This document shows positions 1-64,000 of a stretch of 64,000 nt of DNA, piece by piece. This DNA comes from an uncultured Prevotellaceae bacterium. GTDB lineage: Bacteria; Bacteroidota; Bacteroidia; Bacteroidales; Muribaculaceae. Position 1 is the stretch's first letter; the number at the start of each line of letters is the position of its first letter. The notes under the pieces are model-generated. The model was not told where the DNA came from. It saw only the letters and a list, made by a program, of their open reading frames with translations, and ran no database searches. Location: assembly GCA_900318335.1 (NCBI GenBank), contig ONKF01000003.1, forward strand, positions 111,259 to 175,258, written 5' to 3'. The translations under genes and the position numbers were made by a program.

Positions 1-945
<945 letters not shown>

Positions 946-948
946 GAT

Positions 949-2433
949 ATGAATAACACATTTTACGGTAAACTCATATTTGAGTTGTCTCAGAATGGCC
1001 GTCAGGGTTATTCCCTGCCCGAGAACAGGTGTGACGAGTACAAGATGAGCGACCTGCCCAAGGGCTTGATGCGTGAAAACGCACCCTTGCTGCCCGAGGT
1101 TGACGAGTTGAGCGTCGTGCGCCACTACACCAACATGAGCAACAACAACTTCGGCGTGGACACGGGCTTCTACCCCCTGGGTTCCTGCACGATGAAGTAT
1201 AATCCCAAAATCAACGAGGAAATCGCTGCCCACCGCGAGTTCACGGGCCTGCACCCGCTGCAGAACCCCGAGACCACCCAGGGCGCCCTCGCTGTTTACT
1301 ACTTCCTGCAGACCAGCCTCGCCGAGATTTCGGGCCTGAGCGAGTTCACCCTGAACCCCTATGCAGGTGCTCACGGTGAGTTGACGGGTCTGATGATTAT
1401 GCGCGGTTACCACATGGAGCGTGGCGACATGAAGCGCACCAAGGTGATTATCCCCGACAGTGCCCACGGCACCAACCCCGCCAGCTCGGCCGTTTGCGGC
1501 ATGGACGTGGTGGTTGTTAAGAGCCGTCCCGACGGCACCGTCGATGTGGACGACCTGCGTCCCCTGCTGGACGACACCATCGCCGGCATGATGATGACCA
1601 ACCCCAACACGCTGGGTATCTTTGAGCACAATATCGGCGAAATCGCCAAGGCGGTTCACGATTGCGGTGGCCTGATGTACTATGACGGCGCCAACCTCAA
1701 CCCCATGCTGGGAAAGGTGCGTCCCGGTGACATCGGCTTTGATATCATGCACATCAATCTGCACAAGACCTTCTCCACACCTCACGGTGGCGGTGGCCCC
1801 GGTAGTGGTCCCGTCGGCGTACGCGCCGGTCTGGAGCATCTGCTCCCCAACCCCCGTGTCGTGAGAGTCGAGGAAGAGGATTACGACTACTTCAAGCTGG
1901 AGTGCAGCGACAAGTCCATCGGCAGCATCAGCGGTCACCTGGGCAACTTCGGCGTGATGATGCGCGCCCTCGCCTATATCCTGACCCTGGGCCGTGACCA
2001 GCTCAAGTGGGTCGGCCCGCTGGCAACCCTCAACGCCAACTACATCAAGGAGTCGTTGAAGGACGTCTATGAGCTGCCCATTGGCGGCGTGTGCAAGCAC
2101 GAGTTCGTCTATGACGGTCTGAAGGACAAGTCCACTGGTGTAACCACGCTCGACGTGGCTAAGCGTCTGCTGGACTACGGTTTCCATGCTCCCACGATCT
2201 ACTTCCCCTTGCTGTTCCACGAGGCCCTCATGGTAGAGCCCACCGAGAACGAGAGCAAGCAGACCCTGGACGAGTTCATCCGCATCATGCGCGTGATTGC
2301 CCAGGAGGCTAAGGACGATCCCGAGATGGTGAAGACCGCACCGCACAACACGCCCGTTCGTCGTCTCGACGACACCCAGGCCGCCTTGCACCCCATCGTG
2401 ACCTGGCGCGAGCTTGTTGCTGACAACCAGTAA
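949..2433 (+). CDS. gcvPB: Glycine dehydrogenase (decarboxylating) subunit 2
   Basis: 494-residue PLP-bearing half of the split glycine decarboxylase. The lysine that holds PLP lies in the motif INLHKTFSTPHGGGGPGSGP at about residue 273, and the upstream GSCTMKYNPK segment is also family-typical. Length matches the family. It follows gcvPA with a 3-nt gap, and the next gene on the same strand is lpdA, so P1, P2 and the L-protein of the glycine cleavage system are adjacent here. A long inverted repeat lies between gcvPB and lpdA and may reduce or separate expression of the last gene. Confidence 0.97.
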   Translation: MNNTFYGKLIFELSQNGRQGYSLPENRCDEYKMSDLPKGLMRENAPLLPEVDELSVVRHYTNMSNNNFGVDTGFYPLGSCTMKYNPKINEEIAAHREFTGLHPLQNPETTQGALAVYYFLQTSLAEISGLSEFTLNPYAGAHGELTGLMIMRGYHMERGDMKRTKVIIPDSAHGTNPASSAVCGMDVVVVKSRPDGTVDVDDLRPLLDDTIAGMMMTNPNTLGIFEHNIGEIAKAVHDCGGLMYYDGANLNPMLGKVRPGDIGFDIMHINLHKTFSTPHGGGGPGSGPVGVRAGLEHLLPNPRVVRVEEEDYDYFKLECSDKSIGSISGHLGNFGVMMRALAYILTLGRDQLKWVGPLATLNANYIKESLKDVYELPIGGVCKHEFVYDGLKDKSTGVTTLDVAKRLLDYGFHAPTIYFPLLFHEALMVEPTENESKQTLDEFIRIMRVIAQEAKDDPEMVKTAPHNTPVRRLDDTQAALHPIVTWRELVADNQ

Positions 2434-2457
2434 AACGGACACTACTACAGAAATCAC

Positions 2458-2527
2458 TCACGCTAAGTCGCTAAGACGCTAAGTTTTAATTGTATCTTAT
2501 TCTTAGCGACTTTGCGCCTTAGCGTGA
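2458..2527. repeat. Long imperfect inverted repeat between gcvPB and lpdA
   Basis: Arms at 2458-2483 and 2502-2527 (26 nt each, built from repeated CGCTAAG units such as TCACGCTAAGTCGCTAAG) pair with only a few mismatches around an 18-nt AT-rich loop. It could act as a terminator/attenuator, an mRNA-stabilising hairpin between operon genes, or be a REP-like dispersed palindrome. No T-run follows the right arm, which argues against a simple rho-independent terminator. Confidence 0.7.
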
Positions 2528-2570
2528 GGATTTGTTAAACTCAATCATTGTAATCTATTCAACCGATAAT

Positions 2571-3908
2571 ATGTTTGACATTATTATTATAGGTGCCGGC
2601 CCTGGCGGTTATGAGACCGCTGCCGATGCTGCCGCTCACGGCCTGACCGTTGCCATCGTCGAGCGCGACCAGATGGGAGGAACCTGCCTGAACCGCGGTT
2701 GCATACCCACCAAGGCCCTGTGCCGCAATGCCGAGGTCATCAACCTGATGCGCGAGAGCGAGGTGTGGGGTGTAAAGACCGGTGAAATGGAATTTGACTA
2801 CGCACCCGTGTTTGAGCGCAAGGAGGCTGTTGTCAAGCAGTTGCGCGAGGGCGTGGAAATGCTCATGGGCTCACCCGGCATCACCGCCATCAAGGGAGAA
2901 GCCGTCCTGAAAGACGCTAACACCGTCATCGTAAACGGCGAGGAATACAGTGCCAAGAACATCATCATCGCTACCGGCTCGGCTCCGCGCGGCCTGCCCA
3001 TCGAGGGTGCAGACCTGGCCATGACCAGCGATGACATCCTGGCGATGGAAACGCTGCCCAAGAGCCTGTGCATCGTGGGCGGTGGCGTTATCGGCATGGA
3101 GTTTGCCGCCGTATTCAGCACGTTTGGCGTCGAAGTGACCGTCATCGAGTACTGCAAGGAAATCCTGCCTCCGTTTGACAAAGACGTGGCCAAGCGCCTG
3201 AAGACCGTCCTGAGCAAGCGAGGCATCAAGATCATCACCAGTGCCGCAGTTAATGGCATCAGCCAGGGCGAGGACGGCATGACCGTGACCTATGAGCTCA
3301 AGGGTAAGCCCCAGAGCGTGACATGCGAGAAGGTGCTGATGTCTGTTGGACGCCAGCCCGTTCTGCCTCAGGGACTTGACGCCGTGGGCGTTACCGTGGG
3401 CCGTCGTGGCATCGAGGTGGACGACAACATGATGACCAACGTCAAGGGCGTGTATGCCATCGGTGACGTGAATGGCCGCATGATGCTTGCCCACGCCGCC
3501 AGTGCCCAGGGTCAGCGTGCCCTGCACGCCATCATGGGTAAAGCCGATGACATCAAGCTCGACATCGTCCCCAGTGCCGTGTTTACCGTGCCCGAGTTGG
3601 CCATGGTGGGCCTCACCGAGGAGCAATGTGCCGAGAAGGGACTTGACGTGACGGTGAAGAAATCATTCTTCCGCAGCAACGGCAAGGCAGTCGCCATGAA
3701 CGAGACCGACGGTCTGTTGAAGATGATTGTCGATAACGGAACTCGCCAGATTGTGGGTTGCCACATCTGTGGCGCACACGCTGCCGACCTCATCCAGGAA
3801 GTGGTCACCGCCATGAATGCCGGTGCCACCGTTGACCTGCTGGCCCGCAGTATCCACGGCCATCCCACCCTAAGTGAGGTGATGCTGGCCGCTGCCCGCC
3901 AATTCTAA
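2571..3908 (+). CDS. lpdA: Dihydrolipoyl dehydrogenase (glycine cleavage L-protein)
   Basis: 445-residue FAD-dependent pyridine nucleotide-disulfide oxidoreductase that reoxidises dihydrolipoyl groups with NAD+. It starts with the FAD-binding GAGPGGYETA motif; the redox disulfide is in GGTCLNRGCIPTKAL at about residues 40-45; a second nucleotide-binding GGGVIGMEFA motif and the C-terminal HGHPTLSE catalytic His/Glu motif are present. The ATG at 2571 is chosen because it puts the FAD motif at the usual distance from the N-terminus; the frame is open 13 codons further upstream, but only a TTG is available there. Position after gcvPA/gcvPB points to the glycine cleavage system, although it could also serve 2-oxoacid dehydrogenases. 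Confidence 0.95.
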   Translation: MFDIIIIGAGPGGYETAADAAAHGLTVAIVERDQMGGTCLNRGCIPTKALCRNAEVINLMRESEVWGVKTGEMEFDYAPVFERKEAVVKQLREGVEMLMGSPGITAIKGEAVLKDANTVIVNGEEYSAKNIIIATGSAPRGLPIEGADLAMTSDDILAMETLPKSLCIVGGGVIGMEFAAVFSTFGVEVTVIEYCKEILPPFDKDVAKRLKTVLSKRGIKIITSAAVNGISQGEDGMTVTYELKGKPQSVTCEKVLMSVGRQPVLPQGLDAVGVTVGRRGIEVDDNMMTNVKGVYAIGDVNGRMMLAHAASAQGQRALHAIMGKADDIKLDIVPSAVFTVPELAMVGLTEEQCAEKGLDVTVKKSFFRSNGKAVAMNETDGLLKMIVDNGTRQIVGCHICGAHAADLIQEVVTAMNAGATVDLLARSIHGHPTLSEVMLAAARQF

Positions 3909-3951
3909 TCTTCTCATGCAAGACACAGGCTTGCAACAGGATGACATGATG

Positions 3952-3981
3952 CGCCACCCGCAACCAACAAAGCGGGTGGCG
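3952..3981 (+). terminator. Hairpin after lpdA
   Basis: A perfect 10-bp stem (CGCCACCCGC at 3952-3961 with its complement at 3972-3981) and a 10-nt loop sit 43 nt after the lpdA stop. The T-tract after it is weak (GTTCCATT), so termination may be partial or factor-dependent. Confidence 0.55.
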
Positions 3982-4048
3982 TTCCATTAAATCTCGTCAT
4001 GGCGGCAAAATAGTGACGACCGAAAACCGAGAACTGAAAAGTTTTTTG

Positions 4049-4056
4049 TATCTTTG
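4049..4056 (+). promoter_or_regulatory. Bacteroidetes -7 box for uvrB
   Basis: TATCTTTG matches the TAnnTTTG -7 element, 25 nt before the uvrB ATG. No good TTTG -33 element is visible at 19-21 nt spacing, so the call rests on the -7 box and position. Confidence 0.55.
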
Positions 4057-4081
4057 TGGTTTGGAGTAAATGAATTAAACA

Positions 4082-6160
4082 ATGGAGTATAGACTGCATA
4101 GCGAGTATGAGCCGACAGGAGACCAGCCACAGGCAATTGCCGAGCTGGCTGGCGGCGTGAATGACGGTGTACCCTATCAGACACTGCTGGGCGTAACAGG
4201 CTCGGGCAAAACGTTCACTATGGCGAACGTGATTGCCCGTACCGGGCGTCCCACCCTGGTGTTGTCCCACAACAAGACCCTGGCAGCACAGCTGTATGCC
4301 GAATTCAAGAGTTTCTTTCCCGAGAATGCGGTCCACTACTTCGTTTCCTATTATGACTATTATCAGCCCGAGGCCTATATCCCATCTACCGACAAGTATA
4401 TCGAGAAGGACCTCGCCATCAACGATGAGATCGAGCGCTTGAGGCTTGCCACAGTGACCGCGCTGCTGAGCGGCCGCCGCGACATCGTGGTGGTGTCGAG
4501 TGTGTCGTGCCTGTATGGTATGGGCAACCCCGAGGATATCACTGCCAACGCCATCGAACTCAAGGTGGGCGACCAAATCGGTCGAGACGAACTGCTGCAC
4601 CGCCTGGTGGACGCCCTGTACTCGCGCAGCGATGCCGACTTGAGGATGGGCACCTTCCGCGTCAAGGGGGACACCGTTGACGTGTTCCTTAGCGACGAGG
4701 ATATCATGTTGAGAGTCATCTTCTGGGGCAACGAGATCGAGCGCATCCAAATTCTCAACAGCGAGACCCAGATGCCCACCGAGGACGTCGAGGGCTTCAA
4801 AATTTTCCCAGCCAACATCTTTGTCACCACCAAGGAGCGCATGCGTGCCGCCATGGGACAGATTGACCTGGACCGCGAGAACCAGGTCGCTGCCTTTGCC
4901 CGCGAGAACCGCTTTGCCGAGGCCAAGCGGTTGAACGAGCGCGTGACCTATGACATGGAGATGATGAGAGAGGTGGGTTATTGCTCTGGAATTGAGAATT
5001 ATAGCCGGTATTTTGACGGCAGGAGACCGGGCATGAGGCCATTCTGCCTGCTGGACTACTTCCCCGACGACTTCCTTACTATCATTGACGAGAGCCACGT
5101 GACCGTGCCACAGATCCGGGCCATGTATGGCGGCGACCAGTCGCGCAAGACCAATCTGGTCCACTACGGGTTCCGCCTGGAAGCAGCGTTAGATAACCGC
5201 CCGCTGCGGTTCGAGGAATTTGAGACCATGACCCACCAGACCATCTACGTGAGCGCCACTCCCGCCGACTATGAGTTGACCAAGAGCGAAGGCATCATCA
5301 CCGAACAACTCATCCGCCCGACGGGCCTGCTTGACCCGCAGATCATCGTGCGTCCCTCACAAGGACAGGTCGATGACCTGGTCGAAGAGATACAGCTGCG
5401 CATCGAGCGCGGCGAGCGTACCCTTGTCACCACGCTGACCAAGCGCATGGCCGAGGAGTTGAGCGATTACCTGAAGAAACTGGACATCCGCACCGCCTAT
5501 ATGCACAGTGATGTCGAGACGATGGAGCGCATCGAGATTATCGATAACCTGCGCGCCGGCGCCATCGACGTGCTGGTGGGCGTGAATCTGCTGCGCGAGG
5601 GCCTTGATCTGCCCGAAGTGTCGCTTGTCGCCATCCTGGATGCCGACAAGGAAGGTTTCCTGCGCAGCCGCCGATCGTTGACACAGACGGCCGGACGTGC
5701 CGCTCGCAACCTGAACGGCACTGTCATCATGTATGCCGACACAATCACCGACTCGATGCGGCAAACCATCGATGAGACTGAACGCCGCCGCACCCTCCAG
5801 CTCAAATATAATGAGGAGAACGGCATTACCCCCACAGCCATCATCAAGGCACGCACAGCCATCATCGGCCAAGACACCGACATGCGGCACCCGACAACGC
5901 CCAGCCGCCACAACCAGTCACCGATGCCTGGAGCCGCACCCAAGGCCTCCAACCTGCGCTATACCGAAGAGTTCAACACCAGCGCGGGTGTTGCTGCCGA
6001 TCCTGTTGTGGCATATATGGGCACAAAGGACATGCAGGCTGCCATCGACCGCCTGAAGACACAGATGCTTGATGCCGCCAAGCGTATGGACTTCCTGGAA
6101 GCAGCCCAGTACCGCGACGAGATACTGAAGCTTGAAGCGATGTTGAAAGAGAAAGAATAA
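4082..6160 (+). CDS. uvrB: Excinuclease ABC subunit B
   Basis: 692-residue damage-verification helicase of nucleotide excision repair; it is loaded by UvrA and then recruits UvrC. The Walker A motif GVTGSGKTFT is near residues 37-46, the aromatic beta-hairpin YYDYYQPEAY near 90-100, the DESHVTVPQ Walker B region near 337, and the helicase C-terminal motifs near 540-560 (GVNLLREGLDLPEVSLV). The C-terminal UVR motif for UvrC contact is at about 655-690. Length is standard. ygiQ follows after 31 nt and is probably co-transcribed. Confidence 0.98.
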   Translation: MEYRLHSEYEPTGDQPQAIAELAGGVNDGVPYQTLLGVTGSGKTFTMANVIARTGRPTLVLSHNKTLAAQLYAEFKSFFPENAVHYFVSYYDYYQPEAYIPSTDKYIEKDLAINDEIERLRLATVTALLSGRRDIVVVSSVSCLYGMGNPEDITANAIELKVGDQIGRDELLHRLVDALYSRSDADLRMGTFRVKGDTVDVFLSDEDIMLRVIFWGNEIERIQILNSETQMPTEDVEGFKIFPANIFVTTKERMRAAMGQIDLDRENQVAAFARENRFAEAKRLNERVTYDMEMMREVGYCSGIENYSRYFDGRRPGMRPFCLLDYFPDDFLTIIDESHVTVPQIRAMYGGDQSRKTNLVHYGFRLEAALDNRPLRFEEFETMTHQTIYVSATPADYELTKSEGIITEQLIRPTGLLDPQIIVRPSQGQVDDLVEEIQLRIERGERTLVTTLTKRMAEELSDYLKKLDIRTAYMHSDVETMERIEIIDNLRAGAIDVLVGVNLLREGLDLPEVSLVAILDADKEGFLRSRRSLTQTAGRAARNLNGTVIMYADTITDSMRQTIDETERRRTLQLKYNEENGITPTAIIKARTAIIGQDTDMRHPTTPSRHNQSPMPGAAPKASNLRYTEEFNTSAGVAADPVVAYMGTKDMQAAIDRLKTQMLDAAKRMDFLEAAQYRDEILKLEAMLKEKE

Positions 6161-6191
6161 AATTGGGAGTGAATCAAACCATAGAGAATGC

Positions 6192-8033
6192 ATGAAGCGC
6201 GACAAGACAAATAGTGACCACCACGTCAAGGGGCAATGGTTGCCGACGACACGCAAGGAGATGGAGCATCTGGGCTGGGAACAGGCCGATGTGATCCTGT
6301 TCACTGGCGATGCCTATATCGACCACCCGTCGATGGGAACCGCCGTCATCGGTCGCGTGCTGGAGGCCCATGGCTACAAGGTCGCCATCGTACCGCAACC
6401 CAACTGGCGCGATGACCTGCGTGACTTCAAGAAACTGGGACGCCCACGGTTGTTCTTTGGCGTGTCGGCTGGCGCAATGGACTCTATGGTAAACCACTAC
6501 ACTGCCGCCCGGCGCAAACGCAGTGATGACGCGTACACTCCCGACGGACGTGCCGGAGCCCGTCCCGACTACCCCACCATCGTCTATAGCGAGATATTGA
6601 AACGGCTTTTCCCTGATGTGCCCGTTATTGCAGGCGGCATTGAGGTGTCACTCAGGCGATTGGCCCATTATGACTACTGGCAGGACAAACTGCGTCCCTC
6701 GATTCTCGTGGACTGCCCTGCCGATATGCTGGTGTATGGCATGGGCGAGTTGCCCAACATCGCCATTGCCGACGCCCTGGCCGCAGGCAAACGCATCGAG
6801 GAACTGACCGACATCCCCCAGACGGTGGTGCGCCGACCCATTACCGAAATGCCAGCCGCCGACAGCGATACCGACGTCGTGTTGCACAGTTTTGCCGAAT
6901 GTCAGCAATCCAAAAAGGCTCAGGCACACAATTTTAAGGTTATCGAGGTGGAAAGCAACCTGTGGCACGGCCACAACGTGTGGCAAGCAACCGGTGATAT
7001 CGCCGTGAAGGTGAACCGCACCAATCCCCCCATGACCACCGAGCAGATTGACGCCTCATTTGACCTGCCCTATACCCGCTTGCCCCACCCCCGCTACCAA
7101 GGCAAGCGCATACCGGCCTATGAGATGATCAGGCACTCGGTGTGCATGCACCGCGGATGCTTCGGGGGATGCGCCTTCTGCACCATCAGTGCCCACCAGG
7201 GCAAGTTCATCGCCTCGCGCAGCAAGGAATCCATCCTGCGTGAGGTCAAGCAGGTGACCCAGATGGAAGATTTCAAAGGCTACATCAGCGACCTGGGTGG
7301 TCCCAGCGCCAACATGTATGGCATGCGCGGCAAGGATTTAGAGCGTTGCCAGCGTTGCCAGCGCCCGTCATGCCTGCACCCTCAGCCCTGCAGCAACCTC
7401 AATACAGACCACAGCCAACTGCTAGACATCTACCATGCCGTGGATGCCCTGCCCGAAGTGAAGAAATCATTTATCGGTAGCGGTGTGCGCTATGACCTGT
7501 CGATGCACCGCACGGGTGACCCGCGCGTGGACAAAGTCAATGCACGGTATAACGAGGAACTCATCCGTTTCCATGTTTCAGGACGGTTGAAAGTCGCCCC
7601 CGAACACACCAGCGACGAGGTGCTGATGCTGATGCGCAAGCCGTCATTTGAGCTGTTCAGGCGCTTTAAGGCACTTTTTGACCGCGTGAATGTGAAGTAT
7701 AACCTGCGCCAGCAGCTTATCCCCTACTTCATCTCGTCCCACCCCGGCTGCCACGAGGCCGACATGGCCGAACTTGCCGCCATCACGAAGGAACTGGACT
7801 TCCGTCTGGAGCAAGTACAGGATTTCACACCCACACCCATGACCATCTCGACCGAGACCTATTATACCGGCTTCCACCCCTATACGCTGAAGCCCGTCTA
7901 TTGCGCCAAGACACCGATAGAAAAGCAGGCTCAACGGTTATTCTTCTTCTGGTATGACCGCAAGAACCGCGCCGCCATCACCGCTGCCTTGAAACGCATA
8001 CGCCGCACTGATCTGCTGAAGAAACTTTATTAA
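6192..8033 (+). CDS. ygiQ: YgiQ-family (UPF0313) radical SAM protein
   Basis: 613-residue radical SAM protein of the YgiQ family. The three cluster-binding cysteines lie in RGCFGGCAFC at about residues 323, 327 and 330 (Cx3Cx2C), far from the N-terminus, as is usual in this family because an N-terminal B12-binding-like domain precedes the radical SAM barrel. A second Cys-rich segment (CQRCQRPSCLHPQPC) follows near residues 390-405. The substrate is not established. The gene follows uvrB with a 31-nt gap and precedes a PAP2 phosphatase on the same strand. Confidence 0.93.
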   Translation: MKRDKTNSDHHVKGQWLPTTRKEMEHLGWEQADVILFTGDAYIDHPSMGTAVIGRVLEAHGYKVAIVPQPNWRDDLRDFKKLGRPRLFFGVSAGAMDSMVNHYTAARRKRSDDAYTPDGRAGARPDYPTIVYSEILKRLFPDVPVIAGGIEVSLRRLAHYDYWQDKLRPSILVDCPADMLVYGMGELPNIAIADALAAGKRIEELTDIPQTVVRRPITEMPAADSDTDVVLHSFAECQQSKKAQAHNFKVIEVESNLWHGHNVWQATGDIAVKVNRTNPPMTTEQIDASFDLPYTRLPHPRYQGKRIPAYEMIRHSVCMHRGCFGGCAFCTISAHQGKFIASRSKESILREVKQVTQMEDFKGYISDLGGPSANMYGMRGKDLERCQRCQRPSCLHPQPCSNLNTDHSQLLDIYHAVDALPEVKKSFIGSGVRYDLSMHRTGDPRVDKVNARYNEELIRFHVSGRLKVAPEHTSDEVLMLMRKPSFELFRRFKALFDRVNVKYNLRQQLIPYFISSHPGCHEADMAELAAITKELDFRLEQVQDFTPTPMTISTETYYTGFHPYTLKPVYCAKTPIEKQAQRLFFFWYDRKNRAAITAALKRIRRTDLLKKLY

Positions 8034-8075
8034 GCCATTGGCTTATCGCTATCACATACAATAAAAGAGAAAACG

Positions 8076-8621
8076 ATGAAAACCGCCCGAATACTCATAG
8101 CCGCTCTGCTGATTGCCACTAACCTGATTGGCCATGCTGATAATGACGCGTTGCGCCACACGACCGATGTCATGTGCCTACTGCCTGACGCGACTGCGCT
8201 GGGCGTTGCCATTGCCAAACACGACACCCAAGGCCTCAAGCAATTAGGCTTAAGCACCGCCACATGCCTGGTTGTGAACTACGGTCTGGAACTATGTATC
8301 AAGAAAGACCGCCCAGACGGCACGGGCCACCATGCTTTCCCGAGTACCCACACGGCAGTCGCCTTTAACGGCTCCACCTTCCTGATGAAGCGCTATGGCT
8401 GGAAATGGGGCGTGCCTGCCTATGTCGTGTCGAGTTTTGTGGCATGGGGGCGAGTCAAAACCGACCGCCACGACTGGTGGGATGTGCTGGGCGGAGCTGC
8501 CATCGGAGCGGGAAGTGCCTTTATCTTTACCAGGCCGTTTGTCAAGAATGTTGACGTAACAATAAGCCCGACCACCTTCGGTGACCGGGCCTATGGAATG
8601 ACTGCAGTAATACAGTTCTAA
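8076..8621 (+). CDS. PAP2-family phosphatase, exported
   Basis: 181 residues with an N-terminal signal sequence (MKTARILIAALLIATNLIGHA). The three PAP2/vanadium-haloperoxidase motifs are visible: KKDRPDG (K..RP) near residue 74, FPSTH near 85-90, and R-x5-H-x3-D in GRVKTDRHDWWD near 126-137. The substrate is probably a membrane lipid phosphate (undecaprenyl pyrophosphate or phosphatidate), but this cannot be read from the sequence. The protein is shorter than multi-span PAP2 enzymes and looks periplasmic or outer-membrane facing. The gene converges with the minus-strand gene at 8628, with a 6-nt gap. Confidence 0.85.
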   Translation: MKTARILIAALLIATNLIGHADNDALRHTTDVMCLLPDATALGVAIAKHDTQGLKQLGLSTATCLVVNYGLELCIKKDRPDGTGHHAFPSTHTAVAFNGSTFLMKRYGWKWGVPAYVVSSFVAWGRVKTDRHDWWDVLGGAAIGAGSAFIFTRPFVKNVDVTISPTTFGDRAYGMTAVIQF

Positions 8622-8627
8622 AGAATC

Positions 8628-10541
8628 TTATTTCACGAGCACCTTCTTAGCGGTACCATTGCTCATCTTCACGATGTTGATACCAGGCTGCAGGCTGTCG
8701 TGCTGACGGCCCATCACGTCGTAGTAAGCAACGGGAACTGAGTTATCGTCGGCGATAAGCTCCTCGATGCCGGCAGTTGCCTCGTTCAAGCTGGTTGAGT
8801 AAGCGTTGTTGACATACATATCGGTGTAAACGCCAGTTGCGCCATTAGCGAGGGGACGGCTGATGAAGGCAACGATATCCATCTTGTCAACATTCCAGTC
8901 CTCAGGAATTTCAACCTCAAAGGTGTTGGAGTACTTGTTGTCACCCACCTTGTTGAGATCAACGCCAAATACGGAACCGAGAGCCGTACGGAGGACGTGG
9001 TTGTGTACATAGTCAGAAATCCACTTACCCTGATTGAGCTGGCGATATACCAAGCTGTCCTCAGTGAGGTAAACCGTCAACTTGGCATCCTCGCCCATCA
9101 TGACGTCAAAGTCGGGGGTGAGATCACCGTGTACAGTGAAGACGGCCTTGGAGCGGTCCTCATCGGTGAAGTAACCGTCGATAGCGATCGAAGCGAAGCA
9201 GGGAGTCTCCTCGGCAAGATGATCCAGGAAGCTGCTCAACTCAGCAGCAACCATCTGATGATACTGCTCGTAGTAACCGATACCACAGGCAATGGTAGCA
9301 TCATCTTCCCAACCTACAGAGCGGTTAAATGCGGCATAGGGCCAACCTTGAGCGCCCATGTAGTTGAACAGGGTGTCACACTGTGCAGTGTTGCAGGGGT
9401 CAACGCCACTCTGGTTGCCGTGGATGGCCACCATTGCGATGTCGTTACGCATATCCATGAGGTAATGGAGCATGGAAGCGCCCAGGGGGCAATAGGTGCA
9501 AGTGTTGGAGGTGAGCTCCTCGATCAGGTGTTTCTGACGGGGGAAGCTGGTGGTGATGATCTTGAAGATATAATCCAGCGACTGGGGAGTGTCAATAGGA
9601 TCGCCTTCGAGAGTAGCAAGAGCCACGGTGAGCACGTGCTCGCCAGTCTCCATGCCCTCGGTTGATACCACACCAGACATCTCAACTGAAGTTGAGCCAA
9701 TCTCAACAGCATTGGTAAGAGTGGTCACCGTCTCACCATCAACCTTCACGTCAATAACCAGAGCCTCGGGCTCAACGGCCATGACACCCGTGTTCTTGAT
9801 CTTGAAAGTGAAGTTCAGGTCATCACCCAAGTTCACAAAGTTGCTGGTGTGAAGGTTGGACATGCGGATAGCATAGTTGGGGAACTCTTCGCTCTCAACA
9901 ATACACTGAACGCTCAGGTTGCCATAAGAATCCAAACCTACGTTCTGCCAAGAGCCCTGGATGTAGCAGTAAGAAGGATAGATGTCACCCACCTCGACAG
10001 CCGAGATAGGATAGTTGCTTGAGGTCTGGGTGTAATCAAAACCAATCATCAGACCAGTGTTGGCATCTAAATCCAACTCATAGGGCTCATCGAGAGTAAT
10101 CGTGTTCCAACCCAGCTGGCCCGAACTGTTAGGCCACTCGGTAAACTGACCAATGTTGCCATTAGCATCGACGGGAGCAGCAAACACGCGGGTAATGCTG
10201 GTAGCCTGAGCCAAACCTACACGGAAAGCTTTGATCTTACCGCCAAGGAACATCGAGAGTTCACTGGGTTCAAGCACGGTTGCAATGGGCATCGTTCCGG
10301 GCAGGCCGGTGATACCCAAGCCATTGGTACTCAGATCATCGGTGTCATAGTGGCCCATGATGCGCTGGTTGGCAGGCAAATCAGCACGTGCGGGAGCCTT
10401 TTGAGGTGCATTCCAGCTCTTGAGATCTGCTGTGTTGAAATGCAGCAGGCCATTAGCCTGGGGTGCGTTGAGCAACTGCGCACCCATCGACAGCGGCAAC
10501 AACAAGGAAGCCGCAATTGCGAGTAAAGATTTTTTCTTCAT
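8628..10541 (-). CDS. Secreted Omp28-like thioredoxin-fold protein with sorting tail
   Basis: 637 residues. The N-terminus is a signal peptide (MKKKSLLAIAASLLLPLSMGA). The centre resembles the Omp28 family: HLIEELTSNTCTYCPLG carries a CxxC at about residues 348 and 351, followed by a GNQSGVDPC segment typical of this thioredoxin-like fold. The last ~75 residues (DVMGRQ...GINIVKMSNG...KKVLVK) resemble type IX secretion C-terminal sorting domains, which would send the protein to the cell surface. It is the last gene of the minus-strand operon that starts at 14294. The enzymatic or redox role is inferred only from the CxxC. Confidence 0.75.
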   Translation of the reverse strand: MKKKSLLAIAASLLLPLSMGAQLLNAPQANGLLHFNTADLKSWNAPQKAPARADLPANQRIMGHYDTDDLSTNGLGITGLPGTMPIATVLEPSELSMFLGGKIKAFRVGLAQATSITRVFAAPVDANGNIGQFTEWPNSSGQLGWNTITLDEPYELDLDANTGLMIGFDYTQTSSNYPISAVEVGDIYPSYCYIQGSWQNVGLDSYGNLSVQCIVESEEFPNYAIRMSNLHTSNFVNLGDDLNFTFKIKNTGVMAVEPEALVIDVKVDGETVTTLTNAVEIGSTSVEMSGVVSTEGMETGEHVLTVALATLEGDPIDTPQSLDYIFKIITTSFPRQKHLIEELTSNTCTYCPLGASMLHYLMDMRNDIAMVAIHGNQSGVDPCNTAQCDTLFNYMGAQGWPYAAFNRSVGWEDDATIACGIGYYEQYHQMVAAELSSFLDHLAEETPCFASIAIDGYFTDEDRSKAVFTVHGDLTPDFDVMMGEDAKLTVYLTEDSLVYRQLNQGKWISDYVHNHVLRTALGSVFGVDLNKVGDNKYSNTFEVEIPEDWNVDKMDIVAFISRPLANGATGVYTDMYVNNAYSTSLNEATAGIEELIADDNSVPVAYYDVMGRQHDSLQPGINIVKMSNGTAKKVLVK

Positions 10542-10597
10542 ACAGTTAAAGTTTTTATTGAATATAAAATAATAGGTTAAACGCTCAATTCACAAGT

Positions 10598-11296
10598 TTA
10601 ATTACCGGAAAGGATGATATCGATCACGGCATTGACGTCACTGATACCTACCTCGCCATCACCGTTCACATCGGCCGATTGCTGGTATTCAGCACCTGAA
10701 AGGATCTGGTCAACAAGAGCATTGACGTCGCTGATGCCTACCTCGCCATCACCGTTCACGTCGCCCTTGATGGGTTCAGGCGCGCCGCCCTTGACAAACC
10801 TCAGCGTCATGGACGGTCCCCAAGCCTTGTGGGTAACGGTGGGAGGGAAACCGCTCTTGACCACGAGCTCGATGCGCAGGTCCACTATACACTCACCATC
10901 GGCAGTGGGGAACCACTCGCTCTGGATATCCTGGAGGTTGCCCATGAGCATGCCCTCGGCAGTGGTGTAGTTGCCCACAGCTGTCTGAGAATTACAGGAT
11001 GTGGGGAAACAAATCTGATAGGCACCGTTATCAATCCTGGTTATGGTATAATGCATCTTGATGGTCTCGGTAGGAGGAGCCGATACATTCATAACCGAGA
11101 TGCCCGAGTAGATGACCTCTCCCGAAAAATCATTAAATTCCACCTTGTCGCGAACGACAGTCGCACCATTCTCGATAATGTTACCATTCTCGTCAACAAA
11201 GGCGAAACTCTGGTCATAGTCTTGGGCCATGACAGGCATTGCCAATAAAGACAAGCCAAACAATAAAGCGGTAAAGACTTTTTTCATAATCTTCAT
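10598..11296 (-). CDS. Secreted protein with C-terminal dockerin-type repeat pair
   Basis: 232 residues with a signal peptide (core FTALLFGLSLLAMPVMA). The body (about residues 25-170) is beta-rich and not recognised. The C-terminus has two copies of the calcium-loop motif DVNGDGEVGISDVNA about 30 residues apart, which is the dockerin type I arrangement. In cellulosomes dockerins bind cohesins; in Bacteroidetes secreted proteins similar tails occur without a known partner, and no cohesin is visible here. A second ATG three codons in (11287) is an equally good start. It is the fourth gene of the TlpA/DUF6029/Omp28 operon. Confidence 0.75.
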   Translation of the reverse strand: MKIMKKVFTALLFGLSLLAMPVMAQDYDQSFAFVDENGNIIENGATVVRDKVEFNDFSGEVIYSGISVMNVSAPPTETIKMHYTITRIDNGAYQICFPTSCNSQTAVGNYTTAEGMLMGNLQDIQSEWFPTADGECIVDLRIELVVKSGFPPTVTHKAWGPSMTLRFVKGGAPEPIKGDVNGDGEVGISDVNALVDQILSGAEYQQSADVNGDGEVGISDVNAVIDIILSGN

Positions 11297-11318
11297 TAAA
11301 TATATACCATGTATAAGG

Positions 11319-12113
11319 TTAATTAAGCACTCTGGTTTTAGTCACTTGTTGCACGCCGTCTTCGTCATACAGGAAAGTAACGATAGCGCAATGCTCGGGC
11401 ACCCATGCGGGTTCGAACTTCAGTTCATAGTGATTTACAGCCACCTGGCCATGGTTCACAGTCACCGGGTCACCCCAAGGGTCGTTGACACTTGCCCTGA
11501 AGACGTGCATGTGGTTATAATGCTCGGTGATACTGCCATCAGGCATGTACTGGAAGCTATCAATGCTGTCCTCGACAAGCCACACCTGCAAGTTGCCGCT
11601 GACAGCCAGTGAGTCCAAACCGATGGTCTGCACCTCGATGGCCGCTTGACGCGAGTCAATGTCATAATTAACACGTGTCTGGAAATTCACTGGAGGCTCG
11701 ACTGCTATTTCATAGTTCACGCCACCAGCCCAATCGGTGTAACTAAACGGGGTTGAGTCAAACAACCTGTCAATCAGACCTATGGGCTGAGCCGACATTC
11801 CCCACGCGTTGAAATACATATCACCCACCTCGGTATAAAGTGGCGACATTTCACCCTTGTTCTTGCTGAAGGGACCCGAATGGATAGCCACGGCAATGAC
11901 AGTCGTGTCGCCAAACTCCTTGATAAGACGTTCAATCTCCTCGGTGGCTCGCGGACAGTTCACGCAATACTGGCCCGTGTAGTCCTCGATGAGTACACCA
12001 CGGCACGCCTCGGGCGGCTCGACATAGGTGAGGCGATCACTGAACTTGACTTCGTCACAGGAAACAACCAGCACCAATGCTGCCAACATCAATATATTGT
12101 AAATCTTTTTCAT
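11319..12113 (-). CDS. Omp28-like thioredoxin-fold lipoprotein
   Basis: 264 residues. The lipobox VVSC puts the lipidated cysteine at residue 19, so this is a lipoprotein, probably of the outer membrane. A second active-site-like motif, EDYTGQYCVNCPRA (CxxC at residues 50 and 53), is followed by an Omp28-like thioredoxin fold (IAVAIHSGPF near residue 75). It starts 3 nt after the preceding DUF6029-like gene, so the two are translationally close. It may exchange disulfides with the TlpA-like protein of the same operon; that is inferred from context. Confidence 0.75.
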   Translation of the reverse strand: MKKIYNILMLAALVLVVSCDEVKFSDRLTYVEPPEACRGVLIEDYTGQYCVNCPRATEEIERLIKEFGDTTVIAVAIHSGPFSKNKGEMSPLYTEVGDMYFNAWGMSAQPIGLIDRLFDSTPFSYTDWAGGVNYEIAVEPPVNFQTRVNYDIDSRQAAIEVQTIGLDSLAVSGNLQVWLVEDSIDSFQYMPDGSITEHYNHMHVFRASVNDPWGDPVTVNHGQVAVNHYELKFEPAWVPEHCAIVTFLYDEDGVQQVTKTRVLN

Positions 12114-12116
12114 CGC

Positions 12117-13775
12117 TTAGAACGTGTAATTATAGGATAACGTGAACCCTCGTGTGGCAGGCACCCAGCGGCAGACGCCACCCGAGCAGTTGTAGCCCGC
12201 GTCAGTGCGGCCATAACCAGCCTGGATGCGGTGGGACTTGAGGCTATAAGTCACAAGGGCCTGATAGTAGTGAATCTTGGTTTCGCCGCAGTTCCACATG
12301 TCGCTTACAGTGAACATCCAGTGAGGTGCCCACGACAGTTCGGCCAAGCCAAAAGCCCAGTCTCCCCGATCGCCTTTGCAGAACTGATACTGCAACTCGC
12401 AGCGCAACGTCAGGCTGGGCGAGAACTTGTACTTACCGTCGGCCACCAGGATGTTGCTGGTGATCATGCCGCCATGACCCTCGACAACGGTCATGTTATA
12501 GCGCTGGTTCATGTACATGAACACGAGCGAGAAGTCGCGGGTAAAGCGCTTGTCAATCTGCACGTCGATATCCTGATAATAGGTCTCACCCATCTTGAAG
12601 AAAGACGACTTGTGGCCATCGCTGCCCATCAAGCTACCTTCAATGACTGGATTCTTGAGTTCGCCTTCATCCAGGCCCCGGACGTGGGAGAAGTTGGCCT
12701 TGACTTTGGTGCCATACTTACCGCCCAGTGCCGTACCCTTCTTGAAGGTATAGCCCGCCTCGGCCTGGAAAGCCCACTCGCCATCAAACTGGGTGGCATA
12801 GGGATATTGTGCCGGCAGGGCATAGGTCTGGTCGTGGGTGAACGGTGGCAGATGATTGATAAAACTCGACGTACCCGTCATGGAGCGGCGGCTGCGGAAT
12901 GCCATATTCTCGCTGCGCTTGGCCTGCAACAGGAAGCTCATGCCCTTTTGAGAATAGGATGCGCTGAGCATGGCAACATTGCCCTTGCCGTAATGGTAAT
13001 AATTGTCAAACGACGGGTCCTGAGACTTCTGGGCGTACTCAGCAAGAATGCTGAATCCCTTGTGTGTCAGGTTGATTCGGGCATCCCAAGCGTTGACAAA
13101 CTTGGGCAAGTTCAACTTGTGGGTCGCATCGACAAAGAAGACATCGTCCTTGTTGTCCTCGTGCTTGTTGACCCAGGATCCACCCAGGCTGATGCGGGTA
13201 TCGTTAGCCTCGAGCGACTTGATGAACTGCTCGAGACCCACCTCGACATCCACACCGCTGACGAGGGCATCGTTGTGATGCCAATAGCGGCGCTGCTTAC
13301 CCGTGAGTGCCTTGAGGGAAATGCCCTCTACAGGTTTATAGGCCAGGCGCGCGCCACGCAGGGCGTTATCGATGCCCAAGGAGCGCTCCTCATAGGTGCG
13401 CAAGATAAACCCCGAGCCGAATTGCTCGTAGTAGTCGCCCAGAGTGAGTTCCACGTTCTTGTAATGTCCCTTGACATAGAAGTGAGGTACGCCCCACCCC
13501 TTCAGGTCGGGTTCGTATCCGGGCAACGGGTACTGCAAGAACTCAAAGCGGCCTCCAGCATCAACATACTTGCTACCCAACTTGAGATCCACATAGGTAT
13601 TGGTCAGCACCTTGTCATCGTAATGCTCAGTACCGATCTTCTCGTCGTCCTGCGGGATAAGGACATCGCTCTGGACACTACCGCTCAGAGTCACCTGCCC
13701 CATAGCAGACCCTGCCGCAGCCAGCATTATCGCGGGCAGCAGCAGGCGCAATATATCCAATCGTCTCATTATCAT
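12117..13775 (-). CDS. DUF6029-like outer-membrane beta-barrel protein
   Basis: 552 residues with a signal peptide ending near SAMGQ. The rest alternates polar and aromatic residues as in beta-barrel proteins (for example HFYVKGHYKNVELTLGDYYE) and ends in the aromatic FTLSYNYTF, a typical outer-membrane C-terminus. It resembles the Bacteroidetes DUF6029 family from memory; the family name could not be checked. It lies between the TlpA-like gene (21 nt upstream) and the Omp28-like lipoprotein (3 nt downstream). A start two codons downstream (MRRLDIL) is possible. Confidence 0.7.
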   Translation of the reverse strand: MIMRRLDILRLLLPAIMLAAAGSAMGQVTLSGSVQSDVLIPQDDEKIGTEHYDDKVLTNTYVDLKLGSKYVDAGGRFEFLQYPLPGYEPDLKGWGVPHFYVKGHYKNVELTLGDYYEQFGSGFILRTYEERSLGIDNALRGARLAYKPVEGISLKALTGKQRRYWHHNDALVSGVDVEVGLEQFIKSLEANDTRISLGGSWVNKHEDNKDDVFFVDATHKLNLPKFVNAWDARINLTHKGFSILAEYAQKSQDPSFDNYYHYGKGNVAMLSASYSQKGMSFLLQAKRSENMAFRSRRSMTGTSSFINHLPPFTHDQTYALPAQYPYATQFDGEWAFQAEAGYTFKKGTALGGKYGTKVKANFSHVRGLDEGELKNPVIEGSLMGSDGHKSSFFKMGETYYQDIDVQIDKRFTRDFSLVFMYMNQRYNMTVVEGHGGMITSNILVADGKYKFSPSLTLRCELQYQFCKGDRGDWAFGLAELSWAPHWMFTVSDMWNCGETKIHYYQALVTYSLKSHRIQAGYGRTDAGYNCSGGVCRWVPATRGFTLSYNYTF

Positions 13776-13796
13776 TCAGCTATCTTGGCTATCACT

Positions 13797-14294
13797 CTAC
13801 TTGGCAATGAGTTTACGCACTTCCTCGATGAGTTCGTTCTCGGCACCATCGGTGTAGCCGCTATGTTTTGCGGCGATGTTACCGTTGCCGTCAACCACCA
13901 CAACAAAGGGAATCATCTGTCCGCCCAGAGCTTTCAAGAGCTCGCTGTTGGGGTCCAGCAACACCTCATATTCCCACTCGTTCTGGTCAACGAGGGGTTT
14001 CACCTTGTTGATGTTCTGCCCCTGGTCGATGCTCACTGCATAGATCTTGACACCGGTCTCCTCCTTCCACTCGTCATAGACATCGGCAATAGCCGAGAGC
14101 TCGCGGTTGCAGGGCTTGCACCAAGTGGCAAAGAAGTCGATGATGAACGGCTTGCCGTCGTTACTTAAGGTCTCGCTCTGGACTGTAGCGCCATCGATAC
14201 TCTTCAACGTCACGGCAGGCAACTGTGCCTGGGCAACGCCAATACCGGCCATCAGGCACACCATTAAGGCAAATAAATACTTTTTCATATACAT
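13797..14294 (-). CDS. TlpA-like thioredoxin, exported
   Basis: 165 residues. A signal peptide (MKKYLFALMVCLMAGIGVAQA) precedes a TlpA/ResA-type thioredoxin domain with the active site FFATWCKPC at about residues 54-62 and the SIDQG loop downstream. Such proteins reduce or oxidise disulfides of exported substrates. It is the first gene of a five-gene minus-strand operon, with a -7 box 46 nt upstream. The initiation codon could be the first ATG or the MKK two codons later. The two Omp28-like proteins of the operon also carry CxxC motifs and are plausible partners. Confidence 0.88.
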   Translation of the reverse strand: MYMKKYLFALMVCLMAGIGVAQAQLPAVTLKSIDGATVQSETLSNDGKPFIIDFFATWCKPCNRELSAIADVYDEWKEETGVKIYAVSIDQGQNINKVKPLVDQNEWEYEVLLDPNSELLKALGGQMIPFVVVVDGNGNIAAKHSGYTDGAENELIEEVRKLIAK

Positions 14295-14340
14295 TACTAT
14301 CTAAAAATTACTATTACTAATTCCATTTTTAATAATGTGG

Positions 14341-14348
14341 CAAAGATA
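14341..14348 (-). promoter_or_regulatory. -7 box for the TlpA/DUF6029/Omp28 operon
   Basis: On the minus strand this reads TATCTTTG, a full match to TAnnTTTG. A TTTTAGG sequence about 22 nt upstream may be the -33 element. Confidence 0.65.
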
Positions 14349-14452
14349 GCAATTATTAAATTAATAATGACCTAAAACAGGAAAAAAAACTTGCTTTTCC
14401 GATTTTTTTTGCATTTTTGCGACAAGTTACCCTGCAGCAGCGACAAAATAAA

Positions 14453-14486
14453 AGCCCTGAGCCTCCATTGTAGGGAGCTCAGGGCT
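14453..14486 (-). terminator. Rho-independent terminator for the gene at 14521
   Basis: AGCCCTGAGC (14453-14462) pairs perfectly with GCTCAGGGCT (14477-14486). Read on the minus strand the hairpin is followed by TTTATTTT, so it fits the end of the 14521-16104 transcript. Confidence 0.8.
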
Positions 14487-14520
14487 CTAAGCCATATTAA
14501 TGAATCACGAAATATCGCTA

Positions 14521-16104
14521 TTACTTAAGCACCTTGCGGGAAGTGACATTGCCATTGGCATCGGTCATGCGGATGATGTTCACACCGGGCTCCATCTCGT
14601 TGACGCGACGGCCGTCGAGCGTGTAAATCTCGGTCTTCACGGGTTCACCAGCAACCACCTCATTGACAGCGGAATGCTCCTGGCCAGTGATATCAACACA
14701 CATCACAAACATGCCAGAAGTGCCAGGAATAATCTCCCAGTTCTCGTCATAGTCGCCCTCCTGGGTATAGAAAATATAGGCATTGCACTCGTCATAAACA
14801 ACCGAGAAACCGCTGGACTTGAACTCGTCATGACAAATCTGCTTAGTCCAAACGATATTGCCAATCTCATCAAACTTCACAACCATGAAGCTTGCACCAT
14901 TCCAGCTGGTGAGGTTACCATAAAGCAATACCCAGCCATCAGCCTGAGGGATGACCTTGACGGGGGTGAAGCCCCACATCGAGTTCTCGTCGATTGAGCG
15001 TCCATACCTGAAATCGTCGGGCCAGCAGTAGTCGCCAACCGAGTTCAAGACATTCACATTCATGAACATGGTGCCGAAACTATATTCCCAAGCCACAAAT
15101 GCCAAGTCGTCCTTCACACCCATTGCAGCAGAGCCAGCATCGCCATCCTCACTACCGTTACAACTGGGAATCTCGGGCATGTCAACACCATTGGGGGTCA
15201 AGTGGCTGACCACCTGGAATCCGGTGAAGCTGTTCAACACCCTATAGGACAGGAACAGGCCACCCTCGTTGTCGAGTTCGGTGAGCGGCGTGGGCATGTA
15301 GCGGCCATTGGACACCTGACGCTCCTCGATGGTGATGGGATCGTTCCAGAGGTTGGCCAGATTGCCGTCAAGCAGCTGTGCGTCCATACCCAAATCCTCG
15401 TTGTCATAGATGCAATAGATGTTACCCTCGGTAGCGGGCTTCATGACAACGATCTTGCTGTTGAACACCTTAGGCTCGGGTGTTGCCAAGGTGCCGTCGC
15501 CGTTGAAGCGATACATCTGCCAAGCGCTTGCCATGCCACCAAAATACTCGGTGCGGTTAACTGCGACAAAGATATTGTCACCGCTGACACACATCACGGG
15601 ATTGACATCCTCGGCCGAGAAGGTGCCCTCGTTGATATTGACAGAGGGGAACAGAATACCGTCAGCATCCCAAACGGGCTCACCCTCCTGTGTATAACGG
15701 TACAAGTACACCTCGGCCTCTTCGCCATATTCCACATCATTCCTGATATCGGTATAGCCCAACAGGATATCGCCATTGGAAGCCATTGCCAACGCATAGT
15801 CGGTGGTCCAGGTGCGGGTGGGCTTGTCGCTAATCGTCAGGCCCTCTTCACCAAACATGGGATTGCCATTGGCATCAAAAATCTGGAGATAGAGCTTGTA
15901 AGCAAACACGCCATCCGTCATCTGGGGACGCAGCCAGCTGAGAATGATTTTACCATCGGTAGTGCGGATGGTCTTCATCTGCACCTGACCGTCATTACCT
16001 TCCTTATCCAGACGGATTGCCTCGGTGTCGCTGGGCACCCACGTTGCCATCATTGTACCGACAGCAAACAACGACATCATTAAAAAAGTAAAGAATTTCT
16101 TCAT
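14521..16104 (-). CDS. Secreted protein with sorting-type C-terminal tail, function unknown
   Basis: 527 residues with a signal peptide (MKKFFTFLMMSLFAVGTMM). The body has repeated short beta motifs (for example LALAMASNGDILLGYTDIR-like), as in a beta-propeller or a beta-sandwich surface protein, but no family is recognised. The last ~45 residues (EIYTLDGRRVNEMEPGVNII...RKVLK) resemble type IX secretion sorting domains. It has its own -7 box and its own terminator, so it is separate from the operon at 8628-14294 although it lies just upstream of it. Confidence 0.7.
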   Translation of the reverse strand: MKKFFTFLMMSLFAVGTMMATWVPSDTEAIRLDKEGNDGQVQMKTIRTTDGKIILSWLRPQMTDGVFAYKLYLQIFDANGNPMFGEEGLTISDKPTRTWTTDYALAMASNGDILLGYTDIRNDVEYGEEAEVYLYRYTQEGEPVWDADGILFPSVNINEGTFSAEDVNPVMCVSGDNIFVAVNRTEYFGGMASAWQMYRFNGDGTLATPEPKVFNSKIVVMKPATEGNIYCIYDNEDLGMDAQLLDGNLANLWNDPITIEERQVSNGRYMPTPLTELDNEGGLFLSYRVLNSFTGFQVVSHLTPNGVDMPEIPSCNGSEDGDAGSAAMGVKDDLAFVAWEYSFGTMFMNVNVLNSVGDYCWPDDFRYGRSIDENSMWGFTPVKVIPQADGWVLLYGNLTSWNGASFMVVKFDEIGNIVWTKQICHDEFKSSGFSVVYDECNAYIFYTQEGDYDENWEIIPGTSGMFVMCVDITGQEHSAVNEVVAGEPVKTEIYTLDGRRVNEMEPGVNIIRMTDANGNVTSRKVLK

Positions 16105-16192
16105 AAATCTTTGAATTTAAATTGGTTATGGAAATATTTATTAAAACTGAGAATCAAACGATAAAAGTTATTGCACTTTACTTCTAATGCCA

Positions 16193-16200
16193 CAAAAGTA
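16193..16200 (-). promoter_or_regulatory. -7 box for the secreted protein at 14521-16104
   Basis: Minus-strand TACTTTTG fits TAnnTTTG, 89 nt upstream of the start codon. The surrounding 16105-16294 stretch is AT-rich and holds no gene. Confidence 0.6.
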
Positions 16201-16294
16201 AACAATTACAGCAAAACAAGAATAAAAAAAACAAAAAAACGGAAAAATTCTCCTATCAAATACCCAAATTTATGAGCATCGATAAGGGGTAACA

Positions 16295-17254
16295 TCAGAA
16301 GATGCCCTGCCGCCTGAGTGTGTCAATCAGGTCACGTGTGAACTCGTCGGCTCCCGTGGCGTTGAGGTGGATGCCGTCACTGTAGTACTCGTCGTGATGC
16401 ACATACTTGGGAGCGTTGGAGAAATCCAGCAACTTGATGTCCCGCCGCTTGCAGATGTCCTTGACAAAATCCATCACGAGCGTGTCTTGGCCATACCAAA
16501 CTGGAGAAACCACCATCGTCACTTTGGAACCATGGCTCTGGGCCAAATCCAGGAAGCGGTTGAAGTACCTGATTTTTAACGTATCGTACTGGTAGCCCAT
16601 GCTCCTGTCGTACTGAACGGGCGCGTCATGCTGAGTCCTCATCGGGTCAAACGAACCCTGGAAAGGCAAGAACCCCCTGACAGCCTCCTGCTCAGGAGAC
16701 CTGAAGAAGTAGGTAATCAGGTCCATCAGACAGGATGAATTGTGGCGGTAAAGCGAACTCCACATCTTGTAGCGCTGGGTGGCATCGACCTGCCACAGCA
16801 GGCTGTCGATGGCTGCGTGGCGGCCATAATGCAACTTCATGCGGCCCAATGCCCGCTGGGTCTCGTCAAAGATGAGATAGTCATAGATGGGTGTCACCTC
16901 ATAGATGATGTGGCTCGGGTAACTCCGCTCCCCTATCATGAGAAGACGGGAATAGGCCAGCAGGATGCCGCAGGCACCCTCGCCGCAGTTATAGCAGGAA
17001 AGTCCCAACGAGTCGGTCATCATCTGGGCATTGTAGTGGCGGAAGGCCTTGGACGAACCCATTATCAACACATCGCTCACCACACTGTCGCTGATGTAGT
17101 TGTCGCGCCCAGCCTCGCCCGAGGTGATGCGTGACGAGACGTAGTCAAGCCCAGCCCCCAATGTCACGTCGAGCACGACGAGCACCAGCAGCAGGGCCCC
17201 GGCCCTGGCAAGAAACGACTTTATGAGTTTATGTCCGCGGGCTTTATCCATCAT
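16295..17254 (-). CDS. SGNH/GDSL-like protein paired with the MBOAT acyltransferase
   Basis: 319 residues with an N-terminal membrane anchor (about residues 12-34). It has the SGNH pattern: the nucleophile block IMGSSKAFRHY near residue 66 and the C-terminal SDGIHLNATGADEF block (D-x-x-H) near 293-305. AlgJ/AlgX- and DltD-like proteins with this architecture work with an MBOAT O-acyltransferase to move acyl groups to extracytoplasmic polymers. Its start codon overlaps the MBOAT stop (TGATG), which implies translational coupling. The polymer that is modified is unknown. Confidence 0.75.
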   Translation of the reverse strand: MMDKARGHKLIKSFLARAGALLLVLVVLDVTLGAGLDYVSSRITSGEAGRDNYISDSVVSDVLIMGSSKAFRHYNAQMMTDSLGLSCYNCGEGACGILLAYSRLLMIGERSYPSHIIYEVTPIYDYLIFDETQRALGRMKLHYGRHAAIDSLLWQVDATQRYKMWSSLYRHNSSCLMDLITYFFRSPEQEAVRGFLPFQGSFDPMRTQHDAPVQYDRSMGYQYDTLKIRYFNRFLDLAQSHGSKVTMVVSPVWYGQDTLVMDFVKDICKRRDIKLLDFSNAPKYVHHDEYYSDGIHLNATGADEFTRDLIDTLRRQGIF

Positions 17255-18669
17255 CAGAACTGATTATAAATGAACTGGTCGGAATCCAAGACTCCGGTCA
17301 ACAGAATCATGACAACAAGTGACAGATAGGTGCCCCACCGCACAATGGCATGGCGGCTGTCCATCAGGGGAACACGCCCCGGGAAGAACTCGTCACGCGC
17401 ATCCTTGAGAAACAACAGGGTAATGCCAATTACCGTAAACGGGAAATTGGGCACCCAGTCGAAATAGACCGAGAACGGCAAACTGAAGTCAAAGATCCTG
17501 GAATACACGCCACAAGCGTCCACAACAGTGGGCAAGCGGAAGAACACAAGGGCAGCACAAAAGGCGCCGAAAGTGAGGCAGATCCTGCACAACCTGACCC
17601 AAGGGCCTCCCGTGCAGCGTTGCCAGCCAATAGCCTTCTCGATGCACATGAACACACCCAACATGGCACCCCAGATCACAAAGGTCCAGTTAGCGCCATG
17701 CCAGATGCCGCTGACGACAAAGGTGATGAGGATGTTGAGATAGTTGCGCCACGGAGCACAACGGCTACCGCCCAAGGGGATATAGATGTAGTCACGTAAC
17801 CATGTGAACAGGGAGATGTGCCAACGGCGCCACAAGTCGGCCACGCTCGTGGCAAAGAACGGCCGGCGGAAGTTTTCGGTCAAGTCAAAGCCCAAAACGC
17901 GCGCCACACCAAGGGCCATGAGCGAATATCCGGCAAAGTCGGCATAAATCTGGATAGCATGGAGGATAATCGCGACCAGATTGGTCATGCCCGTGTAGTT
18001 CAGGTAATGGGAATAAACCGTATCGACATAGATGGCGACACGGTCGGCCACAACGACCTTCATAAACATACCCCAGAGCAGCATCTTCATGCCCTCGACA
18101 GCCTTGGGATAGTCAAAATAAGGGCGCAGACTCTTCAGCTGCGGGATGACAAGAGACGCCTTGTTAATGGGACCCGACATAATGCTCGGGAAGAAGGAGA
18201 CGAACAGGGCGTAGGTGAGGAAATCCCGCTCAACCTCCTGACGCTTATAATACACGTCCCAGAGATAGCCCAGAGCCTGCAGGGTAAAGAACGAGATGCC
18301 CACTGGGATGGCCCAGTTCAAACCTTGCAAGTGAAAATGCAGCCCAGCCATCGAGAGCAGTCCGGTCAAGGCCTCGTTCAGGAAATTGAAGTACTTGAAC
18401 AGCAACAGGGGCAGCAAGGACAGGACAACACCCGCCGTAAGCGTCAACTTGGGGCGACGTGAGCCCTTCAGGAGCAATGCCGTCGCATAAGTCACCAGAG
18501 TCACACCCAACAGCACAAGGGCATAAACGGGCTTCCACTGCATGTACAACAGATAACTGACAACCAGCAGAAACACGTTGCGGCACTTGCCATATCGTGC
18601 CGGGATGGCATAATAGAGCAGGAACAGCAGCGGGAACGCTATGATGAAATTAAACGAGTTGAACAGCAT
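17254..18669 (-). CDS. MBOAT-family O-acyltransferase (AlgI/DltB-like)
   Basis: 471 residues with about ten hydrophobic membrane segments. The MBOAT signature is present: WHISLFTWLRDYIYIPLGGSR (compressed here) and the catalytic-histidine region SGIWHGANWTFVIWG near residue 320. AlgI/DltB-type proteins pass acyl groups from cytoplasmic donors across the inner membrane. It is coupled by overlapping stop and start codons to the SGNH protein, and follows the LptF/LptG permease after 39 nt. The order tgt - permease - MBOAT - SGNH suggests one transcript and an envelope target. Confidence 0.9.
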   Translation of the reverse strand: MLFNSFNFIIAFPLLFLLYYAIPARYGKCRNVFLLVVSYLLYMQWKPVYALVLLGVTLVTYATALLLKGSRRPKLTLTAGVVLSLLPLLLFKYFNFLNEALTGLLSMAGLHFHLQGLNWAIPVGISFFTLQALGYLWDVYYKRQEVERDFLTYALFVSFFPSIMSGPINKASLVIPQLKSLRPYFDYPKAVEGMKMLLWGMFMKVVVADRVAIYVDTVYSHYLNYTGMTNLVAIILHAIQIYADFAGYSLMALGVARVLGFDLTENFRRPFFATSVADLWRRWHISLFTWLRDYIYIPLGGSRCAPWRNYLNILITFVVSGIWHGANWTFVIWGAMLGVFMCIEKAIGWQRCTGGPWVRLCRICLTFGAFCAALVFFRLPTVVDACGVYSRIFDFSLPFSVYFDWVPNFPFTVIGITLLFLKDARDEFFPGRVPLMDSRHAIVRWGTYLSLVVMILLTGVLDSDQFIYNQF

Positions 18670-18708
18670 CGTTGTAACTCTGGGTTGTCGGGTATCGCCG
18701 CCAGGTCC

Positions 18709-19911
18709 CTATCTGGATGCCCGGTAATAGAGCACGGCGGCAATGATGATATACACAAAATTGGGAATCCACATGGCCACGCGGGGGCTGGTGTAGCCCG
18801 AAACGGCAAATGTGGACGTCACCGTCATGAACAGGATGTAGGAGAAACTGAGCAACAGGCCTAATCCGATATTCAGACCGATGCCGCCCCTGACCTTGCG
18901 GGACGAGAGCGACAGACCGATGATGGTGAGGATGAACGCAGCTGCCGTCATGGCGATGCGGCGCTCATACTCAATCTCGAAGTTCTTAATATTGGCGACG
19001 CCACGGGCCTTCTGCTTGTTGATGTAACGCTTGAGCTCGGGCGAGGTCATGGTCTGCTCGTCGTTCTTGGAGATGAGAAAGTCGCGCGGGTCGATGTTGA
19101 GCAAGGTGTCCATGACAACGCCATGCCTCATGGTCTCCTTCATGCCCTTGAAGTCGCGAATGGTGTAATTACGCAAGGTCCACAAGCCCACCGAGTCATA
19201 TCTAACGGTCTCGGCGGTGAGGCGGGACTTGAGGGTGTTGCCATCAAACTCCTCGAGCGAGAAGCGGAAACCGCTGCGAGTGGTGTTGTCATAGCGTGCC
19301 ATATAGGCCATGACACCCGGCTTGACCTGCAGCTGGATGTTGTCACCATAGATGACTTCCTTGTTCTTGACCCACTTGTTGGTATAGGCGATGCGCTCCA
19401 CATTGGCAGGCGGAATGATGTAAGCCGCAAGCAGATAGCTACCCAAAGCGATGACCGCTGCCGACACCATGTAGGGCACCGTCAGCCGGTGGAAACTGAT
19501 GCCGTTGGAGAGCATGGCGATGATCTCGCTGCGGTCGGCAAGGCGTGAGGTGAAAAAGATGACCGCAATAAAGGTGAACAACGGGCTGAACTGACTGAGC
19601 ACAAAGGGCAGGAAGTTCATGAAATACTGGAAGACGGTCGCCTTCCAGGGGGCGGTGAGCACGGCATCCAGTTTCTCGTTGATATCAAACACCACCACAA
19701 TAGCGAACAGCAGCAGGATGGCGAAGAAGAATGTGCCCAAGAAATTCTTGATGATATATCGGTCAAACCGCTTCACGTAATACCACGGATAGTGACGCCG
19801 GGTATCGCGAGGAGCGGATTCGACGGGCTGAACGGAATCAGTCGTGTTGACTGGCTTATTCTGTGCCTCGGCGGGTTGCATCTCTATGTTCTTGAGTTCC
19901 TCTTCCATCAC
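18709..19911 (-). CDS. LptF/LptG-family lipopolysaccharide export permease
   Basis: 400 residues. It has the LptF/G pattern: a positively charged N-terminus, a first membrane helix followed by FDINEKLD, two more helices, a large periplasmic jelly-roll-like domain (about residues 165-300) and three C-terminal helices. It would work with LptB and LptC to extract LPS from the inner membrane. The extended polar N-terminus (about 35 residues before RRHYPWYYVKRFDRYI) is longer than usual. It starts 7 nt after tgt, an arrangement I recall as common in Bacteroidetes. Confidence 0.88.
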   Translation of the reverse strand: MMEEELKNIEMQPAEAQNKPVNTTDSVQPVESAPRDTRRHYPWYYVKRFDRYIIKNFLGTFFFAILLLFAIVVVFDINEKLDAVLTAPWKATVFQYFMNFLPFVLSQFSPLFTFIAVIFFTSRLADRSEIIAMLSNGISFHRLTVPYMVSAAVIALGSYLLAAYIIPPANVERIAYTNKWVKNKEVIYGDNIQLQVKPGVMAYMARYDNTTRSGFRFSLEEFDGNTLKSRLTAETVRYDSVGLWTLRNYTIRDFKGMKETMRHGVVMDTLLNIDPRDFLISKNDEQTMTSPELKRYINKQKARGVANIKNFEIEYERRIAMTAAAFILTIIGLSLSSRKVRGGIGLNIGLGLLLSFSYILFMTVTSTFAVSGYTSPRVAMWIPNFVYIIIAAVLYYRASR

Positions 19912-19918
19912 CTTAAGC

Positions 19919-21049
19919 CTAAAGCCTTACCTGGACGTCATGGAGCATCTGGCGCTTCCACTCGGGGAAATCGCCGTCGATGATGTGTTTGCGGGCCTCA
20001 CCCACGAGCCACAGGTAGAAGGCCAGGTTGTGGATGCTGGCAATCTGCATGGCCAGGATTTCCTGGGCGATGAACAGGTGGCGCACATAGGCCTTGCTAT
20101 AGATGTGGTCCACAATCGAGGGACCATCTTCCTGCAAGGGAGTGAAGTCGTCGGCCCATTTCTTGTTGCGCATGTTCATGATGCCATGACGGGTGAAGAG
20201 CATGCCGTTGCGGCCGTTGCGGGTGGGCATCACACAATCCATCATATCGACACCGCGGTCGATGGCCTCAAGCATGTTGGCGGGTGTGCCGACGCCCATC
20301 AAGTATCGGGGGCGGTCCTGGGGCAAGATATCATTAACGATCTCAATCATCTCATACATGACCTCGGTGGGCTCACCCACGGCAAGGCCGCCAATAGCAT
20401 TGCCATCAGCACCCAGATCGGCGACAAACTTGGATGATTCCTGTCTCAGATCCTTATACACACAACCTTGAACAATAGGGAAATAAGCCTGGCTGTGGCC
20501 ATATCGGGGCTGGGTGTTCTTGAAATGCTTCCAGCCGCGGGCAAGCCAGTTATGGGTCAGGGTCAAAGACTTGCGGGCATAGCTATAATCGCTGGTACCG
20601 GGAGGGCACTCATCCAGCGCCATCATGATGTCACTGCCGATGCTGCGCTCGATGTCCACGACCTTCTCGGGTGTGAACAAGTGCTTGCTGCCGTCGATGT
20701 GACTGCGAAAGGTCACACCCTCATCGGTCAACTTGCGGTTATCGGCCAGGGAGAACACCTGAAAGCCACCGCTATCGGTCAAGATGGGACGGTCCCACCC
20801 ATTGAACTTGTGCAGACCACCGGCTCGCTCGATGATGTCCATGCCGGGGCGCAGGTACAGGTGATAGGTGTTACCCAGGATAATCTGGGCCTTGATGTCC
20901 TCACGCAACTCGGTCATGTGGACAGCCTTAACGGCTCCCACGGTGCCCACGGGCATGAAAATGGGGGTCTCGATTTGGCCGTGGTCGGTCGTGATGAGCC
21001 CAGCTCGCGCGTTGGTGCCACTGGGTGTGGCTATGAGTTGATAGTCCAT
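19919..21049 (-). CDS. tgt: Queuine tRNA-ribosyltransferase (Tgt), zinc cysteines absent
   Basis: 376 residues with clear bacterial Tgt motifs: GNTYHLYLRPG, LTDSGGFQVFS (catalytic Asp), GGLAVGEP and the nucleophile region RGVDMMDCVMPTRNGRNG. The enzyme exchanges G34 for preQ1 in GUN-anticodon tRNAs. Where E. coli-type enzymes have CxCxxC plus His for structural zinc, this protein reads DGPSIVDHIYSKAYVRHL (about residues 306-323), with none of the three cysteines; the later IHNL histidine is kept. It heads an operon with LptF/G, MBOAT and SGNH. The identity is firm; the zinc-site loss is seen directly. Confidence 0.96.
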   Translation of the reverse strand: MDYQLIATPSGTNARAGLITTDHGQIETPIFMPVGTVGAVKAVHMTELREDIKAQIILGNTYHLYLRPGMDIIERAGGLHKFNGWDRPILTDSGGFQVFSLADNRKLTDEGVTFRSHIDGSKHLFTPEKVVDIERSIGSDIMMALDECPPGTSDYSYARKSLTLTHNWLARGWKHFKNTQPRYGHSQAYFPIVQGCVYKDLRQESSKFVADLGADGNAIGGLAVGEPTEVMYEMIEIVNDILPQDRPRYLMGVGTPANMLEAIDRGVDMMDCVMPTRNGRNGMLFTRHGIMNMRNKKWADDFTPLQEDGPSIVDHIYSKAYVRHLFIAQEILAMQIASIHNLAFYLWLVGEARKHIIDGDFPEWKRQMLHDVQVRL

Positions 21050-21077
21050 TCAGTGTTGTCTATTCTAAAAAATCGTG

Positions 21078-21085
21078 CAAAGTTA
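21078..21085 (-). promoter_or_regulatory. -7 box for the tgt operon
   Basis: Minus-strand TAACTTTG fits TAnnTTTG, 28 nt upstream of the tgt start. Confidence 0.6.
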
Positions 21086-21179
21086 GTGATTTTTTTAGTA
21101 TTAACCGGTTTGCTGCCGCGAGTTGTTTCATTTTATGTGATGATTTCGATAATTTTAACGCATCAGTTCACAAAAAAAT

Positions 21180-21208
21180 GAGGCAAGCGTTTTCTGGGCG
21201 CTTGCCTC
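21180..21208 (-). terminator. Rho-independent terminator for the gene at 21233
   Basis: A perfect 10-bp stem (GAGGCAAGCG with its complement) followed on the minus strand by a run of seven T. Confidence 0.85.
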
Positions 21209-21232
21209 AATTATCCTGTCAGTCAATCTGTT

Positions 21233-21964
21233 CTATCTATTGTATTCCAGGAGGGCATTGCGGGCATTCTCATAGTAGAGCTGGCATTCCTCGTAATCCC
21301 TTTTTGCATTATCAACGGCCAACTGAGCTTCCATCAATTCCCTGGCATGTCTCGTCTCGAGATCTGATGTCTCTGCCTCATGTCTCTTGCGCATCTCGTC
21401 AGTGAGTCCGCCAGTGGCTTCACGTTCCTGTTTCTCGACAAGCAGCGCTTTCTCTTTCTGCTGCTTCTCAATCAGAGCCTGCAGATTTCTCTGCTCAGTC
21501 TCCATCTTGCCCTGGGCATTGTTCAGTTTCAGCCTTGCGTCCCTGCATTCAAAGCTCAACCTCTCACGTTCGCTTGTGATTTTTTCCCGCATGGCAGCTT
21601 CTTGTTGGGTGAGCGTTTTATCCTTGACAACCTCGTTATCGACTGGTACCCTTTCCACGTTTTGTTTCTGAATTGACTTGGGACCGCTCTTCTGCTGGGT
21701 AAGTGCCTTATCCTTGATGACTTCGGCCTCGGCAGGTCTTCTCACTCTGGTGTTGTCCTGAGAATACTTCGGAGCGACAGTCTGCTGGGAATTATTATTG
21801 GCCTTCTGATACTTGACGGGCCTGTTAGCGGTACTTTCGCCCTTGATGGTGCGCTGTACCTGCTGATTCTGGCGCGTGGCCTTAACCGTTTCTCTTGATT
21901 GTGCCATTGCGGCAGGAACTGCAATCATGCAGAACGTCACTGCCAATAAAAGTATCTTTTTCAT
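21233..21964 (-). CDS. Exported coiled-coil protein, function unknown
   Basis: 243 residues from the ATG at 21964, chosen because it begins a clean signal peptide (MKKILLLAVTFCMIAVPAAMA); the frame is open further upstream, but that part has no export signal. The middle contains a duplicated short motif (VIKDKALTQQKSGPKSIQKQ and VVKDKTLTQQEAAMREKI), and the C-terminal half is a long charged heptad-rich coiled coil (about residues 120-240). It shares signal-peptide style, coiled-coil nature and orientation with the next gene (22151), but each has its own terminator. Role unknown; periplasmic or envelope-scaffold is a guess. Confidence 0.7.
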   Translation of the reverse strand: MKKILLLAVTFCMIAVPAAMAQSRETVKATRQNQQVQRTIKGESTANRPVKYQKANNNSQQTVAPKYSQDNTRVRRPAEAEVIKDKALTQQKSGPKSIQKQNVERVPVDNEVVKDKTLTQQEAAMREKITSERERLSFECRDARLKLNNAQGKMETEQRNLQALIEKQQKEKALLVEKQEREATGGLTDEMRKRHEAETSDLETRHARELMEAQLAVDNAKRDYEECQLYYENARNALLEYNR

Positions 21965-22086
21965 AATAGTATATTTTAAGAGGTTGTACATTACGTTTAT
22001 AATTCTCTGTTTTCTATTATATAGACACAAAATGCCCTTATCGGTTTAACCCGTTTTTCATGAATTGAGCGGGTTTTATGACACAA

Positions 22087-22122
22087 AATGGGACTGGCAG
22101 CCAATTGATTGCCAGTCCCATT
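22087..22122 (-). terminator. Terminator for the coiled-coil gene at 22151
   Basis: A perfect 13-bp stem (AATGGGACTGGCA and its complement) around a 10-nt loop. On the minus strand it runs on into TTTTGTGTC. It is palindromic enough to work in either direction. Confidence 0.75.
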
Positions 22123-22150
22123 ATTGTGACAGTTGATTACGTCTTATTAC

Positions 22151-22759
22151 TTATTTGTACTTCTCAACGTTCTTGCGGGCCTTCTCGAGGTTCTCCTCGG
22201 CCTTCTTCAAGTTGTTCATAGCCTTCTCATAGTTCTTCTGAGCCTTGAGATTATCCTTGGCGACCTTCTCTTCAAACTTCTTCACCTTGGTATCCATCTT
22301 GATCATCTTCTCGGCATTACCTTGAGCCTTGGCTACTTCCTCGTTGAGTTTCTGACGCTCCTTGACCTGCTTCTCGGGCAGCTCATTCATCTTCTTCTGG
22401 GCTTCACTGACCTTGTTTTGAGCCTCTTTCAGCTTGTTTTGAGCCTGATTGTACTTCTCGTTTGCCTTCTGGCGGTTCTCAATCTGTTTTTGCTGCTTCT
22501 TGGCCTCTTTCTCAGCCTTTTTAGCCTCCTTTTCTTTCTTTTCAGCGGCTTTCTTGGCATCCTTAGCCTTCTTCTCCTGCTCCTTGTAAGCGTCCTTCTG
22601 CTTCTTGGCAGCCTCGGCCTGTTTCTTGGCTAACTCAGCATCCTTGGCATACTGATTCTGTTGCTGTTCAAGGTTTTGCGGAGTCTCATAATTCTGAGCC
22701 ATAGCGGCAGGTGCTGCTGCAAAGCAGAAAAGCGCTGCCATCAACAATAATTTCTTCAT
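22151..22759 (-). CDS. Exported Lys/Ala/Glu-rich coiled-coil protein
   Basis: 202 residues with a signal peptide (MKKLLLMAALFCFAAAPAAMA). Nearly all of the mature part is a continuous coiled coil of AKKA, EKK and AQNK repeats with no cysteines and few hydrophobic clusters. The composition resembles periplasmic helical-rod proteins, but no family is recognised. It has a -7 box and its own terminator, and lies next to another exported coiled-coil gene (21233). The low-complexity composition makes database assignment unreliable. Confidence 0.75.
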   Translation of the reverse strand: MKKLLLMAALFCFAAAPAAMAQNYETPQNLEQQQNQYAKDAELAKKQAEAAKKQKDAYKEQEKKAKDAKKAAEKKEKEAKKAEKEAKKQQKQIENRQKANEKYNQAQNKLKEAQNKVSEAQKKMNELPEKQVKERQKLNEEVAKAQGNAEKMIKMDTKVKKFEEKVAKDNLKAQKNYEKAMNNLKKAEENLEKARKNVEKYK

Positions 22760-22798
22760 AATCTTCTTATTTTTAAATTAAACTATGTTTCAATACCG

Positions 22799-22806
22799 CA
22801 AAGATA
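22799..22806 (-). promoter_or_regulatory. -7 box for the coiled-coil gene at 22151
   Basis: Minus-strand TATCTTTG, 40 nt upstream of the start codon. Confidence 0.65.
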
Positions 22807-22913
22807 GTGCAAGCCTAACACAATGCCAAATTTTTTTTGAGCATTGTTGAGGCACAGCCTATCTTTGAGACATTGCCAACAACAGCAATAAGACATGAAT
22901 TGGCCCAAAAAGT

Positions 22914-24044
22914 TTAAAAGAATTCAGACTTGATAGTATGCGTGACATCTAAATAAATATATTCTTTACCATCTTTTCTATGATAACCAACATCTTCAGG
23001 ATTGATATATATTGCGTACCAGCAAGAGACAGGATGACCAAAGATCGTTGCAGGCTCTAACTTATCAGGTATATCACGGCATATCTGTTTTTCCAATTTA
23101 TCTTTTTCGCTCATATCATTATTAAGTTTACATCTCACAATATCGCCAGCAGCCGAGACACACAAGTGTATGCAAATCCCTCCATTCTGAATCTTTTTCC
23201 TTATCATGGGACCCGAATGCCGATAGATATATTTGGCTAAAGCTTGCTGGTCGCCTATGCAACGTGGCATGACCTCAACTGTCTTGAAAATGCCATCTTC
23301 GTCTCTTCCATATTCCAGTAAAGGCCCGCTCTCCTTGCAGTGTATTAATGTTCCGTCACCCAATCCCAGAAAACGAGAAAAAATGGTCGTGTCGGCAACA
23401 GGATACTCAAGATAGTATTCTGGTTTATCCCAAAATGAGGATGGCAGGTAATAGGAAGCCTTTTTGCCTTTTCCCAATTCATACACGGTTGAACGCAGTG
23501 CTTTCATGTCACGCCATTGCGGCAACTCGTCGCCACTCCACGTGCAAGTGTCATGAAGCCTTGAAACAATGCACTTGTCACGGGTCTTGACATACATGTT
23601 TCGGAACACATTACCGTCGCTATGTGTCTCAATCTGCAATTCGATAATCGTGTCTTTCAGAATATACCGGTCATAAACACAAGAATCCTCGCCCGTGATA
23701 ACCACTCGATTGTACCAGCCCCAATCCTTCTTGTAGTAAGTAAGAACCTGACTCAAATAGCCCACCCTCACCACATGAACCAAGGAATCCTCATCCTTGA
23801 GCATGACTATCCCTTCGTCACAATTATCCGTAACATTAGCCAGCATAATGTCACCCCTCATTGACCACTCGTCAAAAACCAAGTAAGGTGTATAACCCTG
23901 TTCCAGATATTCAGTTACCGATGGAACATGATTAACGTCATGGGGGTGACCATTACACGACGTGACACAGATAGCTATCAGCCCCAGGCTCAATCCAGCG
24001 ATGATGGCCTTGAACTTGTCGCAAATATTTCTACAGTGTTTCAT
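22914..24044 (-). CDS. Lipoprotein with a divergent TonB-like C-terminal domain
   Basis: 376 residues from MKHCRN; an ATG three codons earlier is possible. The lipobox VTSC ends the signal peptide (about residue 30). The central ~200 residues are not recognised. The last ~110 residues follow the pattern of the neighbouring TonB C-terminal domains (VEVMPRCIGDQQALAKYI, then ICIHLCVSAAGDIVRCKL, then ATIFGHPVSCWYAIYI), although the FPGG motif and many core residues are lost. It is the fourth and most diverged member of a minus-strand cluster of TonB_C-bearing proteins, 134 nt after the tandem-domain gene at 24179. Confidence 0.65.
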   Translation of the reverse strand: MKHCRNICDKFKAIIAGLSLGLIAICVTSCNGHPHDVNHVPSVTEYLEQGYTPYLVFDEWSMRGDIMLANVTDNCDEGIVMLKDEDSLVHVVRVGYLSQVLTYYKKDWGWYNRVVITGEDSCVYDRYILKDTIIELQIETHSDGNVFRNMYVKTRDKCIVSRLHDTCTWSGDELPQWRDMKALRSTVYELGKGKKASYYLPSSFWDKPEYYLEYPVADTTIFSRFLGLGDGTLIHCKESGPLLEYGRDEDGIFKTVEVMPRCIGDQQALAKYIYRHSGPMIRKKIQNGGICIHLCVSAAGDIVRCKLNNDMSEKDKLEKQICRDIPDKLEPATIFGHPVSCWYAIYINPEDVGYHRKDGKEYIYLDVTHTIKSEFF

Positions 24045-24178
24045 GACTATCAATAATTATGGTTTTGGTCTTCTTGAAGTTTTAAAGTAACTGGTAATGT
24101 GTACAGCGACTTGACAGCATAGCCAACGATACGACTATGAGATGAACAGGTTCATATAGTTAAAAAGAAATAGATGTA

Positions 24179-25111
24179 TTATTTCAAATCAATTTGAACC
24201 GAATTCAAATATTGACTTTTTAAACCAGGGATTTTGAATCTAATCGGCAGTTTGAAAATGACTTCAACAGGCTCTCCATTGACTGTGGCAGGGATGAAAT
24301 CGGGCAATAACTTGCAGACGCGTACAGCTTCCCTATCAAGGTCTTTATCTACCGGCTCAACTACCCTCACATCATGAACTTTACCACTCCTGTCGATCCA
24401 AAAGGCCACCTCAACACGTCCCTGTATCCTCTTCTTGGCGGCTTTGGGCGGATACTTAACATTGTCCTCGAGGAACTGATTCAACGCTTCTTTCCCGCCT
24501 GGGAATTCCGCTCTCACTTCCACGTCTTTAGGCTTTTCTTGCTCCAGTATGTCCTGCAACTTGAAAGTAACGGGCAGAGTGTACCACACGTTGACAGCTT
24601 TTCCGAACATGCGCCCCGGGGCGAATCGGGGCAGGGTCTTGACCACACGAACAGCCTCAGCGTCAAGATCCTTACTCACCGAGCGGACCACTCTCACCAC
24701 GCCTACATATCCCAACGAATCTACCACAAACTTTACCACAACACGTCCTTGTATGCTATCCTTGGCAGCCTTGGGCGGATACTTTACATTCTCTTGCAAG
24801 TACTTCATTAAAGCGACCTCTCCACCAGGGAATAAAGGCATCTGCTCTACTGAATAGAAGATTTTGTCCGTGGATTCTAAGCTATCCCTGACAGCCTTGG
24901 GTGGGTATAAAACAATCGGTGAGGGTTTCACAGGTAACCGGGTCATCTGCTCAGGATCCTCAATAACTACCTCCCTATTCACTGAGTCACTGGCAAGACC
25001 ATAGGCACCATGACTTGACGCTACAGCCGAAAGGCTTGTCATCACTACGGTCAAGAGGATGGCAACCCTGATTGCCCTCATCATATCAATATTTAATCTA
25101 CCGTGTTTCAT
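24179..25111 (-). CDS. Membrane-anchored protein with two tandem TonB C-terminal domains
   Basis: 310 residues from MKHGRLN; the frame opens eight codons earlier. An N-terminal hydrophobic segment (about residues 10-30) can anchor or export it. The first TonB_C domain starts at EQMPLFPGGEVALMKYL (about residue 90) and ends in WYTLPVTFKL. The second starts at VRAEFPGGKEALNQFL and ends in FKLPIRFKI. TonB C-termini normally contact TonB-dependent receptors; two in tandem, without a proline-rich spacer, is unusual. The gene starts 43 nt after the serpin-TonB gene and is probably co-transcribed with it. Confidence 0.75.
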   Translation of the reverse strand: MKHGRLNIDMMRAIRVAILLTVVMTSLSAVASSHGAYGLASDSVNREVVIEDPEQMTRLPVKPSPIVLYPPKAVRDSLESTDKIFYSVEQMPLFPGGEVALMKYLQENVKYPPKAAKDSIQGRVVVKFVVDSLGYVGVVRVVRSVSKDLDAEAVRVVKTLPRFAPGRMFGKAVNVWYTLPVTFKLQDILEQEKPKDVEVRAEFPGGKEALNQFLEDNVKYPPKAAKKRIQGRVEVAFWIDRSGKVHDVRVVEPVDKDLDREAVRVCKLLPDFIPATVNGEPVEVIFKLPIRFKIPGLKSQYLNSVQIDLK

Positions 25112-25154
25112 AATCACTAAAACACATAAAAACATATTAATTTACGAACTATCA

Positions 25155-26855
25155 TCAGCGATTGACAATCATTCGCCCTTTTTCCGGCAACTTGAACGTG
25201 ACGGGCAAGGTGTACCACACTGCAACAGCCTGACCATTCTGGCGAGCAGGGGTGAACTTAGGTAGTGACTTAACAATGCGAACAGCCTCCTTGTCAAGGT
25301 CCTTGGCCACCGAGCGAACCACCTTGACTTCACCGACATTACCGGTCTTGTCAACAACAAACTGCACAACCACACGGCCTTGAATATTGTTATTCTTAGC
25401 TTCGGGAGGATACTGGATGTGACTGTCTAAATACTTCACCAATGCAGCCTCGCCACCAGGGAATAAAGGCATCTGCTCAACACTACTGTAGATTTCATTC
25501 GAGGAATTATCGTTGCGACCTTGGATTTCAACTTGTTTTCCCTCTTCGCCGCAATAGGTGCCCATGAAGTAGATCGTGCCGGTGCTATTCTCTATGATGA
25601 AATATACAAATGGACGCGTTGCGTGGAACTCCACGTATTCACGATGACTGGGCATGGCAGATTTTTCACTCATTTCTACCACCGTGACGGCAGCGGCCTT
25701 GGTGCCTTCTTCGTTGATCTCGATTTTAGCCTTCTGCTTCATCATCGACACATACAGGTCGTCGCTATGTCCCTGGACCATATTGGGGAACTCTGCAAGA
25801 TTGCCGAATGCCCGCGGCATGCCCATCGACGAGAGTGCCTTCTCAAGATATGTCTCGCTTACGGTAGTGAAGCGAGGCATCAGGATATCGACTTCAGTCG
25901 ACCTCATCTGTTGCAGTTGCACCTCCATGCTTTTTGCCGAGAGGCTCTTGATGATGTCACCGATAGCCTTGCCCTCGTTGGGAAGCATCACAACCATACT
26001 GTAGCCGCCATTGCCGTAGTGCAGACGCAGCATTTTGCACAGATCGTTCTTGCCATAGGCCGCCTTTGTTTTGAGATGCATCATAGGGAGCTTGACGGTT
26101 GTGCCATCCAGTTTTGTGAAGTGCCTGTCACGGGTTTCATTGGGGTCAAATTTTTCGGTCCAAGAAGCCTTGAAATAGACAGCATTCAATAGATACATCA
26201 CGCGGTTGGAATTAAGTTCATCTTTTTTCAGGAGTTCTTGTATCATGCCGTCAGTGTTTTTCTTGCACCAATTGTTGATTTTCTCCACAATGCTTGCTCC
26301 GCTGTAATCGACCGCATCGGCCAGGGCGTTGTAATAGTTTTGCATGTCGACCTTGTACTGCGGGATGAGGCTATAGCCCGAGACGACGAAGATGCTGTTG
26401 GCGGTTTTCACCGTCACTGTCGGGTCAACATTAGGAGCTTGATCCATTATCTTTTTAAAATACTCGTTGATTTCCTTTACCGACCAGCCCAGTCCAAGTA
26501 CGTGATTAATCTGCCTGCGTGTCTCGCCGTCAGCTCCCTCGTGGAGCATTCCCAGCAGGAAGCCCACACTGATGGGCGACACAATGGTGCTCTTACCTCT
26601 ACCTTTCTTCTCGTAGATGGCGCGGAACAGATTGCAGGCAAAATCATTGTTGTTATCCAGCGTCCCGTCTGGGGATGCAGTTATCGTGTCGTCGATAGGT
26701 GTCACGTCTTGAGATGCGATAGAAGTGTCGTCATTCTTCTCAACCATGTCACTACTATTAAAAGGGTTGCTATCGCTGGCGAATATCAAGATGCCTGTCA
26801 CCAATGCCACGATGCACAATGTGCTAAATATCCATAATCGTTTCATATCGGTCAA
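25155..26855 (-). CDS. Serpin fused to a TonB-type C-terminal domain
   Basis: 566 residues. An N-terminal membrane anchor (about residues 4-27) is followed by a polar linker, then a full serpin domain (about 70-445) starting at NDFACNLFRAIY with STIVSPISV, and a reactive-centre hinge EEGTKAAAVTVVEM near residues 385-400; counting from the hinge puts P1 near the Lys-Ser of SEKSAM. The small hinge residues suggest an inhibitory serpin. After FMGTYCGEEG the chain continues into a TonB_C domain (about 458-560, EQMPLFPGGEAALVKYL to WYTLPVTFKL). No frameshift or stop separates the parts, so the fusion is real in this assembly. An internal ATG three codons in is an alternative start. Confidence 0.88.
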   Translation of the reverse strand: MTDMKRLWIFSTLCIVALVTGILIFASDSNPFNSSDMVEKNDDTSIASQDVTPIDDTITASPDGTLDNNNDFACNLFRAIYEKKGRGKSTIVSPISVGFLLGMLHEGADGETRRQINHVLGLGWSVKEINEYFKKIMDQAPNVDPTVTVKTANSIFVVSGYSLIPQYKVDMQNYYNALADAVDYSGASIVEKINNWCKKNTDGMIQELLKKDELNSNRVMYLLNAVYFKASWTEKFDPNETRDRHFTKLDGTTVKLPMMHLKTKAAYGKNDLCKMLRLHYGNGGYSMVVMLPNEGKAIGDIIKSLSAKSMEVQLQQMRSTEVDILMPRFTTVSETYLEKALSSMGMPRAFGNLAEFPNMVQGHSDDLYVSMMKQKAKIEINEEGTKAAAVTVVEMSEKSAMPSHREYVEFHATRPFVYFIIENSTGTIYFMGTYCGEEGKQVEIQGRNDNSSNEIYSSVEQMPLFPGGEAALVKYLDSHIQYPPEAKNNNIQGRVVVQFVVDKTGNVGEVKVVRSVAKDLDKEAVRIVKSLPKFTPARQNGQAVAVWYTLPVTFKLPEKGRMIVNR

Positions 26856-26893
26856 TTTTTTCAGGTTGATAAAAGCGGGTTAACTCTCGCTTG

Positions 26894-26901
26894 CAAAGTT
26901 A
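26894..26901 (-). promoter_or_regulatory. -7 box for the serpin-TonB operon
   Basis: Minus-strand TAACTTTG, 39 nt upstream of the serpin start. The rest of 26856-27089 is AT-rich and has no gene. Confidence 0.6.
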
Positions 26902-27089
26902 CAGCCGATTATTGAAAAAACGCCAAAAACGGCCAACATTCGATGGTCATTTCTTGGGATATTTATCATTGATTTTCAACAAGTTACAAAACAAAAAGGT
27001 CATTTGGAGGTAATTCAGCGATTTGGACAAGAATTACCGCCCTTAAAATGGGTGATTTTGGGGAAATGATTCAACAAAAAAAGCCGTTT

Positions 27090-27968
27090 TTACTCTGTCT
27101 GACCAATCAATGGGAAAAGAATTTTCCGGAATTCAGCGCCAGCTGCGGTAAAGGTAGAAATGTCATAGTAGTTCCCACGGTAATATAATGCCGACTTGTC
27201 ATAATAAGCCACCCTCTTATTGCCCTCCTTAATATAAATGGTAATCTTGCCCCGCGTGTCAAGTTGGCCCTGGGATAGTTTCGCCAAGCCTCCCATCGCA
27301 TTGATCATCTCTTTGATTTTCCATTTTCGCTTGACTAAAACCGTCTCCCTCGAGTCACTGAACTGCCCCGCGTCAAAAATGGCCGGAGTGATGTCCATGG
27401 GGGCATGAAGTTCCAGATTGCAGTAGTCGATTCTGATAGAGTCAACGTCATGGATGAAAGACAACAGATAGGAAATGTCGTTGTTTAGCTTAAAAGTCAC
27501 TGGGAGCGTGTACCACACATTGACAGGTTTGCCTTGCAGGGTCCCAGGTACGAATTTGGGGAGTGCACCGATGACCCGAACAGCCTCGCGGTCGAGGTCG
27601 GGATCAGCCGAGCGGACGACCCTCATCTCCCCCACTTGGCCTGTCGAGTCCACAACAAACTGAACAACGACCTTACCTTGTTTATTCCTTTCGGCCGCTT
27701 CAGGTGGATAAGAGATGTTATCGCGAATGAAGGTCATCAAAGCAGCATCACCACCAGGAAAACTGGGCATCTTATCGACAGCATTAAACACCTCCTCGCC
27801 ATTATCTGACACTGCGATGCGCACATCGCCAACACTGCCGTTACCAGAAGCCGAAATCGTAAGACTTGCCACCACAAGGCCCATGGCAAGAAAGAGCCCT
27901 GCGAGAAAACGCTTGCGGTGAGCGCCAAGCCATCGGTCGATAGAGTGTTTGTCTTGCTTCATATCCAT
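27090..27968 (-). CDS. Membrane-anchored protein with central TonB_C domain and extra C-terminal domain
   Basis: 292 residues from the ATG at 27968; upstream in-frame ATG codons would overlap the -7 box. A basic N-terminus and one hydrophobic segment (about residues 20-42) anchor it. The TonB_C domain runs from DKMPSFPGGDAALMTFI (about residue 60) to WYTLPVTFKL. A further ~120 residues (WKIKEMINAMGGLAKLSQG...) follow that I do not recognise. The nucleotide sequence of the TonB_C part is close to that of 24179 and 25155, pointing to local duplication. It has its own promoter, separate from the serpin operon. Confidence 0.75.
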   Translation of the reverse strand: MDMKQDKHSIDRWLGAHRKRFLAGLFLAMGLVVASLTISASGNGSVGDVRIAVSDNGEEVFNAVDKMPSFPGGDAALMTFIRDNISYPPEAAERNKQGKVVVQFVVDSTGQVGEMRVVRSADPDLDREAVRVIGALPKFVPGTLQGKPVNVWYTLPVTFKLNNDISYLLSFIHDVDSIRIDYCNLELHAPMDITPAIFDAGQFSDSRETVLVKRKWKIKEMINAMGGLAKLSQGQLDTRGKITIYIKEGNKRVAYYDKSALYYRGNYYDISTFTAAGAEFRKILFPLIGQTE

Positions 27969-27995
27969 TATCAATTTGGGTCCTACTGATGCTCG

Positions 27996-28003
27996 CAAAG
28001 TTA
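27996..28003 (-). promoter_or_regulatory. -7 box for the gene at 27090-27968
   Basis: Minus-strand TAACTTTG. Its position rules out the first in-frame ATG (28010) and favours starts at 27968 or 27962. Confidence 0.6.
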
Positions 28004-28155
28004 CAATCAATCCTGAAAAAACGCAAATAAAACCACAACAATATCGAGGCTTGACAGAAAAAGGTCAAACTTGATTTTCAATGGTTTATAAAAGAAAAAC
28101 ACCTACTGTGGGAAATTTGCCGAATCGGGGCAACCATTAACTACAAAAAAATACG

Positions 28156-28163
28156 TATTTTTG
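28156..28163 (+). promoter_or_regulatory. -7 box for the TPR regulator
   Basis: TATTTTTG fits TAnnTTTG and lies 63 nt before the ATG at 28227. It shows that the open frame starting at 28161 is not the translated start. Confidence 0.6.
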
Positions 28164-28226
28164 CAGGATATAAACCACGCAATGACGCGAAATAGCCAAG
28201 TTGTTATAGAATTAACCTGCTTCCTT

Positions 28227-29960
28227 ATGAACCTAAGATTCAGATATACCCATGTCAGCTATCTGGTGATGGTAATTGTTGGAGCACTCATCGTGACCAG
28301 TGGCTGCAGCCGCCACAGCGAGCCAAATAATGCGGAGTTGATTGCTATCGACTCGCTGCTGTGCCAGAACCGCAGTTTCCAAGCCAGTGAGATGCTCCGC
28401 GGCATCAATACCGAGTACCTCAATGACGAGGACAAGATTTATCATGCTTTGCTATCCACCCAAGCCAATGTCGAGAATCAGACGCCCATTGTTGATGACG
28501 ACACCATCAAGATGGCAGTGAAGCATTATCAGGCCCACGGCGACAAGGAGAAATATGCCCGCGCCCTACTCTATCAGGGATGTGTCGACAAGCAGCTGGG
28601 CCACCTTGACAAAGCCATCGCCTGCTTGCGCCAAGCCGAGGACATGGCTGGTAACGATGACCTGAAAATACGCGCCTTGTCCAAGATGTGGATGGGCGAA
28701 TTGTACCAGAGCCAGGTCGTGGGCGCCAAGACCGTGGGGGCCGAGAAATACCGCGAGGCCCTGGAACTGTTCCGACAAATAGATGACAAGCACCACCAGA
28801 TTATCTGCCTGAGCGAACTGGGCGGCCTGTACCGCATCAACCCCGAGAAACAGGATAGCGCCATGCACTATATCAATGCAGCCATCGATATGGCCAAGGA
28901 GGAAATCGAGCCAAAGTATGTTGTGGCCAACCTCTTCAGCCGCGCCGAATTCCGTGCTGCCCGTGGTGACTACAAGGGCGCCAAGGACGATGCAGTGGAT
29001 GCTATCGACTGGAGTGGAGACCTCAAGATCCACCCCCGTATCCATTACACTGCCGCATCTGCCTATCTGCACCTGGGCCGCCCCGACTCGGCCCTATTCT
29101 ACTTGAATCAAGCCCCAGCTATGACCACCGTTGCCGACAGCATCATGCACTACCAGCTGCTGGCCGACATGGCCCGCCGTGACCACCATCTGGAAGAGGC
29201 AATCAAGTATCTGACCCTGACCCATCATCTGGCCGACTCGGTAACGATGAGCAGCATGAACGACAAGCTGATGGAGGTAGAGAAGAAATATGACACCCAA
29301 AAGGTTGACCTCGAGAACGCGCTGTTGAGTTCGCGCCTCAAGGGGACGCTGCTGGCACTGACGCTGTTAGCCCTGGCGGCTGGCGCGCTTGCCTTCCTGC
29401 TGTGGCGCTACCGCAACAGGCTGAAAATCCAGCAGGCGGAATATGAATTGATGAAGTCTGACCTGGACCAGTCCATTTCAAGCCTGCAACAGATGCAAAC
29501 CATGCTCAACGACCGGGAGTCATCAAAGCAACAGTCCAGCGAACTGAAGACCATTGTGGATAATCAGATTCAAGTCGTACACCAACTGCTGCAATGGTCA
29601 TACGAGTGTAACGAGACGACCTTTGCCAAGCGCTTTAACAAGTTGATGACGATGCGCGGCCCCAACGAGGTGGGTTCGTCCTACTGGGATAACCTGCACG
29701 CACTGGCCAACGAACTGTATGACAATGTACTGGTCAAGGCACAAGAGACAGCAGGCGGCACGTTGCGTGACGACGAGATCAACTTGATCGCACTATTGTG
29801 CCACGGATTCTCCCGCACGGTAATCATGATGTGCATGCACTACACCAACCTGAGGACCGTGTCGAACAAAAAGATACAGATTGCCCATAAACTCAATGTC
29901 GCCACCCTCGACGAGTTCCTGCAACCCTACCTGAAGAGAAGGACCGATGTAACGGAGTGA
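28227..29960 (+). CDS. TPR-repeat membrane protein with C-terminal HTH-like segment
   Basis: 577 residues from MNLRFRY, chosen because it begins a lipoprotein signal (core YLVMVIVGALIVTSGC, lipobox TSGC). Residues about 35-380 are helical TPR-type repeats. A transmembrane helix (LLALTLLALAAGALAFLLW) is at about 395-413, then a coiled coil, then a C-terminal segment (INLIALLCHGFSRTVIMM...TVSNKKIQIAHKL) that fits the degenerate LuxR-like HTH seen in Bacteroidetes TPR-TM regulators. Such proteins are thought to sense at the envelope and act in the cytoplasm; a combined lipobox and TM helix is topologically odd and may mean that the signal is only an anchor. Confidence 0.65.
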   Translation: MNLRFRYTHVSYLVMVIVGALIVTSGCSRHSEPNNAELIAIDSLLCQNRSFQASEMLRGINTEYLNDEDKIYHALLSTQANVENQTPIVDDDTIKMAVKHYQAHGDKEKYARALLYQGCVDKQLGHLDKAIACLRQAEDMAGNDDLKIRALSKMWMGELYQSQVVGAKTVGAEKYREALELFRQIDDKHHQIICLSELGGLYRINPEKQDSAMHYINAAIDMAKEEIEPKYVVANLFSRAEFRAARGDYKGAKDDAVDAIDWSGDLKIHPRIHYTAASAYLHLGRPDSALFYLNQAPAMTTVADSIMHYQLLADMARRDHHLEEAIKYLTLTHHLADSVTMSSMNDKLMEVEKKYDTQKVDLENALLSSRLKGTLLALTLLALAAGALAFLLWRYRNRLKIQQAEYELMKSDLDQSISSLQQMQTMLNDRESSKQQSSELKTIVDNQIQVVHQLLQWSYECNETTFAKRFNKLMTMRGPNEVGSSYWDNLHALANELYDNVLVKAQETAGGTLRDDEINLIALLCHGFSRTVIMMCMHYTNLRTVSNKKIQIAHKLNVATLDEFLQPYLKRRTDVTE

Positions 29961-29978
29961 ACTGATTGAACCGCGACG

Positions 29979-31175
29979 ATGGAAAGGAACGAGAGGACAC
30001 TGGCATTTGTCAAGGAGCACCGCGAGGAGGACGTGAAGGCGTTGGCCCTGCGGACGCGGCGTGACAGCGATGTTGACCTGCCATGGGCGCTGGACCAGAT
30101 CCAGGGCTGGCAGACGGCTCGGCGCAAATTACCGTCGTGGGCTGCCACCGACGGCATCATTTATCCTCCCCACCTGTCGATGGAACAATGCAGCAGCGAG
30201 CAGACAGCACGCTATAAATGTGATATTGTGGAACACTTGCCCCAAGGGAGTCATGAGACCCTTATCGACCTGACTGGAGGCTTCGGTGTGGACTTCGCTT
30301 TCATGGCAAGACACTGCAAGCGTGCCATCTATGTCGAGCGGCAGGAGCACCTGTGCGAAACAGCAAGGCACAACTTCGCCCTGCTGGGGCTGATTCACGC
30401 CACCGTCATCAATACCGAGGCCGAAGATGCCCTAAGCGGCTTTGACACCAACCCCGCCACTACACTCATTTACATTGACCCGGCACGCCGCGACAGCAAC
30501 AGTGCACGCACCTATGCCATCCAGGACTGCACGCCTAACGTTCTGGAGCTTCTCGACCCACTGTTCAAAGCCGCAAACCACATCCTCATCAAGCTTTCGC
30601 CCATGCTCGACTGGCACAAGGCCATAAGCGACCTGGGCAGTCGCGTCGCCCAAGTCCACATCGTGAGTGTAAATAATGAGTGCAAGGAACTGCTCATTCT
30701 CTTGAGTTCAGGTCATGGGGGCGCCCCTACCATCCATTGCGTTAACGATGACCAACGGCTCGTCTACACGATGTCGCCAGACGCCATGCCCGCGATGACC
30801 GACGACAACGGGGAAGCGGCCTGCCTTTACGAGCCCAATGCCTCGATCATGAAGGCAGGTTGTTTTGGGGAACTGACCACGCGCTACCCTGTCAAGGCGA
30901 TAGCCATAGACAGCCACTTGTTTGTATCCGATGAGGAAATAGCCGATTTTCCCGGGCGCCGCTTTGCCATTACGGCCGTCACGACAATGAACAAGAAAGA
31001 GTTGGCGCGCTCACTGCGAGGCATTACCCGTGCCAACGTCGCCACACGCAATTTCCCGATGACAGCACAGCAGCTGCGGCAGCGGCTGCACCTTGCTGAC
31101 GGCGGCGAGACCTATATCTTCGGTACCACGACTGCCGCCGGGCAACGGTTGCTGTACATCTGCAGGAAATTGTGA
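29979..31175 (+). CDS. Class I SAM-dependent methyltransferase (THUMP-like C-terminal domain)
   Basis: 398 residues. The SAM-binding motif I is LIDLTGGFGVDFAFMA near residue 90, acidic motif II is YVERQEHL, and IYIDPARRD near 163 is the motif-IV position of nucleic-acid methyltransferases. The N-terminal ~75 residues and the C-terminal ~150 residues are as in the Bacteroidetes family annotated as THUMP-like methyltransferases. The RNA substrate is unknown. It follows the TPR protein after 18 nt on the same strand, but there is no evident functional link. Confidence 0.78.
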   Translation: MERNERTLAFVKEHREEDVKALALRTRRDSDVDLPWALDQIQGWQTARRKLPSWAATDGIIYPPHLSMEQCSSEQTARYKCDIVEHLPQGSHETLIDLTGGFGVDFAFMARHCKRAIYVERQEHLCETARHNFALLGLIHATVINTEAEDALSGFDTNPATTLIYIDPARRDSNSARTYAIQDCTPNVLELLDPLFKAANHILIKLSPMLDWHKAISDLGSRVAQVHIVSVNNECKELLILLSSGHGGAPTIHCVNDDQRLVYTMSPDAMPAMTDDNGEAACLYEPNASIMKAGCFGELTTRYPVKAIAIDSHLFVSDEEIADFPGRRFAITAVTTMNKKELARSLRGITRANVATRNFPMTAQQLRQRLHLADGGETYIFGTTTAAGQRLLYICRKL

Positions 31176-31224
31176 GCAATGGCCGTGACTGAGTCACGGC
31201 ACAGGAAACCATACACAAAAAACA

Positions 31225-31252
31225 AAGCCCTCAACATTGCTGCTGAAGGCTT
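31225..31252 (-). terminator. Terminator of the distal tRNA-Glu
   Basis: AAGCCCTCA (31225-31233) pairs with TGAAGGCTT (31244-31252), and the minus-strand transcript then runs into TGTTTTTTG. Confidence 0.75.
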
Positions 31253-31259
31253 CGCTCAG

Positions 31260-31332
31260 TAGAGAAACAGGGACTCGAACCCTGGTTTCCGCCGTGAGAG
31301 GGCGGCGTCCTAGACCACTAGACGATATCTCC
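31260..31332 (-). tRNA. tRNA-Glu(CTC), copy 2
   Basis: The 73-nt cloverleaf reads on the minus strand from GGAGATATCGTC to TTTCTCTA. The anticodon loop is CTCTCAC (anticodon CTC) in a CCGCC/GGCGG stem, with T-stem CAGGG/CCCTG and T-loop TTCGAGT. The acceptor stem has a G1-U72 wobble and a U6-U67 mismatch. It is identical to the copy 120 nt upstream on its strand. The CCA is not encoded. Confidence 0.93.
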
Positions 31333-31343
31333 GTCGATTAATA

Positions 31344-31373
31344 AAGCCCTCGCTCGATATTGGGTGAAGGCTT
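31344..31373 (-). terminator. Terminator-like hairpin between the two tRNA-Glu genes
   Basis: AAGCCCTC (31344-31351) pairs with GAAGGCTT (31366-31373). It is a diverged copy of the hairpin at 31225, so the duplicated unit included tRNA plus terminator. Confidence 0.6.
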
Positions 31374-31379
31374 CGCTTG

Positions 31380-31452
31380 TAGAGAAACAGGGACTCGAAC
31401 CCTGGTTTCCGCCGTGAGAGGGCGGCGTCCTAGACCACTAGACGATATCTCC
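31380..31452 (-). tRNA. tRNA-Glu(CTC), copy 1
   Basis: Sequence identical to the tRNA at 31260-31332, including the anticodon CTC and the U6-U67 acceptor mismatch. It is the promoter-proximal copy, with a -7 box 15 nt upstream. Confidence 0.93.
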
Positions 31453-31466
31453 CTTTAAAAGCGATG

Positions 31467-31474
31467 CAAAATTA
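31467..31474 (-). promoter_or_regulatory. -7 box for the tRNA-Glu pair
   Basis: Minus-strand TAATTTTG, which would start transcription a few nt before the tRNA 5' end at 31452. Confidence 0.6.
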
Positions 31475-31653
31475 CTGCCATTTTTTGAACTGGCAAATTT
31501 TTTTGGCACTTTTTTTCCATTTTGTGTCAAAAAAACTGATTTTTGTCATTTTCGGGTATTTTTCCTGCTCATAAACGCCGACGATTAAGATAAAATTTGT
31601 ACCTTAGCGGATTGTTAATAACATTCTAAATTTATATTACACATTGTATAATT

Positions 31654-31986
31654 ATGGCAAGTAAACGACAGATCAAGAAAGCTATCCAGAATGCCTGTGG
31701 CGATATCGCAGGCGAGTGCATCTTTGCAGAATCCGCATTCGGCGAGAACAAGCGCGACGAGTGGGACAGCATCATCATTGACACCGCCCTGTTGCAGCAG
31801 GAGGCTATCAACCGCGTGAGCAACAAGTTTGGCAAGAAGGTTAAGGACTTTGCCAACCGCCAGGAGTACAACAAGGCCCGCCGTGCCTATTTCAAGCAGT
31901 GTGAGAAGGAACTGAGCGAGTACTTCCGCGCCGAGGTCGAGAACATCGCCAAACGCATGAACGAGCTCATGCCCTCCAAAAAATAA
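31654..31986 (+). CDS. Small cytoplasmic protein, function unknown
   Basis: 110 residues, mostly charged and helical, starting MASKRQIKKAIQNACGD and ending in lysines; no signal peptide or membrane segment. A near-consensus -7 box (TACCTTAG at 31600-31607) lies 47 nt upstream. It precedes a PlsC-like acyltransferase by 18 nt, so the two are likely co-transcribed. I do not recognise a family; the even composition and codon use like the neighbours support a real gene. Confidence 0.75.
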   Translation: MASKRQIKKAIQNACGDIAGECIFAESAFGENKRDEWDSIIIDTALLQQEAINRVSNKFGKKVKDFANRQEYNKARRAYFKQCEKELSEYFRAEVENIAKRMNELMPSKK

Positions 31987-32004
31987 TAACGCATCGACAG
32001 CTGC

Positions 32005-32553
32005 ATGAACCTCTCTGGCTGGATATTGAAGAAGGCGGGTTGGACCTTCAAGGTCAACCTGACAATGCCCGACAAGTGCATCATTGTCATCGCGCCCCAC
32101 TCCAGCAACTGGGATTTTATCCTGGGTGAGTTGGGCATTCACTCGGTGGGCATGAAGGCGGGCTTCCTGATGAAGGACACCTGGTTCTTTTTCCCGCTGG
32201 GTTACTTGATGAAGGCGTTAGGCGGCATCCCCGTCAATCGCCGCCAGCATGGCAACCTCACCCAATCGATTGTCAATGCATTCAACACCACGCCACGGCT
32301 CGCCATCGGCGTTACGCCCGAAGGCACCCGCAGTGCCAACCCCAACTGGCACAAGGGCGCCATCTTTATGGCCCGCGACGCACGGGTCCCGCTGGTGCTG
32401 GCCTACTTTGACTACAAGGAGCGGGTGGTGTGCATCGACAAGGAATTTGAACTGAGTGATGATGCCGATGCCGACCTGGTGCGCATCAAGCGCTACTTCA
32501 TGCAACACGGCTACGCCAAGTTCCCCGAGAAGTTCGTCACTGGACTGGAATAA
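32005..32553 (+). CDS. PlsC-like glycerolphosphate/lysophosphatidate acyltransferase
   Basis: 182 residues. The acyltransferase motifs are visible: APHSSNWDF (H-x4-D) near residue 31, a KALGGIPVNRR block near 72, and VTPEGTRS (EGTR) near residue 103. It is shorter than classical PlsC (about 240 residues) and has only one weak hydrophobic stretch, like the small family of PlsC-related proteins seen in Bacteroidetes. It would acylate a lysophospholipid or related lipid at the inner membrane; the substrate is not known. Confidence 0.82.
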   Translation: MNLSGWILKKAGWTFKVNLTMPDKCIIVIAPHSSNWDFILGELGIHSVGMKAGFLMKDTWFFFPLGYLMKALGGIPVNRRQHGNLTQSIVNAFNTTPRLAIGVTPEGTRSANPNWHKGAIFMARDARVPLVLAYFDYKERVVCIDKEFELSDDADADLVRIKRYFMQHGYAKFPEKFVTGLE

Positions 32554-32557
32554 AAGG

Positions 32558-32739
32558 AAGAGGATGTGTCATAATAGGCCTCTGGTTCTTTATCGGCCTA
32601 AAGGCCGATAAATTAAACAAAATTATAAATAAAATTAAAATAAAAATTTATTTTGTTTAATTTTTATACAAATTTTTGCTTAATTTCTCCGTGCGTAGCA
32701 CGGACATAATTACAGACGATAATTATGACACATCCTCTT
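32558..32739 (+). mobile_element. MITE-like palindromic element without coding capacity
   Basis: 182 bp bounded by perfect 18-bp inverted repeats AAGAGGATGTGTCATAAT (32558-32575) and its complement (32722-32739). Inside are three more perfect palindromes: a 9-bp stem at 32590-32611, a 13-bp stem with arms at 32611-32623 and 32650-32662, and a 7-bp stem TCCGTGC/GCACGGA at 32688-32704. The core is very AT-rich, and no target-site duplication is obvious. A MITE, a palindromic repeat element or a complex terminator/regulatory RNA are the options; no second copy is seen in the window. Confidence 0.55.
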
Positions 32740-32772
32740 AACTATTATCTATTAACTCTTAACTATTAACTA
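32740..32772 (+). repeat. Short AT-rich degenerate tandem repeat
   Basis: Repeats of an AACTATTA-like unit fill the gap between the palindromic element and the nitrilase start. Low complexity, no gene. Confidence 0.5.
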
Positions 32773-32777
32773 AAAAA

Positions 32778-33578
32778 GTGATTTCACGCAACCTGCGCGT
32801 CACGCTCATCGAGGACAACATCGTCTGGGGAGACCGTGAGGCCAACATCAAACAACTGGAGCGCAACCTGCGCAATATGCCCGACGACACCGACCTGGTC
32901 ATCCTGCCGGAGTTGTTCACCACGGGCTTCATGACCGGTGACCGTGAGCAGGCAGCCGCTGTTGCCGAGTGGAATAGCGGTGACACGTTGCACACCCTGC
33001 GCAAACTCGCTGGCGAGTATCACGTGGGCATCATCGGGAGTTTCCTGGCCAACACCGCCGCTCAACTTTACAACCGCGCGTTCTTTATTGAGCCCAACGG
33101 CGACGAGACCTACTACGACAAGCGCCATCTGTTCTCGTTCGGAGGCGAGGACAAGGTGTTCAACCAAGGGTTGACCGCCTCACCTATCGTGCGGTTCCGC
33201 GGTTTTAACATCAAACTCGTGGTTTGCTATGACCTGAGGTTCCCTGTGTTCTGCCGCAACGTGAACAATAATTACGACCTGCTGGTGGTCATCGCCAACT
33301 GGCCCAAGTCGCGCGAGAAGGTGTGGCGCACGCTGCTTGCCGCCCGCGCGATGGAGAACGAGTGCTACGTGTGTGGCGTGAACCGCTGCGGCACAGATCC
33401 CGCCGGTGTAGAGTACCCCGAGGGTTCGTCACTCGTGATAGACTTCAAGGGCAAGGTCATCGCACAGCGCATGACAAGTCCCGTGATCACCGCTGACCTC
33501 TCCCCCGCCCAACTGGCGCAATTCAGAGAGAAATTCCCCGCTTGGCGCGACGCCGACTCCTTCACCCTCAACATCTGA
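32778..33578 (+). CDS. Nitrilase-family amidohydrolase (omega-amidase-like)
   Basis: 266 residues with a GTG start. The catalytic triad of the nitrilase superfamily is present: Glu in LPELFTTGF (near residue 42), Lys in YDKRHLF (near 115) and Cys in VVCYDLRFPVF (near 150). Size and the YxxRFP context resemble the YafV/omega-amidase branch, which hydrolyses 2-oxoglutaramate-type omega-amides; the exact substrate is inferred. The gene ends 4 nt before the U32-family gene, so they form an operon. GTG is used because no upstream ATG is in frame near the conserved start. Confidence 0.88.
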   Translation: MISRNLRVTLIEDNIVWGDREANIKQLERNLRNMPDDTDLVILPELFTTGFMTGDREQAAAVAEWNSGDTLHTLRKLAGEYHVGIIGSFLANTAAQLYNRAFFIEPNGDETYYDKRHLFSFGGEDKVFNQGLTASPIVRFRGFNIKLVVCYDLRFPVFCRNVNNNYDLLVVIANWPKSREKVWRTLLAARAMENECYVCGVNRCGTDPAGVEYPEGSSLVIDFKGKVIAQRMTSPVITADLSPAQLAQFREKFPAWRDADSFTLNI

Positions 33579-33582
33579 CCTC

Positions 33583-35424
33583 ATGGCTCAACGCCCTGTT
33601 GACATCGAACTGTTAGCGCCAGCCCGCGACGCCGACATCGCCATTGCCGCCATTGACCATGGGGCCGATGCCGTGTATATGGGCGCATCCCACCACGGGG
33701 CCAGAGCCGATGCCACCAACACACTTGACGACGTGGGCCGCGCCTGCGACCACGCCCACCGCTATGGAGCACGCATATATGCCACGGTCAACACCCTCGT
33801 CTATGACAACGAACTGATGGAGGTAGAACGGCTTGTCCACGACCTGTATCGAGTGGGCGTGGATGCCCTTATCGTGCAGGACTTGGCCCTGCTGCGCCTT
33901 GACTTGCCACCCATAGCCCTTCACGCCAGCACCCAGTGTGACCTGCGCACGCCCGACAAGGCCCGGTTTCTTGAAGCGTTGGGTTTTTCCCAACTCGTCA
34001 TGGCCCGCGAATTGACCCTCGATGAAGTCGCAGCCATCCGCCGAGTCACCACCGTGCCGCTCGAGGCATTTGTCCATGGGGCACTGTGCGTCAGTTACAG
34101 TGGCCGTTGCGCCATCAGCCAAGTGCTGAAGGGGCGCAGTGCCAACCGGGGCGAGTGTGCCCAGCTGTGCCGTCTACCCTACGACCTGGTGGATGATAAG
34201 GGACGAATGATTATCGAGGGCAAGCACTTGTTATCGCTGCGCGATATGGCTCGTCATGACCGTCTGGAGCAGATGATGGCAGCAGGGATCTCGTCGTTCA
34301 AAATCGAGGGACGCCTCAAGGACGTGGGCTATGTGAAAAACGTCGTCGCCTTTTACCGCCGCGCCATCGATAAGGTCATCGACCGCTACCCGGAACGTTA
34401 CCGCCGTGCGTCTCACGGTACAGTGGAACTGGCATTTGAGCCAGCGATAGAGAAAAGCTTCAACCGCGGCTTTACCCACTATTTCCTGGACGAGCGTAAA
34501 CCCGCAGACGGCAGTTCCATGGCTTCGATCGACACGCCCAAGTCCCAAGGAGAATACCTCGGACGGGTACTGCGCTGCAATGGCAACACGCTCACCATCG
34601 ACACCCGCGCATCACTCGCCAACGGTGACGGCTTGAGTTTCACCAACAGCCGTGGGGAGTTCACCGGCGTGAGGGTCAATCGGGCACTGGGCAACGGCAC
34701 CGTGCTGCTGCGCGAACAGGCCAACATCTCACGCGGCACCCGCATCTACCGCACTGCCGACAAGGCCTTTAACGACCTGCTATCCAAGCCGTCGTCCACT
34801 CGCACAATCAACGTTAACGCCGAGCTCAGATACACGAGCGGGCTGCTCTCGCTCACTCTGAAAGACGAGCGCGGCAACCGTGTGACGCACACGATGCCCT
34901 GCGACCTGCAACCCGCCGCCAAGCCCCAAGGCGATCGCCAGCGGGCAGAACTGGCCAAGTTGGGCGGCACCATCTACCGATTGGGAAAAGCTCAGGTGCC
35001 TGAAGACATCTTCATCCCCGCATCGCTGTTGTCACAGCTGCGCCGTGAGACTATCGACCTGCTCGACCGCACATATCGCATCACACGTCCCATCGACAAG
35101 CGGCGCCCCGAGGATAGAACTTATCGCTGTCCTGTTACCAGTCTCACGCCAGCCGACAACGTCGCTAACCGCCTGGCCGAAACCCTTTACCGCGAGCACG
35201 GCGTGACCGACATCGTCCCCGCCCTTGAGGCCGGGACACCCCCCACCGCATCCACACCGCTGATGCACACCCGATACTGCATCCGCCGCCAACTCGGCGC
35301 TTGCCTCAAGGGCAAGAACGCCACATCCCTGCCACGCGACCTGTACCTGAGAACGGGCTCCACCCTGTTGCGTGTCAACTGCGACTGCAAGTCTTGTGAG
35401 ATGCAACTCACCCGTGTCCAGTAA
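33583..35424 (+). CDS. U32-family peptidase-like protein (RNA-hydroxylation family)
   Basis: 613 residues. The N-terminal half is the U32 domain: ELLAPARDADIAIAAIDHGADAVYMG at the start (compressed), the FVHGALCVSYSGRC motif near residue 165 and the cysteine-containing NRGECAQLCR near residue 189. The C-terminal ~250 residues match the extra domain of long U32 proteins, ending in NCDCKSCEMQL with further cysteines that may bind a cluster. Characterised relatives (RlhA, TrhP/TrhO) act in rRNA or tRNA hydroxylation rather than proteolysis; which reaction applies here is not clear. Confidence 0.85.
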   Translation: MAQRPVDIELLAPARDADIAIAAIDHGADAVYMGASHHGARADATNTLDDVGRACDHAHRYGARIYATVNTLVYDNELMEVERLVHDLYRVGVDALIVQDLALLRLDLPPIALHASTQCDLRTPDKARFLEALGFSQLVMARELTLDEVAAIRRVTTVPLEAFVHGALCVSYSGRCAISQVLKGRSANRGECAQLCRLPYDLVDDKGRMIIEGKHLLSLRDMARHDRLEQMMAAGISSFKIEGRLKDVGYVKNVVAFYRRAIDKVIDRYPERYRRASHGTVELAFEPAIEKSFNRGFTHYFLDERKPADGSSMASIDTPKSQGEYLGRVLRCNGNTLTIDTRASLANGDGLSFTNSRGEFTGVRVNRALGNGTVLLREQANISRGTRIYRTADKAFNDLLSKPSSTRTINVNAELRYTSGLLSLTLKDERGNRVTHTMPCDLQPAAKPQGDRQRAELAKLGGTIYRLGKAQVPEDIFIPASLLSQLRRETIDLLDRTYRITRPIDKRRPEDRTYRCPVTSLTPADNVANRLAETLYREHGVTDIVPALEAGTPPTASTPLMHTRYCIRRQLGACLKGKNATSLPRDLYLRTGSTLLRVNCDCKSCEMQLTRVQ

Positions 35425-35444
35425 AGCATAATTGCTCCAATATA

Positions 35445-35476
35445 TTTGCCAATTCACCCGCTTTACAGTAATTTTG
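35445..35476 (+). promoter_or_regulatory. Full -33/-7 promoter for the DedA gene
   Basis: TTTG at 35445-35448 and TAATTTTG at 35469-35476 with 20-nt spacing form a consensus Bacteroidetes promoter. The -7 box lies 8 nt before the ATG at 35485, giving a very short or absent leader and excluding the upstream start at 35446. Confidence 0.75.
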
Positions 35477-35484
35477 CCATCGAT

Positions 35485-36216
35485 ATGAAGAAAGATACGA
35501 TTCAACTGATTGTGATACTGGTGGTGCTGGTGGCTGTAGTGGTTGCCATCCTGATGTATATGCCACACGACATCGTTACCATCTATAACTGGTACAAGGA
35601 GCATCTGACCTATGGCACGATCCTGCTGCTGATGGCAATCGAGAGCTCATTCATTCCATTTCCGAGTGAGGTGGTGATACCGCCGGCCGCCTATTTTGCC
35701 GCACGCAACGGTGACATGAACATCCTCATGATTGTACTCATCGCCACTTTGGGCGCACTACTGGGAGCTGTCATCAATTACGTGCTGTCGCTCATCATCG
35801 GCCGCCCTGTGGTATATGCGTTCGCCAACAGCCGCATCGGACACATGTGCCTGATTGACGCCGAGAAGGTGGAGAAGGCCGAAGCCTACTTTGACCGCCA
35901 CGGCGCCATCTCGACGTTCCTGGGCCGCCTTATCCCCGCCATCCGCCAGCTCATATCCATTCCCGCCGGCCTGTCCCGCATGAACTTCGGCACATTTGCC
36001 CTGTTCACATCGCTCGGTGCGGGCATCTGGAACGCGGTGCTGGCAGGCTTGGGGTATTGGCTTAGCCAGAATTTCCCCGAAGAGGAACTGCTGGTGGAGC
36101 TGGAGCATTACAACCGCTACCTGTCGTGGGCGGGCTATGCGCTGGCCATTGCCATCGTCCTATTCCTTGCCTATCAAGCCATCAAGAAACGCCCCACGTC
36201 CAAACAACACTCCTAA
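35485..36216 (+). CDS. DedA/VTT-family membrane protein
   Basis: 243 residues starting at MKKDTIQL. It has an N-terminal helix and the DedA core: SSFIPFPSEVVIPPAAYFA near residue 60, the GRLIPAIRQLISIPAG motif near 153 (with the arginine typical of the family), and the closing hydrophobic helices. DedA proteins are inner-membrane proteins linked to lipid-carrier recycling and membrane homeostasis. The preceding U32 gene ends 60 nt upstream, and rpe follows after 26 nt. Confidence 0.9.
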   Translation: MKKDTIQLIVILVVLVAVVVAILMYMPHDIVTIYNWYKEHLTYGTILLLMAIESSFIPFPSEVVIPPAAYFAARNGDMNILMIVLIATLGALLGAVINYVLSLIIGRPVVYAFANSRIGHMCLIDAEKVEKAEAYFDRHGAISTFLGRLIPAIRQLISIPAGLSRMNFGTFALFTSLGAGIWNAVLAGLGYWLSQNFPEEELLVELEHYNRYLSWAGYALAIAIVLFLAYQAIKKRPTSKQHS

Positions 36217-36242
36217 CTTCTCCCTTTTAACTCCTCACTATT

Positions 36243-36887
36243 ATGAAAGTTTCTCCCTCCCTGTTGTCGGCCGACTTTGGCAACCTGGCCAAAGACATTG
36301 ACATGATTAACCGCAGCGATGCCGACCTGCTGCATCTGGACGTGATGGATGGCGTATTCGTGCCGAACATCTCGTTTGGCTTCCCTGTCATCAAGCATGT
36401 GCAAAAGCTGTGCAATAAACCCCTCGACATGCACCTGATGATTGTCGAACCACAGAAGTTCATCCCGCAGGTGCGTGACTGCGGCACCCGCATCATGACC
36501 GTCCATCAGGAAGCATGCATCCACCTGAACCGTGTGGTACAGCAGATACATGATGCAGGAATGCAGGCAGGCGTTGCACTCAACCCTGCCACACCCGTGA
36601 TGATGCTGCGTGACATCATCTGTGATGTGGACTTGGTCCTGCTGATGTCAGTCAATCCGGGTTTTGGAGGGCAGAAGTTCATTATCCAGACGTTGAACAA
36701 GGTGCGCGAACTGCGTCAACTCATTGCCTTGAACGGTTCTAATGCTGTTATTGAGATTGATGGCGGCGTCAATGACGTGACTGGAGCGCAACTGGCAGAG
36801 GCTGGAGCCGACATTCTCGTGGCCGGCAGCTATGTCTTTGGCGCCGAAGACCCCATCAAGACCATTGAGGGATTAAAAAACCTCTAA
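36243..36887 (+). CDS. rpe: Ribulose-phosphate 3-epimerase
   Basis: 214 residues with the family pattern of a TIM barrel: SPSLLSADFGNLAKDI at the N-terminus, the metal-ligand LHLDVMDGVFVPN (H and D) near residue 33, DMHLMI near 63, LLMSVNPGFGGQKFI near 138 and IEIDGGVN near 174. It interconverts ribulose-5-P and xylulose-5-P in the pentose phosphate pathway; transketolase (tkt) is also in this window. Length is standard. Confidence 0.96.
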   Translation: MKVSPSLLSADFGNLAKDIDMINRSDADLLHLDVMDGVFVPNISFGFPVIKHVQKLCNKPLDMHLMIVEPQKFIPQVRDCGTRIMTVHQEACIHLNRVVQQIHDAGMQAGVALNPATPVMMLRDIICDVDLVLLMSVNPGFGGQKFIIQTLNKVRELRQLIALNGSNAVIEIDGGVNDVTGAQLAEAGADILVAGSYVFGAEDPIKTIEGLKNL

Positions 36888-36892
36888 ATAAT

Positions 36893-36923
36893 TTTGCCAG
36901 GTCGAAAAATTGACGTAACTTTG
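36893..36923 (+). promoter_or_regulatory. Promoter of tRNA-Ser(CGA)
   Basis: TTTG at 36893-36896 and TAACTTTG at 36916-36923 with 19-nt spacing, 36 nt before the tRNA 5' end. Confidence 0.75.
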
Positions 36924-36959
36924 CACCCGCTTTGGGAGAGAAATCCCCAGGGCAAGACT

Positions 36960-37045
36960 GGAAAGGTGCCGGAGTGGTCGATCGGGGCGGTCTCGAAAAC
37001 CGTTGTACGCTTTGCGTACCGTGGGTTCGAATCCCTCCCTTTCCG
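36960..37045 (+). tRNA. tRNA-Ser(CGA)
   Basis: 86-nt type II tRNA with acceptor GGAAAGG/CCTTTCC, discriminator G, anticodon loop CTCGAAA (anticodon CGA), a long variable arm (GTACGCTTTGCGTAC) and a T-arm with GTTCGAATC. The 3' end of the gene is repeated at 37263 and 39007, which marks it as an integration target. Confidence 0.96.
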
Positions 37046-37046
37046 C
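37030..37046 (+). repeat. tRNA-Ser 3'-end repeat, copy 1 (inside the tRNA)
   Basis: AATCCCTCCCTTTCCGC, the T-loop to discriminator segment of tRNA-Ser(CGA) plus one base. Identical 17-mers occur at 37263 and 39007. It is the likely att core in the intact target. Confidence 0.75.
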
Positions 37047-37262
37047 ATTTTGTGCGAGGGCTTGAGCTTGCTCAAAGCACTTGTACAAAGAAATGAAACA
37101 AGTGGCACGTCAGTGTCGTTCATTCAACTTGTAGCGCCCCCGCCGGGGCGCAGAGGGATGCACGAAGTGAATCCCGACCGCCATTGATGCTTTCACCATG
37201 CCATCAATTTACTGGGTTCGCCATCGACCTTCAGGTCGCTTTCGCAGCGACAGCGGAGAAAG
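37047..37262 (+). other. Module 1 of the tRNA-Ser island: short, hairpin-rich, no gene
   Basis: 216 nt between the first and second tRNA-end repeats. No credible reading frame. It contains a GC-rich hairpin (GCGCCCC at 37134-37140 with GGGGCGC at 37145-37151), a CGACCTTCAGGTCG-type palindrome near 37226, and a GCACGAAGTGAATCC stretch near 37160 that recurs with one change just after the second repeat (near 37291). It looks like the eroded remains of a larger insertion. Confidence 0.5.
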
Positions 37263-37279
37263 AATCCCTCCCTTTCCGC
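37263..37279 (+). repeat. tRNA-Ser 3'-end repeat, copy 2
   Basis: AATCCCTCCCTTTCCGC, identical to the tRNA end at 37030. It closes module 1 and opens module 2. Confidence 0.75.
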
Positions 37280-37416
37280 TACAAATTCGAAGCACGAAGC
37301 GAATCCGGACCTTTTTCGAATGCTATCGGGACGAAAGTCACAAAAAATAAATGAGAATTGGTTGGTCCACGCAAAGGAAAGCCAGCCGCTTAGACCTTGA
37401 AGAGACACAATTCCTG

Positions 37417-38115
37417 CTACTTCTTTGAGACACGCACAGCACGGATGGCAAACCCAAGGATCCGGCCAGTGTTGTTCCAGTGCAAATTGCCTGAATTGAT
37501 GACCAGGAAGTAGGTGCTGCTGGAATACGATGGGCAGAGAGTGCGCGACCAATAGTAGCCATTCGAACCTACATCATCAAGAAACTGATTCCAGCGGTAA
37601 CCAGTGGCAGGCAAGAAGATGGAATTACCATTAGGACCAATAACCAACTGGCCGTTCACGCCATTCCTCTCTGTCCACTGCCAAGAGCATGAATTGAGCA
37701 ACTCTTGAATCTGTTCCAAGGACGGCATGTGCCACGATGCGCCCCAGTTGATATATGCGGCATCGTCGACGAGATCCAGTTCTATCTTGCCGTCAGTAAA
37801 ACCATTATAGCCAAAAATACTTTCTGCGCAATACTTCGTGTAGCATGAATAAGTGTTATCTGATTCTAATTTACACCACTTGTAGGAACTGAAATCGTAA
37901 TAGTCCTTTGGTGCCGTCTCGCCCCAAGCGAAGTAGTCGCCGTATTCCTCGGGAGTATTAGCACCGACGTTGCATGTCGCCCACAACGTGCCACTTGGCA
38001 GACCCAAATCGACATACTCGTGTTCCTCAGGAGTCACTGGTTCATCTTTATCGTCACCACATGAAATGAGGACGAAAGGCAATGCCATAGCCATTAACAA
38101 AAGTGTCTTCTTCAT
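37417..38115 (-). CDS. FISUMP-type lipoprotein
   Basis: 232 residues from MKKTLLL; a start four codons earlier would nearly touch the -7 box. The lipobox VLISC gives the lipidated cysteine, followed by an Asp/Glu/Pro linker. The domain begins HEYVDLGLPSGTLWATCNVGA and contains GDYFAWGE, MPSLEQIQELL, LPATGYRW and YYWSRT, and ends AIRAVRVSKK: the Fibrobacter succinogenes major-paralogue (FISUMP) pattern, a C-type-lectin-like fold in related proteins. It lies inside module 2 behind tRNA-Ser(CGA), opposite to the tRNA. A paralogue sits at 62829. The role is unknown; binding of a surface ligand is the usual guess. Confidence 0.85.
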   Translation of the reverse strand: MKKTLLLMAMALPFVLISCGDDKDEPVTPEEHEYVDLGLPSGTLWATCNVGANTPEEYGDYFAWGETAPKDYYDFSSYKWCKLESDNTYSCYTKYCAESIFGYNGFTDGKIELDLVDDAAYINWGASWHMPSLEQIQELLNSCSWQWTERNGVNGQLVIGPNGNSIFLPATGYRWNQFLDDVGSNGYYWSRTLCPSYSSSTYFLVINSGNLHWNNTGRILGFAIRAVRVSKK

Positions 38116-38140
38116 AATCGTATCCATTTATTGTTTGCGA

Positions 38141-38148
38141 CAAAGGTA
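38141..38148 (-). promoter_or_regulatory. -7 box for FISUMP lipoprotein 1
   Basis: Minus-strand TACCTTTG, 25 nt upstream of the chosen start at 38115. Confidence 0.6.
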
Positions 38149-38213
38149 TGGAGCATCATCAAGAGATGCAAGTAATTAACCACAAAAATCGACTAAGCAT
38201 CGCCTTCTCCAAA

Positions 38214-38268
38214 AAAAGTGTCCAAGATTTTTACATTCTCGATACCAAAATCTGTTCTGAACACTCAT
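38214..38268. repeat. Diverged 55-nt repeat, copy 1
   Basis: Starts AAAAGTGTCCAAGATTTTTA and contains CCAAAATCTGT. A related block lies at 39760-39815. Both are on the far side of minus-strand accessory genes. Confidence 0.45.
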
Positions 38269-38313
38269 TATCTCTGTAATATTGGAGATTTTGGCAAGAT
38301 TTTTGTAATAGTA

Positions 38314-38345
38314 TTTGGGTGGTAACTATTTTTTAGTTACATTTG
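38314..38345 (+). promoter_or_regulatory. Full promoter of the hicA remnant
   Basis: TTTG at 38314-38317 and TACATTTG at 38338-38345 with 20-nt spacing, 20 nt before the hicA ATG. The promoter looks intact although the genes are damaged. Confidence 0.7.
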
Positions 38346-38365
38346 CGGCATCAAAAAGCAATGAC

Positions 38366-38622
38366 ATGAGTACGAAAGAGAAACTACGGAAACGTTTTCT
38401 GTCTATGCCGTCGGATTTTACATTCGATGAGATGCAGCAACTCTTGGCTGGTTATGGTTATGTGCGAGGTGAAAAGGTCACACATCTGGTTCTCGTGTGA
38501 TCTTCAAGAACGGAGACAAACGGCCCATCATGCTGCACAAGCCACATCCAGGCAATATCGTCAAGCGATATGCTATGCAGCAAGTATTGGAAGAATTGAA
38601 AGAAGCAGGATTTATTAAATAA
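38366..38622 (+). pseudogene. hicA: hicA-like toxin gene with a frameshift
   Basis: Begins MSTKEKLRKRFLSMPSDFTF and, after residue 37 (GEK), needs a -1 shift to continue as GHTSGSRVIFKNG, then LHKPHPGNIVKRY and LEELKEAGFIK, the typical HicA (double-stranded-RNA-binding-like mRNA interferase) sequence. In frame 0 the gene stops at 38500 after only 44 residues. The shift site is GAAAAGG at 38471-38477, where a -1 slip on the AAG codon would restore the frame; a 1-nt deletion is the simpler reading. The hicB partner is also truncated, so the locus looks inactive. Confidence 0.75.
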
Positions 38623-38859
38623 GGCGAGAGCGTCAAGGAATTGACCGATGCATTTCATGAGGCTGTAGATGATTACCTTGCCTACTGCGCTGATGAGGGC
38701 ATAGAACCAGATAAGAGTTATTCGGGCGCTCTGAATGTAAGACTGACACCAGCCATTCACCGTAGAATTGCCATGCTTGCCAAACAGGCTGGCCTCACCA
38801 TCAATGCCTTCATCCGAAAGACGCTTGAAGAAAAGGCAGAATCAGAAATGGTCGTATAA
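38623..38859 (+). pseudogene. hicB: hicB-like antitoxin gene lacking its 5' end
   Basis: Directly after the hicA stop, and in the same frame, the sequence reads GESVKELTDAFHEAVDDYL, then SYSGALNVRLTPAIHRRIA and INAFIRKTLEE: the middle and C-terminal parts of HicB, including its ribbon-helix-helix DNA-binding segment. The first ~35-40 residues and the start codon expected for HicB are absent, so an internal deletion has joined hicA to the middle of hicB. A TTG at 38641 could start a 72-residue RHH-only protein. Confidence 0.75.
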
Positions 38860-39006
38860 CAATCGAACGCAAAATAAAGAGTAATTAACTGTCTATGAGT
38901 CGCTTATAAGCAATTTATCAAGGACAGCAACCATGGAATTTCCCTCTTTTGGAAAATGTAAGTCGTTGTGCATCAGATGGAATATTTTTCTGATTTCAAA
39001 GCATTT

Positions 39007-39023
39007 AATCCCTCCCTTTCCGC
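39007..39023 (+). repeat. tRNA-Ser 3'-end repeat, copy 3
   Basis: AATCCCTCCCTTTCCGC again, ending module 2. The hairpin that would normally terminate the tRNA transcript follows at once (39036-39063), as expected if modules were inserted between the tRNA and its terminator. Confidence 0.75.
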
Positions 39024-39035
39024 TGAAATTGAATG

Positions 39036-39063
39036 AACGATTAAGAGATGCCTCTTAATCGTT
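39036..39063 (+). terminator. Strong terminator, probably ancestral for tRNA-Ser(CGA)
   Basis: AACGATTAAGAG pairs perfectly (12 bp) with CTCTTAATCGTT across a 4-nt loop and is followed by TCATTTTTTG. Confidence 0.8.
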
Positions 39064-39097
39064 TCATTTTTTGTGTGGAACTTGAATCGGAACACTA

Positions 39098-39661
39098 TTA
39101 GGTGTTTTGTTGCTCATTATCGACGAGTTCACGCAGACGCACGATTGCATCGTCTTTCCAACCAACATACTTGGCATTTCCTTTCACTGGAATAATCATC
39201 ATCAACAAGAAGATAAAGCACAACACAAGGAATGCTATTGACAGCCAGAACAGGACGACTCCGAACCTCTCGATGTTGGTCTCTGTAAACATGCTGTAAA
39301 TCACATAGCCGTTTAGAAACAGGGCGGGAACGGTAATGAATGGGAGGCATTTGCCAAGTTTGTTTGTGTAGGCATCATACCGACTCAATAATTCCTCTGC
39401 ATTTTCGGCCTTCTTAATGATTTTAGCCATTAAAGAGAACAAAACCTTCTCAAGAGTAATTACCAATAAGATGACAGACATTAAAACTAATGGAAAGGAA
39501 TAATCAGCCAAGAAATACACATTAAAAATGAGTATCGCTAACCCCAATAGACCAAAGATGATGCCAGTAACAAAATCATATTTTGCTTTTTGGGCATATT
39601 CAGCCTTGATCTTTTCAAAGAGTTCGTCCTTACCCAGGTTTTCTAATTCTTGCTTTCTCAT
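39098..39661 (-). CDS. Four-helix membrane protein, function unknown
   Basis: 187 residues. A charged N-terminus (MRKQELENLGKDELFEKIKA) precedes two hydrophobic helices (about residues 30-75), a charged loop, and two more helices (about 105-160), ending in a charged tail. No family is recognised. It lies just past the end of the tRNA-Ser island and has its own -7 box at 39687. It shares an upstream diverged repeat (39760) with FISUMP lipoprotein 1, so it may also be accessory. Confidence 0.7.
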   Translation of the reverse strand: MRKQELENLGKDELFEKIKAEYAQKAKYDFVTGIIFGLLGLAILIFNVYFLADYSFPLVLMSVILLVITLEKVLFSLMAKIIKKAENAEELLSRYDAYTNKLGKCLPFITVPALFLNGYVIYSMFTETNIERFGVVLFWLSIAFLVLCFIFLLMMIIPVKGNAKYVGWKDDAIVRLRELVDNEQQNT

Positions 39662-39686
39662 AATCCAAACTTATTAATGTTTGCGG

Positions 39687-39694
39687 CAAAGATA
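39687..39694 (-). promoter_or_regulatory. -7 box for the membrane protein at 39098
   Basis: Minus-strand TATCTTTG, 26 nt upstream of the start. Confidence 0.65.
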
Positions 39695-40042
39695 GAGGGT
39701 TCAAACTATAGAAACAAGTTATTATTCATAAAAATGAACAAGAACTTGGCTATTCATCCAAAAGTGTCTAATTACTTTACATTTTCGCCGCCAAAATCTG
39801 TCGCTAAATACTTAGTACAGCTCCTTTTCCTGGGTAATTTATTGTTCATGCCGATCCTCGCCTATAATAGATAAAGAGTCCTGCAATCATGTCAGATATA
39901 TTTCAGCACAAAAGTAAGCATTATTTCACACTTCAACTAACAATGATGCAAAAAACATCAATAAGAAGCAAGAGGCAAGCACATTTCGGATTATTGTAAG
40001 AAATTTATTGCATAGGTAGAGAGTATTTTCAAGAAAATGTGG
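39695..40042. other. Gene-free AT-rich interval
   Basis: About 350 nt with no credible reading frame. It contains the second copy of the diverged 55-nt repeat (39760-39815, AAAAGTGTCTAA...CCAAAATCTGT) and a TTTATTGTTCATG stretch (about 39840) that recurs near 53576. Confidence 0.5.
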
Positions 40043-40050
40043 TACCTTTG
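40043..40050 (+). promoter_or_regulatory. -7 box for deoD
   Basis: TACCTTTG, 42 nt upstream of the deoD ATG. Confidence 0.6.
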
Positions 40051-40091
40051 CAGTTAATAGCATTAAAAACAAAACCAAACTGAATCATATT

Positions 40092-40802
40092 ATGGCAGAC
40101 AAAACACCTACTCCGCACATCGGCGCCAAATATGGCGAGATTGCACCCACAGTGATTATGGCCGGCGACCCCCTGCGCGCCAAGTTGATGGCAGAACGCT
40201 ATCTTGAGAACCCCACGCTCTACAACCAGGTGCGTGGCATGCTCGGCTACACGGGCACGTACAAAGGCAAACGCGTGTCGGTCCAGGGCCACGGCATGGG
40301 CATTCCCTCGATAGGTATCTACTCCTATGAATTGTTCAACTTCTATGACGTGAAGACTATCATCCGTGTGGGTTCGGCCGGCTCGATGCATCCCGACCTG
40401 CATATCGGTGACCTGGTGATGGCCATGGGCGCCTGCACCAACAGTGCCTATGCCATGCAGTTCCACTTGCCTGGCATCTATGCGCCGATTGCCGACTTCG
40501 ACCTGCTGCGCGCAGCAGTTGAGAAAGCCGAGGAATTAGGCTACCGCTACAAGGTGGGTAACGTTTACTCGTCGGACACCTTCTACGATGACAGTCCCGA
40601 CACAGACCAGTGGCAGAAGATGGGCGTTCTCGCTGTCGAGATGGAAGCCCCGGCACTGTACATGAATGCCGCACGCAGTGGCGCCCGCGCCCTGTGCATG
40701 TGCACCATCAGCGACTCGCTGGTGACTGGCGAAGTGACTACCGCCGAGGAGCGCCAGAACAACTTCACTCAGATGATGGACGTGGCATTTGGCATCATCT
40801 AA
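40092..40802 (+). CDS. deoD: Purine-nucleoside phosphorylase, DeoD type
   Basis: 236 residues matching the hexameric DeoD family: [25 protein letters not shown] at the start (compressed), [20 protein letters not shown] near residue 96, VEMEAPALY near 180 and the SDSLVTGE segment near 205 with the catalytic Asp. It phosphorolyses purine (deoxy)nucleosides to base and (deoxy)ribose-1-phosphate. The flavin oxidoreductase gene follows after 33 nt. Confidence 0.96.
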
Positions 40803-40835
40803 TCATTGGTTAAAGACTAAAAGAGCGTATTTAAC

Positions 40836-41825
40836 ATGGCAATGCTATCAAGAATCACCGAACTGTTTGATATTGACTATCCAGTGATATCAGGCGGTAT
40901 GGTGTGGTGCAGCGGGTGGGAACTCGCTGCTGCCGTGAGTAATGCAGGCGGCCTGGGACTGATCGGTGCCGGCTCAATGGAACCCGATGTGCTGCGCGAC
41001 CATATCATCAAGTGCCGCCAGGCGACAGGATACACGTTTGGTGTGAATGTACCGTTGATGCGTCCCCAGGCTCCTGAATTGATGGAAGTCATAGCTGAGC
41101 AGAAGGTCCCCGTGGTATTCACCTCGGCTGGCAGCCCCAAGAAATGGACCAGCTGGCTTCACCAGCGCGGCATTAAAGTCGCCCATGTGGTATCGTCATC
41201 GGCTTTTGCCGTCAAGTGTGAAGAAGCTGGTGTGGATGCCGTAGTTGCCGAAGGCTTTGAAGCTGGAGGTCACAATGGCAAGGAGGAGACGACCACCATG
41301 TGCCTGATTCCAGCGGTGAGACGCGCAACCGACCTGCCACTGATCGCTGCCGGCGGCATCGCCACTGGAGATGCCATGCTGGCCGTGGAAGCCATGGGTG
41401 CCGATGGTGTCCAGGTTGGCACCTTGTTCGCTCTGACTCAAGAAAGTTCGGCTCACGAGAACTTTAAGCGTTATTGCCTTAACCTGGATGAAGGCAGCAC
41501 AATGCTCCACTTCAGGAAGCTCTCTCCCACCCGCCTCGTGAAAAACGGATTTCAGGCTGCCGTACAGGAAGCCGAAAACCGCGGCGCAAGCGAAGAGGAG
41601 TTACTCGAGATTATCGGCATCGGCAAGACGCGGACAGGCATCTTTGAGGGCGATGTCGAGAATGGTGAACTGGAAATTGGCCAGGCCACAGGCTTGCTCA
41701 AGGGTCGCCCAATAGAGACAGTAGAGGTTGTGATGAGCCGCTTTGTAGCTGAATACTATTCATCACGTAAACAGCTCATCAACCAAGCAATGGAAGAGCA
41801 AATCTCAAGGAGAACTTTAATGTAA
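40836..41825 (+). CDS. NAD(P)H-dependent flavin oxidoreductase (FabK / nitronate monooxygenase family)
   Basis: 329 residues of an FMN TIM-barrel enzyme: YPVISGGMVWCSG and NAGGLGLIGAG at the N-terminus, FGVNVPL near residue 70, the phosphate-binding AEGFEAGGHNG near 139 and IAAGGIATG near 175. Members act as enoyl-ACP reductase II (FabK) or nitronate monooxygenase, and the two cannot be separated safely by eye; the FabK-like reading is favoured by the N-terminal motif. It may share a transcript with deoD. No fatty-acid genes are nearby. Confidence 0.82.
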   Translation: MAMLSRITELFDIDYPVISGGMVWCSGWELAAAVSNAGGLGLIGAGSMEPDVLRDHIIKCRQATGYTFGVNVPLMRPQAPELMEVIAEQKVPVVFTSAGSPKKWTSWLHQRGIKVAHVVSSSAFAVKCEEAGVDAVVAEGFEAGGHNGKEETTTMCLIPAVRRATDLPLIAAGGIATGDAMLAVEAMGADGVQVGTLFALTQESSAHENFKRYCLNLDEGSTMLHFRKLSPTRLVKNGFQAAVQEAENRGASEEELLEIIGIGKTRTGIFEGDVENGELEIGQATGLLKGRPIETVEVVMSRFVAEYYSSRKQLINQAMEEQISRRTLM

Positions 41826-41922
41826 ATCAAAGCACGAGTCCACCATTTAGAGAGTTGCCATAAGAGGCAAAACATATTAAATTTATTGAACAATCACTTT
41901 AAATATAAGCAATAAAATATCT

Positions 41923-42408
41923 ATGTCACAGTGGTTTGAATGCAAAGTAAAGTATGACCGCATGATGGAAAACGGCACTATGAAGACCGTTTCTGAACCC
42001 TATTTAGTTGACGCTCTGTCGTTTACCGAGGCCGAGGCACGTATCACCGAAAAGATGCAGCCCTATATCTCGGGCGAATTCAGCGTGGACACCGTCAAGC
42101 GCGTCAAGTTGAGCGACATATTCTATAATGAAGCTGGCGACCGGTGGTATAAGGTTAAAACCAACTTCATCACCATCGACGAGAAGACCGCAGTCGAGAA
42201 GCGCACGGCCAGCTATCAACTGGTGCAAGCCAGTGACTTCAAGGGGGCGTTAGCGACCTTTATGGAAGGCATGCACGACACAATGGCCGACTTTGAAATC
42301 GCATCGATTACCGAGACCCCGCTGATGGACGTCTTCCCTGCCGACCTGGACGAGACCCGTGCTGACCGCGAGGCGCGTCAAAAAGCACAGAACCAGCAGA
42401 ACAACTGA
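41923..42408 (+). CDS. DUF4494 family protein
   Basis: 161 residues starting MSQWFECKVKYDRMMENG, a conserved Bacteroidetes protein with the DUF4494 pattern (VKYDR...ALSFTEAEARI...WYKVK...ITIDE). No signal peptide or membrane segment; mixed alpha/beta. The function is unknown. It lies 7 nt upstream of yggS, an arrangement that suggests co-transcription. Confidence 0.82.
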   Translation: MSQWFECKVKYDRMMENGTMKTVSEPYLVDALSFTEAEARITEKMQPYISGEFSVDTVKRVKLSDIFYNEAGDRWYKVKTNFITIDEKTAVEKRTASYQLVQASDFKGALATFMEGMHDTMADFEIASITETPLMDVFPADLDETRADREARQKAQNQQNN

Positions 42409-42415
42409 TCACGTC

Positions 42416-43090
42416 ATGTCAAATATCAAGGAGAATGTCGAACGAGTAACGGCTCTTCTCCCCGAAGGGGTGAAGCTTGTGGCCGTGTCTAAATTCCATC
42501 CAGTAGAGGAACTGACCGAGGCCTATGAGGCAGGACAACGTCTATTCGGTGAAAACCGTGCCCAGGAACTTGTCGCCAAAGCGCCCTTGCTGCCTAAGGA
42601 CATCCGTTGGCACTTCATCGGACACTTGCAGAAGAACAAGGTACGTGCCATCATGCCCTACGTGACAGTCATCGAGAGTGTGGACAGCGTGGAGTTGCTG
42701 CGACTGATCGAGAAAGAAGCCGCCCGTATTGACCGCACAGTCGAAGTGCTACTGCAACTGCATGTGGCACAGGAGGAAACCAAGAGTGGATTCAGTGTCG
42801 AAGAGGTTCTACAAGCCGGAGAGGCCGGAGAACTCACCGAGAATCTCCCGCACGTTCACGTCTGCGGTGTCATGGCAATGGCCTCGCTGACCGATGACAT
42901 GGAACAGGTGGCACAGGAATTTGACACGGTTCGCCGCACTTACATCATGCTGAAGGACAGTTGCTTTGACGAGAGCGAATACTTTAACGAGCTGAGCATG
43001 GGCATGAGTGACGACTGGCAGGTTGCCGTCAAGTATGGCGCGACACTGGTGCGTATCGGAACCGCAATTTTCGGCCCAAGGGTTTATTGA
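42416..43090 (+). CDS. yggS: YggS-family PLP-binding protein
   Basis: 224 residues from the ATG at 42416, which lies 7 nt after DUF4494. The PLP lysine is in KLVAVSKFHP near residue 25, with FGENRAQEL near 48, WHFIGHLQKNK near 67, GFSVEEV near 125 and the closing LSMGMSDDWQVAVKYGATLVRIG. Members maintain PLP and amino/keto acid balance and have no known enzymatic turnover. Confidence 0.95.
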   Translation: MSNIKENVERVTALLPEGVKLVAVSKFHPVEELTEAYEAGQRLFGENRAQELVAKAPLLPKDIRWHFIGHLQKNKVRAIMPYVTVIESVDSVELLRLIEKEAARIDRTVEVLLQLHVAQEETKSGFSVEEVLQAGEAGELTENLPHVHVCGVMAMASLTDDMEQVAQEFDTVRRTYIMLKDSCFDESEYFNELSMGMSDDWQVAVKYGATLVRIGTAIFGPRVY

Positions 43091-43137
43091 TTTCACGAAA
43101 AAAAGCTCAATAGTACGGCATTTTTGAAAAAATGTCG

Positions 43138-43145
43138 TATTTTTG
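43138..43145 (+). promoter_or_regulatory. -7 box for the MFS gene
   Basis: TATTTTTG, 50 nt before the ATG at 43195. Confidence 0.55.
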
Positions 43146-43194
43146 CCAAAAAATACAACACAAAAAACATTAATAACCAATTAATAGAACCAAA

Positions 43195-44448
43195 ATGACA
43201 ACAGAAAAGAAAAACGGAGCATTGGTGTCAATTATCGCCATGATGTTCCTCTTTGCCATGATCGCTTTTGTGACGAACATGGCTGCGCCGTTTGGCACGA
43301 TATGGGATGACCACTACAGTTGGGCAGGCATGATGGGTAACATGATGAACTTTGCTGCCTATCTGTTCATGGGTATTCCTGCGGGTATCCTTATCACCAA
43401 AATCGGTTATAAAAAGACAGCGTTGGTTGCCCTTGCCCTCGGTTTCATAGGCATGGCGATCCAGTACTTGTCCAGCACCATGAGTGCAACCGACATCACG
43501 ACCTACATCATCTATCTGGTAGGCGCATTCATCTGCGGTTTCTGTGTGTGCATCCTGAACACCGTTGTTAACCCGATGCTTAATCAGTTAGGTGGCGGAG
43601 GCAACCGAGGCAACCAGTTGATCCAGACTGGTGGTTCGCTCAACTCACTCGCTGCTACTCTGACCCCCTTGCTGGTGGGCATGTTAATCGGCGAGACCAC
43701 CGAGAAGACCAGCCTTGAGGTAGTTCAGCCGTTGCTGTTCATCGCCATGGGCATCTTCCTGCTCTCATTCTTGATCATCTACTTCACCAAGTTGCAGGAG
43801 CCCAAGACCGAGGCCCAAAATGTAATGGAAGGTGTGAAAGGCGCCATGAGCTACAGTCACCTTGTATTGGGTATCATCGCCATCTTCTTCTATGTGGGAA
43901 TCGAAGTCGGAATTCCCGGCCAGCTGTTATTCTACCTGACCGAGCCCGTTGCCGAGGGCGGCGTGCTGGGCAGTGCACCCGTTGCCGGAGCCATTGCTGG
44001 CATTTATTGGCTACTGATGCTAGTGGGCCGCTTTAGCAGCTCTTTGATTTCGGGTAAGGTTTCTCCCCGCACACAGCTCATCTTCACGTCATCACTGGCC
44101 ATCATCCTCCTGCTGGCTGCCATTTTCATGCCCGAATCGATGAAGATGCCATTGGAGGGTGCAGAGGTGCCTATTAAGGTATTACTCATCATCCTTTGCG
44201 GTATCTGCACGTCTGTAATGTGGGGTGTTATCTTTAACCTCGCAACCGAGGGCCTTGGCAAATTCACAGCCGCCGCATCCGGTCTGTTCATGACCATGGT
44301 TGTCGGTGGTGGCATCATGCCTCTTATCCAGAACTTCATGGCCGACAAGGTTGGTGACATCGAGAGTTACTGGCTGGTTATTGCCATGCTCGGCTACCTG
44401 TTGTTCTATGCACTGATTGGCAGCAAACCCAAAAAGATCGAGCAATAA
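43195..44448 (+). CDS. MFS transporter, FucP/sugar-type
   Basis: 417 residues with twelve hydrophobic segments and the major facilitator layout; the N-half has FMGIPAGILITKIGYKKTAL (the loop 2-3 motif with basic residues), and the centre has a cytoplasmic loop (FTKLQEPKTEAQNVMEG). The closest type appears to be sugar:proton symporters of the FucP group. The substrate is not known. A strong terminator follows. Confidence 0.82.
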   Translation: MTTEKKNGALVSIIAMMFLFAMIAFVTNMAAPFGTIWDDHYSWAGMMGNMMNFAAYLFMGIPAGILITKIGYKKTALVALALGFIGMAIQYLSSTMSATDITTYIIYLVGAFICGFCVCILNTVVNPMLNQLGGGGNRGNQLIQTGGSLNSLAATLTPLLVGMLIGETTEKTSLEVVQPLLFIAMGIFLLSFLIIYFTKLQEPKTEAQNVMEGVKGAMSYSHLVLGIIAIFFYVGIEVGIPGQLLFYLTEPVAEGGVLGSAPVAGAIAGIYWLLMLVGRFSSSLISGKVSPRTQLIFTSSLAIILLLAAIFMPESMKMPLEGAEVPIKVLLIILCGICTSVMWGVIFNLATEGLGKFTAAASGLFMTMVVGGGIMPLIQNFMADKVGDIESYWLVIAMLGYLLFYALIGSKPKKIEQ

Positions 44449-44479
44449 GCTTTAACTGCTGATTATCAATCACATCACT

Positions 44480-44512
44480 GTGGCTATGTCTTGAAGGCAT
44501 GGCCACTTTTTT
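44480..44512 (+). terminator. Rho-independent terminator after the MFS gene
   Basis: GTGGCTATG pairs with CATGGCCAC (9 bp, one G-U) and is followed by TTTTTTATT. Confidence 0.85.
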
Positions 44513-44566
44513 ATTATTGTTGATAAAAACAAGCAGCCGAATCATCGCCATTTCAAAAGAAAGTTG

Positions 44567-44574
44567 TATATTTG
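44567..44574 (+). promoter_or_regulatory. -7 box for tkt
   Basis: TATATTTG, 43 nt before the tkt ATG. Confidence 0.6.
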
Positions 44575-44616
44575 TAGATTAGAAAGAACTTAAAAACCTC
44601 AATAGTCGCAACAATT

Positions 44617-46644
44617 ATGATTGACTCCAAATTAATGACACGCGCGGCGGACAACATCCGCATCCTTGCCGCATCGATGGTTGAGCAGGCCAAATCAGGC
44701 CATCCCGGAGGCGCCATGGGTGGCGCGGACTTTGTCAACGTCCTGTTTTCCAAGTATCTGGTAGCAGACCCCGACAACTCCTCGTGGTTTGCACGTGACC
44801 GTTTCTTCCTTGACCCAGGTCACATGTCGCCCATGCTATATAGCGTGCTGCACCTTGCCGGGCGCTACTCGACCGACGACCTGAAGGCGTTCCGCTCCTG
44901 GGGCAGCATTACCCCCGGCCACCCCGAACTTGATGTCGAACATGGCGTGGAAAACACCAGTGGCCCGTTAGGCCAAGGTCACGTGATGGCTGTGGGATGT
45001 GCCATTGCCGAGCGCTTCATCGCCACACATTACAGTGAAGTATTTGCCCACAAGACCTATGCCTTTATCAGCGACGGCGGTATCCAGGAGGGAATCTCCC
45101 AGGAGGCTGCGCGCATTGCCGGTTATCTGGGACTGAGCAACCTGATCATGTTCTATGACAGCAACACGGTGCAGCTCTCGACCGACTGCGATGCAGTGAG
45201 CAACGAGGACACTGCCATGAAATACCGTGCATGGAACTGGAACGTCATCGAGTGTGACGGCACCGATCCCATTGCCCTTGCCGACGCACTTGACAAGGCC
45301 CTTGACGAGAAAGAACGTCCCACCATCATCATTGGCCGCACCATCATGGGACGTGGCGCTGTAACTGCCGAAGGTGAAAACTTTGAGGGCAAATGCAGCA
45401 CACATGGCAACCCGTTGAGCAAGTCGGGTGCCGATTACGGCAAAACCATTGAACACCTTGGAGGCAACCCGGAGAATCCTTGGGTAGTATTCCCCGAGGT
45501 AGCTGAACTCTATCAGCAGCGAGCCGAGGAGCAACGCAAGTTGGTAGCCGAGCGCCAGCGTGCTATTGACGAATGGGCCAATCAGAATCCCGAGGCCATG
45601 AAGCGCCTCCAGGATTACATTGACGGCAAGGTGCCCGAGGTGGACTATGCCGCAATTGCCCACAAGCCTGGCATCGCCACCCGTGCGGCGTCGGCCAATG
45701 TGCTTGCTGCCCTTGCCGAGAAGGTAGAGAATATGATCGTTTCGTCGGCCGACCTGGCCAACAGCGACAAGACTGACGCTTTCCTCAAGGCCCGTGGCGC
45801 TTTCAAGACTCATGACTTTAAGGGAGCATTCCTGCATGCTGGCGTATCAGAACTTGCAATGGCAGCAATCATCAACGGTATCGCCCTGCATGGTGGCATG
45901 ATCGCAGCCTGTGGCACGTTCTTTGTGTTCAGTGACTATATTAAGCCAGCCGCCCGATTGTCGGCCCTGATGGAACTACCGGTGAAGTTCATCTGGACGC
46001 ATGACGCCTTCCGCGTGGGCGAGGATGGTCCCACCCATGAACCCGTTGAGCAGGAGGCTCAAATCCGCTTGATGGAGGAGCTCAAGAATCACCATGGCCG
46101 CAACAGTATGCTCGTGCTGCGCCCTGCCGATGCCGCCGAGACCTCGGTAGCATGGAAGATGGCAATGGAGAACAACCTGACGCCAACGGCCCTCATCCTC
46201 TCGCGCCAGAACATCGACGATTTGCCCTCGGCCAGTGGCGACCGCTATGCCGACGCCCTGGGTGCCCAGCGAGGTGGTTACATTGTCATCAAACAGGACA
46301 AGCCCGATATCACCCTGGTGGGTAACGGATCAGAGGTAGCCACCCTCGTCGCAGCCGCCAGCATCATCGGTGAGCAAGGCGTTAAGGCCCAAGTGGTTTC
46401 GGTACCGTCCATAGGCTTGTTCCTCGACCAAGACTCCGATTACTGCGACAGTGTCATCCCTGCCGATGTGCCCACATTCGGTCTCACTTCGGGCCTGCCC
46501 AGCACCCTGCGCCGCGTGCTCCCGACGGGTCCCATCTACGGCCTTGATCACTTCGGTGCCTCGGCCCCCTACAAGGTGCTGGACGAGAAATTTGGTTTCA
46601 CTCCCGACAGCGTGGCCGCTTGTATCATGGCAATCCTTCAATAA
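44617..46644 (+). CDS. tkt: Transketolase
   Basis: 675 residues with the thiamine-diphosphate enzyme pattern: AKSGHPGGAMGGAD near residue 22, GHMSPMLYS near 69, the TPP motif starting GDGG-like (SDGGIQEGISQEAA) near 152 with N at 184, and the central region HDAFRVGEDGPTHEPVEQ near 466 typical of transketolase. It moves two-carbon units in the pentose phosphate pathway, linking to rpe at 36243. Length is standard. Confidence 0.97.
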   Translation: MIDSKLMTRAADNIRILAASMVEQAKSGHPGGAMGGADFVNVLFSKYLVADPDNSSWFARDRFFLDPGHMSPMLYSVLHLAGRYSTDDLKAFRSWGSITPGHPELDVEHGVENTSGPLGQGHVMAVGCAIAERFIATHYSEVFAHKTYAFISDGGIQEGISQEAARIAGYLGLSNLIMFYDSNTVQLSTDCDAVSNEDTAMKYRAWNWNVIECDGTDPIALADALDKALDEKERPTIIIGRTIMGRGAVTAEGENFEGKCSTHGNPLSKSGADYGKTIEHLGGNPENPWVVFPEVAELYQQRAEEQRKLVAERQRAIDEWANQNPEAMKRLQDYIDGKVPEVDYAAIAHKPGIATRAASANVLAALAEKVENMIVSSADLANSDKTDAFLKARGAFKTHDFKGAFLHAGVSELAMAAIINGIALHGGMIAACGTFFVFSDYIKPAARLSALMELPVKFIWTHDAFRVGEDGPTHEPVEQEAQIRLMEELKNHHGRNSMLVLRPADAAETSVAWKMAMENNLTPTALILSRQNIDDLPSASGDRYADALGAQRGGYIVIKQDKPDITLVGNGSEVATLVAAASIIGEQGVKAQVVSVPSIGLFLDQDSDYCDSVIPADVPTFGLTSGLPSTLRRVLPTGPIYGLDHFGASAPYKVLDEKFGFTPDSVAACIMAILQ

Positions 46645-46683
46645 AATTTTGAATTTGTAAGATGTTTTTTACAGTTTTATTTC

Positions 46684-46712
46684 TTTGAATTCAAAAAAAA
46701 AGCTTAATTTTG
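46684..46712 (+). promoter_or_regulatory. Promoter of the OmpA-family gene
   Basis: TTTG at 46684-46687 and TAATTTTG at 46705-46712, spacing 17 nt, 74 nt before the ATG. Confidence 0.65.
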
Positions 46713-46786
46713 CACGATAAAACAACAAATTGTTTGAGCATACTCTAATAGAATAAAACGTTTAACATCAAAAATACTAAGTAATT

Positions 46787-48037
46787 ATGAAGAAATTGAC
46801 TTTATTACTACTTCTGTGTGTATCGTATCTGGTGCCTACCATGACGAGTGCGCAAGAGGTGACTTATGTGGAGGATCCCTCACAGGGTTACCTGTTCAAC
46901 CGCATGAGAGACAACTGGTTCATCCAGGCTGATGGTGGTGTTGGCTTGATGATGTCGCCCTATGACAAGCATGAACATTTTGGTCACCGTTTGGGCGCCA
47001 AGGCCGACTTGTTCATTGGTAAATGGTGGACCCCCATTTTAGGTCTTCGTTTCGGTGTTGATTATGAGCAGATCAAAGGTGCAACCTGGACTGGCAACTA
47101 TGCCGCTCTTGGTTATCGCAACTGGCCCCGCCAGCTTGATGGTGGAGCATATGTTCCACAGCACTTCAACAACTTTGGTCTTGTTGGTGACGTAATGTTC
47201 AACTTAACCAATTGGATTGTTGGTTACAAGCCTTATCGTTTCTATAATGCAATTTTCTATGTGGGCGCCGCTGCTAACTGGGTATATACCCGTGATGGTG
47301 CACGTCCCGTTTCTGATGGAAAGTGGAAATATGGTGCTAACGATGACCCCGACCACTGCCGTAACTATAGCATTCAGGCCGGTTTGATGAACAGTTTTGC
47401 CATCACCAAGAAGTTGGACTTCAACGTTGACCTGCGTTTTGACTTTATGCAGGAGCACATCGATGGTGCCGGTATGGGTTACAGAACTTGGAACGAGTAT
47501 CCCGGTATCCTGTTGGGTCTCACCTACAAGCTGGGTAAGAGCGAGTGGAATGCTCCTGTTACCGCTGTTTGCCCGCCCTACAAGTACACCGATGCCGAGG
47601 GTGACGCTCTGGTTGCTAGCCTGAATGACGCTAACCGCAAGATTGCTGACCTCGAGAATCAGCTCCGCAAGTGCCTTGAGGACAAGCCCAAGGTTGAACC
47701 GGGTCGCTCTCCCGAGGCTCCTCTTGCCACCGTTTACTTCCCCATCAACCGCACCGAGGTGTTAGGCGTTCAGCGCAACGTTGTTGATGCTGTTGCCGAG
47801 GTGATGAAGGGCGAGAACAAGAACTACATGCTGACCGGTTGGGCCGACAACTACACTGGTAATGACCAGATCAACGTTCGCCTGCGCAAGGGCCGCGTTG
47901 CTACCGTCAAGAACGAGCTCGTTAAGAGGGGTGTTGCTGACAACCGTCTCGAGACCGAGATCAACAATGGCGAGCTGACCAACTATGGTCCCAAGGCCGC
48001 TTCTCTCGACCGCGCCGTTACGATCCACCGCAAGTAA
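46787..48037 (+). CDS. OmpA-family outer-membrane protein
   Basis: 416 residues with a signal peptide (MKKLTLLLLLCVSYLVPTMTSA), a beta-barrel-like N-terminal domain rich in aromatic residues (about 40-265), a short coiled coil (LNDANRKIADLENQLRK) and a C-terminal OmpA_C peptidoglycan-binding domain (VYFPINRTEVLG...GWADNYTGNDQINVRLRKGRV). It would tether the outer membrane to peptidoglycan. A dedicated promoter and terminator suggest high monocistronic expression. Confidence 0.93.
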   Translation: MKKLTLLLLLCVSYLVPTMTSAQEVTYVEDPSQGYLFNRMRDNWFIQADGGVGLMMSPYDKHEHFGHRLGAKADLFIGKWWTPILGLRFGVDYEQIKGATWTGNYAALGYRNWPRQLDGGAYVPQHFNNFGLVGDVMFNLTNWIVGYKPYRFYNAIFYVGAAANWVYTRDGARPVSDGKWKYGANDDPDHCRNYSIQAGLMNSFAITKKLDFNVDLRFDFMQEHIDGAGMGYRTWNEYPGILLGLTYKLGKSEWNAPVTAVCPPYKYTDAEGDALVASLNDANRKIADLENQLRKCLEDKPKVEPGRSPEAPLATVYFPINRTEVLGVQRNVVDAVAEVMKGENKNYMLTGWADNYTGNDQINVRLRKGRVATVKNELVKRGVADNRLETEINNGELTNYGPKAASLDRAVTIHRK

Positions 48038-48070
48038 TTTCTCATAACGAGAAAATTTGTTTCATACCGA

Positions 48071-48106
48071 GATGTTCCACTTCAATTATGGGTGGAACAT
48101 CTTTTT
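48071..48106 (+). terminator. Rho-independent terminator after the OmpA-family gene
   Basis: GATGTTCCAC pairs perfectly (10 bp) with GTGGAACATC, followed by TTTTT. Confidence 0.88.
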
Positions 48107-48152
48107 CTACTACATTTCCCACATTATTATATTATAAACAAGTAGAAACTGC

Positions 48153-49580
48153 ATGGCACGTCGAGAAGACAAAGACTCATTGTTGAGACTGATCAGAGAG
48201 GGCCAGCCGTTGTCGTTGAGGCAGCAGCTGACGCTCACGTTTCAGTTGAGTCTGCCCGCAATTGTGGCCAGCGCCTCGGCCATGCTCATGCAGTTTATCG
48301 ATGCGTCGATGGTGGGACGCTTGGGTGCAGACGACTCGGCATCAGTCGGACTAATGGGAACAACTTGGTGGCTGTTTGAGGGCATTATCAGTTCGTTTGT
48401 GGCAGGCTACGGTGTCCAGGTTGCCCATCTGCTGGGCGCCAAACGTGCCGCAGATGCCCGCCAAGTGGTGCGCCAGGCCTTGGTTGTTTGCTCATTGTTC
48501 GGCCTCTTTATCGGCGCGCTGGGACTCGCACTCAGTTTTCCCCTGCCCGCTTGGTTAGGTGCGCAGCCTCACATTCGCGCCCATGCGACACTCTACTTCG
48601 GAACATTCATGCTGTTTATCCCGTTCCTGATGATAGACTTCGTGGGCAGTTCCATGTTACGGTGCAGTGGCAATATGCGTGTTCCCAGCATGCTCAATGT
48701 GCTGATGTGTGTTCTTGACGTTGTATTCAACTTTTTCCTCATCTTCCCCACCCGTGATATCACCTTACTGGGACACACTGTGACCATGCCCGGAGCTGGA
48801 CTGGGTGTGCTCGGAGCCGCATTGGGCTCGGCAAGTGCCGGACTGATTGTTGCCGCCTTGATGCTCTATTATCTGGTATTCCGCTCGGGAGAGCTGCGGC
48901 TGACCATCGATAAGGGCTCTTTCAAGCCATCCTGGATCTATTTCAAGAAATCGCTCAAAATATCCTCTCCGATGGCTTTGCAACACACGATGCTGTGCAG
49001 TGCGTCGATTGTAATCACGGGTATCGTGGCGCCCCTGGGTAGCATTGCTCTGGCCGCCAACTCATTTGGCATCACGGCCGAGAGCTTGTGCTACATGCCA
49101 GGCTATGGTCTCGCCGATGCCGCCACTACACTTGTGGGTCAGAGTTTGGGAGCCGGACGCAAACGGTTAACCCGCAGCTTGGCTTGGATCACAGTATCGT
49201 TAGGCATGGTCATCATGGGCGCGATGGCGGTGCTGATGTATGCCTTTGCCCCGCAGATGATGGCCATCATGTCGCCCGTCCCCGAGGTCGTCGAGCTGGG
49301 CGCCCGTTGCCTGCGCATAGAAGCATTGGCCGAGCCGCTGTTTGCCGCGTCAATCATTAGCTATGGCGTGTTTGTCGGTGCCGGCAGCACGCTGCTGCCC
49401 TGTGGCATCAACCTGGTGAGTATGTGGATTGTCAGATTAGGATTATCGGCCCTGATGGTCACGACGATGGGGCTGTATGGCGTGTGGATGGCCATGGCCA
49501 TCGAGTTGTGCTTCCGCGGTATCGTTTACTTGATTGCCCTGTCTTCCAAGCGTTGGCTGAATAAATCTGTCATTGATTAG
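48153..49580 (+). CDS. MATE-family efflux transporter
   Basis: 475 residues with twelve hydrophobic segments. The N-terminal repeat has LPAIVASASAMLMQFIDASMVGRLG, compressed here and family-typical, and the second half has the matching ALAANSFGITAESLCYMPGYG segment. MATE proteins export cationic drugs or metabolites with H+ or Na+. The substrate is not known. The stop codon overlaps that of the convergent EamA gene by 4 nt. Confidence 0.93.
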   Translation: MARREDKDSLLRLIREGQPLSLRQQLTLTFQLSLPAIVASASAMLMQFIDASMVGRLGADDSASVGLMGTTWWLFEGIISSFVAGYGVQVAHLLGAKRAADARQVVRQALVVCSLFGLFIGALGLALSFPLPAWLGAQPHIRAHATLYFGTFMLFIPFLMIDFVGSSMLRCSGNMRVPSMLNVLMCVLDVVFNFFLIFPTRDITLLGHTVTMPGAGLGVLGAALGSASAGLIVAALMLYYLVFRSGELRLTIDKGSFKPSWIYFKKSLKISSPMALQHTMLCSASIVITGIVAPLGSIALAANSFGITAESLCYMPGYGLADAATTLVGQSLGAGRKRLTRSLAWITVSLGMVIMGAMAVLMYAFAPQMMAIMSPVPEVVELGARCLRIEALAEPLFAASIISYGVFVGAGSTLLPCGINLVSMWIVRLGLSALMVTTMGLYGVWMAMAIELCFRGIVYLIALSSKRWLNKSVID

Positions 49581-50482
49581 GCCACCTGTTTACGCTTAAA
49601 CTTCTCGGCCATCACAACACCCGTTAAAATCAGCACACACCCGACATAGGCAATCGCGGTCGTGCGTTCGCCAAACCAGATTGCAGCGGCAATCATCGAT
49701 ATTATGGGACTCAGGTAGAAATAATTGCTGGCTCGAACCGCTCCGATGCGTTTGACGGTTATGCCCCAGATAAAATAGGCGGCCATTGAACAAACCAGGC
49801 CAAGGTACAGCAAGTTGCCCCACACCTCGGGCCGCTTTATGGTTTCCCACTGTACCTGTGAATCCTCCATCGCAAGAAGTGGCAATGCAGACAAAATACC
49901 GTAGAAGAACAGCTTGCGCGTGATGAATAGTGTTGTGTAGGTGCGGTTTAGCTTCTTGAGGGCCATTGAATAGAATGCCCACACCACTGCAGCGAGAACC
50001 GCCAACATGTCTCCGACGATGCTGTCGCCCCACACCAGACCATGTTTCAAAGCAAGCATGACCGAGCCGACAAAAGCGATGATCATGCCCACGCACGAGA
50101 GCAGGCTGATGCGCTCATCACGGTAAAATATGGCACCCATCAGCGCCGTCGTCAGCGGGGCTGTACTTACCAGGACGGCCACATCGCTGATAAGCGTCAT
50201 CTTCAACGCTGTATTCTCGGCAATGAAGTAGGCCGACCCGCCAGCGATACCACACACCACGAATAACAACTCGTCGCGCCAACCCGTATACTTGACCTTA
50301 AAGCCACTGATAACAAGCAACGACAGGTAAGCGATGGTGAACCTCGCCACAAAAATCTCGGTGGGTGTCAGCCCGGAATCAAGCAGCACACGGGTGTTGA
50401 GGAACGAAACGCCCCACACCAGTATCATGGCGAATGCCGCCACATGGTACCAAAAACCGCTCTTATTCTTAACCTGATTCAT
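49577..50482 (-). CDS. EamA/DMT-family transporter
   Basis: 301 residues from MNQVKNKSG; the -7 box at 50496 excludes the longer upstream frame. Ten hydrophobic segments in two EamA halves, with the first half starting AFAMILVWGVSFLNTRVLL and the second including VWAFYSMALKKLNR. Such drug/metabolite transporters export amino acids or other small metabolites; the substrate is not known. It is convergent with MATE and divergent from tilS. Confidence 0.9.
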   Translation of the reverse strand: MNQVKNKSGFWYHVAAFAMILVWGVSFLNTRVLLDSGLTPTEIFVARFTIAYLSLLVISGFKVKYTGWRDELLFVVCGIAGGSAYFIAENTALKMTLISDVAVLVSTAPLTTALMGAIFYRDERISLLSCVGMIIAFVGSVMLALKHGLVWGDSIVGDMLAVLAAVVWAFYSMALKKLNRTYTTLFITRKLFFYGILSALPLLAMEDSQVQWETIKRPEVWGNLLYLGLVCSMAAYFIWGITVKRIGAVRASNYFYLSPIISMIAAAIWFGERTTAIAYVGCVLILTGVVMAEKFKRKQVA

Positions 50483-50495
50483 GAGAATTAGGGTA

Positions 50496-50503
50496 CAAAG
50501 GTA
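50496..50503 (-). promoter_or_regulatory. -7 box for the EamA gene
   Basis: Minus-strand TACCTTTG, 13 nt upstream of the start at 50482. It decides the start codon. Confidence 0.65.
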
Positions 50504-50600
50504 CAATATAGTTTTCAGTTGTCGGTTTACAGTCATCAGTTTTTTCGCATTATGTTCCAACCATGAAACGACATCAGTTGGCAGCAAGTCAAAAAAACAC

Positions 50601-50608
50601 TATCTTTG
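50601..50608 (+). promoter_or_regulatory. -7 box for tilS
   Basis: TATCTTTG only 5 nt upstream of the ATG at 50614. The transcript would start at or next to the initiation codon. Confidence 0.65.
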
Positions 50609-50613
50609 CAACA

Positions 50614-51924
50614 ATGAATCACGACGAATTCATCCATAGGGTGATGGATGGCATGCGGGAAATTGCCATCGAACGCGGCCCCGTGCTAATCGCACTGAGC
50701 GGTGGTGCCGACTCGGTGGCGTTGCTGCGGGCACTGCTTGAGTTGGGATATGACTGCCGCGCTGCTCACTGCAATTTCCACCTTCGCGGAGCCGAATCAG
50801 TACGTGATGAGCAGTTCGTTCGTCAGTTATGCCATCAGTTGGATGTCCCCTTGACAGTCAAGGACTTTGACGTTGCGGCATGGCAACAGTTGCACGGTGG
50901 TTCGGTCGAGATGGCGTGCCGTGAACTGCGCTACCATTGGTTCGAGCAAGAGCGCGTCAAGCAGGGCTGTGCATTTATCGCAGTTGCCCATCATGCCGAT
51001 GACCAGGTCGAAACCTTCTTCCTGAATCTCACCAGAGGCACAGGGCTGCGAGGACTCACGGGTATGGAACGCCTCAACCACAAGATCCTGCGCCCCCTTC
51101 TCACCATCAGTCGAGCCGATATCCTTGATTATCTCGCATCAATCAGCCAGGAATATGTGACCGACAGTACCAATGCGATGAACGAGTACCGTCGCAACCG
51201 CCTGCGCAACATCGTGTTACCATGTATCCAAAGCCAGTTTCCACAAGGTATCGCCCGCACGCTCGACACCATGGACAACCTGTCGCACGACAACGCGTTA
51301 TTGACATCACTGGTCCATGACGCCCTGCCCGACGAGCGCCATATCGACGTCGAACGGTTGACAAGCCATCCCGAGGCCCCCACCCTGCTCTATCACCGCG
51401 TCCGTCATCTGGGTTTCAACCGCGAGCAATGTGTCCAGGCCATCGAGGCCGCCCTGAACAACCATGCTGGACGGCAATTCATTGGACAAGGCAACAGGCT
51501 TGTGGTCAACAGGCAAAGCATTGACATCGAACCCATTGAGCAGAATATTGACATAGAAATCCCCATCAGTTTGACGGGAGATGTAACCAGTCCCATCCAT
51601 ATCACAATAACCCATAACAATCCGCCATTCTCGCCACTGTTGTGCGATGGACGCCGCAAGGTGGCATTCAACACCCAACTCCTGAATTGCCAGCACATCG
51701 TGCTGCGCCATTGGCGACGAGGCGACCGTTTCAAGCCCTTCGGCCTCATGGGGTCAAAGTTGGTGAGCGACTTGTTTGCCGACCTCAAGTTAGACCATGC
51801 AGCCAAGCGAGACGTCTGGCTCATGGAGGCCGACGGCAATATCATCTGGGTACTCGGCTATCGCTCGTCGGCATTCTACCCCGTCAAGAAGGAATCCCAA
51901 GAATACCTGATGCTCTCAATCTGA
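50614..51924 (+). CDS. tilS: tRNA(Ile)-lysidine synthase
   Basis: 436 residues from MNHDEFIHR. The PP-loop motif SGGADSVALL is near residue 28, with HCNFHLRGAES and AHHADDQVETFFLNLTRG (compressed) typical of TilS, and a C-terminal substrate-binding domain ending in RWRRGDRFKPFGLMGSKLVSDLF-like sequence. It makes lysidine at C34 of tRNA-Ile2 and is essential. Translation from the frame opening at 50563 is unlikely because the -7 box lies inside that stretch. Confidence 0.95.
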   Translation: MNHDEFIHRVMDGMREIAIERGPVLIALSGGADSVALLRALLELGYDCRAAHCNFHLRGAESVRDEQFVRQLCHQLDVPLTVKDFDVAAWQQLHGGSVEMACRELRYHWFEQERVKQGCAFIAVAHHADDQVETFFLNLTRGTGLRGLTGMERLNHKILRPLLTISRADILDYLASISQEYVTDSTNAMNEYRRNRLRNIVLPCIQSQFPQGIARTLDTMDNLSHDNALLTSLVHDALPDERHIDVERLTSHPEAPTLLYHRVRHLGFNREQCVQAIEAALNNHAGRQFIGQGNRLVVNRQSIDIEPIEQNIDIEIPISLTGDVTSPIHITITHNNPPFSPLLCDGRRKVAFNTQLLNCQHIVLRHWRRGDRFKPFGLMGSKLVSDLFADLKLDHAAKRDVWLMEADGNIIWVLGYRSSAFYPVKKESQEYLMLSI

Positions 51925-51986
51925 CGTTGGAAATCTTGTTGTGAAAAGCTAAGTTCATAACAAAATTCAAAAAATCGCCCAAAAGA

Positions 51987-52018
51987 TTTGCATATAACGA
52001 AATTTGGCAGTACCTTTG
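51987..52018 (+). promoter_or_regulatory. Promoter of tRNA-Ser(TGA)
   Basis: TTTG at 51987-51990 and TACCTTTG at 52011-52018 with 20-nt spacing, 40 nt before the tRNA. Confidence 0.75.
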
Positions 52019-52058
52019 CACCCCAAATGGGCGAGTTGCGTACTTGTGACTTGCTTTC

Positions 52059-52144
52059 GGAGAGATGGCAGAGTGGTCGATTGCGGCGGTCTTGAAAACC
52101 GTTGAGGCTAACTACCTCCAGGGGTTCGAATCCCTTTCTCTCCG
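52059..52144 (+). tRNA. tRNA-Ser(TGA)
   Basis: 86-nt type II tRNA with acceptor GGAGAGA/TCTCTCC, discriminator G, anticodon loop CTTGAAA (TGA), a variable arm GAGGCTAACTACCTC and T-arm GTTCGAATC. Two nt after its end begins the 3' part of a tRNA-Arg. Confidence 0.96.
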
Positions 52145-52146
52145 CA

Positions 52147-52193
52147 TTAGCCTTCTAAGCTGTGGGTCTTGGGTTCGAATCCCAACAGGATCA
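52147..52193 (+). pseudogene. 3' fragment of tRNA-Arg(TCT)
   Basis: 47 nt from the anticodon arm to the discriminator: loop CTTCTAA (anticodon TCT), T-arm with GGGTTCGAATCCC, acceptor 3' strand CAGGATC and discriminator A. The acceptor 5' strand and D-arm (GATCCTG... expected) are missing; tRNA-Ser(TGA) lies directly upstream. It is either the remnant of a tRNA pair joined by deletion or the att end left by an element that used tRNA-Arg. Confidence 0.8.
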
Positions 52194-52327
52194 CGCTTCC
52201 AATTTAGGCGCTGGATTTCTGCGGTTTACCAAAGAAATTCCGCGCCTTTTTGTTGTTATACAATTCGTTCTCCTCACTGAGAGTCTGGTAAGGTTCATCT
52301 CTCAACGGGTGCAAAAAATCAGATATG
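52183..52327 (+). repeat. 145-bp direct repeat, copy A
   Basis: Starts with the tRNA-Arg end CAACAGGATCACGCTTCCA, then a terminator hairpin, then ATTCGTTCTCCTCACTGAGAG and a diverged tail ending in GATATG. A copy of the same length lies at 62682-62826 in the same orientation, 10,499 bp away. Confidence 0.8.
52207..52251 (+). terminator. Terminator in repeat A
   Basis: Stem arms 52207-52220 and 52233-52246 (GGCGCTGGATTTCT; 12 of 14 pairs), loop GCGGTTTACCAA, then TTTTT. The loop is the exact reverse complement of the loop in repeat B. Confidence 0.85.
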
Positions 52328-52465
52328 TCGGCGGTGCGTTTCACGGAATTGTATTACTTTTGCAGCGGCATAAGGCGGTAAGATACGTTCCCCGCTGCAG
52401 TAAAGCCATACACGCCCTAACGTCAGCGGAATTGGACTGCTGTTTGGGGCGTGATTTCTTTTTAA

Positions 52466-52663
52466 CTAATGCCCTATTACCTGAATTCCATGTTCCGCCG
52501 CTCGCTGGTATTGATATCGCTGCATCAGTACGAGGTTTTGCTGACAGTCTGCCAGGGGCAGTTCTATCTCCATGCTGTAGTCGTCGGCGTCAGTGAAGAT
52601 GCGGTTCTCCGAGACGTATTCTATCGAAAACCCCTTCTTCTGCGCTGCCTGTTTTGGATAAAC
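52466..52663 (-). pseudogene. C-terminal fragment of an unrecognised gene
   Basis: A 65-codon minus-strand frame without a start codon reads like protein (for example GFSIEYVSENRIFTDADDY and NLVLMQRYQYQRAAEHG) and ends at 52466. It is preceded by a stop, so it is a fragment. I do not recognise the family; the codon pattern and lack of low complexity suggest former coding DNA. Confidence 0.4.
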
Positions 52664-52747
52664 TTAGCGGCGCCTCAGCAAATCGAACGAGTTCGTTTGC
52701 ATTCAACTTGCACAAGTTTTCCCTTTATCGTCAGTATCATAAAAATG

Positions 52748-52780
52748 GCGGTTGATTTGCCACAAAGGTAAATCAACCGC
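52748..52780. repeat. Hairpin repeat with -7-like loop, copy A
   Basis: A perfect 11-bp stem (GCGGTTGATTT and complement) with loop GCCACAAAGGT. On the minus strand the loop and stem read TACCTTTG, a -7 box. A close copy is at 63867-63899. Confidence 0.65.
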
Positions 52781-52807
52781 GTATGCTGTGAAAAGACGAG
52801 TCTATTT

Positions 52808-53431
52808 CTAATAAGCTATCGATATGCTATCTAACATAATGTATTTTTCAATAGTGTCATTCGGTACGTTGCCTTGCTTTAATAACCTAATTATATCACT
52901 CCTGTCAAAATGGTCTCGCACTTGATTATTTGGATTTTTGGGGAATTCCTCTCCCAAATTCACTAAAACAGATATATAATCGTTGAAAAGGCCGTGCGAT
53001 TCTAATATTAAGGTATCTTCTACAAAAGCAAGAACTTGATATTTTCCTGACCATTGATATTTTCCTGACCAAAACATGAGTTCATTCGTGCTTTTATTAT
53101 AACCCCATCTGTTTCTGTTTTTATCATTTATATGCCGAGAATCATTAAATTGTTGTTTATATTCTTCATATTGATTACTCTCTTCATTATAAACGACATG
53201 TAACAGTTCTCCTTTGCTTTTAAATATGAAACAGCCAGAATTGCGAACTAAGTATTTGGATGTTGGGTCTAAATCAGATGAATAAGAACAATATACGTAC
53301 CACATTTTACCATTTTGGCAGAGGCGTTTTTTGACATTGTTTTGGCAAGAAAATAAGACCAAGAGTAATGTGATAACTACTGATAAAGTAATAGTTAGGG
53401 ATTTTTTGCTGAATAGCCTTTTATCTGTCAT
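52808..53431 (-). CDS. Lipoprotein of unknown function
   Basis: 207 residues from MTDKRLFSK; the longer frame to 53452 is excluded by the -7 box. The lipobox VLFSC gives the lipidated cysteine at about residue 25. The mature part starts with a basic linker (QNNVKKRLCQNGKMWYVY) and is beta-rich (WSGKYQWSGKYQVLAFVEDTL has an internal short duplication); the C-terminus is helical. AT content is higher than in neighbours, which suggests an accessory, transferred gene. No family recognised. Confidence 0.7.
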   Translation of the reverse strand: MTDKRLFSKKSLTITLSVVITLLLVLFSCQNNVKKRLCQNGKMWYVYCSYSSDLDPTSKYLVRNSGCFIFKSKGELLHVVYNEESNQYEEYKQQFNDSRHINDKNRNRWGYNKSTNELMFWSGKYQWSGKYQVLAFVEDTLILESHGLFNDYISVLVNLGEEFPKNPNNQVRDHFDRSDIIRLLKQGNVPNDTIEKYIMLDSISIAY

Positions 53432-53457
53432 ATTTAATTCTTCTTTTTCCATTTATG

Positions 53458-53465
53458 CAAAGGTA
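53458..53465 (-). promoter_or_regulatory. -7 box for the lipoprotein at 52808
   Basis: Minus-strand TACCTTTG, 27 nt upstream of the start at 53431. Confidence 0.6.
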
Positions 53466-53861
53466 GCGATTATTTTGCTAAACACTCATTTTCTTTTAGA
53501 TTTAGATAAATTTGGATGCGCCTCAACCATTAAAGCAAGCTTTATGGTCTTTGGCTTTCACCAATTTTCGGTGATTTATTGTTCATGAGGCGTTGGTATT
53601 TGTCCTGCGTCTGCTTGATGCCCTTGTCGCCGGTGAAAATCGAGCAAGTTCCTCCGAGATAACCTGGGAATGATCTGTAAAAAGACGTTGTCATCAATAA
53701 TTGTTTATGTGATGTGAATACTATCCCAATTAAATGGAATGAGCCCGGTAGATATTACCGAGCTCAATACCATAAAGAGAGTTATAACGAATTTAATGTC
53801 TAACTTTTCAGGGGGCAGTTCATGATCACTCCCCCACTTCATTCAAGACTTATCTTCTATC
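53466..53861. other. Gene-free interval before the giant secreted protein
   Basis: About 400 nt with no intact gene. It contains a CTAAACACTCATTTTC block (53478) and a TTTATTGTTCATG block (about 53576), both with weak counterparts upstream of the FISUMP gene at 62829, and a short hairpin-poor AT-rich end next to the stop of the 53862 gene. Confidence 0.45.
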
Positions 53862-56800
53862 TTACTTGACGTACACTTTCTTGTTGCCAATCAAGTAGAG
53901 ACCCTTGAGGCCCTCAAGGCTGGTGGCCTGGCGGCGTACCAGACGGCCATCGATGGTGTACACGTCCACGGGCTGTCCATCCATAGAAATCTCGCTGATG
54001 CCACTGGTGATGTCGAACACAGCCGTAGCAGGAGCGGATTCCATACCGCCTTCATAGACTGCCGTCACAGCGACAGTATGCTTACCAGTACTCAAGCCCG
54101 CAGTGGGCAGTTCAAAGGCTGTTTCAGTCGTGTTGCCAACCAACTCACCGTCCACATAGATGTTGTAGCCCACAGGAGCCGTAGCACCGCGCTCAAAGGT
54201 GACATCGTCGAGCATGAGGCCAAAGATGTCTTGGGCCGTGTGGCGGATGGCGAAGTACTTGGTACCCTCGGGGAGCGTGAAGGTGTACTCGGTCCAATCG
54301 GTGGCATCCAGCCAAACCTCCTCGAGTGAGATAAAGCTGTCGATATCGTCACTGGTGGTCGAATAGAGCACTTCAAAGCCTTCGTAGCCATAATCGGCTG
54401 TAATCACGCGGGCGAAGAAGCTGATTTCCTGCTCTTGGCCCATCAGTTCGGGCGAGATGATCCAGTGGTCGGTGGCGGGAATGGGATCGCCATCGGACAC
54501 ACATGTAGACAACAACAACTGGTTGCCACTGTGCGGTTCATAGATAGACCCTACCTCGGCGGGGAATCCCTCATACATGGAATTGAATACCATCCATGCC
54601 ATGGGGTTGCCCAGGTTGGGAACCTCGAAGCCATTGAAGCCATAGCACATCAGTCCGTTGCCATCATATAGTGACCAGTCGCCAAGGGCACCCGTGTGCT
54701 GCGTTGCGGTGATGCCACCCAGGCTGAACTCGGGGAATGACTCGACATCTTCAAATTCTTCGGTCACACGCACCGTGCCATCGGTATCGGGAGCTGTCCA
54801 CGTGAGCGCCAGATCGTTGTCGGAAATACTCTCAACTCGCAAGTCGGTGGGAGCAGGCAGAGCGGGCTCAACGATGGTGATATAGGCCTGAGCCTCGTTG
54901 TTGGCAAGCTGTTGATCCATTTCATAGATGGCGCGAGCCACAATCTCGATGTCACCAGCCTCGTACAGAACCGTGGTCGGGAAGTCAACCGTCTGGGTCC
55001 AGGTATTGAAGGGAGCCAGCATCTGGTTGGGGGTCACATCCAGCAACTGCTTGTCGCCGGCAGTGAGCAACACTCTGAAGCCGTTAGCGGCATTCTCGCC
55101 CTCGTTGGTCACGGTCACGGTCATCGATGTCGTGTTTCCGGCCACAATGCTTGAGGGAGCGGTAACTGCTATCGACAGGTCGTGCTGATACAAGTCCGCA
55201 ATGTGGATATTGTCCACCAGAAGCAGGTCGCCAAGGGTAATCAATTCACCTTCCCAGTGATCAATCTCAGAGGCATTGACATACTCAGCCAAGAGGCCAA
55301 TGCAGGCGTAGCGACCACCTTGCAGAGCAGTCAGGGGCACCTTCACCTGCGTGAAGGAATCACCTAACGAGATGTTTTGAAGGACTGTGAATTCGCCACC
55401 GTCAATGCTGCCAATCACTGCCAGCGAACGGATGTCAGGGCTGGCGACATCCATGAGCAGCGTCGGGTTAGCGAGACCATTCAGATTGAGTTTGCCCGAG
55501 CAGAAGTGTATCGTGCCTTCCACCTCGCTGAGCAGTGCCATCGACGAGCCATCATCATCGCTGGATTGAGGCGAAATCATGACCGTGCCATTCGTCTCCC
55601 AGTAGTAGCGCAGTTCATCATCAGTGAATCCCTCAACAAGGGGCAATTCATAAGGAGCGCCAACCAGCAGGCCCGTCGTTGAACTATTGCCTTCGAACTC
55701 GGCATTGGCCTCATTCCTGGTCTCGACAATCCAGTATTCCACATGTTGTTCACCCTCATCGGTACCGAAGGGCACGTCATAGGCGTCAGCATCGGTGAGC
55801 GTGGCCAGCAGGTCACCCTTCTCGATGGAGTAATCAGACCATCCTTGCTCGGTAAATGTACTCCAAACCAGATAGTTGACAGTGGCAGGATTAACCGGGC
55901 CGCCATTATCACCAGTGTTGCCCACTTTGTCCCAGTTCAAGGCAACGATGTCGCCGCCATCGGTGGCAGTGAGGTTCTGGACGGGACCCGGGATATCGGG
56001 TCCGACATAGACGGTCACCTTTTCACTCTTCAAGCCCTTGCCCGACTCGTTATAGGGGATGGCCTGGTAGGTATGGTAACCGATTTCATTAGGTTCATCA
56101 ACATATACCACGGTAGCGCCAGGAGCGACATTATCAACGCTGCCGGCAACTATGCCGTCACGCATGATGTCGATGCGTTCCAGGTTGGAAGTCAACGGGT
56201 CGCCGTTGAGCGCAAAATTGGGGGCAGTTAATGTGACCTCGGCACGCATTGCAGCCAGTTCGTCGGCAACTACGCTGATGGCAGGTGCAGCAGGAGCAGT
56301 GGGCTCAGCGCCAAAGTCAATGCTGATGCTGTTCACTATGAGGCGATAAGCGTCGGCATCGCTGATGGCATGGATGGCCAGGTAATACTTGCCGCTCTCA
56401 TTCACCGAGAACATGCCCTCAAATTCTTCGCCCATGTCCTCATAGGTAGTGACAACGCTGGGCTGGATAATCGTGGTAGTCATTGCCGCGGCAGCGGGCT
56501 CAGTACCCAGCAGCACCTCAAAGCGCTCGTCAATGCCTGAATTGCGGGCATTGACAAGCACATTGTAATTCTGATGTGCTTCAAGCCAAATGGGCAATGT
56601 GACAAGGTAGTCATCGGCCGCATTGTCGGCACTGTAATTGTAATTGGTCAGGTAAGTATCATCCCAATTCCAAGTGCTGCCATCCTCATTGGCATCTATC
56701 ACAGTGAAGATGTCAAAGGTCCCAGGCTGAGTCAAATCGGCGGCATAGGGCACTTTGAGCGTGACAATGAGTTTCACGGTCACAACCTCGCTCTTGTCAC

Positions 56801-58838
56801 CGGCGCCCTTCTCGTTATAGGCCACAGCATAATACTTGTGTGAGCCCAGGGTCAGGTCGTCGCCATTATCTACCCATGTCAAGGCTGAACCAGGAGCCAC
56901 GTTCTCGAAGGTATAAATCACCTGGTCGTCACGCACGAGTTCAATCTTTTCCAGATTGGCGGTCAAGGGCTCTCCATTGCGTTTCACAGCAGGAGCCGTG
57001 AGATTGATGGTTACCTCAAGCTGCTCATCAGTCTGAACGGCGGTGAGGTCGGTGGGTGCGGCAGGTGCCTCCATCTCATACACGTCAACCATCACATTGT
57101 CCACAAACAGCTTGTTCATGTCAGCGAGCGAGATGGCATGGAAACCGATGTAATAGGTTCCCGTCTCGCTCACGGTAACCTTGGCCTCAAGCTGCTGGGG
57201 TTCCTCCCAAGTCACATCGGCAGGTTCAACAACCTGTATTGTCATGCCCTCGGGCGTGGCCTCGTTGCCGGCCAGCACCTCGATGCGCTCGTCATATCCC
57301 TTGTTCCAGGTGTCAAACGTCAAGCGATACTGCTTGCCAGCCTCGAAGTGGAAGGCGGGCGAAATCAACCAGTCGTCGGCATCAAAGCTATCGTTGTAAG
57401 TATAACGGGCAAACCAGTTATCATCACTGTTATAAGCGAAGTCCCAGGTGTCGTTGTCACCGTTGGCATCGATGATAGTGAATGCCTCTTGCTCGTCGGT
57501 GGTCTGGAAGGTGTTCAGGTAAGGATAGTCCTCAATGGGCTTGAAGGGGTCCTCACGGCTGATGGCCAGGTTCTCAATCCAAACGTCGAAATCCACATTC
57601 TCGTCACTGCCGTTGGCCAGCAACTCGACGAGCGAGGTGAATACTCCACCCTCCTCGTCAAATGCCATTTCATAGGGCACCAGGTTGTCACCGTTGTAGC
57701 CCACGGCATAGATGGTCTGGCCGTCCAGTTCGCCGAGCACCTGCATGCCGTCGAAGGTCACGATGCCATCGTTGATGACGCCATGCATCCAAGCATCTGG
57801 GTAACCGGCAAACAGGCCCTGCAGGTACACGTCGTTGCCGTTAAGGCCCAAGTTGACCTGACCGCGGAAAGGAACCGACGAGCCCTCGTAGTAATGACCG
57901 CGGGTGTACCACGTCTCGGTCTGCAGACCGGCCGGCGGAGTCACCGTCACCACATCCAGGGGCACAAAGTCGTGGTCAAAGGTATAGACGCTCTCATAGT
58001 CGCCAAAGTTGGAGAAGTCAACGTTGCCATCGCTCTCATAGAACACGCCGATGATGTTGTCCTCGCTCGAACCATTGAGCGTTATCTGGTCACCGTCGAT
58101 GGTGAAGGTAATCGCATCACGCTCATCGTCCTTGAAGTAGAAGCGGTCATCCCTCACGCCCCAATAGAGGACATGAGGCACTGCAAAGTACCCGCTGTGG
58201 CCCACCATCTGCCCCGTGGGGATGGTGATGGTGTTGCCGTCCAAGGTGCCTTTCACCCAAGAGTTTGTGCGATAGGTAGAGATGATGTCCTTGATATAGA
58301 CATCACCATTCTCGCAGAACACGACATGCACCTGGCCGCTCTGCTCGGTGAGCAGCCAGGAGTCGCCGTCAGGGTCATAAATCAGCGCATTTCCCGAGCG
58401 GTTATAGACTTTGCGCTGGCCCTCGGCGGGCTTGATGATCACGCCATAGTCATCGCACACTTCCCCGGCACGTCGAGGCGCCCTGTTATTCTTCAGGCTC
58501 GGGCCTGCGGTAGGCCGATGTGCCATTCTCTTGACGGCGGTTTCTTTATTGTCCTTCACCTTGGAAGGAGCAGCGGCTTCTTGAGCCTTGGCCTTCAGCG
58601 CGGCGTCCCTCTTCTTGTCGGCAGACGACGTCTGCACGGTCGCCGCATTGGTTTGCAGGGCGGCTGCATCAACGTTTTTAGAGGGCAAGTTCTTCACCTT
58701 CCTCAGTCCGTCATGTGTAGTCCTGGCCTTTCTTGTAGTCAAGTCCACTGACTGCTGAGGTGAATCCTGGGCCCTTGCCTGCAATGGCAACAGCAGGAGT
58801 ATGGCCATAGCAAGCAAAAACAATGTTTTCTTTCCCAT
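53862..58838 (-). CDS. Giant secreted multidomain adhesin-like protein with sorting tail
   Basis: 1658 residues from the ATG at 58838, which begins a signal peptide (MGKKTLFLLAMAILLLLPLQARA). After a basic low-complexity region (about 25-130) come an unrecognised beta domain, then choice-of-anchor-J/cleaved-adhesin-like jelly rolls (for example NTFQTTDEQEAFTIIDANGD, FTVIDANEDGSTWNWDD), separated by Fn3-like domains (APTDLTAVQTDEQLEVTINL and similar). Near 1300 is a CARDB-like domain (VTAPSSIVAGNTTSMTVTV). The C-terminal ~45 residues (DVYTIDGRLVRR...GLYLIGNKKVYVK) resemble type IX sorting domains. It is likely cell-surface exposed and may be a protease-like or adhesive protein; no catalytic motif was seen. 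Confidence 0.82.
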   Translation of the reverse strand: MGKKTLFLLAMAILLLLPLQARAQDSPQQSVDLTTRKARTTHDGLRKVKNLPSKNVDAAALQTNAATVQTSSADKKRDAALKAKAQEAAAPSKVKDNKETAVKRMAHRPTAGPSLKNNRAPRRAGEVCDDYGVIIKPAEGQRKVYNRSGNALIYDPDGDSWLLTEQSGQVHVVFCENGDVYIKDIISTYRTNSWVKGTLDGNTITIPTGQMVGHSGYFAVPHVLYWGVRDDRFYFKDDERDAITFTIDGDQITLNGSSEDNIIGVFYESDGNVDFSNFGDYESVYTFDHDFVPLDVVTVTPPAGLQTETWYTRGHYYEGSSVPFRGQVNLGLNGNDVYLQGLFAGYPDAWMHGVINDGIVTFDGMQVLGELDGQTIYAVGYNGDNLVPYEMAFDEEGGVFTSLVELLANGSDENVDFDVWIENLAISREDPFKPIEDYPYLNTFQTTDEQEAFTIIDANGDNDTWDFAYNSDDNWFARYTYNDSFDADDWLISPAFHFEAGKQYRLTFDTWNKGYDERIEVLAGNEATPEGMTIQVVEPADVTWEEPQQLEAKVTVSETGTYYIGFHAISLADMNKLFVDNVMVDVYEMEAPAAPTDLTAVQTDEQLEVTINLTAPAVKRNGEPLTANLEKIELVRDDQVIYTFENVAPGSALTWVDNGDDLTLGSHKYYAVAYNEKGAGDKSEVVTVKLIVTLKVPYAADLTQPGTFDIFTVIDANEDGSTWNWDDTYLTNYNYSADNAADDYLVTLPIWLEAHQNYNVLVNARNSGIDERFEVLLGTEPAAAAMTTTIIQPSVVTTYEDMGEEFEGMFSVNESGKYYLAIHAISDADAYRLIVNSISIDFGAEPTAPAAPAISVVADELAAMRAEVTLTAPNFALNGDPLTSNLERIDIMRDGIVAGSVDNVAPGATVVYVDEPNEIGYHTYQAIPYNESGKGLKSEKVTVYVGPDIPGPVQNLTATDGGDIVALNWDKVGNTGDNGGPVNPATVNYLVWSTFTEQGWSDYSIEKGDLLATLTDADAYDVPFGTDEGEQHVEYWIVETRNEANAEFEGNSSTTGLLVGAPYELPLVEGFTDDELRYYWETNGTVMISPQSSDDDGSSMALLSEVEGTIHFCSGKLNLNGLANPTLLMDVASPDIRSLAVIGSIDGGEFTVLQNISLGDSFTQVKVPLTALQGGRYACIGLLAEYVNASEIDHWEGELITLGDLLLVDNIHIADLYQHDLSIAVTAPSSIVAGNTTSMTVTVTNEGENAANGFRVLLTAGDKQLLDVTPNQMLAPFNTWTQTVDFPTTVLYEAGDIEIVARAIYEMDQQLANNEAQAYITIVEPALPAPTDLRVESISDNDLALTWTAPDTDGTVRVTEEFEDVESFPEFSLGGITATQHTGALGDWSLYDGNGLMCYGFNGFEVPNLGNPMAWMVFNSMYEGFPAEVGSIYEPHSGNQLLLSTCVSDGDPIPATDHWIISPELMGQEQEISFFARVITADYGYEGFEVLYSTTSDDIDSFISLEEVWLDATDWTEYTFTLPEGTKYFAIRHTAQDIFGLMLDDVTFERGATAPVGYNIYVDGELVGNTTETAFELPTAGLSTGKHTVAVTAVYEGGMESAPATAVFDITSGISEISMDGQPVDVYTIDGRLVRRQATSLEGLKGLYLIGNKKVYVK

Positions 58839-58886
58839 AATGTTGATTTTGATAATATAATTAAACTTATGTAAGATTCTTGCATG

Positions 58887-58894
58887 CAAATTTA
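58887..58894 (-). promoter_or_regulatory. -7 box for the giant secreted protein
   Basis: Minus-strand TAAATTTG, 49 nt before the start at 58838. It argues against starts further upstream. Confidence 0.6.
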
Positions 58895-58998
58895 GGGAAA
58901 TAGTCACAATCTCACAAAACAATTCAACCAAAAGTGCCGTTACACCACTAAACGACACATTAAGCATTGTCAGGATAAAAATATAGCGCAAAAATAAT

Positions 58999-59006
58999 TA
59001 TATTTG
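58999..59006 (+). promoter_or_regulatory. -7 box for the SDR gene
   Basis: TATATTTG, 36 nt before the ATG at 59042; divergent from the giant-protein promoter. Confidence 0.6.
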
Positions 59007-59041
59007 CAGACTAAACGTTCATAGCGAATCAAAGAGAGAGT

Positions 59042-59749
59042 ATGGATTTCAAGGATAAAGTAGTCGTCGTGACAGGAGGGGCACAGGGAATAGGACGCTG
59101 TGTCGCCGAGGAATTTCTACAGGCTGGTGCCCACGTCTGTGTGATAGACAAGCAACCAGGGAACCACTTCGTGGGTGATATCGCCGACAAGCAGGTGCTG
59201 GAGCGGTTTGCCCGTGAGGTCATCAACGAATATGGCCATGTGGACTGTCTCATCAATAATGCATTGCCGTTGATGAAAGGAATCGACGAGTGCAGTTACG
59301 AGGAGTTCCAGTACGCGTTGAGTGTGGGCGTTACTGCCCCGTTCTACCTGTGCAAACTCTTTTCTCCCTATTTTGCCGATGGGGCTGCCATCGTGAACAT
59401 CTCCTCCTCGCGAGACCGCATGAGCCAACCACAGACTGAGAGCTACACGGCTGCCAAGGGCGGTATTGCCGCACTGACCCATGCGCTGGCCGTCAGCCTT
59501 GCCGGTCGTGCGAGGGTCAATTCCATCTCTCCGGGCTGGATAGACACGGCCTATACTGTCTATGATGGACCCGATGCCACTCAGCAGCCTGCCGGGCGCG
59601 TCGGCAATCCCATGGATATCGCCAACATGGTGATGTACCTCTGCTCCGACAAAGCGGGTTTCATCACGGGCGAGAACATCTGCATCGACGGCGGCATGAC
59701 CCGACTGATGATTTACCATGGCGATCACGGCTGGAAGTTAGAGCAATAA
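59042..59749 (+). CDS. Short-chain dehydrogenase/reductase
   Basis: 235 residues of a classical SDR: TGGAQGIG cofactor motif near residue 11, the NNA motif (LINNALP) near 76, the Ser of NISSSRDRM near 119 and catalytic YTAAKGG near 138, ending IDGGMTRLMIYHGDHGWKLEQ (compressed). The aspartate at the end of strand 2 (VIDKQ) suggests NAD(H) preference. The substrate is unknown. The gene lies between the giant secreted protein and GH97, and a perfect hairpin separates it from GH97. Confidence 0.92.
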   Translation: MDFKDKVVVVTGGAQGIGRCVAEEFLQAGAHVCVIDKQPGNHFVGDIADKQVLERFAREVINEYGHVDCLINNALPLMKGIDECSYEEFQYALSVGVTAPFYLCKLFSPYFADGAAIVNISSSRDRMSQPQTESYTAAKGGIAALTHALAVSLAGRARVNSISPGWIDTAYTVYDGPDATQQPAGRVGNPMDIANMVMYLCSDKAGFITGENICIDGGMTRLMIYHGDHGWKLEQ

Positions 59750-59806
59750 GATAAATAGTATATGAAACTGAAGAGTGCATTGATCATGGTTTTATCATGG
59801 AGATAA

Positions 59807-59842
59807 GAACCCCGAAAGTTTTTTGTCTAACTTTCGGGGTTC
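59807..59842. terminator. Perfect 14-bp hairpin between SDR and GH97 genes
   Basis: GAACCCCGAAAGTT (59807-59820) pairs fully with 59829-59842 over an 8-nt T-rich loop. The downstream T-tract is weak, but the stem is strong; probably the SDR terminator. Confidence 0.7.
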
Positions 59843-59883
59843 ATATCATTGAAGGCTGACATCCAATCATTGTATGAAAAACT

Positions 59884-59915
59884 ATTGCATCCATGGCACA
59901 AATGACATATCTTTG
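59884..59915 (+). promoter_or_regulatory. Promoter of the GH97 gene
   Basis: ATTG at 59884-59887 (a weak -33) and TATCTTTG at 59908-59915 with 20-nt spacing. The leader to the ATG is about 110 nt. Confidence 0.6.
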
Positions 59916-60033
59916 CACCAATTAATGAGCGTGAAGAATCAAGCCGAATGGGTCTGCTGAAAATGCAGTTGAACAGCAGAGCCGAAATTAGCGGTTACTC
60001 TTTGAGCTCAAAACCGACAAATAAATAGGCACA

Positions 60034-62310
60034 ATGATGAAATCATTCAAAACCATTTTGATTGCGGCAGTTGTCGCCCTTGTGGCTTTTGTTCCATGCG
60101 CAGCCCTACCTGGCGATGCCATCACCTTGACGAGTCCCAACGGGAATTTGGTCATGACGTTTGCTTTGACTGACGGTGTTCCCACCTATTCGCTGGACCA
60201 CTGCGGTCAGGCGGTCATCCTGCCTTCACAGCTCGGCTTCGAGCTTAAGGGCGGACGACAGTTAACCCATGGCTTTGCCATCGTCGGCCAGCAGAGGTCA
60301 TCGTTTGACGAGACGTGGGAACCGGTGTGGGGCGAGGAGGCCTCCATCCGCAACCATTACAATGAACTGCTCGTGAAGCTGCAACAGCCATCTGCCCAGG
60401 AGGGAGAAAAACCGGTTGCCATGCATGTGCGCTTCCGCTTGTATGATGACGGCATGGGCTTCCGCTACGAATTCCCGATGGAGAATGCGTTGACCTACTT
60501 CATGATTCAGGAAGAACTGACGCAGTTTGCACTCACGGGCGACCACATAGCGTGGTGGATTCCCGGCGACTATTCCACCCAGGAATTCAGGCCCACCCGA
60601 TCCCGACTGTCGCAGGTGCGTGAATTGACGCCAAAAGCCCGCGTGGGTTGTGGATGGCCCAATACAGCGTTCTCGCCTACTGGTGTCCAGACTGCGCTGC
60701 AGATGAAGACCGACCAAGGACTCTACATCAACATCCACGAGGCCGCCGTGCTGGACTATCCCACGACCAACCTGAACCTGGATGACAAGAACTTCGTGCT
60801 GCGCACGTGGCTCACCCCCGATGCCGAAGGCGTGAAAGGCCGCATGCAGGCTCCCTGCAAGACCCCGTGGCGAACAGTCATGGTTTGCCGCAGCGCCACC
60901 GAGGTGCTGGCATCACGTCTTATCTTGAACCTCAATGAGCCTTGCGCCATCAAGGACGTGTCATGGATTCATCCCACCAAGTATATGGGCGTGTGGTGGG
61001 AAATGATCAGCGGCAAGAGCCAATGGTCCTACACCAACGATTATCCTTCGGTGCAACTGGGCAAGACCGATTATGCCCACTCAACCCCTCATGGCAAGCA
61101 CGGTGCCAACAACGAGAACGTGCGCCGCTACATTGACTTTGCCGCCGAGAACGGCTTTGACGCCCTTCTTATCGAGGGATGGAACGAAGGCTGGGAGGAT
61201 TGGTACGGCAAGCAGAAGGATTTCGTCTTCGACTTCATCACCCCTTACCCCGATTTTGACCTGCCGGCCCTTAACGCCTATGCCCACCAGAAAGGCATCC
61301 GCCTGATCATGCACCACGAGAGTTCATCTTCGACGGTGAACTATGAGCGCTGGATGGAACAGGCCTACAACTTGATGAACCAATATGGTTATGACGCCGT
61401 CAAGAGCGGCTACGTGGGTAAGATTATCCCTTACGGCGAGTACCACTACAGCCAGCCGCTCATCAACCACTACCACTATGCCATCACCGAGGCTGCCAAG
61501 CACCACATTATGGTCAATGCCCATGAGGCTGTACGTCCCACGGGACTGTGCCGCACATGGCCCAACATGATCGGCAACGAGAGCGCCATGGGCAACGAGT
61601 TTCGTCAAGGCATAGACCCCGGCCAGACTGCCGTCTATCCCTTCACCCGTTTGCAGGGCGGCCCCATGGACTTCACGCCCGGCATCTTCGAGATGGATTT
61701 GGAGAAAGTCAGCGGTTGGGCCGACAAGATGCGTCACACGATCTGCAACCAGTTGGGACTCTATGTCACCTTCTATTCACCACTGCAGATGGCAGCCGAC
61801 CTGCCCGAGAACTATGCCCGCTTCATGGACGCCTTCCAATTCATCAAGGACGTAGCGGTCGATTGGGACAAGAGCATCTATCTCATGGCCGAACCGGGAG
61901 AATATATGGTCACCGCACGCCATCCCAAGCTGTCCACCGTCAACAAGGCTGCCGAGGGTGTAGCCAAACTGCCCGACGGCAAGAAAGACATGGTGAGCGG
62001 CGCTGCCAGGTTCATCTACGCGTTGCCTGAAAATGCCATCGCAGCCGACCTCAACGGCGCCAAGGCTCACGACGTATGGTACGTTGGAGGAATCAATGAT
62101 GACCATGCCCGCGAGGTGTCTTTCAAGCTTGATTTCCTGAAACCCGGTGTCAAGTATGAGGCCACTATCTATGCCGACGCCAAGGACGCAGACTACGAGA
62201 CCAACCCGCAGGCCTATACCATCACCCGCAAGAAGGTAACCGCCAAGACCCTCATGAAAATCCGTATGGCACGAGCCGGAGGCTTCGGCATTACCATCCG
62301 CGAGATGTAA
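60034..62310 (+). CDS. Glycoside hydrolase family 97 (alpha-glucosidase/galactosidase-like)
   Basis: 758 residues with a signal peptide ending near CAALPG. The N-terminal beta-sandwich (about 25-310) starts with ITLTSPNGNLVMTF. The catalytic barrel starts WIHPTKYMGVWWEM and has acidic motifs ALLIEGWNEGWEDW near residue 380, IMHHESS near 428, MVNAHEAVRPTG near 493 and MIGNESAMGNEF near 513; a C-terminal beta-domain follows. The Glu-rich set resembles inverting SusB-type members rather than the retaining Asp type, but this is tentative. No SusC/SusD genes are next to it, so it is not in an obvious polysaccharide locus. Confidence 0.92.
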   Translation: MMKSFKTILIAAVVALVAFVPCAALPGDAITLTSPNGNLVMTFALTDGVPTYSLDHCGQAVILPSQLGFELKGGRQLTHGFAIVGQQRSSFDETWEPVWGEEASIRNHYNELLVKLQQPSAQEGEKPVAMHVRFRLYDDGMGFRYEFPMENALTYFMIQEELTQFALTGDHIAWWIPGDYSTQEFRPTRSRLSQVRELTPKARVGCGWPNTAFSPTGVQTALQMKTDQGLYINIHEAAVLDYPTTNLNLDDKNFVLRTWLTPDAEGVKGRMQAPCKTPWRTVMVCRSATEVLASRLILNLNEPCAIKDVSWIHPTKYMGVWWEMISGKSQWSYTNDYPSVQLGKTDYAHSTPHGKHGANNENVRRYIDFAAENGFDALLIEGWNEGWEDWYGKQKDFVFDFITPYPDFDLPALNAYAHQKGIRLIMHHESSSSTVNYERWMEQAYNLMNQYGYDAVKSGYVGKIIPYGEYHYSQPLINHYHYAITEAAKHHIMVNAHEAVRPTGLCRTWPNMIGNESAMGNEFRQGIDPGQTAVYPFTRLQGGPMDFTPGIFEMDLEKVSGWADKMRHTICNQLGLYVTFYSPLQMAADLPENYARFMDAFQFIKDVAVDWDKSIYLMAEPGEYMVTARHPKLSTVNKAAEGVAKLPDGKKDMVSGAARFIYALPENAIAADLNGAKAHDVWYVGGINDDHAREVSFKLDFLKPGVKYEATIYADAKDADYETNPQAYTITRKKVTAKTLMKIRMARAGGFGITIREM

Positions 62311-62454
62311 CCACCCAACACAAGAACCCAAAAGACGTAACCAACTGATTTCTCATTATAAGCCTTTTTATTAGCATGGGTGAGAAAAGTTTCTAATTGT
62401 GCACAATAAAAGACACTTTTAAGGTGTTTCTGCGTCAATTTTGAAACTCAAAAA

Positions 62455-62589
62455 ATGGATTTAAAGGACATGCTACGCCAATATTTGCAGTTGTACGGCA
62501 AGGCAATCCTCTACCAGAAAAGAAGTGGAGATTGGCACGTATTCAGTGTCTTATGGACAGCGGATTATTGTGGTATAACAGGGGGTTAG
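62455..62589 (+). CDS. Possible small protein, possibly frameshifted
   Basis: A 44-codon frame, MDLKDMLRQYLQLYGKAILY..., has ordinary codon use and ends in GGG GGT TAG. The +1 frame after the G-run stays open for about 24 more codons (LDDYYGMAVSYRLLNH), so a single-base loss in the run may have split a ~69-residue gene. No promoter or family is evident, so confidence is low. Confidence 0.3.
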   Translation: MDLKDMLRQYLQLYGKAILYQKRSGDWHVFSVLWTADYCGITGG

Positions 62590-62681
62590 ACGATTATTAC
62601 GGGATGGCGGTCAGTTATAGATTACTAAATCACAATTCTTTAACGTATCATAATGGCTCTTGAGATAGCGCCTGGAAGTAA

Positions 62682-62826
62682 CAACAGGATCACGCTTCCA
62701 AAACGAGGCGCTGGATTTCTTTGGTAAACCGCAGAAATTCAGCGCCCTTTTGTATTTGATTTAATTCGTTCTCCTCACTGAGAGCCAAGTGAGTTTACCT
62801 CTCAAAGGCTGCTAAAAACCGATATG
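62682..62826 (+). repeat. 145-bp direct repeat, copy B
   Basis: Begins with CAACAGGATCACGCTTCCA, identical to copy A at 52183, but lacks the preceding tRNA-Arg arm. It carries the same terminator and tail and ends 3 nt before the stop of FISUMP lipoprotein 2. Confidence 0.8.
62707..62751 (+). terminator. Terminator in repeat B
   Basis: Stem arms 62707-62720 and 62733-62746 (13 of 14 pairs), loop TTGGTAAACCGC, then CTTTTG. Stem identical on the left arm to repeat A, loop inverted. Confidence 0.8.
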
Positions 62827-62828
62827 CG

Positions 62829-63515
62829 CTATTTCTTAGAGGCACGCACTGGACGCACGGTGAATCCGTGGCTGCGGATGTGAGAGAACAAGTAAACACT
62901 CTCCCACTCGAAGTCGCGGAAGTAAAGGCCGGACGGGTAGCCGGAGTCGAGGGTGCGCGACCAATATGCGCCGATGGATTGCGCGTTGTTGAGTGAATTG
63001 TCACCACGATAGTCTGCGGCAGGCAAGAACAAAGTGTTTCCGTTGGGGCCAGTAACTAATCGGCCGTAAACGCCATTCCTCTCAACCCATTGCCACTTGC
63101 ATCTTTCTATCAGTTCTTGCTGTTGATCCAGGGTGGGCATACGCCACATCGGGCCCCAGTTCACGTAGGCGGCATCATCCTCAGGAAGCAACTCGGTCTT
63201 ATTGTCAACGGTGCCATATTTGTCATCGGTGCAATACTTTGTCAACTTGTCGCTGGAACTGTTGTACCACTTATAGTTATCCATATCATATATCTCCTTG
63301 GGAGCAGTCTCTCCCCAGGCGAAGTAGTCGCCCATCCCCTCGGGAATGGTGGCACCGATGTTGCACGTTGCCCACAACGTGCCACTGGGCAGGCCCAGAT
63401 CCACATACTCATGGTTATCAGGAGTCACTGGCTCATCTTTATCTTTATCGTCACCACATGATGAGATGAAAACGAAAGGCAGTGCAATGGCCATTAACAA
63501 AAGAATCTTCTTCAT
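62829..63515 (-). CDS. FISUMP-type lipoprotein 2
   Basis: 228 residues with a signal peptide and lipobox (VFISSC), then an Asp/Glu/Lys-rich linker (GDDKDKDEPVTPDNHEYV). The FISUMP domain has DLGLPSGTLWATCNIGA, GDYFAWGETAPKE, WRMPTLDQQQEL, LPAADYRG and YWSRT, and ends VRPVRASKK. It is closely related over the signal peptide, linker and N-terminal half to the protein at 37417, and differs most in the last ~50 residues, the ligand-facing region in C-type-lectin-like folds. It lies right after repeat B. Confidence 0.85.
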   Translation of the reverse strand: MKKILLLMAIALPFVFISSCGDDKDKDEPVTPDNHEYVDLGLPSGTLWATCNIGATIPEGMGDYFAWGETAPKEIYDMDNYKWYNSSSDKLTKYCTDDKYGTVDNKTELLPEDDAAYVNWGPMWRMPTLDQQQELIERCKWQWVERNGVYGRLVTGPNGNTLFLPAADYRGDNSLNNAQSIGAYWSRTLDSGYPSGLYFRDFEWESVYLFSHIRSHGFTVRPVRASKK

Positions 63516-63866
63516 AAATTAATGAAAGCAAAAATTATATTGATAGGATAAATCAAAGTGCCTCTTTTAGTAATCTGATTTTGATTTGTTATGCTATAAT
63601 AACGGACCGTTGTTCCTTATAGTATCACCACAACCCATTTTTTAGATTTTTTATAAGATTTTACCGCCTATTAAACACCAAGTAAACGCTCACTTTCTTC
63701 TGGCTTCAGTAAAAATGATTGTTCATGTGGCATTGGCCGGAGACGGAAGAACTTTTTTGAAAACGGGCTATATAATTCCCTCACTCTCAACAATGAATAG
63801 TAATTATCATCGTATTCGCTTAATCAGTATTTTGCTGCCCGTTAATGGTGAGTATGATAAGGAAAA
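63516..63866. other. Upstream region of FISUMP 2, no gene
   Basis: About 350 nt, AT-rich. It holds an AGTAAACGCTCACTTTC block (63682) that resembles blocks at 38257 and 53478, and a TGTTCATG block near 63720. No clear TAnnTTTG box was found right upstream of the gene start. Confidence 0.45.
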
Positions 63867-63899
63867 GCGGTTAATTTGCCACAAAGGTAAATCAACCGC
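63867..63899. repeat. Hairpin repeat with -7-like loop, copy B
   Basis: GCGGTTAATTT pairs with AAATCAACCGC (one G-U or mismatch) with loop GCCACAAAGGT, identical in loop to 52748-52780. The minus strand again reads TACCTTTG. Downstream to 64000 no gene is seen. Confidence 0.6.
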
Positions 63900-64000
63900 C
63901 CTATGCCTTGAAAAGACAGGACCTGCGTTAGTTCTGAGAATGATACCAAATGCAAAAAATAAGGCATATTTGATACTTTTTCATCGGCTCATGCGTTTAT

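Follow-up and report, generated by a model that had tools for sequence, protein, structure and literature searches.

A serpin joined to a TonB C-terminal domain recurs within one genus of the Bacteroidales and may act as a tethered protease inhibitor of the periplasm

Introduction

What most bacterial serpins act on in nature is not known. Miropin, the serpin of Tannerella forsythia, comes from another member of the Bacteroidales. Inhibition by miropin has been reported for gingipain K and a calpain-like peptidase as well as for serine proteases (PMC8201313), and it has been called likely that it prevents damage from secreted serine proteases (PMC4404884). The energy transducer TonB has been studied well, and a protease inhibitor is not where its C-terminal domain (TonB_C) would be expected; the motor-binding helix of the classical protein is described as carrying a SHLS motif (PMC12204202). 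Searches of the open-licence literature listed no paper whose title or abstract opening describes a fusion of a serpin with TonB.

The window analysed here is a stretch of 64,000 nucleotides from the genome of an uncultured Prevotellaceae bacterium (GCA_900318335.1, contig ONKF01000003.1), in which an initial annotation had recognised a serpin and a TonB_C domain within one membrane-anchored protein. That first reading is partly supported, and the observation at its core is stronger than first stated, in that the fusion is a real, genus-level family.

Results

It is clear that one continuous frame joins the two domains, as had been claimed: the longest frame (25155-26855, minus strand) runs uninterrupted for 566 codons from a TTG at 26855 and would give 566 aa. 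Translation probably begins three codons further in, with the in-frame ATG of position 26846, because M-K-R-x-W is found there in most orthologues; counted from this probable start the fusion protein has 563 aa. A scan for promoters and terminators around the gene returned nothing decisive. The gene and its protein are laid out as follows.

25155..26846, minus strand: serpin-TonB_C fusion gene, an open frame with the MKR start common to orthologues
26778..26846, minus strand: putative signal peptide MKRLWIFSTLCIVALVTGILIFA, without a lipobox cysteine, assigned by eye against orthologues, with a putative cleavage site
26673..26777, minus strand: flexible linker from signal peptide to serpin (residues 24-58 with pLDDT below 50)
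25551..26654, minus strand: serpin domain (PF00079), best PDB sequence match miropin
25677..25712, minus strand: inhibitory-type hinge EEGTKAAAVTVV of the reactive-centre loop, read from the sequence and aligning with EEGTEAAAVTAV of miropin
25659..25664, minus strand: predicted scissile bond between P1 Lys395 and P1' Ser396 (Met=1), with the hinge Gly counted as P15
25485..25544, minus strand: variable linker from serpin to TonB_C (median identity among orthologues 0.18; residues 440-448 with pLDDT below 50)
25188..25484, minus strand: TonB_C domain with its SVEQMPLFPGG prefix, a near copy of that of the housekeeping TonB of the genus

Both domain profiles named in the initial annotation match. 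The serpin profile PF00079 is covered almost whole (residues 68-435, E 1.7e-99, profile positions 2-368 of 370) and PF03544 is matched at residues 479-556 (25188-25421, E 2e-24, profile positions 2-79 of 79); the hinge EEGTKAAAVTVV of a complete serpin and the MPLFPGG prefix of the TonB_C domain are both present as that annotation had them. The fusion also scores above the family cut-off of NCBIfam TIGR01352 (tonB_Cterm), and its C-terminal domain matches the TonB chains 5lw8 (1.7e-5), 6sly (2.3e-5) and 6i97 (1.2e-4) in the PDB, where the serpin finds its best sequence match in miropin (5ncs, E 7.9e-68). Structure prediction for the whole chain, built on an alignment of 72 sequences, gives a helix at residues 3-21 and two well-folded domains with flexible linkers between them (mean pLDDT 85.4). 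The first of these domains has the serpin fold and looks loop-inserted, and the closest structural match of the model is a cleaved serpin, a comparison that is uninformative for the TonB_C part.

The N-terminus bears out the proposed anchor only in part. A hydrophobic start is indeed present, but by eye and by comparison with orthologues it looks more like a cleavable signal peptide than an anchor. Proteins of the fused group begin in the manner of MKRFWKFGAMVAVVLMSSFLSFA-KDSAPT and look there like signal peptides that would be cleaved, and by-eye comparison finds orthologue starts such as ...LLSFA-KDSAPT; the window protein shows a less obvious cleavage site than its orthologues do, while a TonB start is clearly absent. 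An uncleaved N-terminal anchor may exist, but the membrane-anchored reading is not favoured. Nor does the window protein have the lipobox of Bacteroidales lipoprotein serpins. After rows cut at the 5' end or beginning late in the domain had been dropped, a lipobox was found by the stricter count in 19 of 22 serpins without TonB_C from other families and in 18 of 19 from other genera of the family (the exception, L080, has LTAC and is caught by a looser lipobox rule), and in 9 of 17 from the source genus. Seven of the eight unfused serpins of the genus without a lipobox belong to the clade of fused serpins described below, and the eighth, the second copy of L031, was too short for the tree. Two of 29 fused proteins match the lipobox rule, credibly in L041 and not so by eye in L024, where the match is MNCFL within the hydrophobic stretch. 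Most likely the ancestral serpin had an N-terminal lipid anchor that was lost, while a copy of the TonB_C domain of the cell's own housekeeping TonB was added at the C-terminus.

The same N-terminus bears on the suggestion that the fusion is an energised TonB with the serpin in place of the spacer, and that capture of a protease would thereby alter the force or signal passed to a receptor. A hydrophobic N-terminus, a folded middle domain and a terminal TonB_C would suit such a protein, and a few orthologues (e.g. L049 and L027) have a hydrophobic start with no obvious cleavage site. The canonical TonB of the genus, however, has a conserved start of about 40 residues followed, by eye, by a transmembrane helix and a Glu/Lys/Pro-rich spacer (one example, L093, has 289 aa and adjoins a gene that reads by eye like exbD). 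In the window protein the conserved start and the transmembrane helix are absent, the hydrophobic stretch lacks histidine, and the serpin with its short linkers stands where the long charged, proline-rich spacer would be; nothing visible in the fusion could therefore relay to a receptor a force or a fold change that starts at the inner membrane. Two exbD matches were found in the genome, both on contigs other than that of the fusion (C67 and C11). An energised role for the fusion is thus highly unlikely.

The serpin itself is, from its sequence, apparently of the inhibitory type. Its hinge reads E-E-G-T-K-A-A-A-V, with Gly at P15, Thr at P14 and small residues over P12-P9, of which P9 is Val as in miropin, a residue that does not keep miropin from being an inhibitor (PMC8201313). 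Of the 27 fused loops listed, 26 have both Gly at P15 and Thr at P14, the exception being L059 with Glu at P15; the loop of L041 was missed by the extraction pattern. The reactive loop is nevertheless the least conserved 14-residue stretch of the serpin, all ten of the lowest of 358 serpin windows overlapping it. Its pN/pS is 0.82, and the two parts of the core have 0.38 and 0.29, although ratios below 1 in the loop are no proof of positive selection, and these values, like those for the other segments given below, are uncorrected averages over pairs of 27 sequences, some of them closely related. When P1 is assigned by counting the hinge glycine as P15, the 27 fused loops have Lys (13), Ile (4), Asp (4), Leu (2) and one each of Phe, Ser, Arg and Glu. 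The two fusions of the source genome differ here as well, the window protein having Lys (Lys-Ser) and the copy on contig C51 Ile. Such diversity fits a loop that tracks changing protease targets.

The fused TonB_C domain resembles that of the housekeeping TonB closely, with 86% identity over 100 columns between the window protein and the TonB of genome G248. A tree of 73 TonB_C domains places 27 of the 28 fused ones together with 22 canonical TonBs and separates them from 21 other modules, at a fork that has support of 93/76, is not starred and comes from 102 columns of poor resolution; the TonB group also contains two more rows, which are pieces of fusions. The 22 canonical TonBs have 56 positions with an invariance of at least 95%, of which the window protein keeps 51, and for this reason the other suggestion of the initial annotation, that TonB_C acts as a targeting module, fits best. 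The 28 fused domains caught by the extraction pattern keep on average 0.88 of the 56 positions; in the YP motif, Y is kept at 0.86 and P at 1.00, and in the last strand, V-W-Y-T-L-P, T is kept at 0.64 and the other residues at 0.93-1.00. Some fused proteins have WP for YP and are without two residues that adjoin the likely TonB-box groove. By homology with TonB, the fused domain would bind the TonB boxes of receptors.

How the resemblance has been maintained was considered from the DNA. Ongoing gene conversion with the cell's own TonB was rejected, the own TonB being at best 74-79% identical in DNA to the fused domain and foreign ones 75-80% in six genomes, with a tie between own and foreign TonB in G248. 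Since the fused domains are no closer to the TonB of their own cell than to others, the fused TonB_C looks like an older copy whose similarity has been kept by selection and not refreshed by conversion. Exchange of TonB_C among fused genes is seen in their silent differences: the C51 copy and L057:8001 share an identical main serpin core (pS 0.00) and differ in TonB_C (pS 0.20), and L053 and L058 show the reverse, with pS of 0.01 in TonB_C and 0.32 in the core. These swaps, together with five serpins without TonB_C inside the fused clade, would be expected if TonB_C were a short-lived passenger kept by recombination among many TonB_C copies and without a function of its own. Against a mere passenger, pN/pS is 0.29 in TonB_C and 0.80 in the adjoining linker, a value that marks the domain as constrained, and the fusion appears to have arisen independently at least twice; we regard this explanation as very improbable.

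A search of named genome contigs found 21 related loci in 18 genomes, and the survey proposed in the initial annotation, for the same domain order, was borne out by a continuous serpin-TonB_C frame in 18 of the 21, from 15 distinct genomes, one of these (L047) having only part of TonB_C in frame. Of the other three, L063 is at a contig edge, L064 has a serpin that lacks TonB_C, and in L066 TonB_C is encoded by a second, overlapping frame. The source genome (G000) has a second fusion of 553 aa on contig C51, and a serpin without TonB_C on contig C36. An assembly join of two genes, which would have undone the observation, is excluded by the recurrence at the 18 named loci and by the second copy in the same genome. 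Several named loci duplicate other sampled genomes (TonB_C DNA is 100% identical in L050 and G020, and in L061 and G261), and the sets are accordingly not additive; the named loci are labelled as the source genus in the trees, an assignment demonstrated only where an identical twin exists there, and their record titles give Muribaculaceae, Prevotellaceae or Bacteroidales.

With a 24-protein alignment as the query, the matches listed include full-length fusions at 9 loci, in 7 of the 26 genomes sampled from the same genus, and none in the 221 genomes from the family's other genera. Among the matches listed for the order sample, the source genome is the only one of 247 with the fusion, and none of 243 from other families has it; in the phylum sample, with E up to 1e-60, it is again the only one of 198, with none in the other 197. 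Mostly at most 5 candidates were scored per genome, and 7 in the phylum sample at its threshold of 1e-60; a full-length fusion would be expected to rank at the top of such searches. Serpins without TonB_C are common in the order. Among plasmids, 125 records match, none with one place covering 80% of the query. As far as sampled, then, the full-length fusion is confined to one genus. In the phylum sample a serpin match at G651:C81:49463-50656, itself without TonB_C, lies within a frame of 719 aa and is possibly another fusion.

A tree of 88 serpin domains unites 28 of its 29 fused rows in a single clade (support 99/94). This clade also holds seven rows scored as unfused, of which one is at a contig edge and one is the split L066; the other five (L030, L036, L048, L051 and L077) are serpins without TonB_C, and TonB_C can therefore be dispensed with at times. 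The 29th fused row, L041 from genome G010, stands far from the main clade and has as its sister (100/100) a serpin that lacks TonB_C, and a single clade for all fusions was rejected (AU p 0.0001) in a test of 49 rows in which the contig-edge L028 and the split L066 were counted as fused and L043 was left out, the one-clade grouping having been named only after the first tree was seen. Because of the position of L041 and the rejection of a single clade, fusions probably arose at least twice, with some losses. The independent fusion at L041:1306-2958 has a lipobox (LGSC) and could be tethered at both ends.

The origin of the samples bears on where such a protein might act. It could be a surface or secreted serpin directed against host, protozoan or competitor proteases, with TonB_C as an export aid or passenger, and the loop diversity would suit changing external targets. 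Characterised bacterial serpins are reported to act on host proteases (PMC8201313, PMC8233489), and abundant serpins reported from the bovine abomasal microbiota have been ascribed to host proteases (PMC3170331). The fused line, however, has no lipobox, which would put the protein at the surface. TonB_C is, to our knowledge, periplasm-facing in every known case. Pancreatic proteases are not released in the reticulum or omasum, and water-buffalo reticulum and goat omasum are among the sources given in some record titles, along with roe-deer abomasum and sheep. Taken together, these points make an external role unlikely.

The gene neighbourhood adds further TonB_C proteins, two of which flank the fusion directly.

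24179..25135, minus strand: neighbour of 318 aa with two TonB_C domains (E 4.4e-41, 2 stretches) and a hydrophobic, signal-like start
27090..28010, minus strand: neighbour of 306 aa with TonB_C (E 3.2e-22) and a C-terminal part without a Pfam match

The first of these is without the membrane part of a TonB, and the frame at 22914-24053 has a weak TonB_C-like match (phmmer 1e-4) and none in Pfam. The order of TonB_C protein, fusion and TonB_C protein recurs in L047, L053 and L058. Where the window has a TPR gene (28161-29960), L046, L047, L050 and L053 have a divergent gene of 571-575 aa, with a radical-SAM gene downstream that was identified by Pfam in L046 and has the same start in L047, L050 and L053. 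Other fusions are located elsewhere, two per locus in L049, L052, L054 and L057. In L046:9995-10669 and L050:4598-5875 the TonB_C proteins beside the fusion begin with a cysteine-rich stretch (CHHEGDCSGTCPACESE in L046), followed, with no signal peptide by eye, by a hydrophobic stretch and then TonB_C; a shorter paralogue of 135 aa without a Pfam match stands at L046:10685-11092, and the radical-SAM gene comes after it. At 21000-28500 of the window, over the group of TonB_C genes, G+C is about 0.41-0.50, lower than the values of about 0.50-0.57 on both sides.

The presence of several exported TonB_C proteins here means that receptor binding may not be the role of TonB_C. TonB C-termini contact peptidoglycan, and TonB_C could be a general module for retention in the envelope, by contact with peptidoglycan or protein or by dimerisation, unrelated to transporters, with the serpin a plain periplasmic inhibitor. 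The exported-looking proteins that flank the fusion would fit this, as would a TonB_C joined to a carboxypeptidase-regulatory-like domain at a related locus, a TonB_C on a BlaR1/M56-type protein of the source genome (contig C42) and the free variation of the linkers. The fused domains are, however, much nearer to the housekeeping TonB than the other modules are, and they keep YP and most of the last strand, as expected under selection for contact with the TonB box, which leaves general retention a possible though somewhat unlikely explanation.

Candidate targets were sought among the C10 cysteine peptidases, for which the source genome has 24 Peptidase_C10 matches. The inhibition reported for miropin, of gingipain K and a calpain-like peptidase (PMC8201313), makes action of a serpin across protease classes plausible. 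Serpin numbers in 37 genomes of the genus are correlated with those of C10 peptidases (Spearman 0.75, p 9e-8), whereas S8 subtilases give 0.36 (p 0.03) with serpins and 0.68 with C10; the partial correlation of serpins with C10, given S8 number, genome size and completeness, is 0.73. These counts are of matches, and S8 matches often split one gene; serpin fragments were merged to one gene each in G024 and G031, and a fragment in G034 was kept as one. With phylogenetic contrasts computed for 25 genomes placed on an RpoB tree (7 of the 37 having been dropped beforehand for completeness <=80 or an ambiguous fragment, and 5 of the remaining 30 having no RpoB match), r is 0.50 for C10 (p 0.011) and 0.23 for S8 (p 0.26). 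One clade contributes much of the C10 correlation, and only 2 pairs were available to a test of the link by independent pairs. The signal thus survives correction for kinship in part, leaning on one clade; against it, four of the genus's genomes are without a serpin although they have 15-17 C10 matches. The cell's own C10 cysteine peptidases are perhaps the target, as far as the correlation goes.

The number of C10 matches in the 37 genomes ranges from 2 to 33 per genome, and on contig C59 of the source genome five lie within about 20 kb (about 24.9-44.2 kb), and a stand-alone TonB_C protein of 148 aa with a signal-like start lies in their midst (L016:4537-4983, L016 being C59 29000-39000). 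The neighbourhood of C10 genes was rejected as evidence on targets, since such genes occur in the sampled flanks of only 4 of the 21 named loci, which is close to the chance level for 24 per genome (a hand estimate gives about 2.3 genes). Three C10 genes beside fusions have, by Pfam, a Spi-type propeptide inhibitor (I69) and a dockerin-like tail.

Discussion

The fusion looks like a real and probably useful invention, since the same join is found in close relatives. We tentatively favour the reading that it is a suicide protease inhibitor of the periplasm, tethered through TonB_C without being energised, and guarding transporters and the periplasm. The signal peptide would export the protein to the periplasm, where TonB_C, from its homology and conservation, may dock by beta-strand addition on the TonB boxes of TonB-dependent transporters, with no coupling of energy. 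The serpin would offer its fast-evolving bait loop to a protease, and the loop, once cut, would insert into the serpin beta-sheet and trap the protease, in keeping with the general serpin mechanism, the hinge and the loop-inserted look of the model. Transporters and periplasm might in this way be guarded, most plausibly, on the basis of the correlation, against the cell's own C10 cysteine peptidases as they cross the envelope. Location, docking partner, target and inhibition are thus all putative. A related and quite improbable idea is that a motor-less decoy TonB brakes nutrient import: the change of the serpin from stressed to relaxed, with the bulky load of a captured protease, would alter occupancy of the TonB boxes and so protect or shut the transporters.

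One genus has apparently joined a serpin to TonB_C at least twice, in a fused line that lacks the lipid anchor and varies its bait loop. If TonB_C docks the inhibitor at transporters, as in the tethered-inhibitor reading, then a TonB domain can be put to a second use, as an address tag within the envelope, and bacteria possess a protease guard tethered to transporters. The purpose of a bacterial serpin also becomes testable in this system, with its paralogues that differ in P1 and a genome with 24 candidate C10 targets.

The fusion shares the serpin fold and the hinge with the miropin of T. forsythia, but the PDB chain of miropin (375 residues) is a serpin only, whereas the fusion has no lipobox and carries TonB_C after the serpin. 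In a published serpin phylogeny (PMC8233489) miropin belongs to group T. With the housekeeping TonB of the genus it shares the C-terminal domain, at up to 86% identity, and the lead-in S-V-E-Q-M-P-x-F-P-G-G, but the conserved start, transmembrane helix and charged spacer of that protein are all missing. BlaR1/M56-TonB_C proteins and other exported proteins with a TonB_C tail likewise have TonB_C as the last domain of an unrelated protein, the front part being a membrane peptidase or sensor or a short unknown stretch, and not a serpin. TonB_C is also reused outside TonB in MxcH-type receptors (NF038079, matched by the fusion in its TonB_C part only and far under the cut-off), where it stands ahead of an outer-membrane receptor, whereas in the fusion it follows a protease inhibitor.
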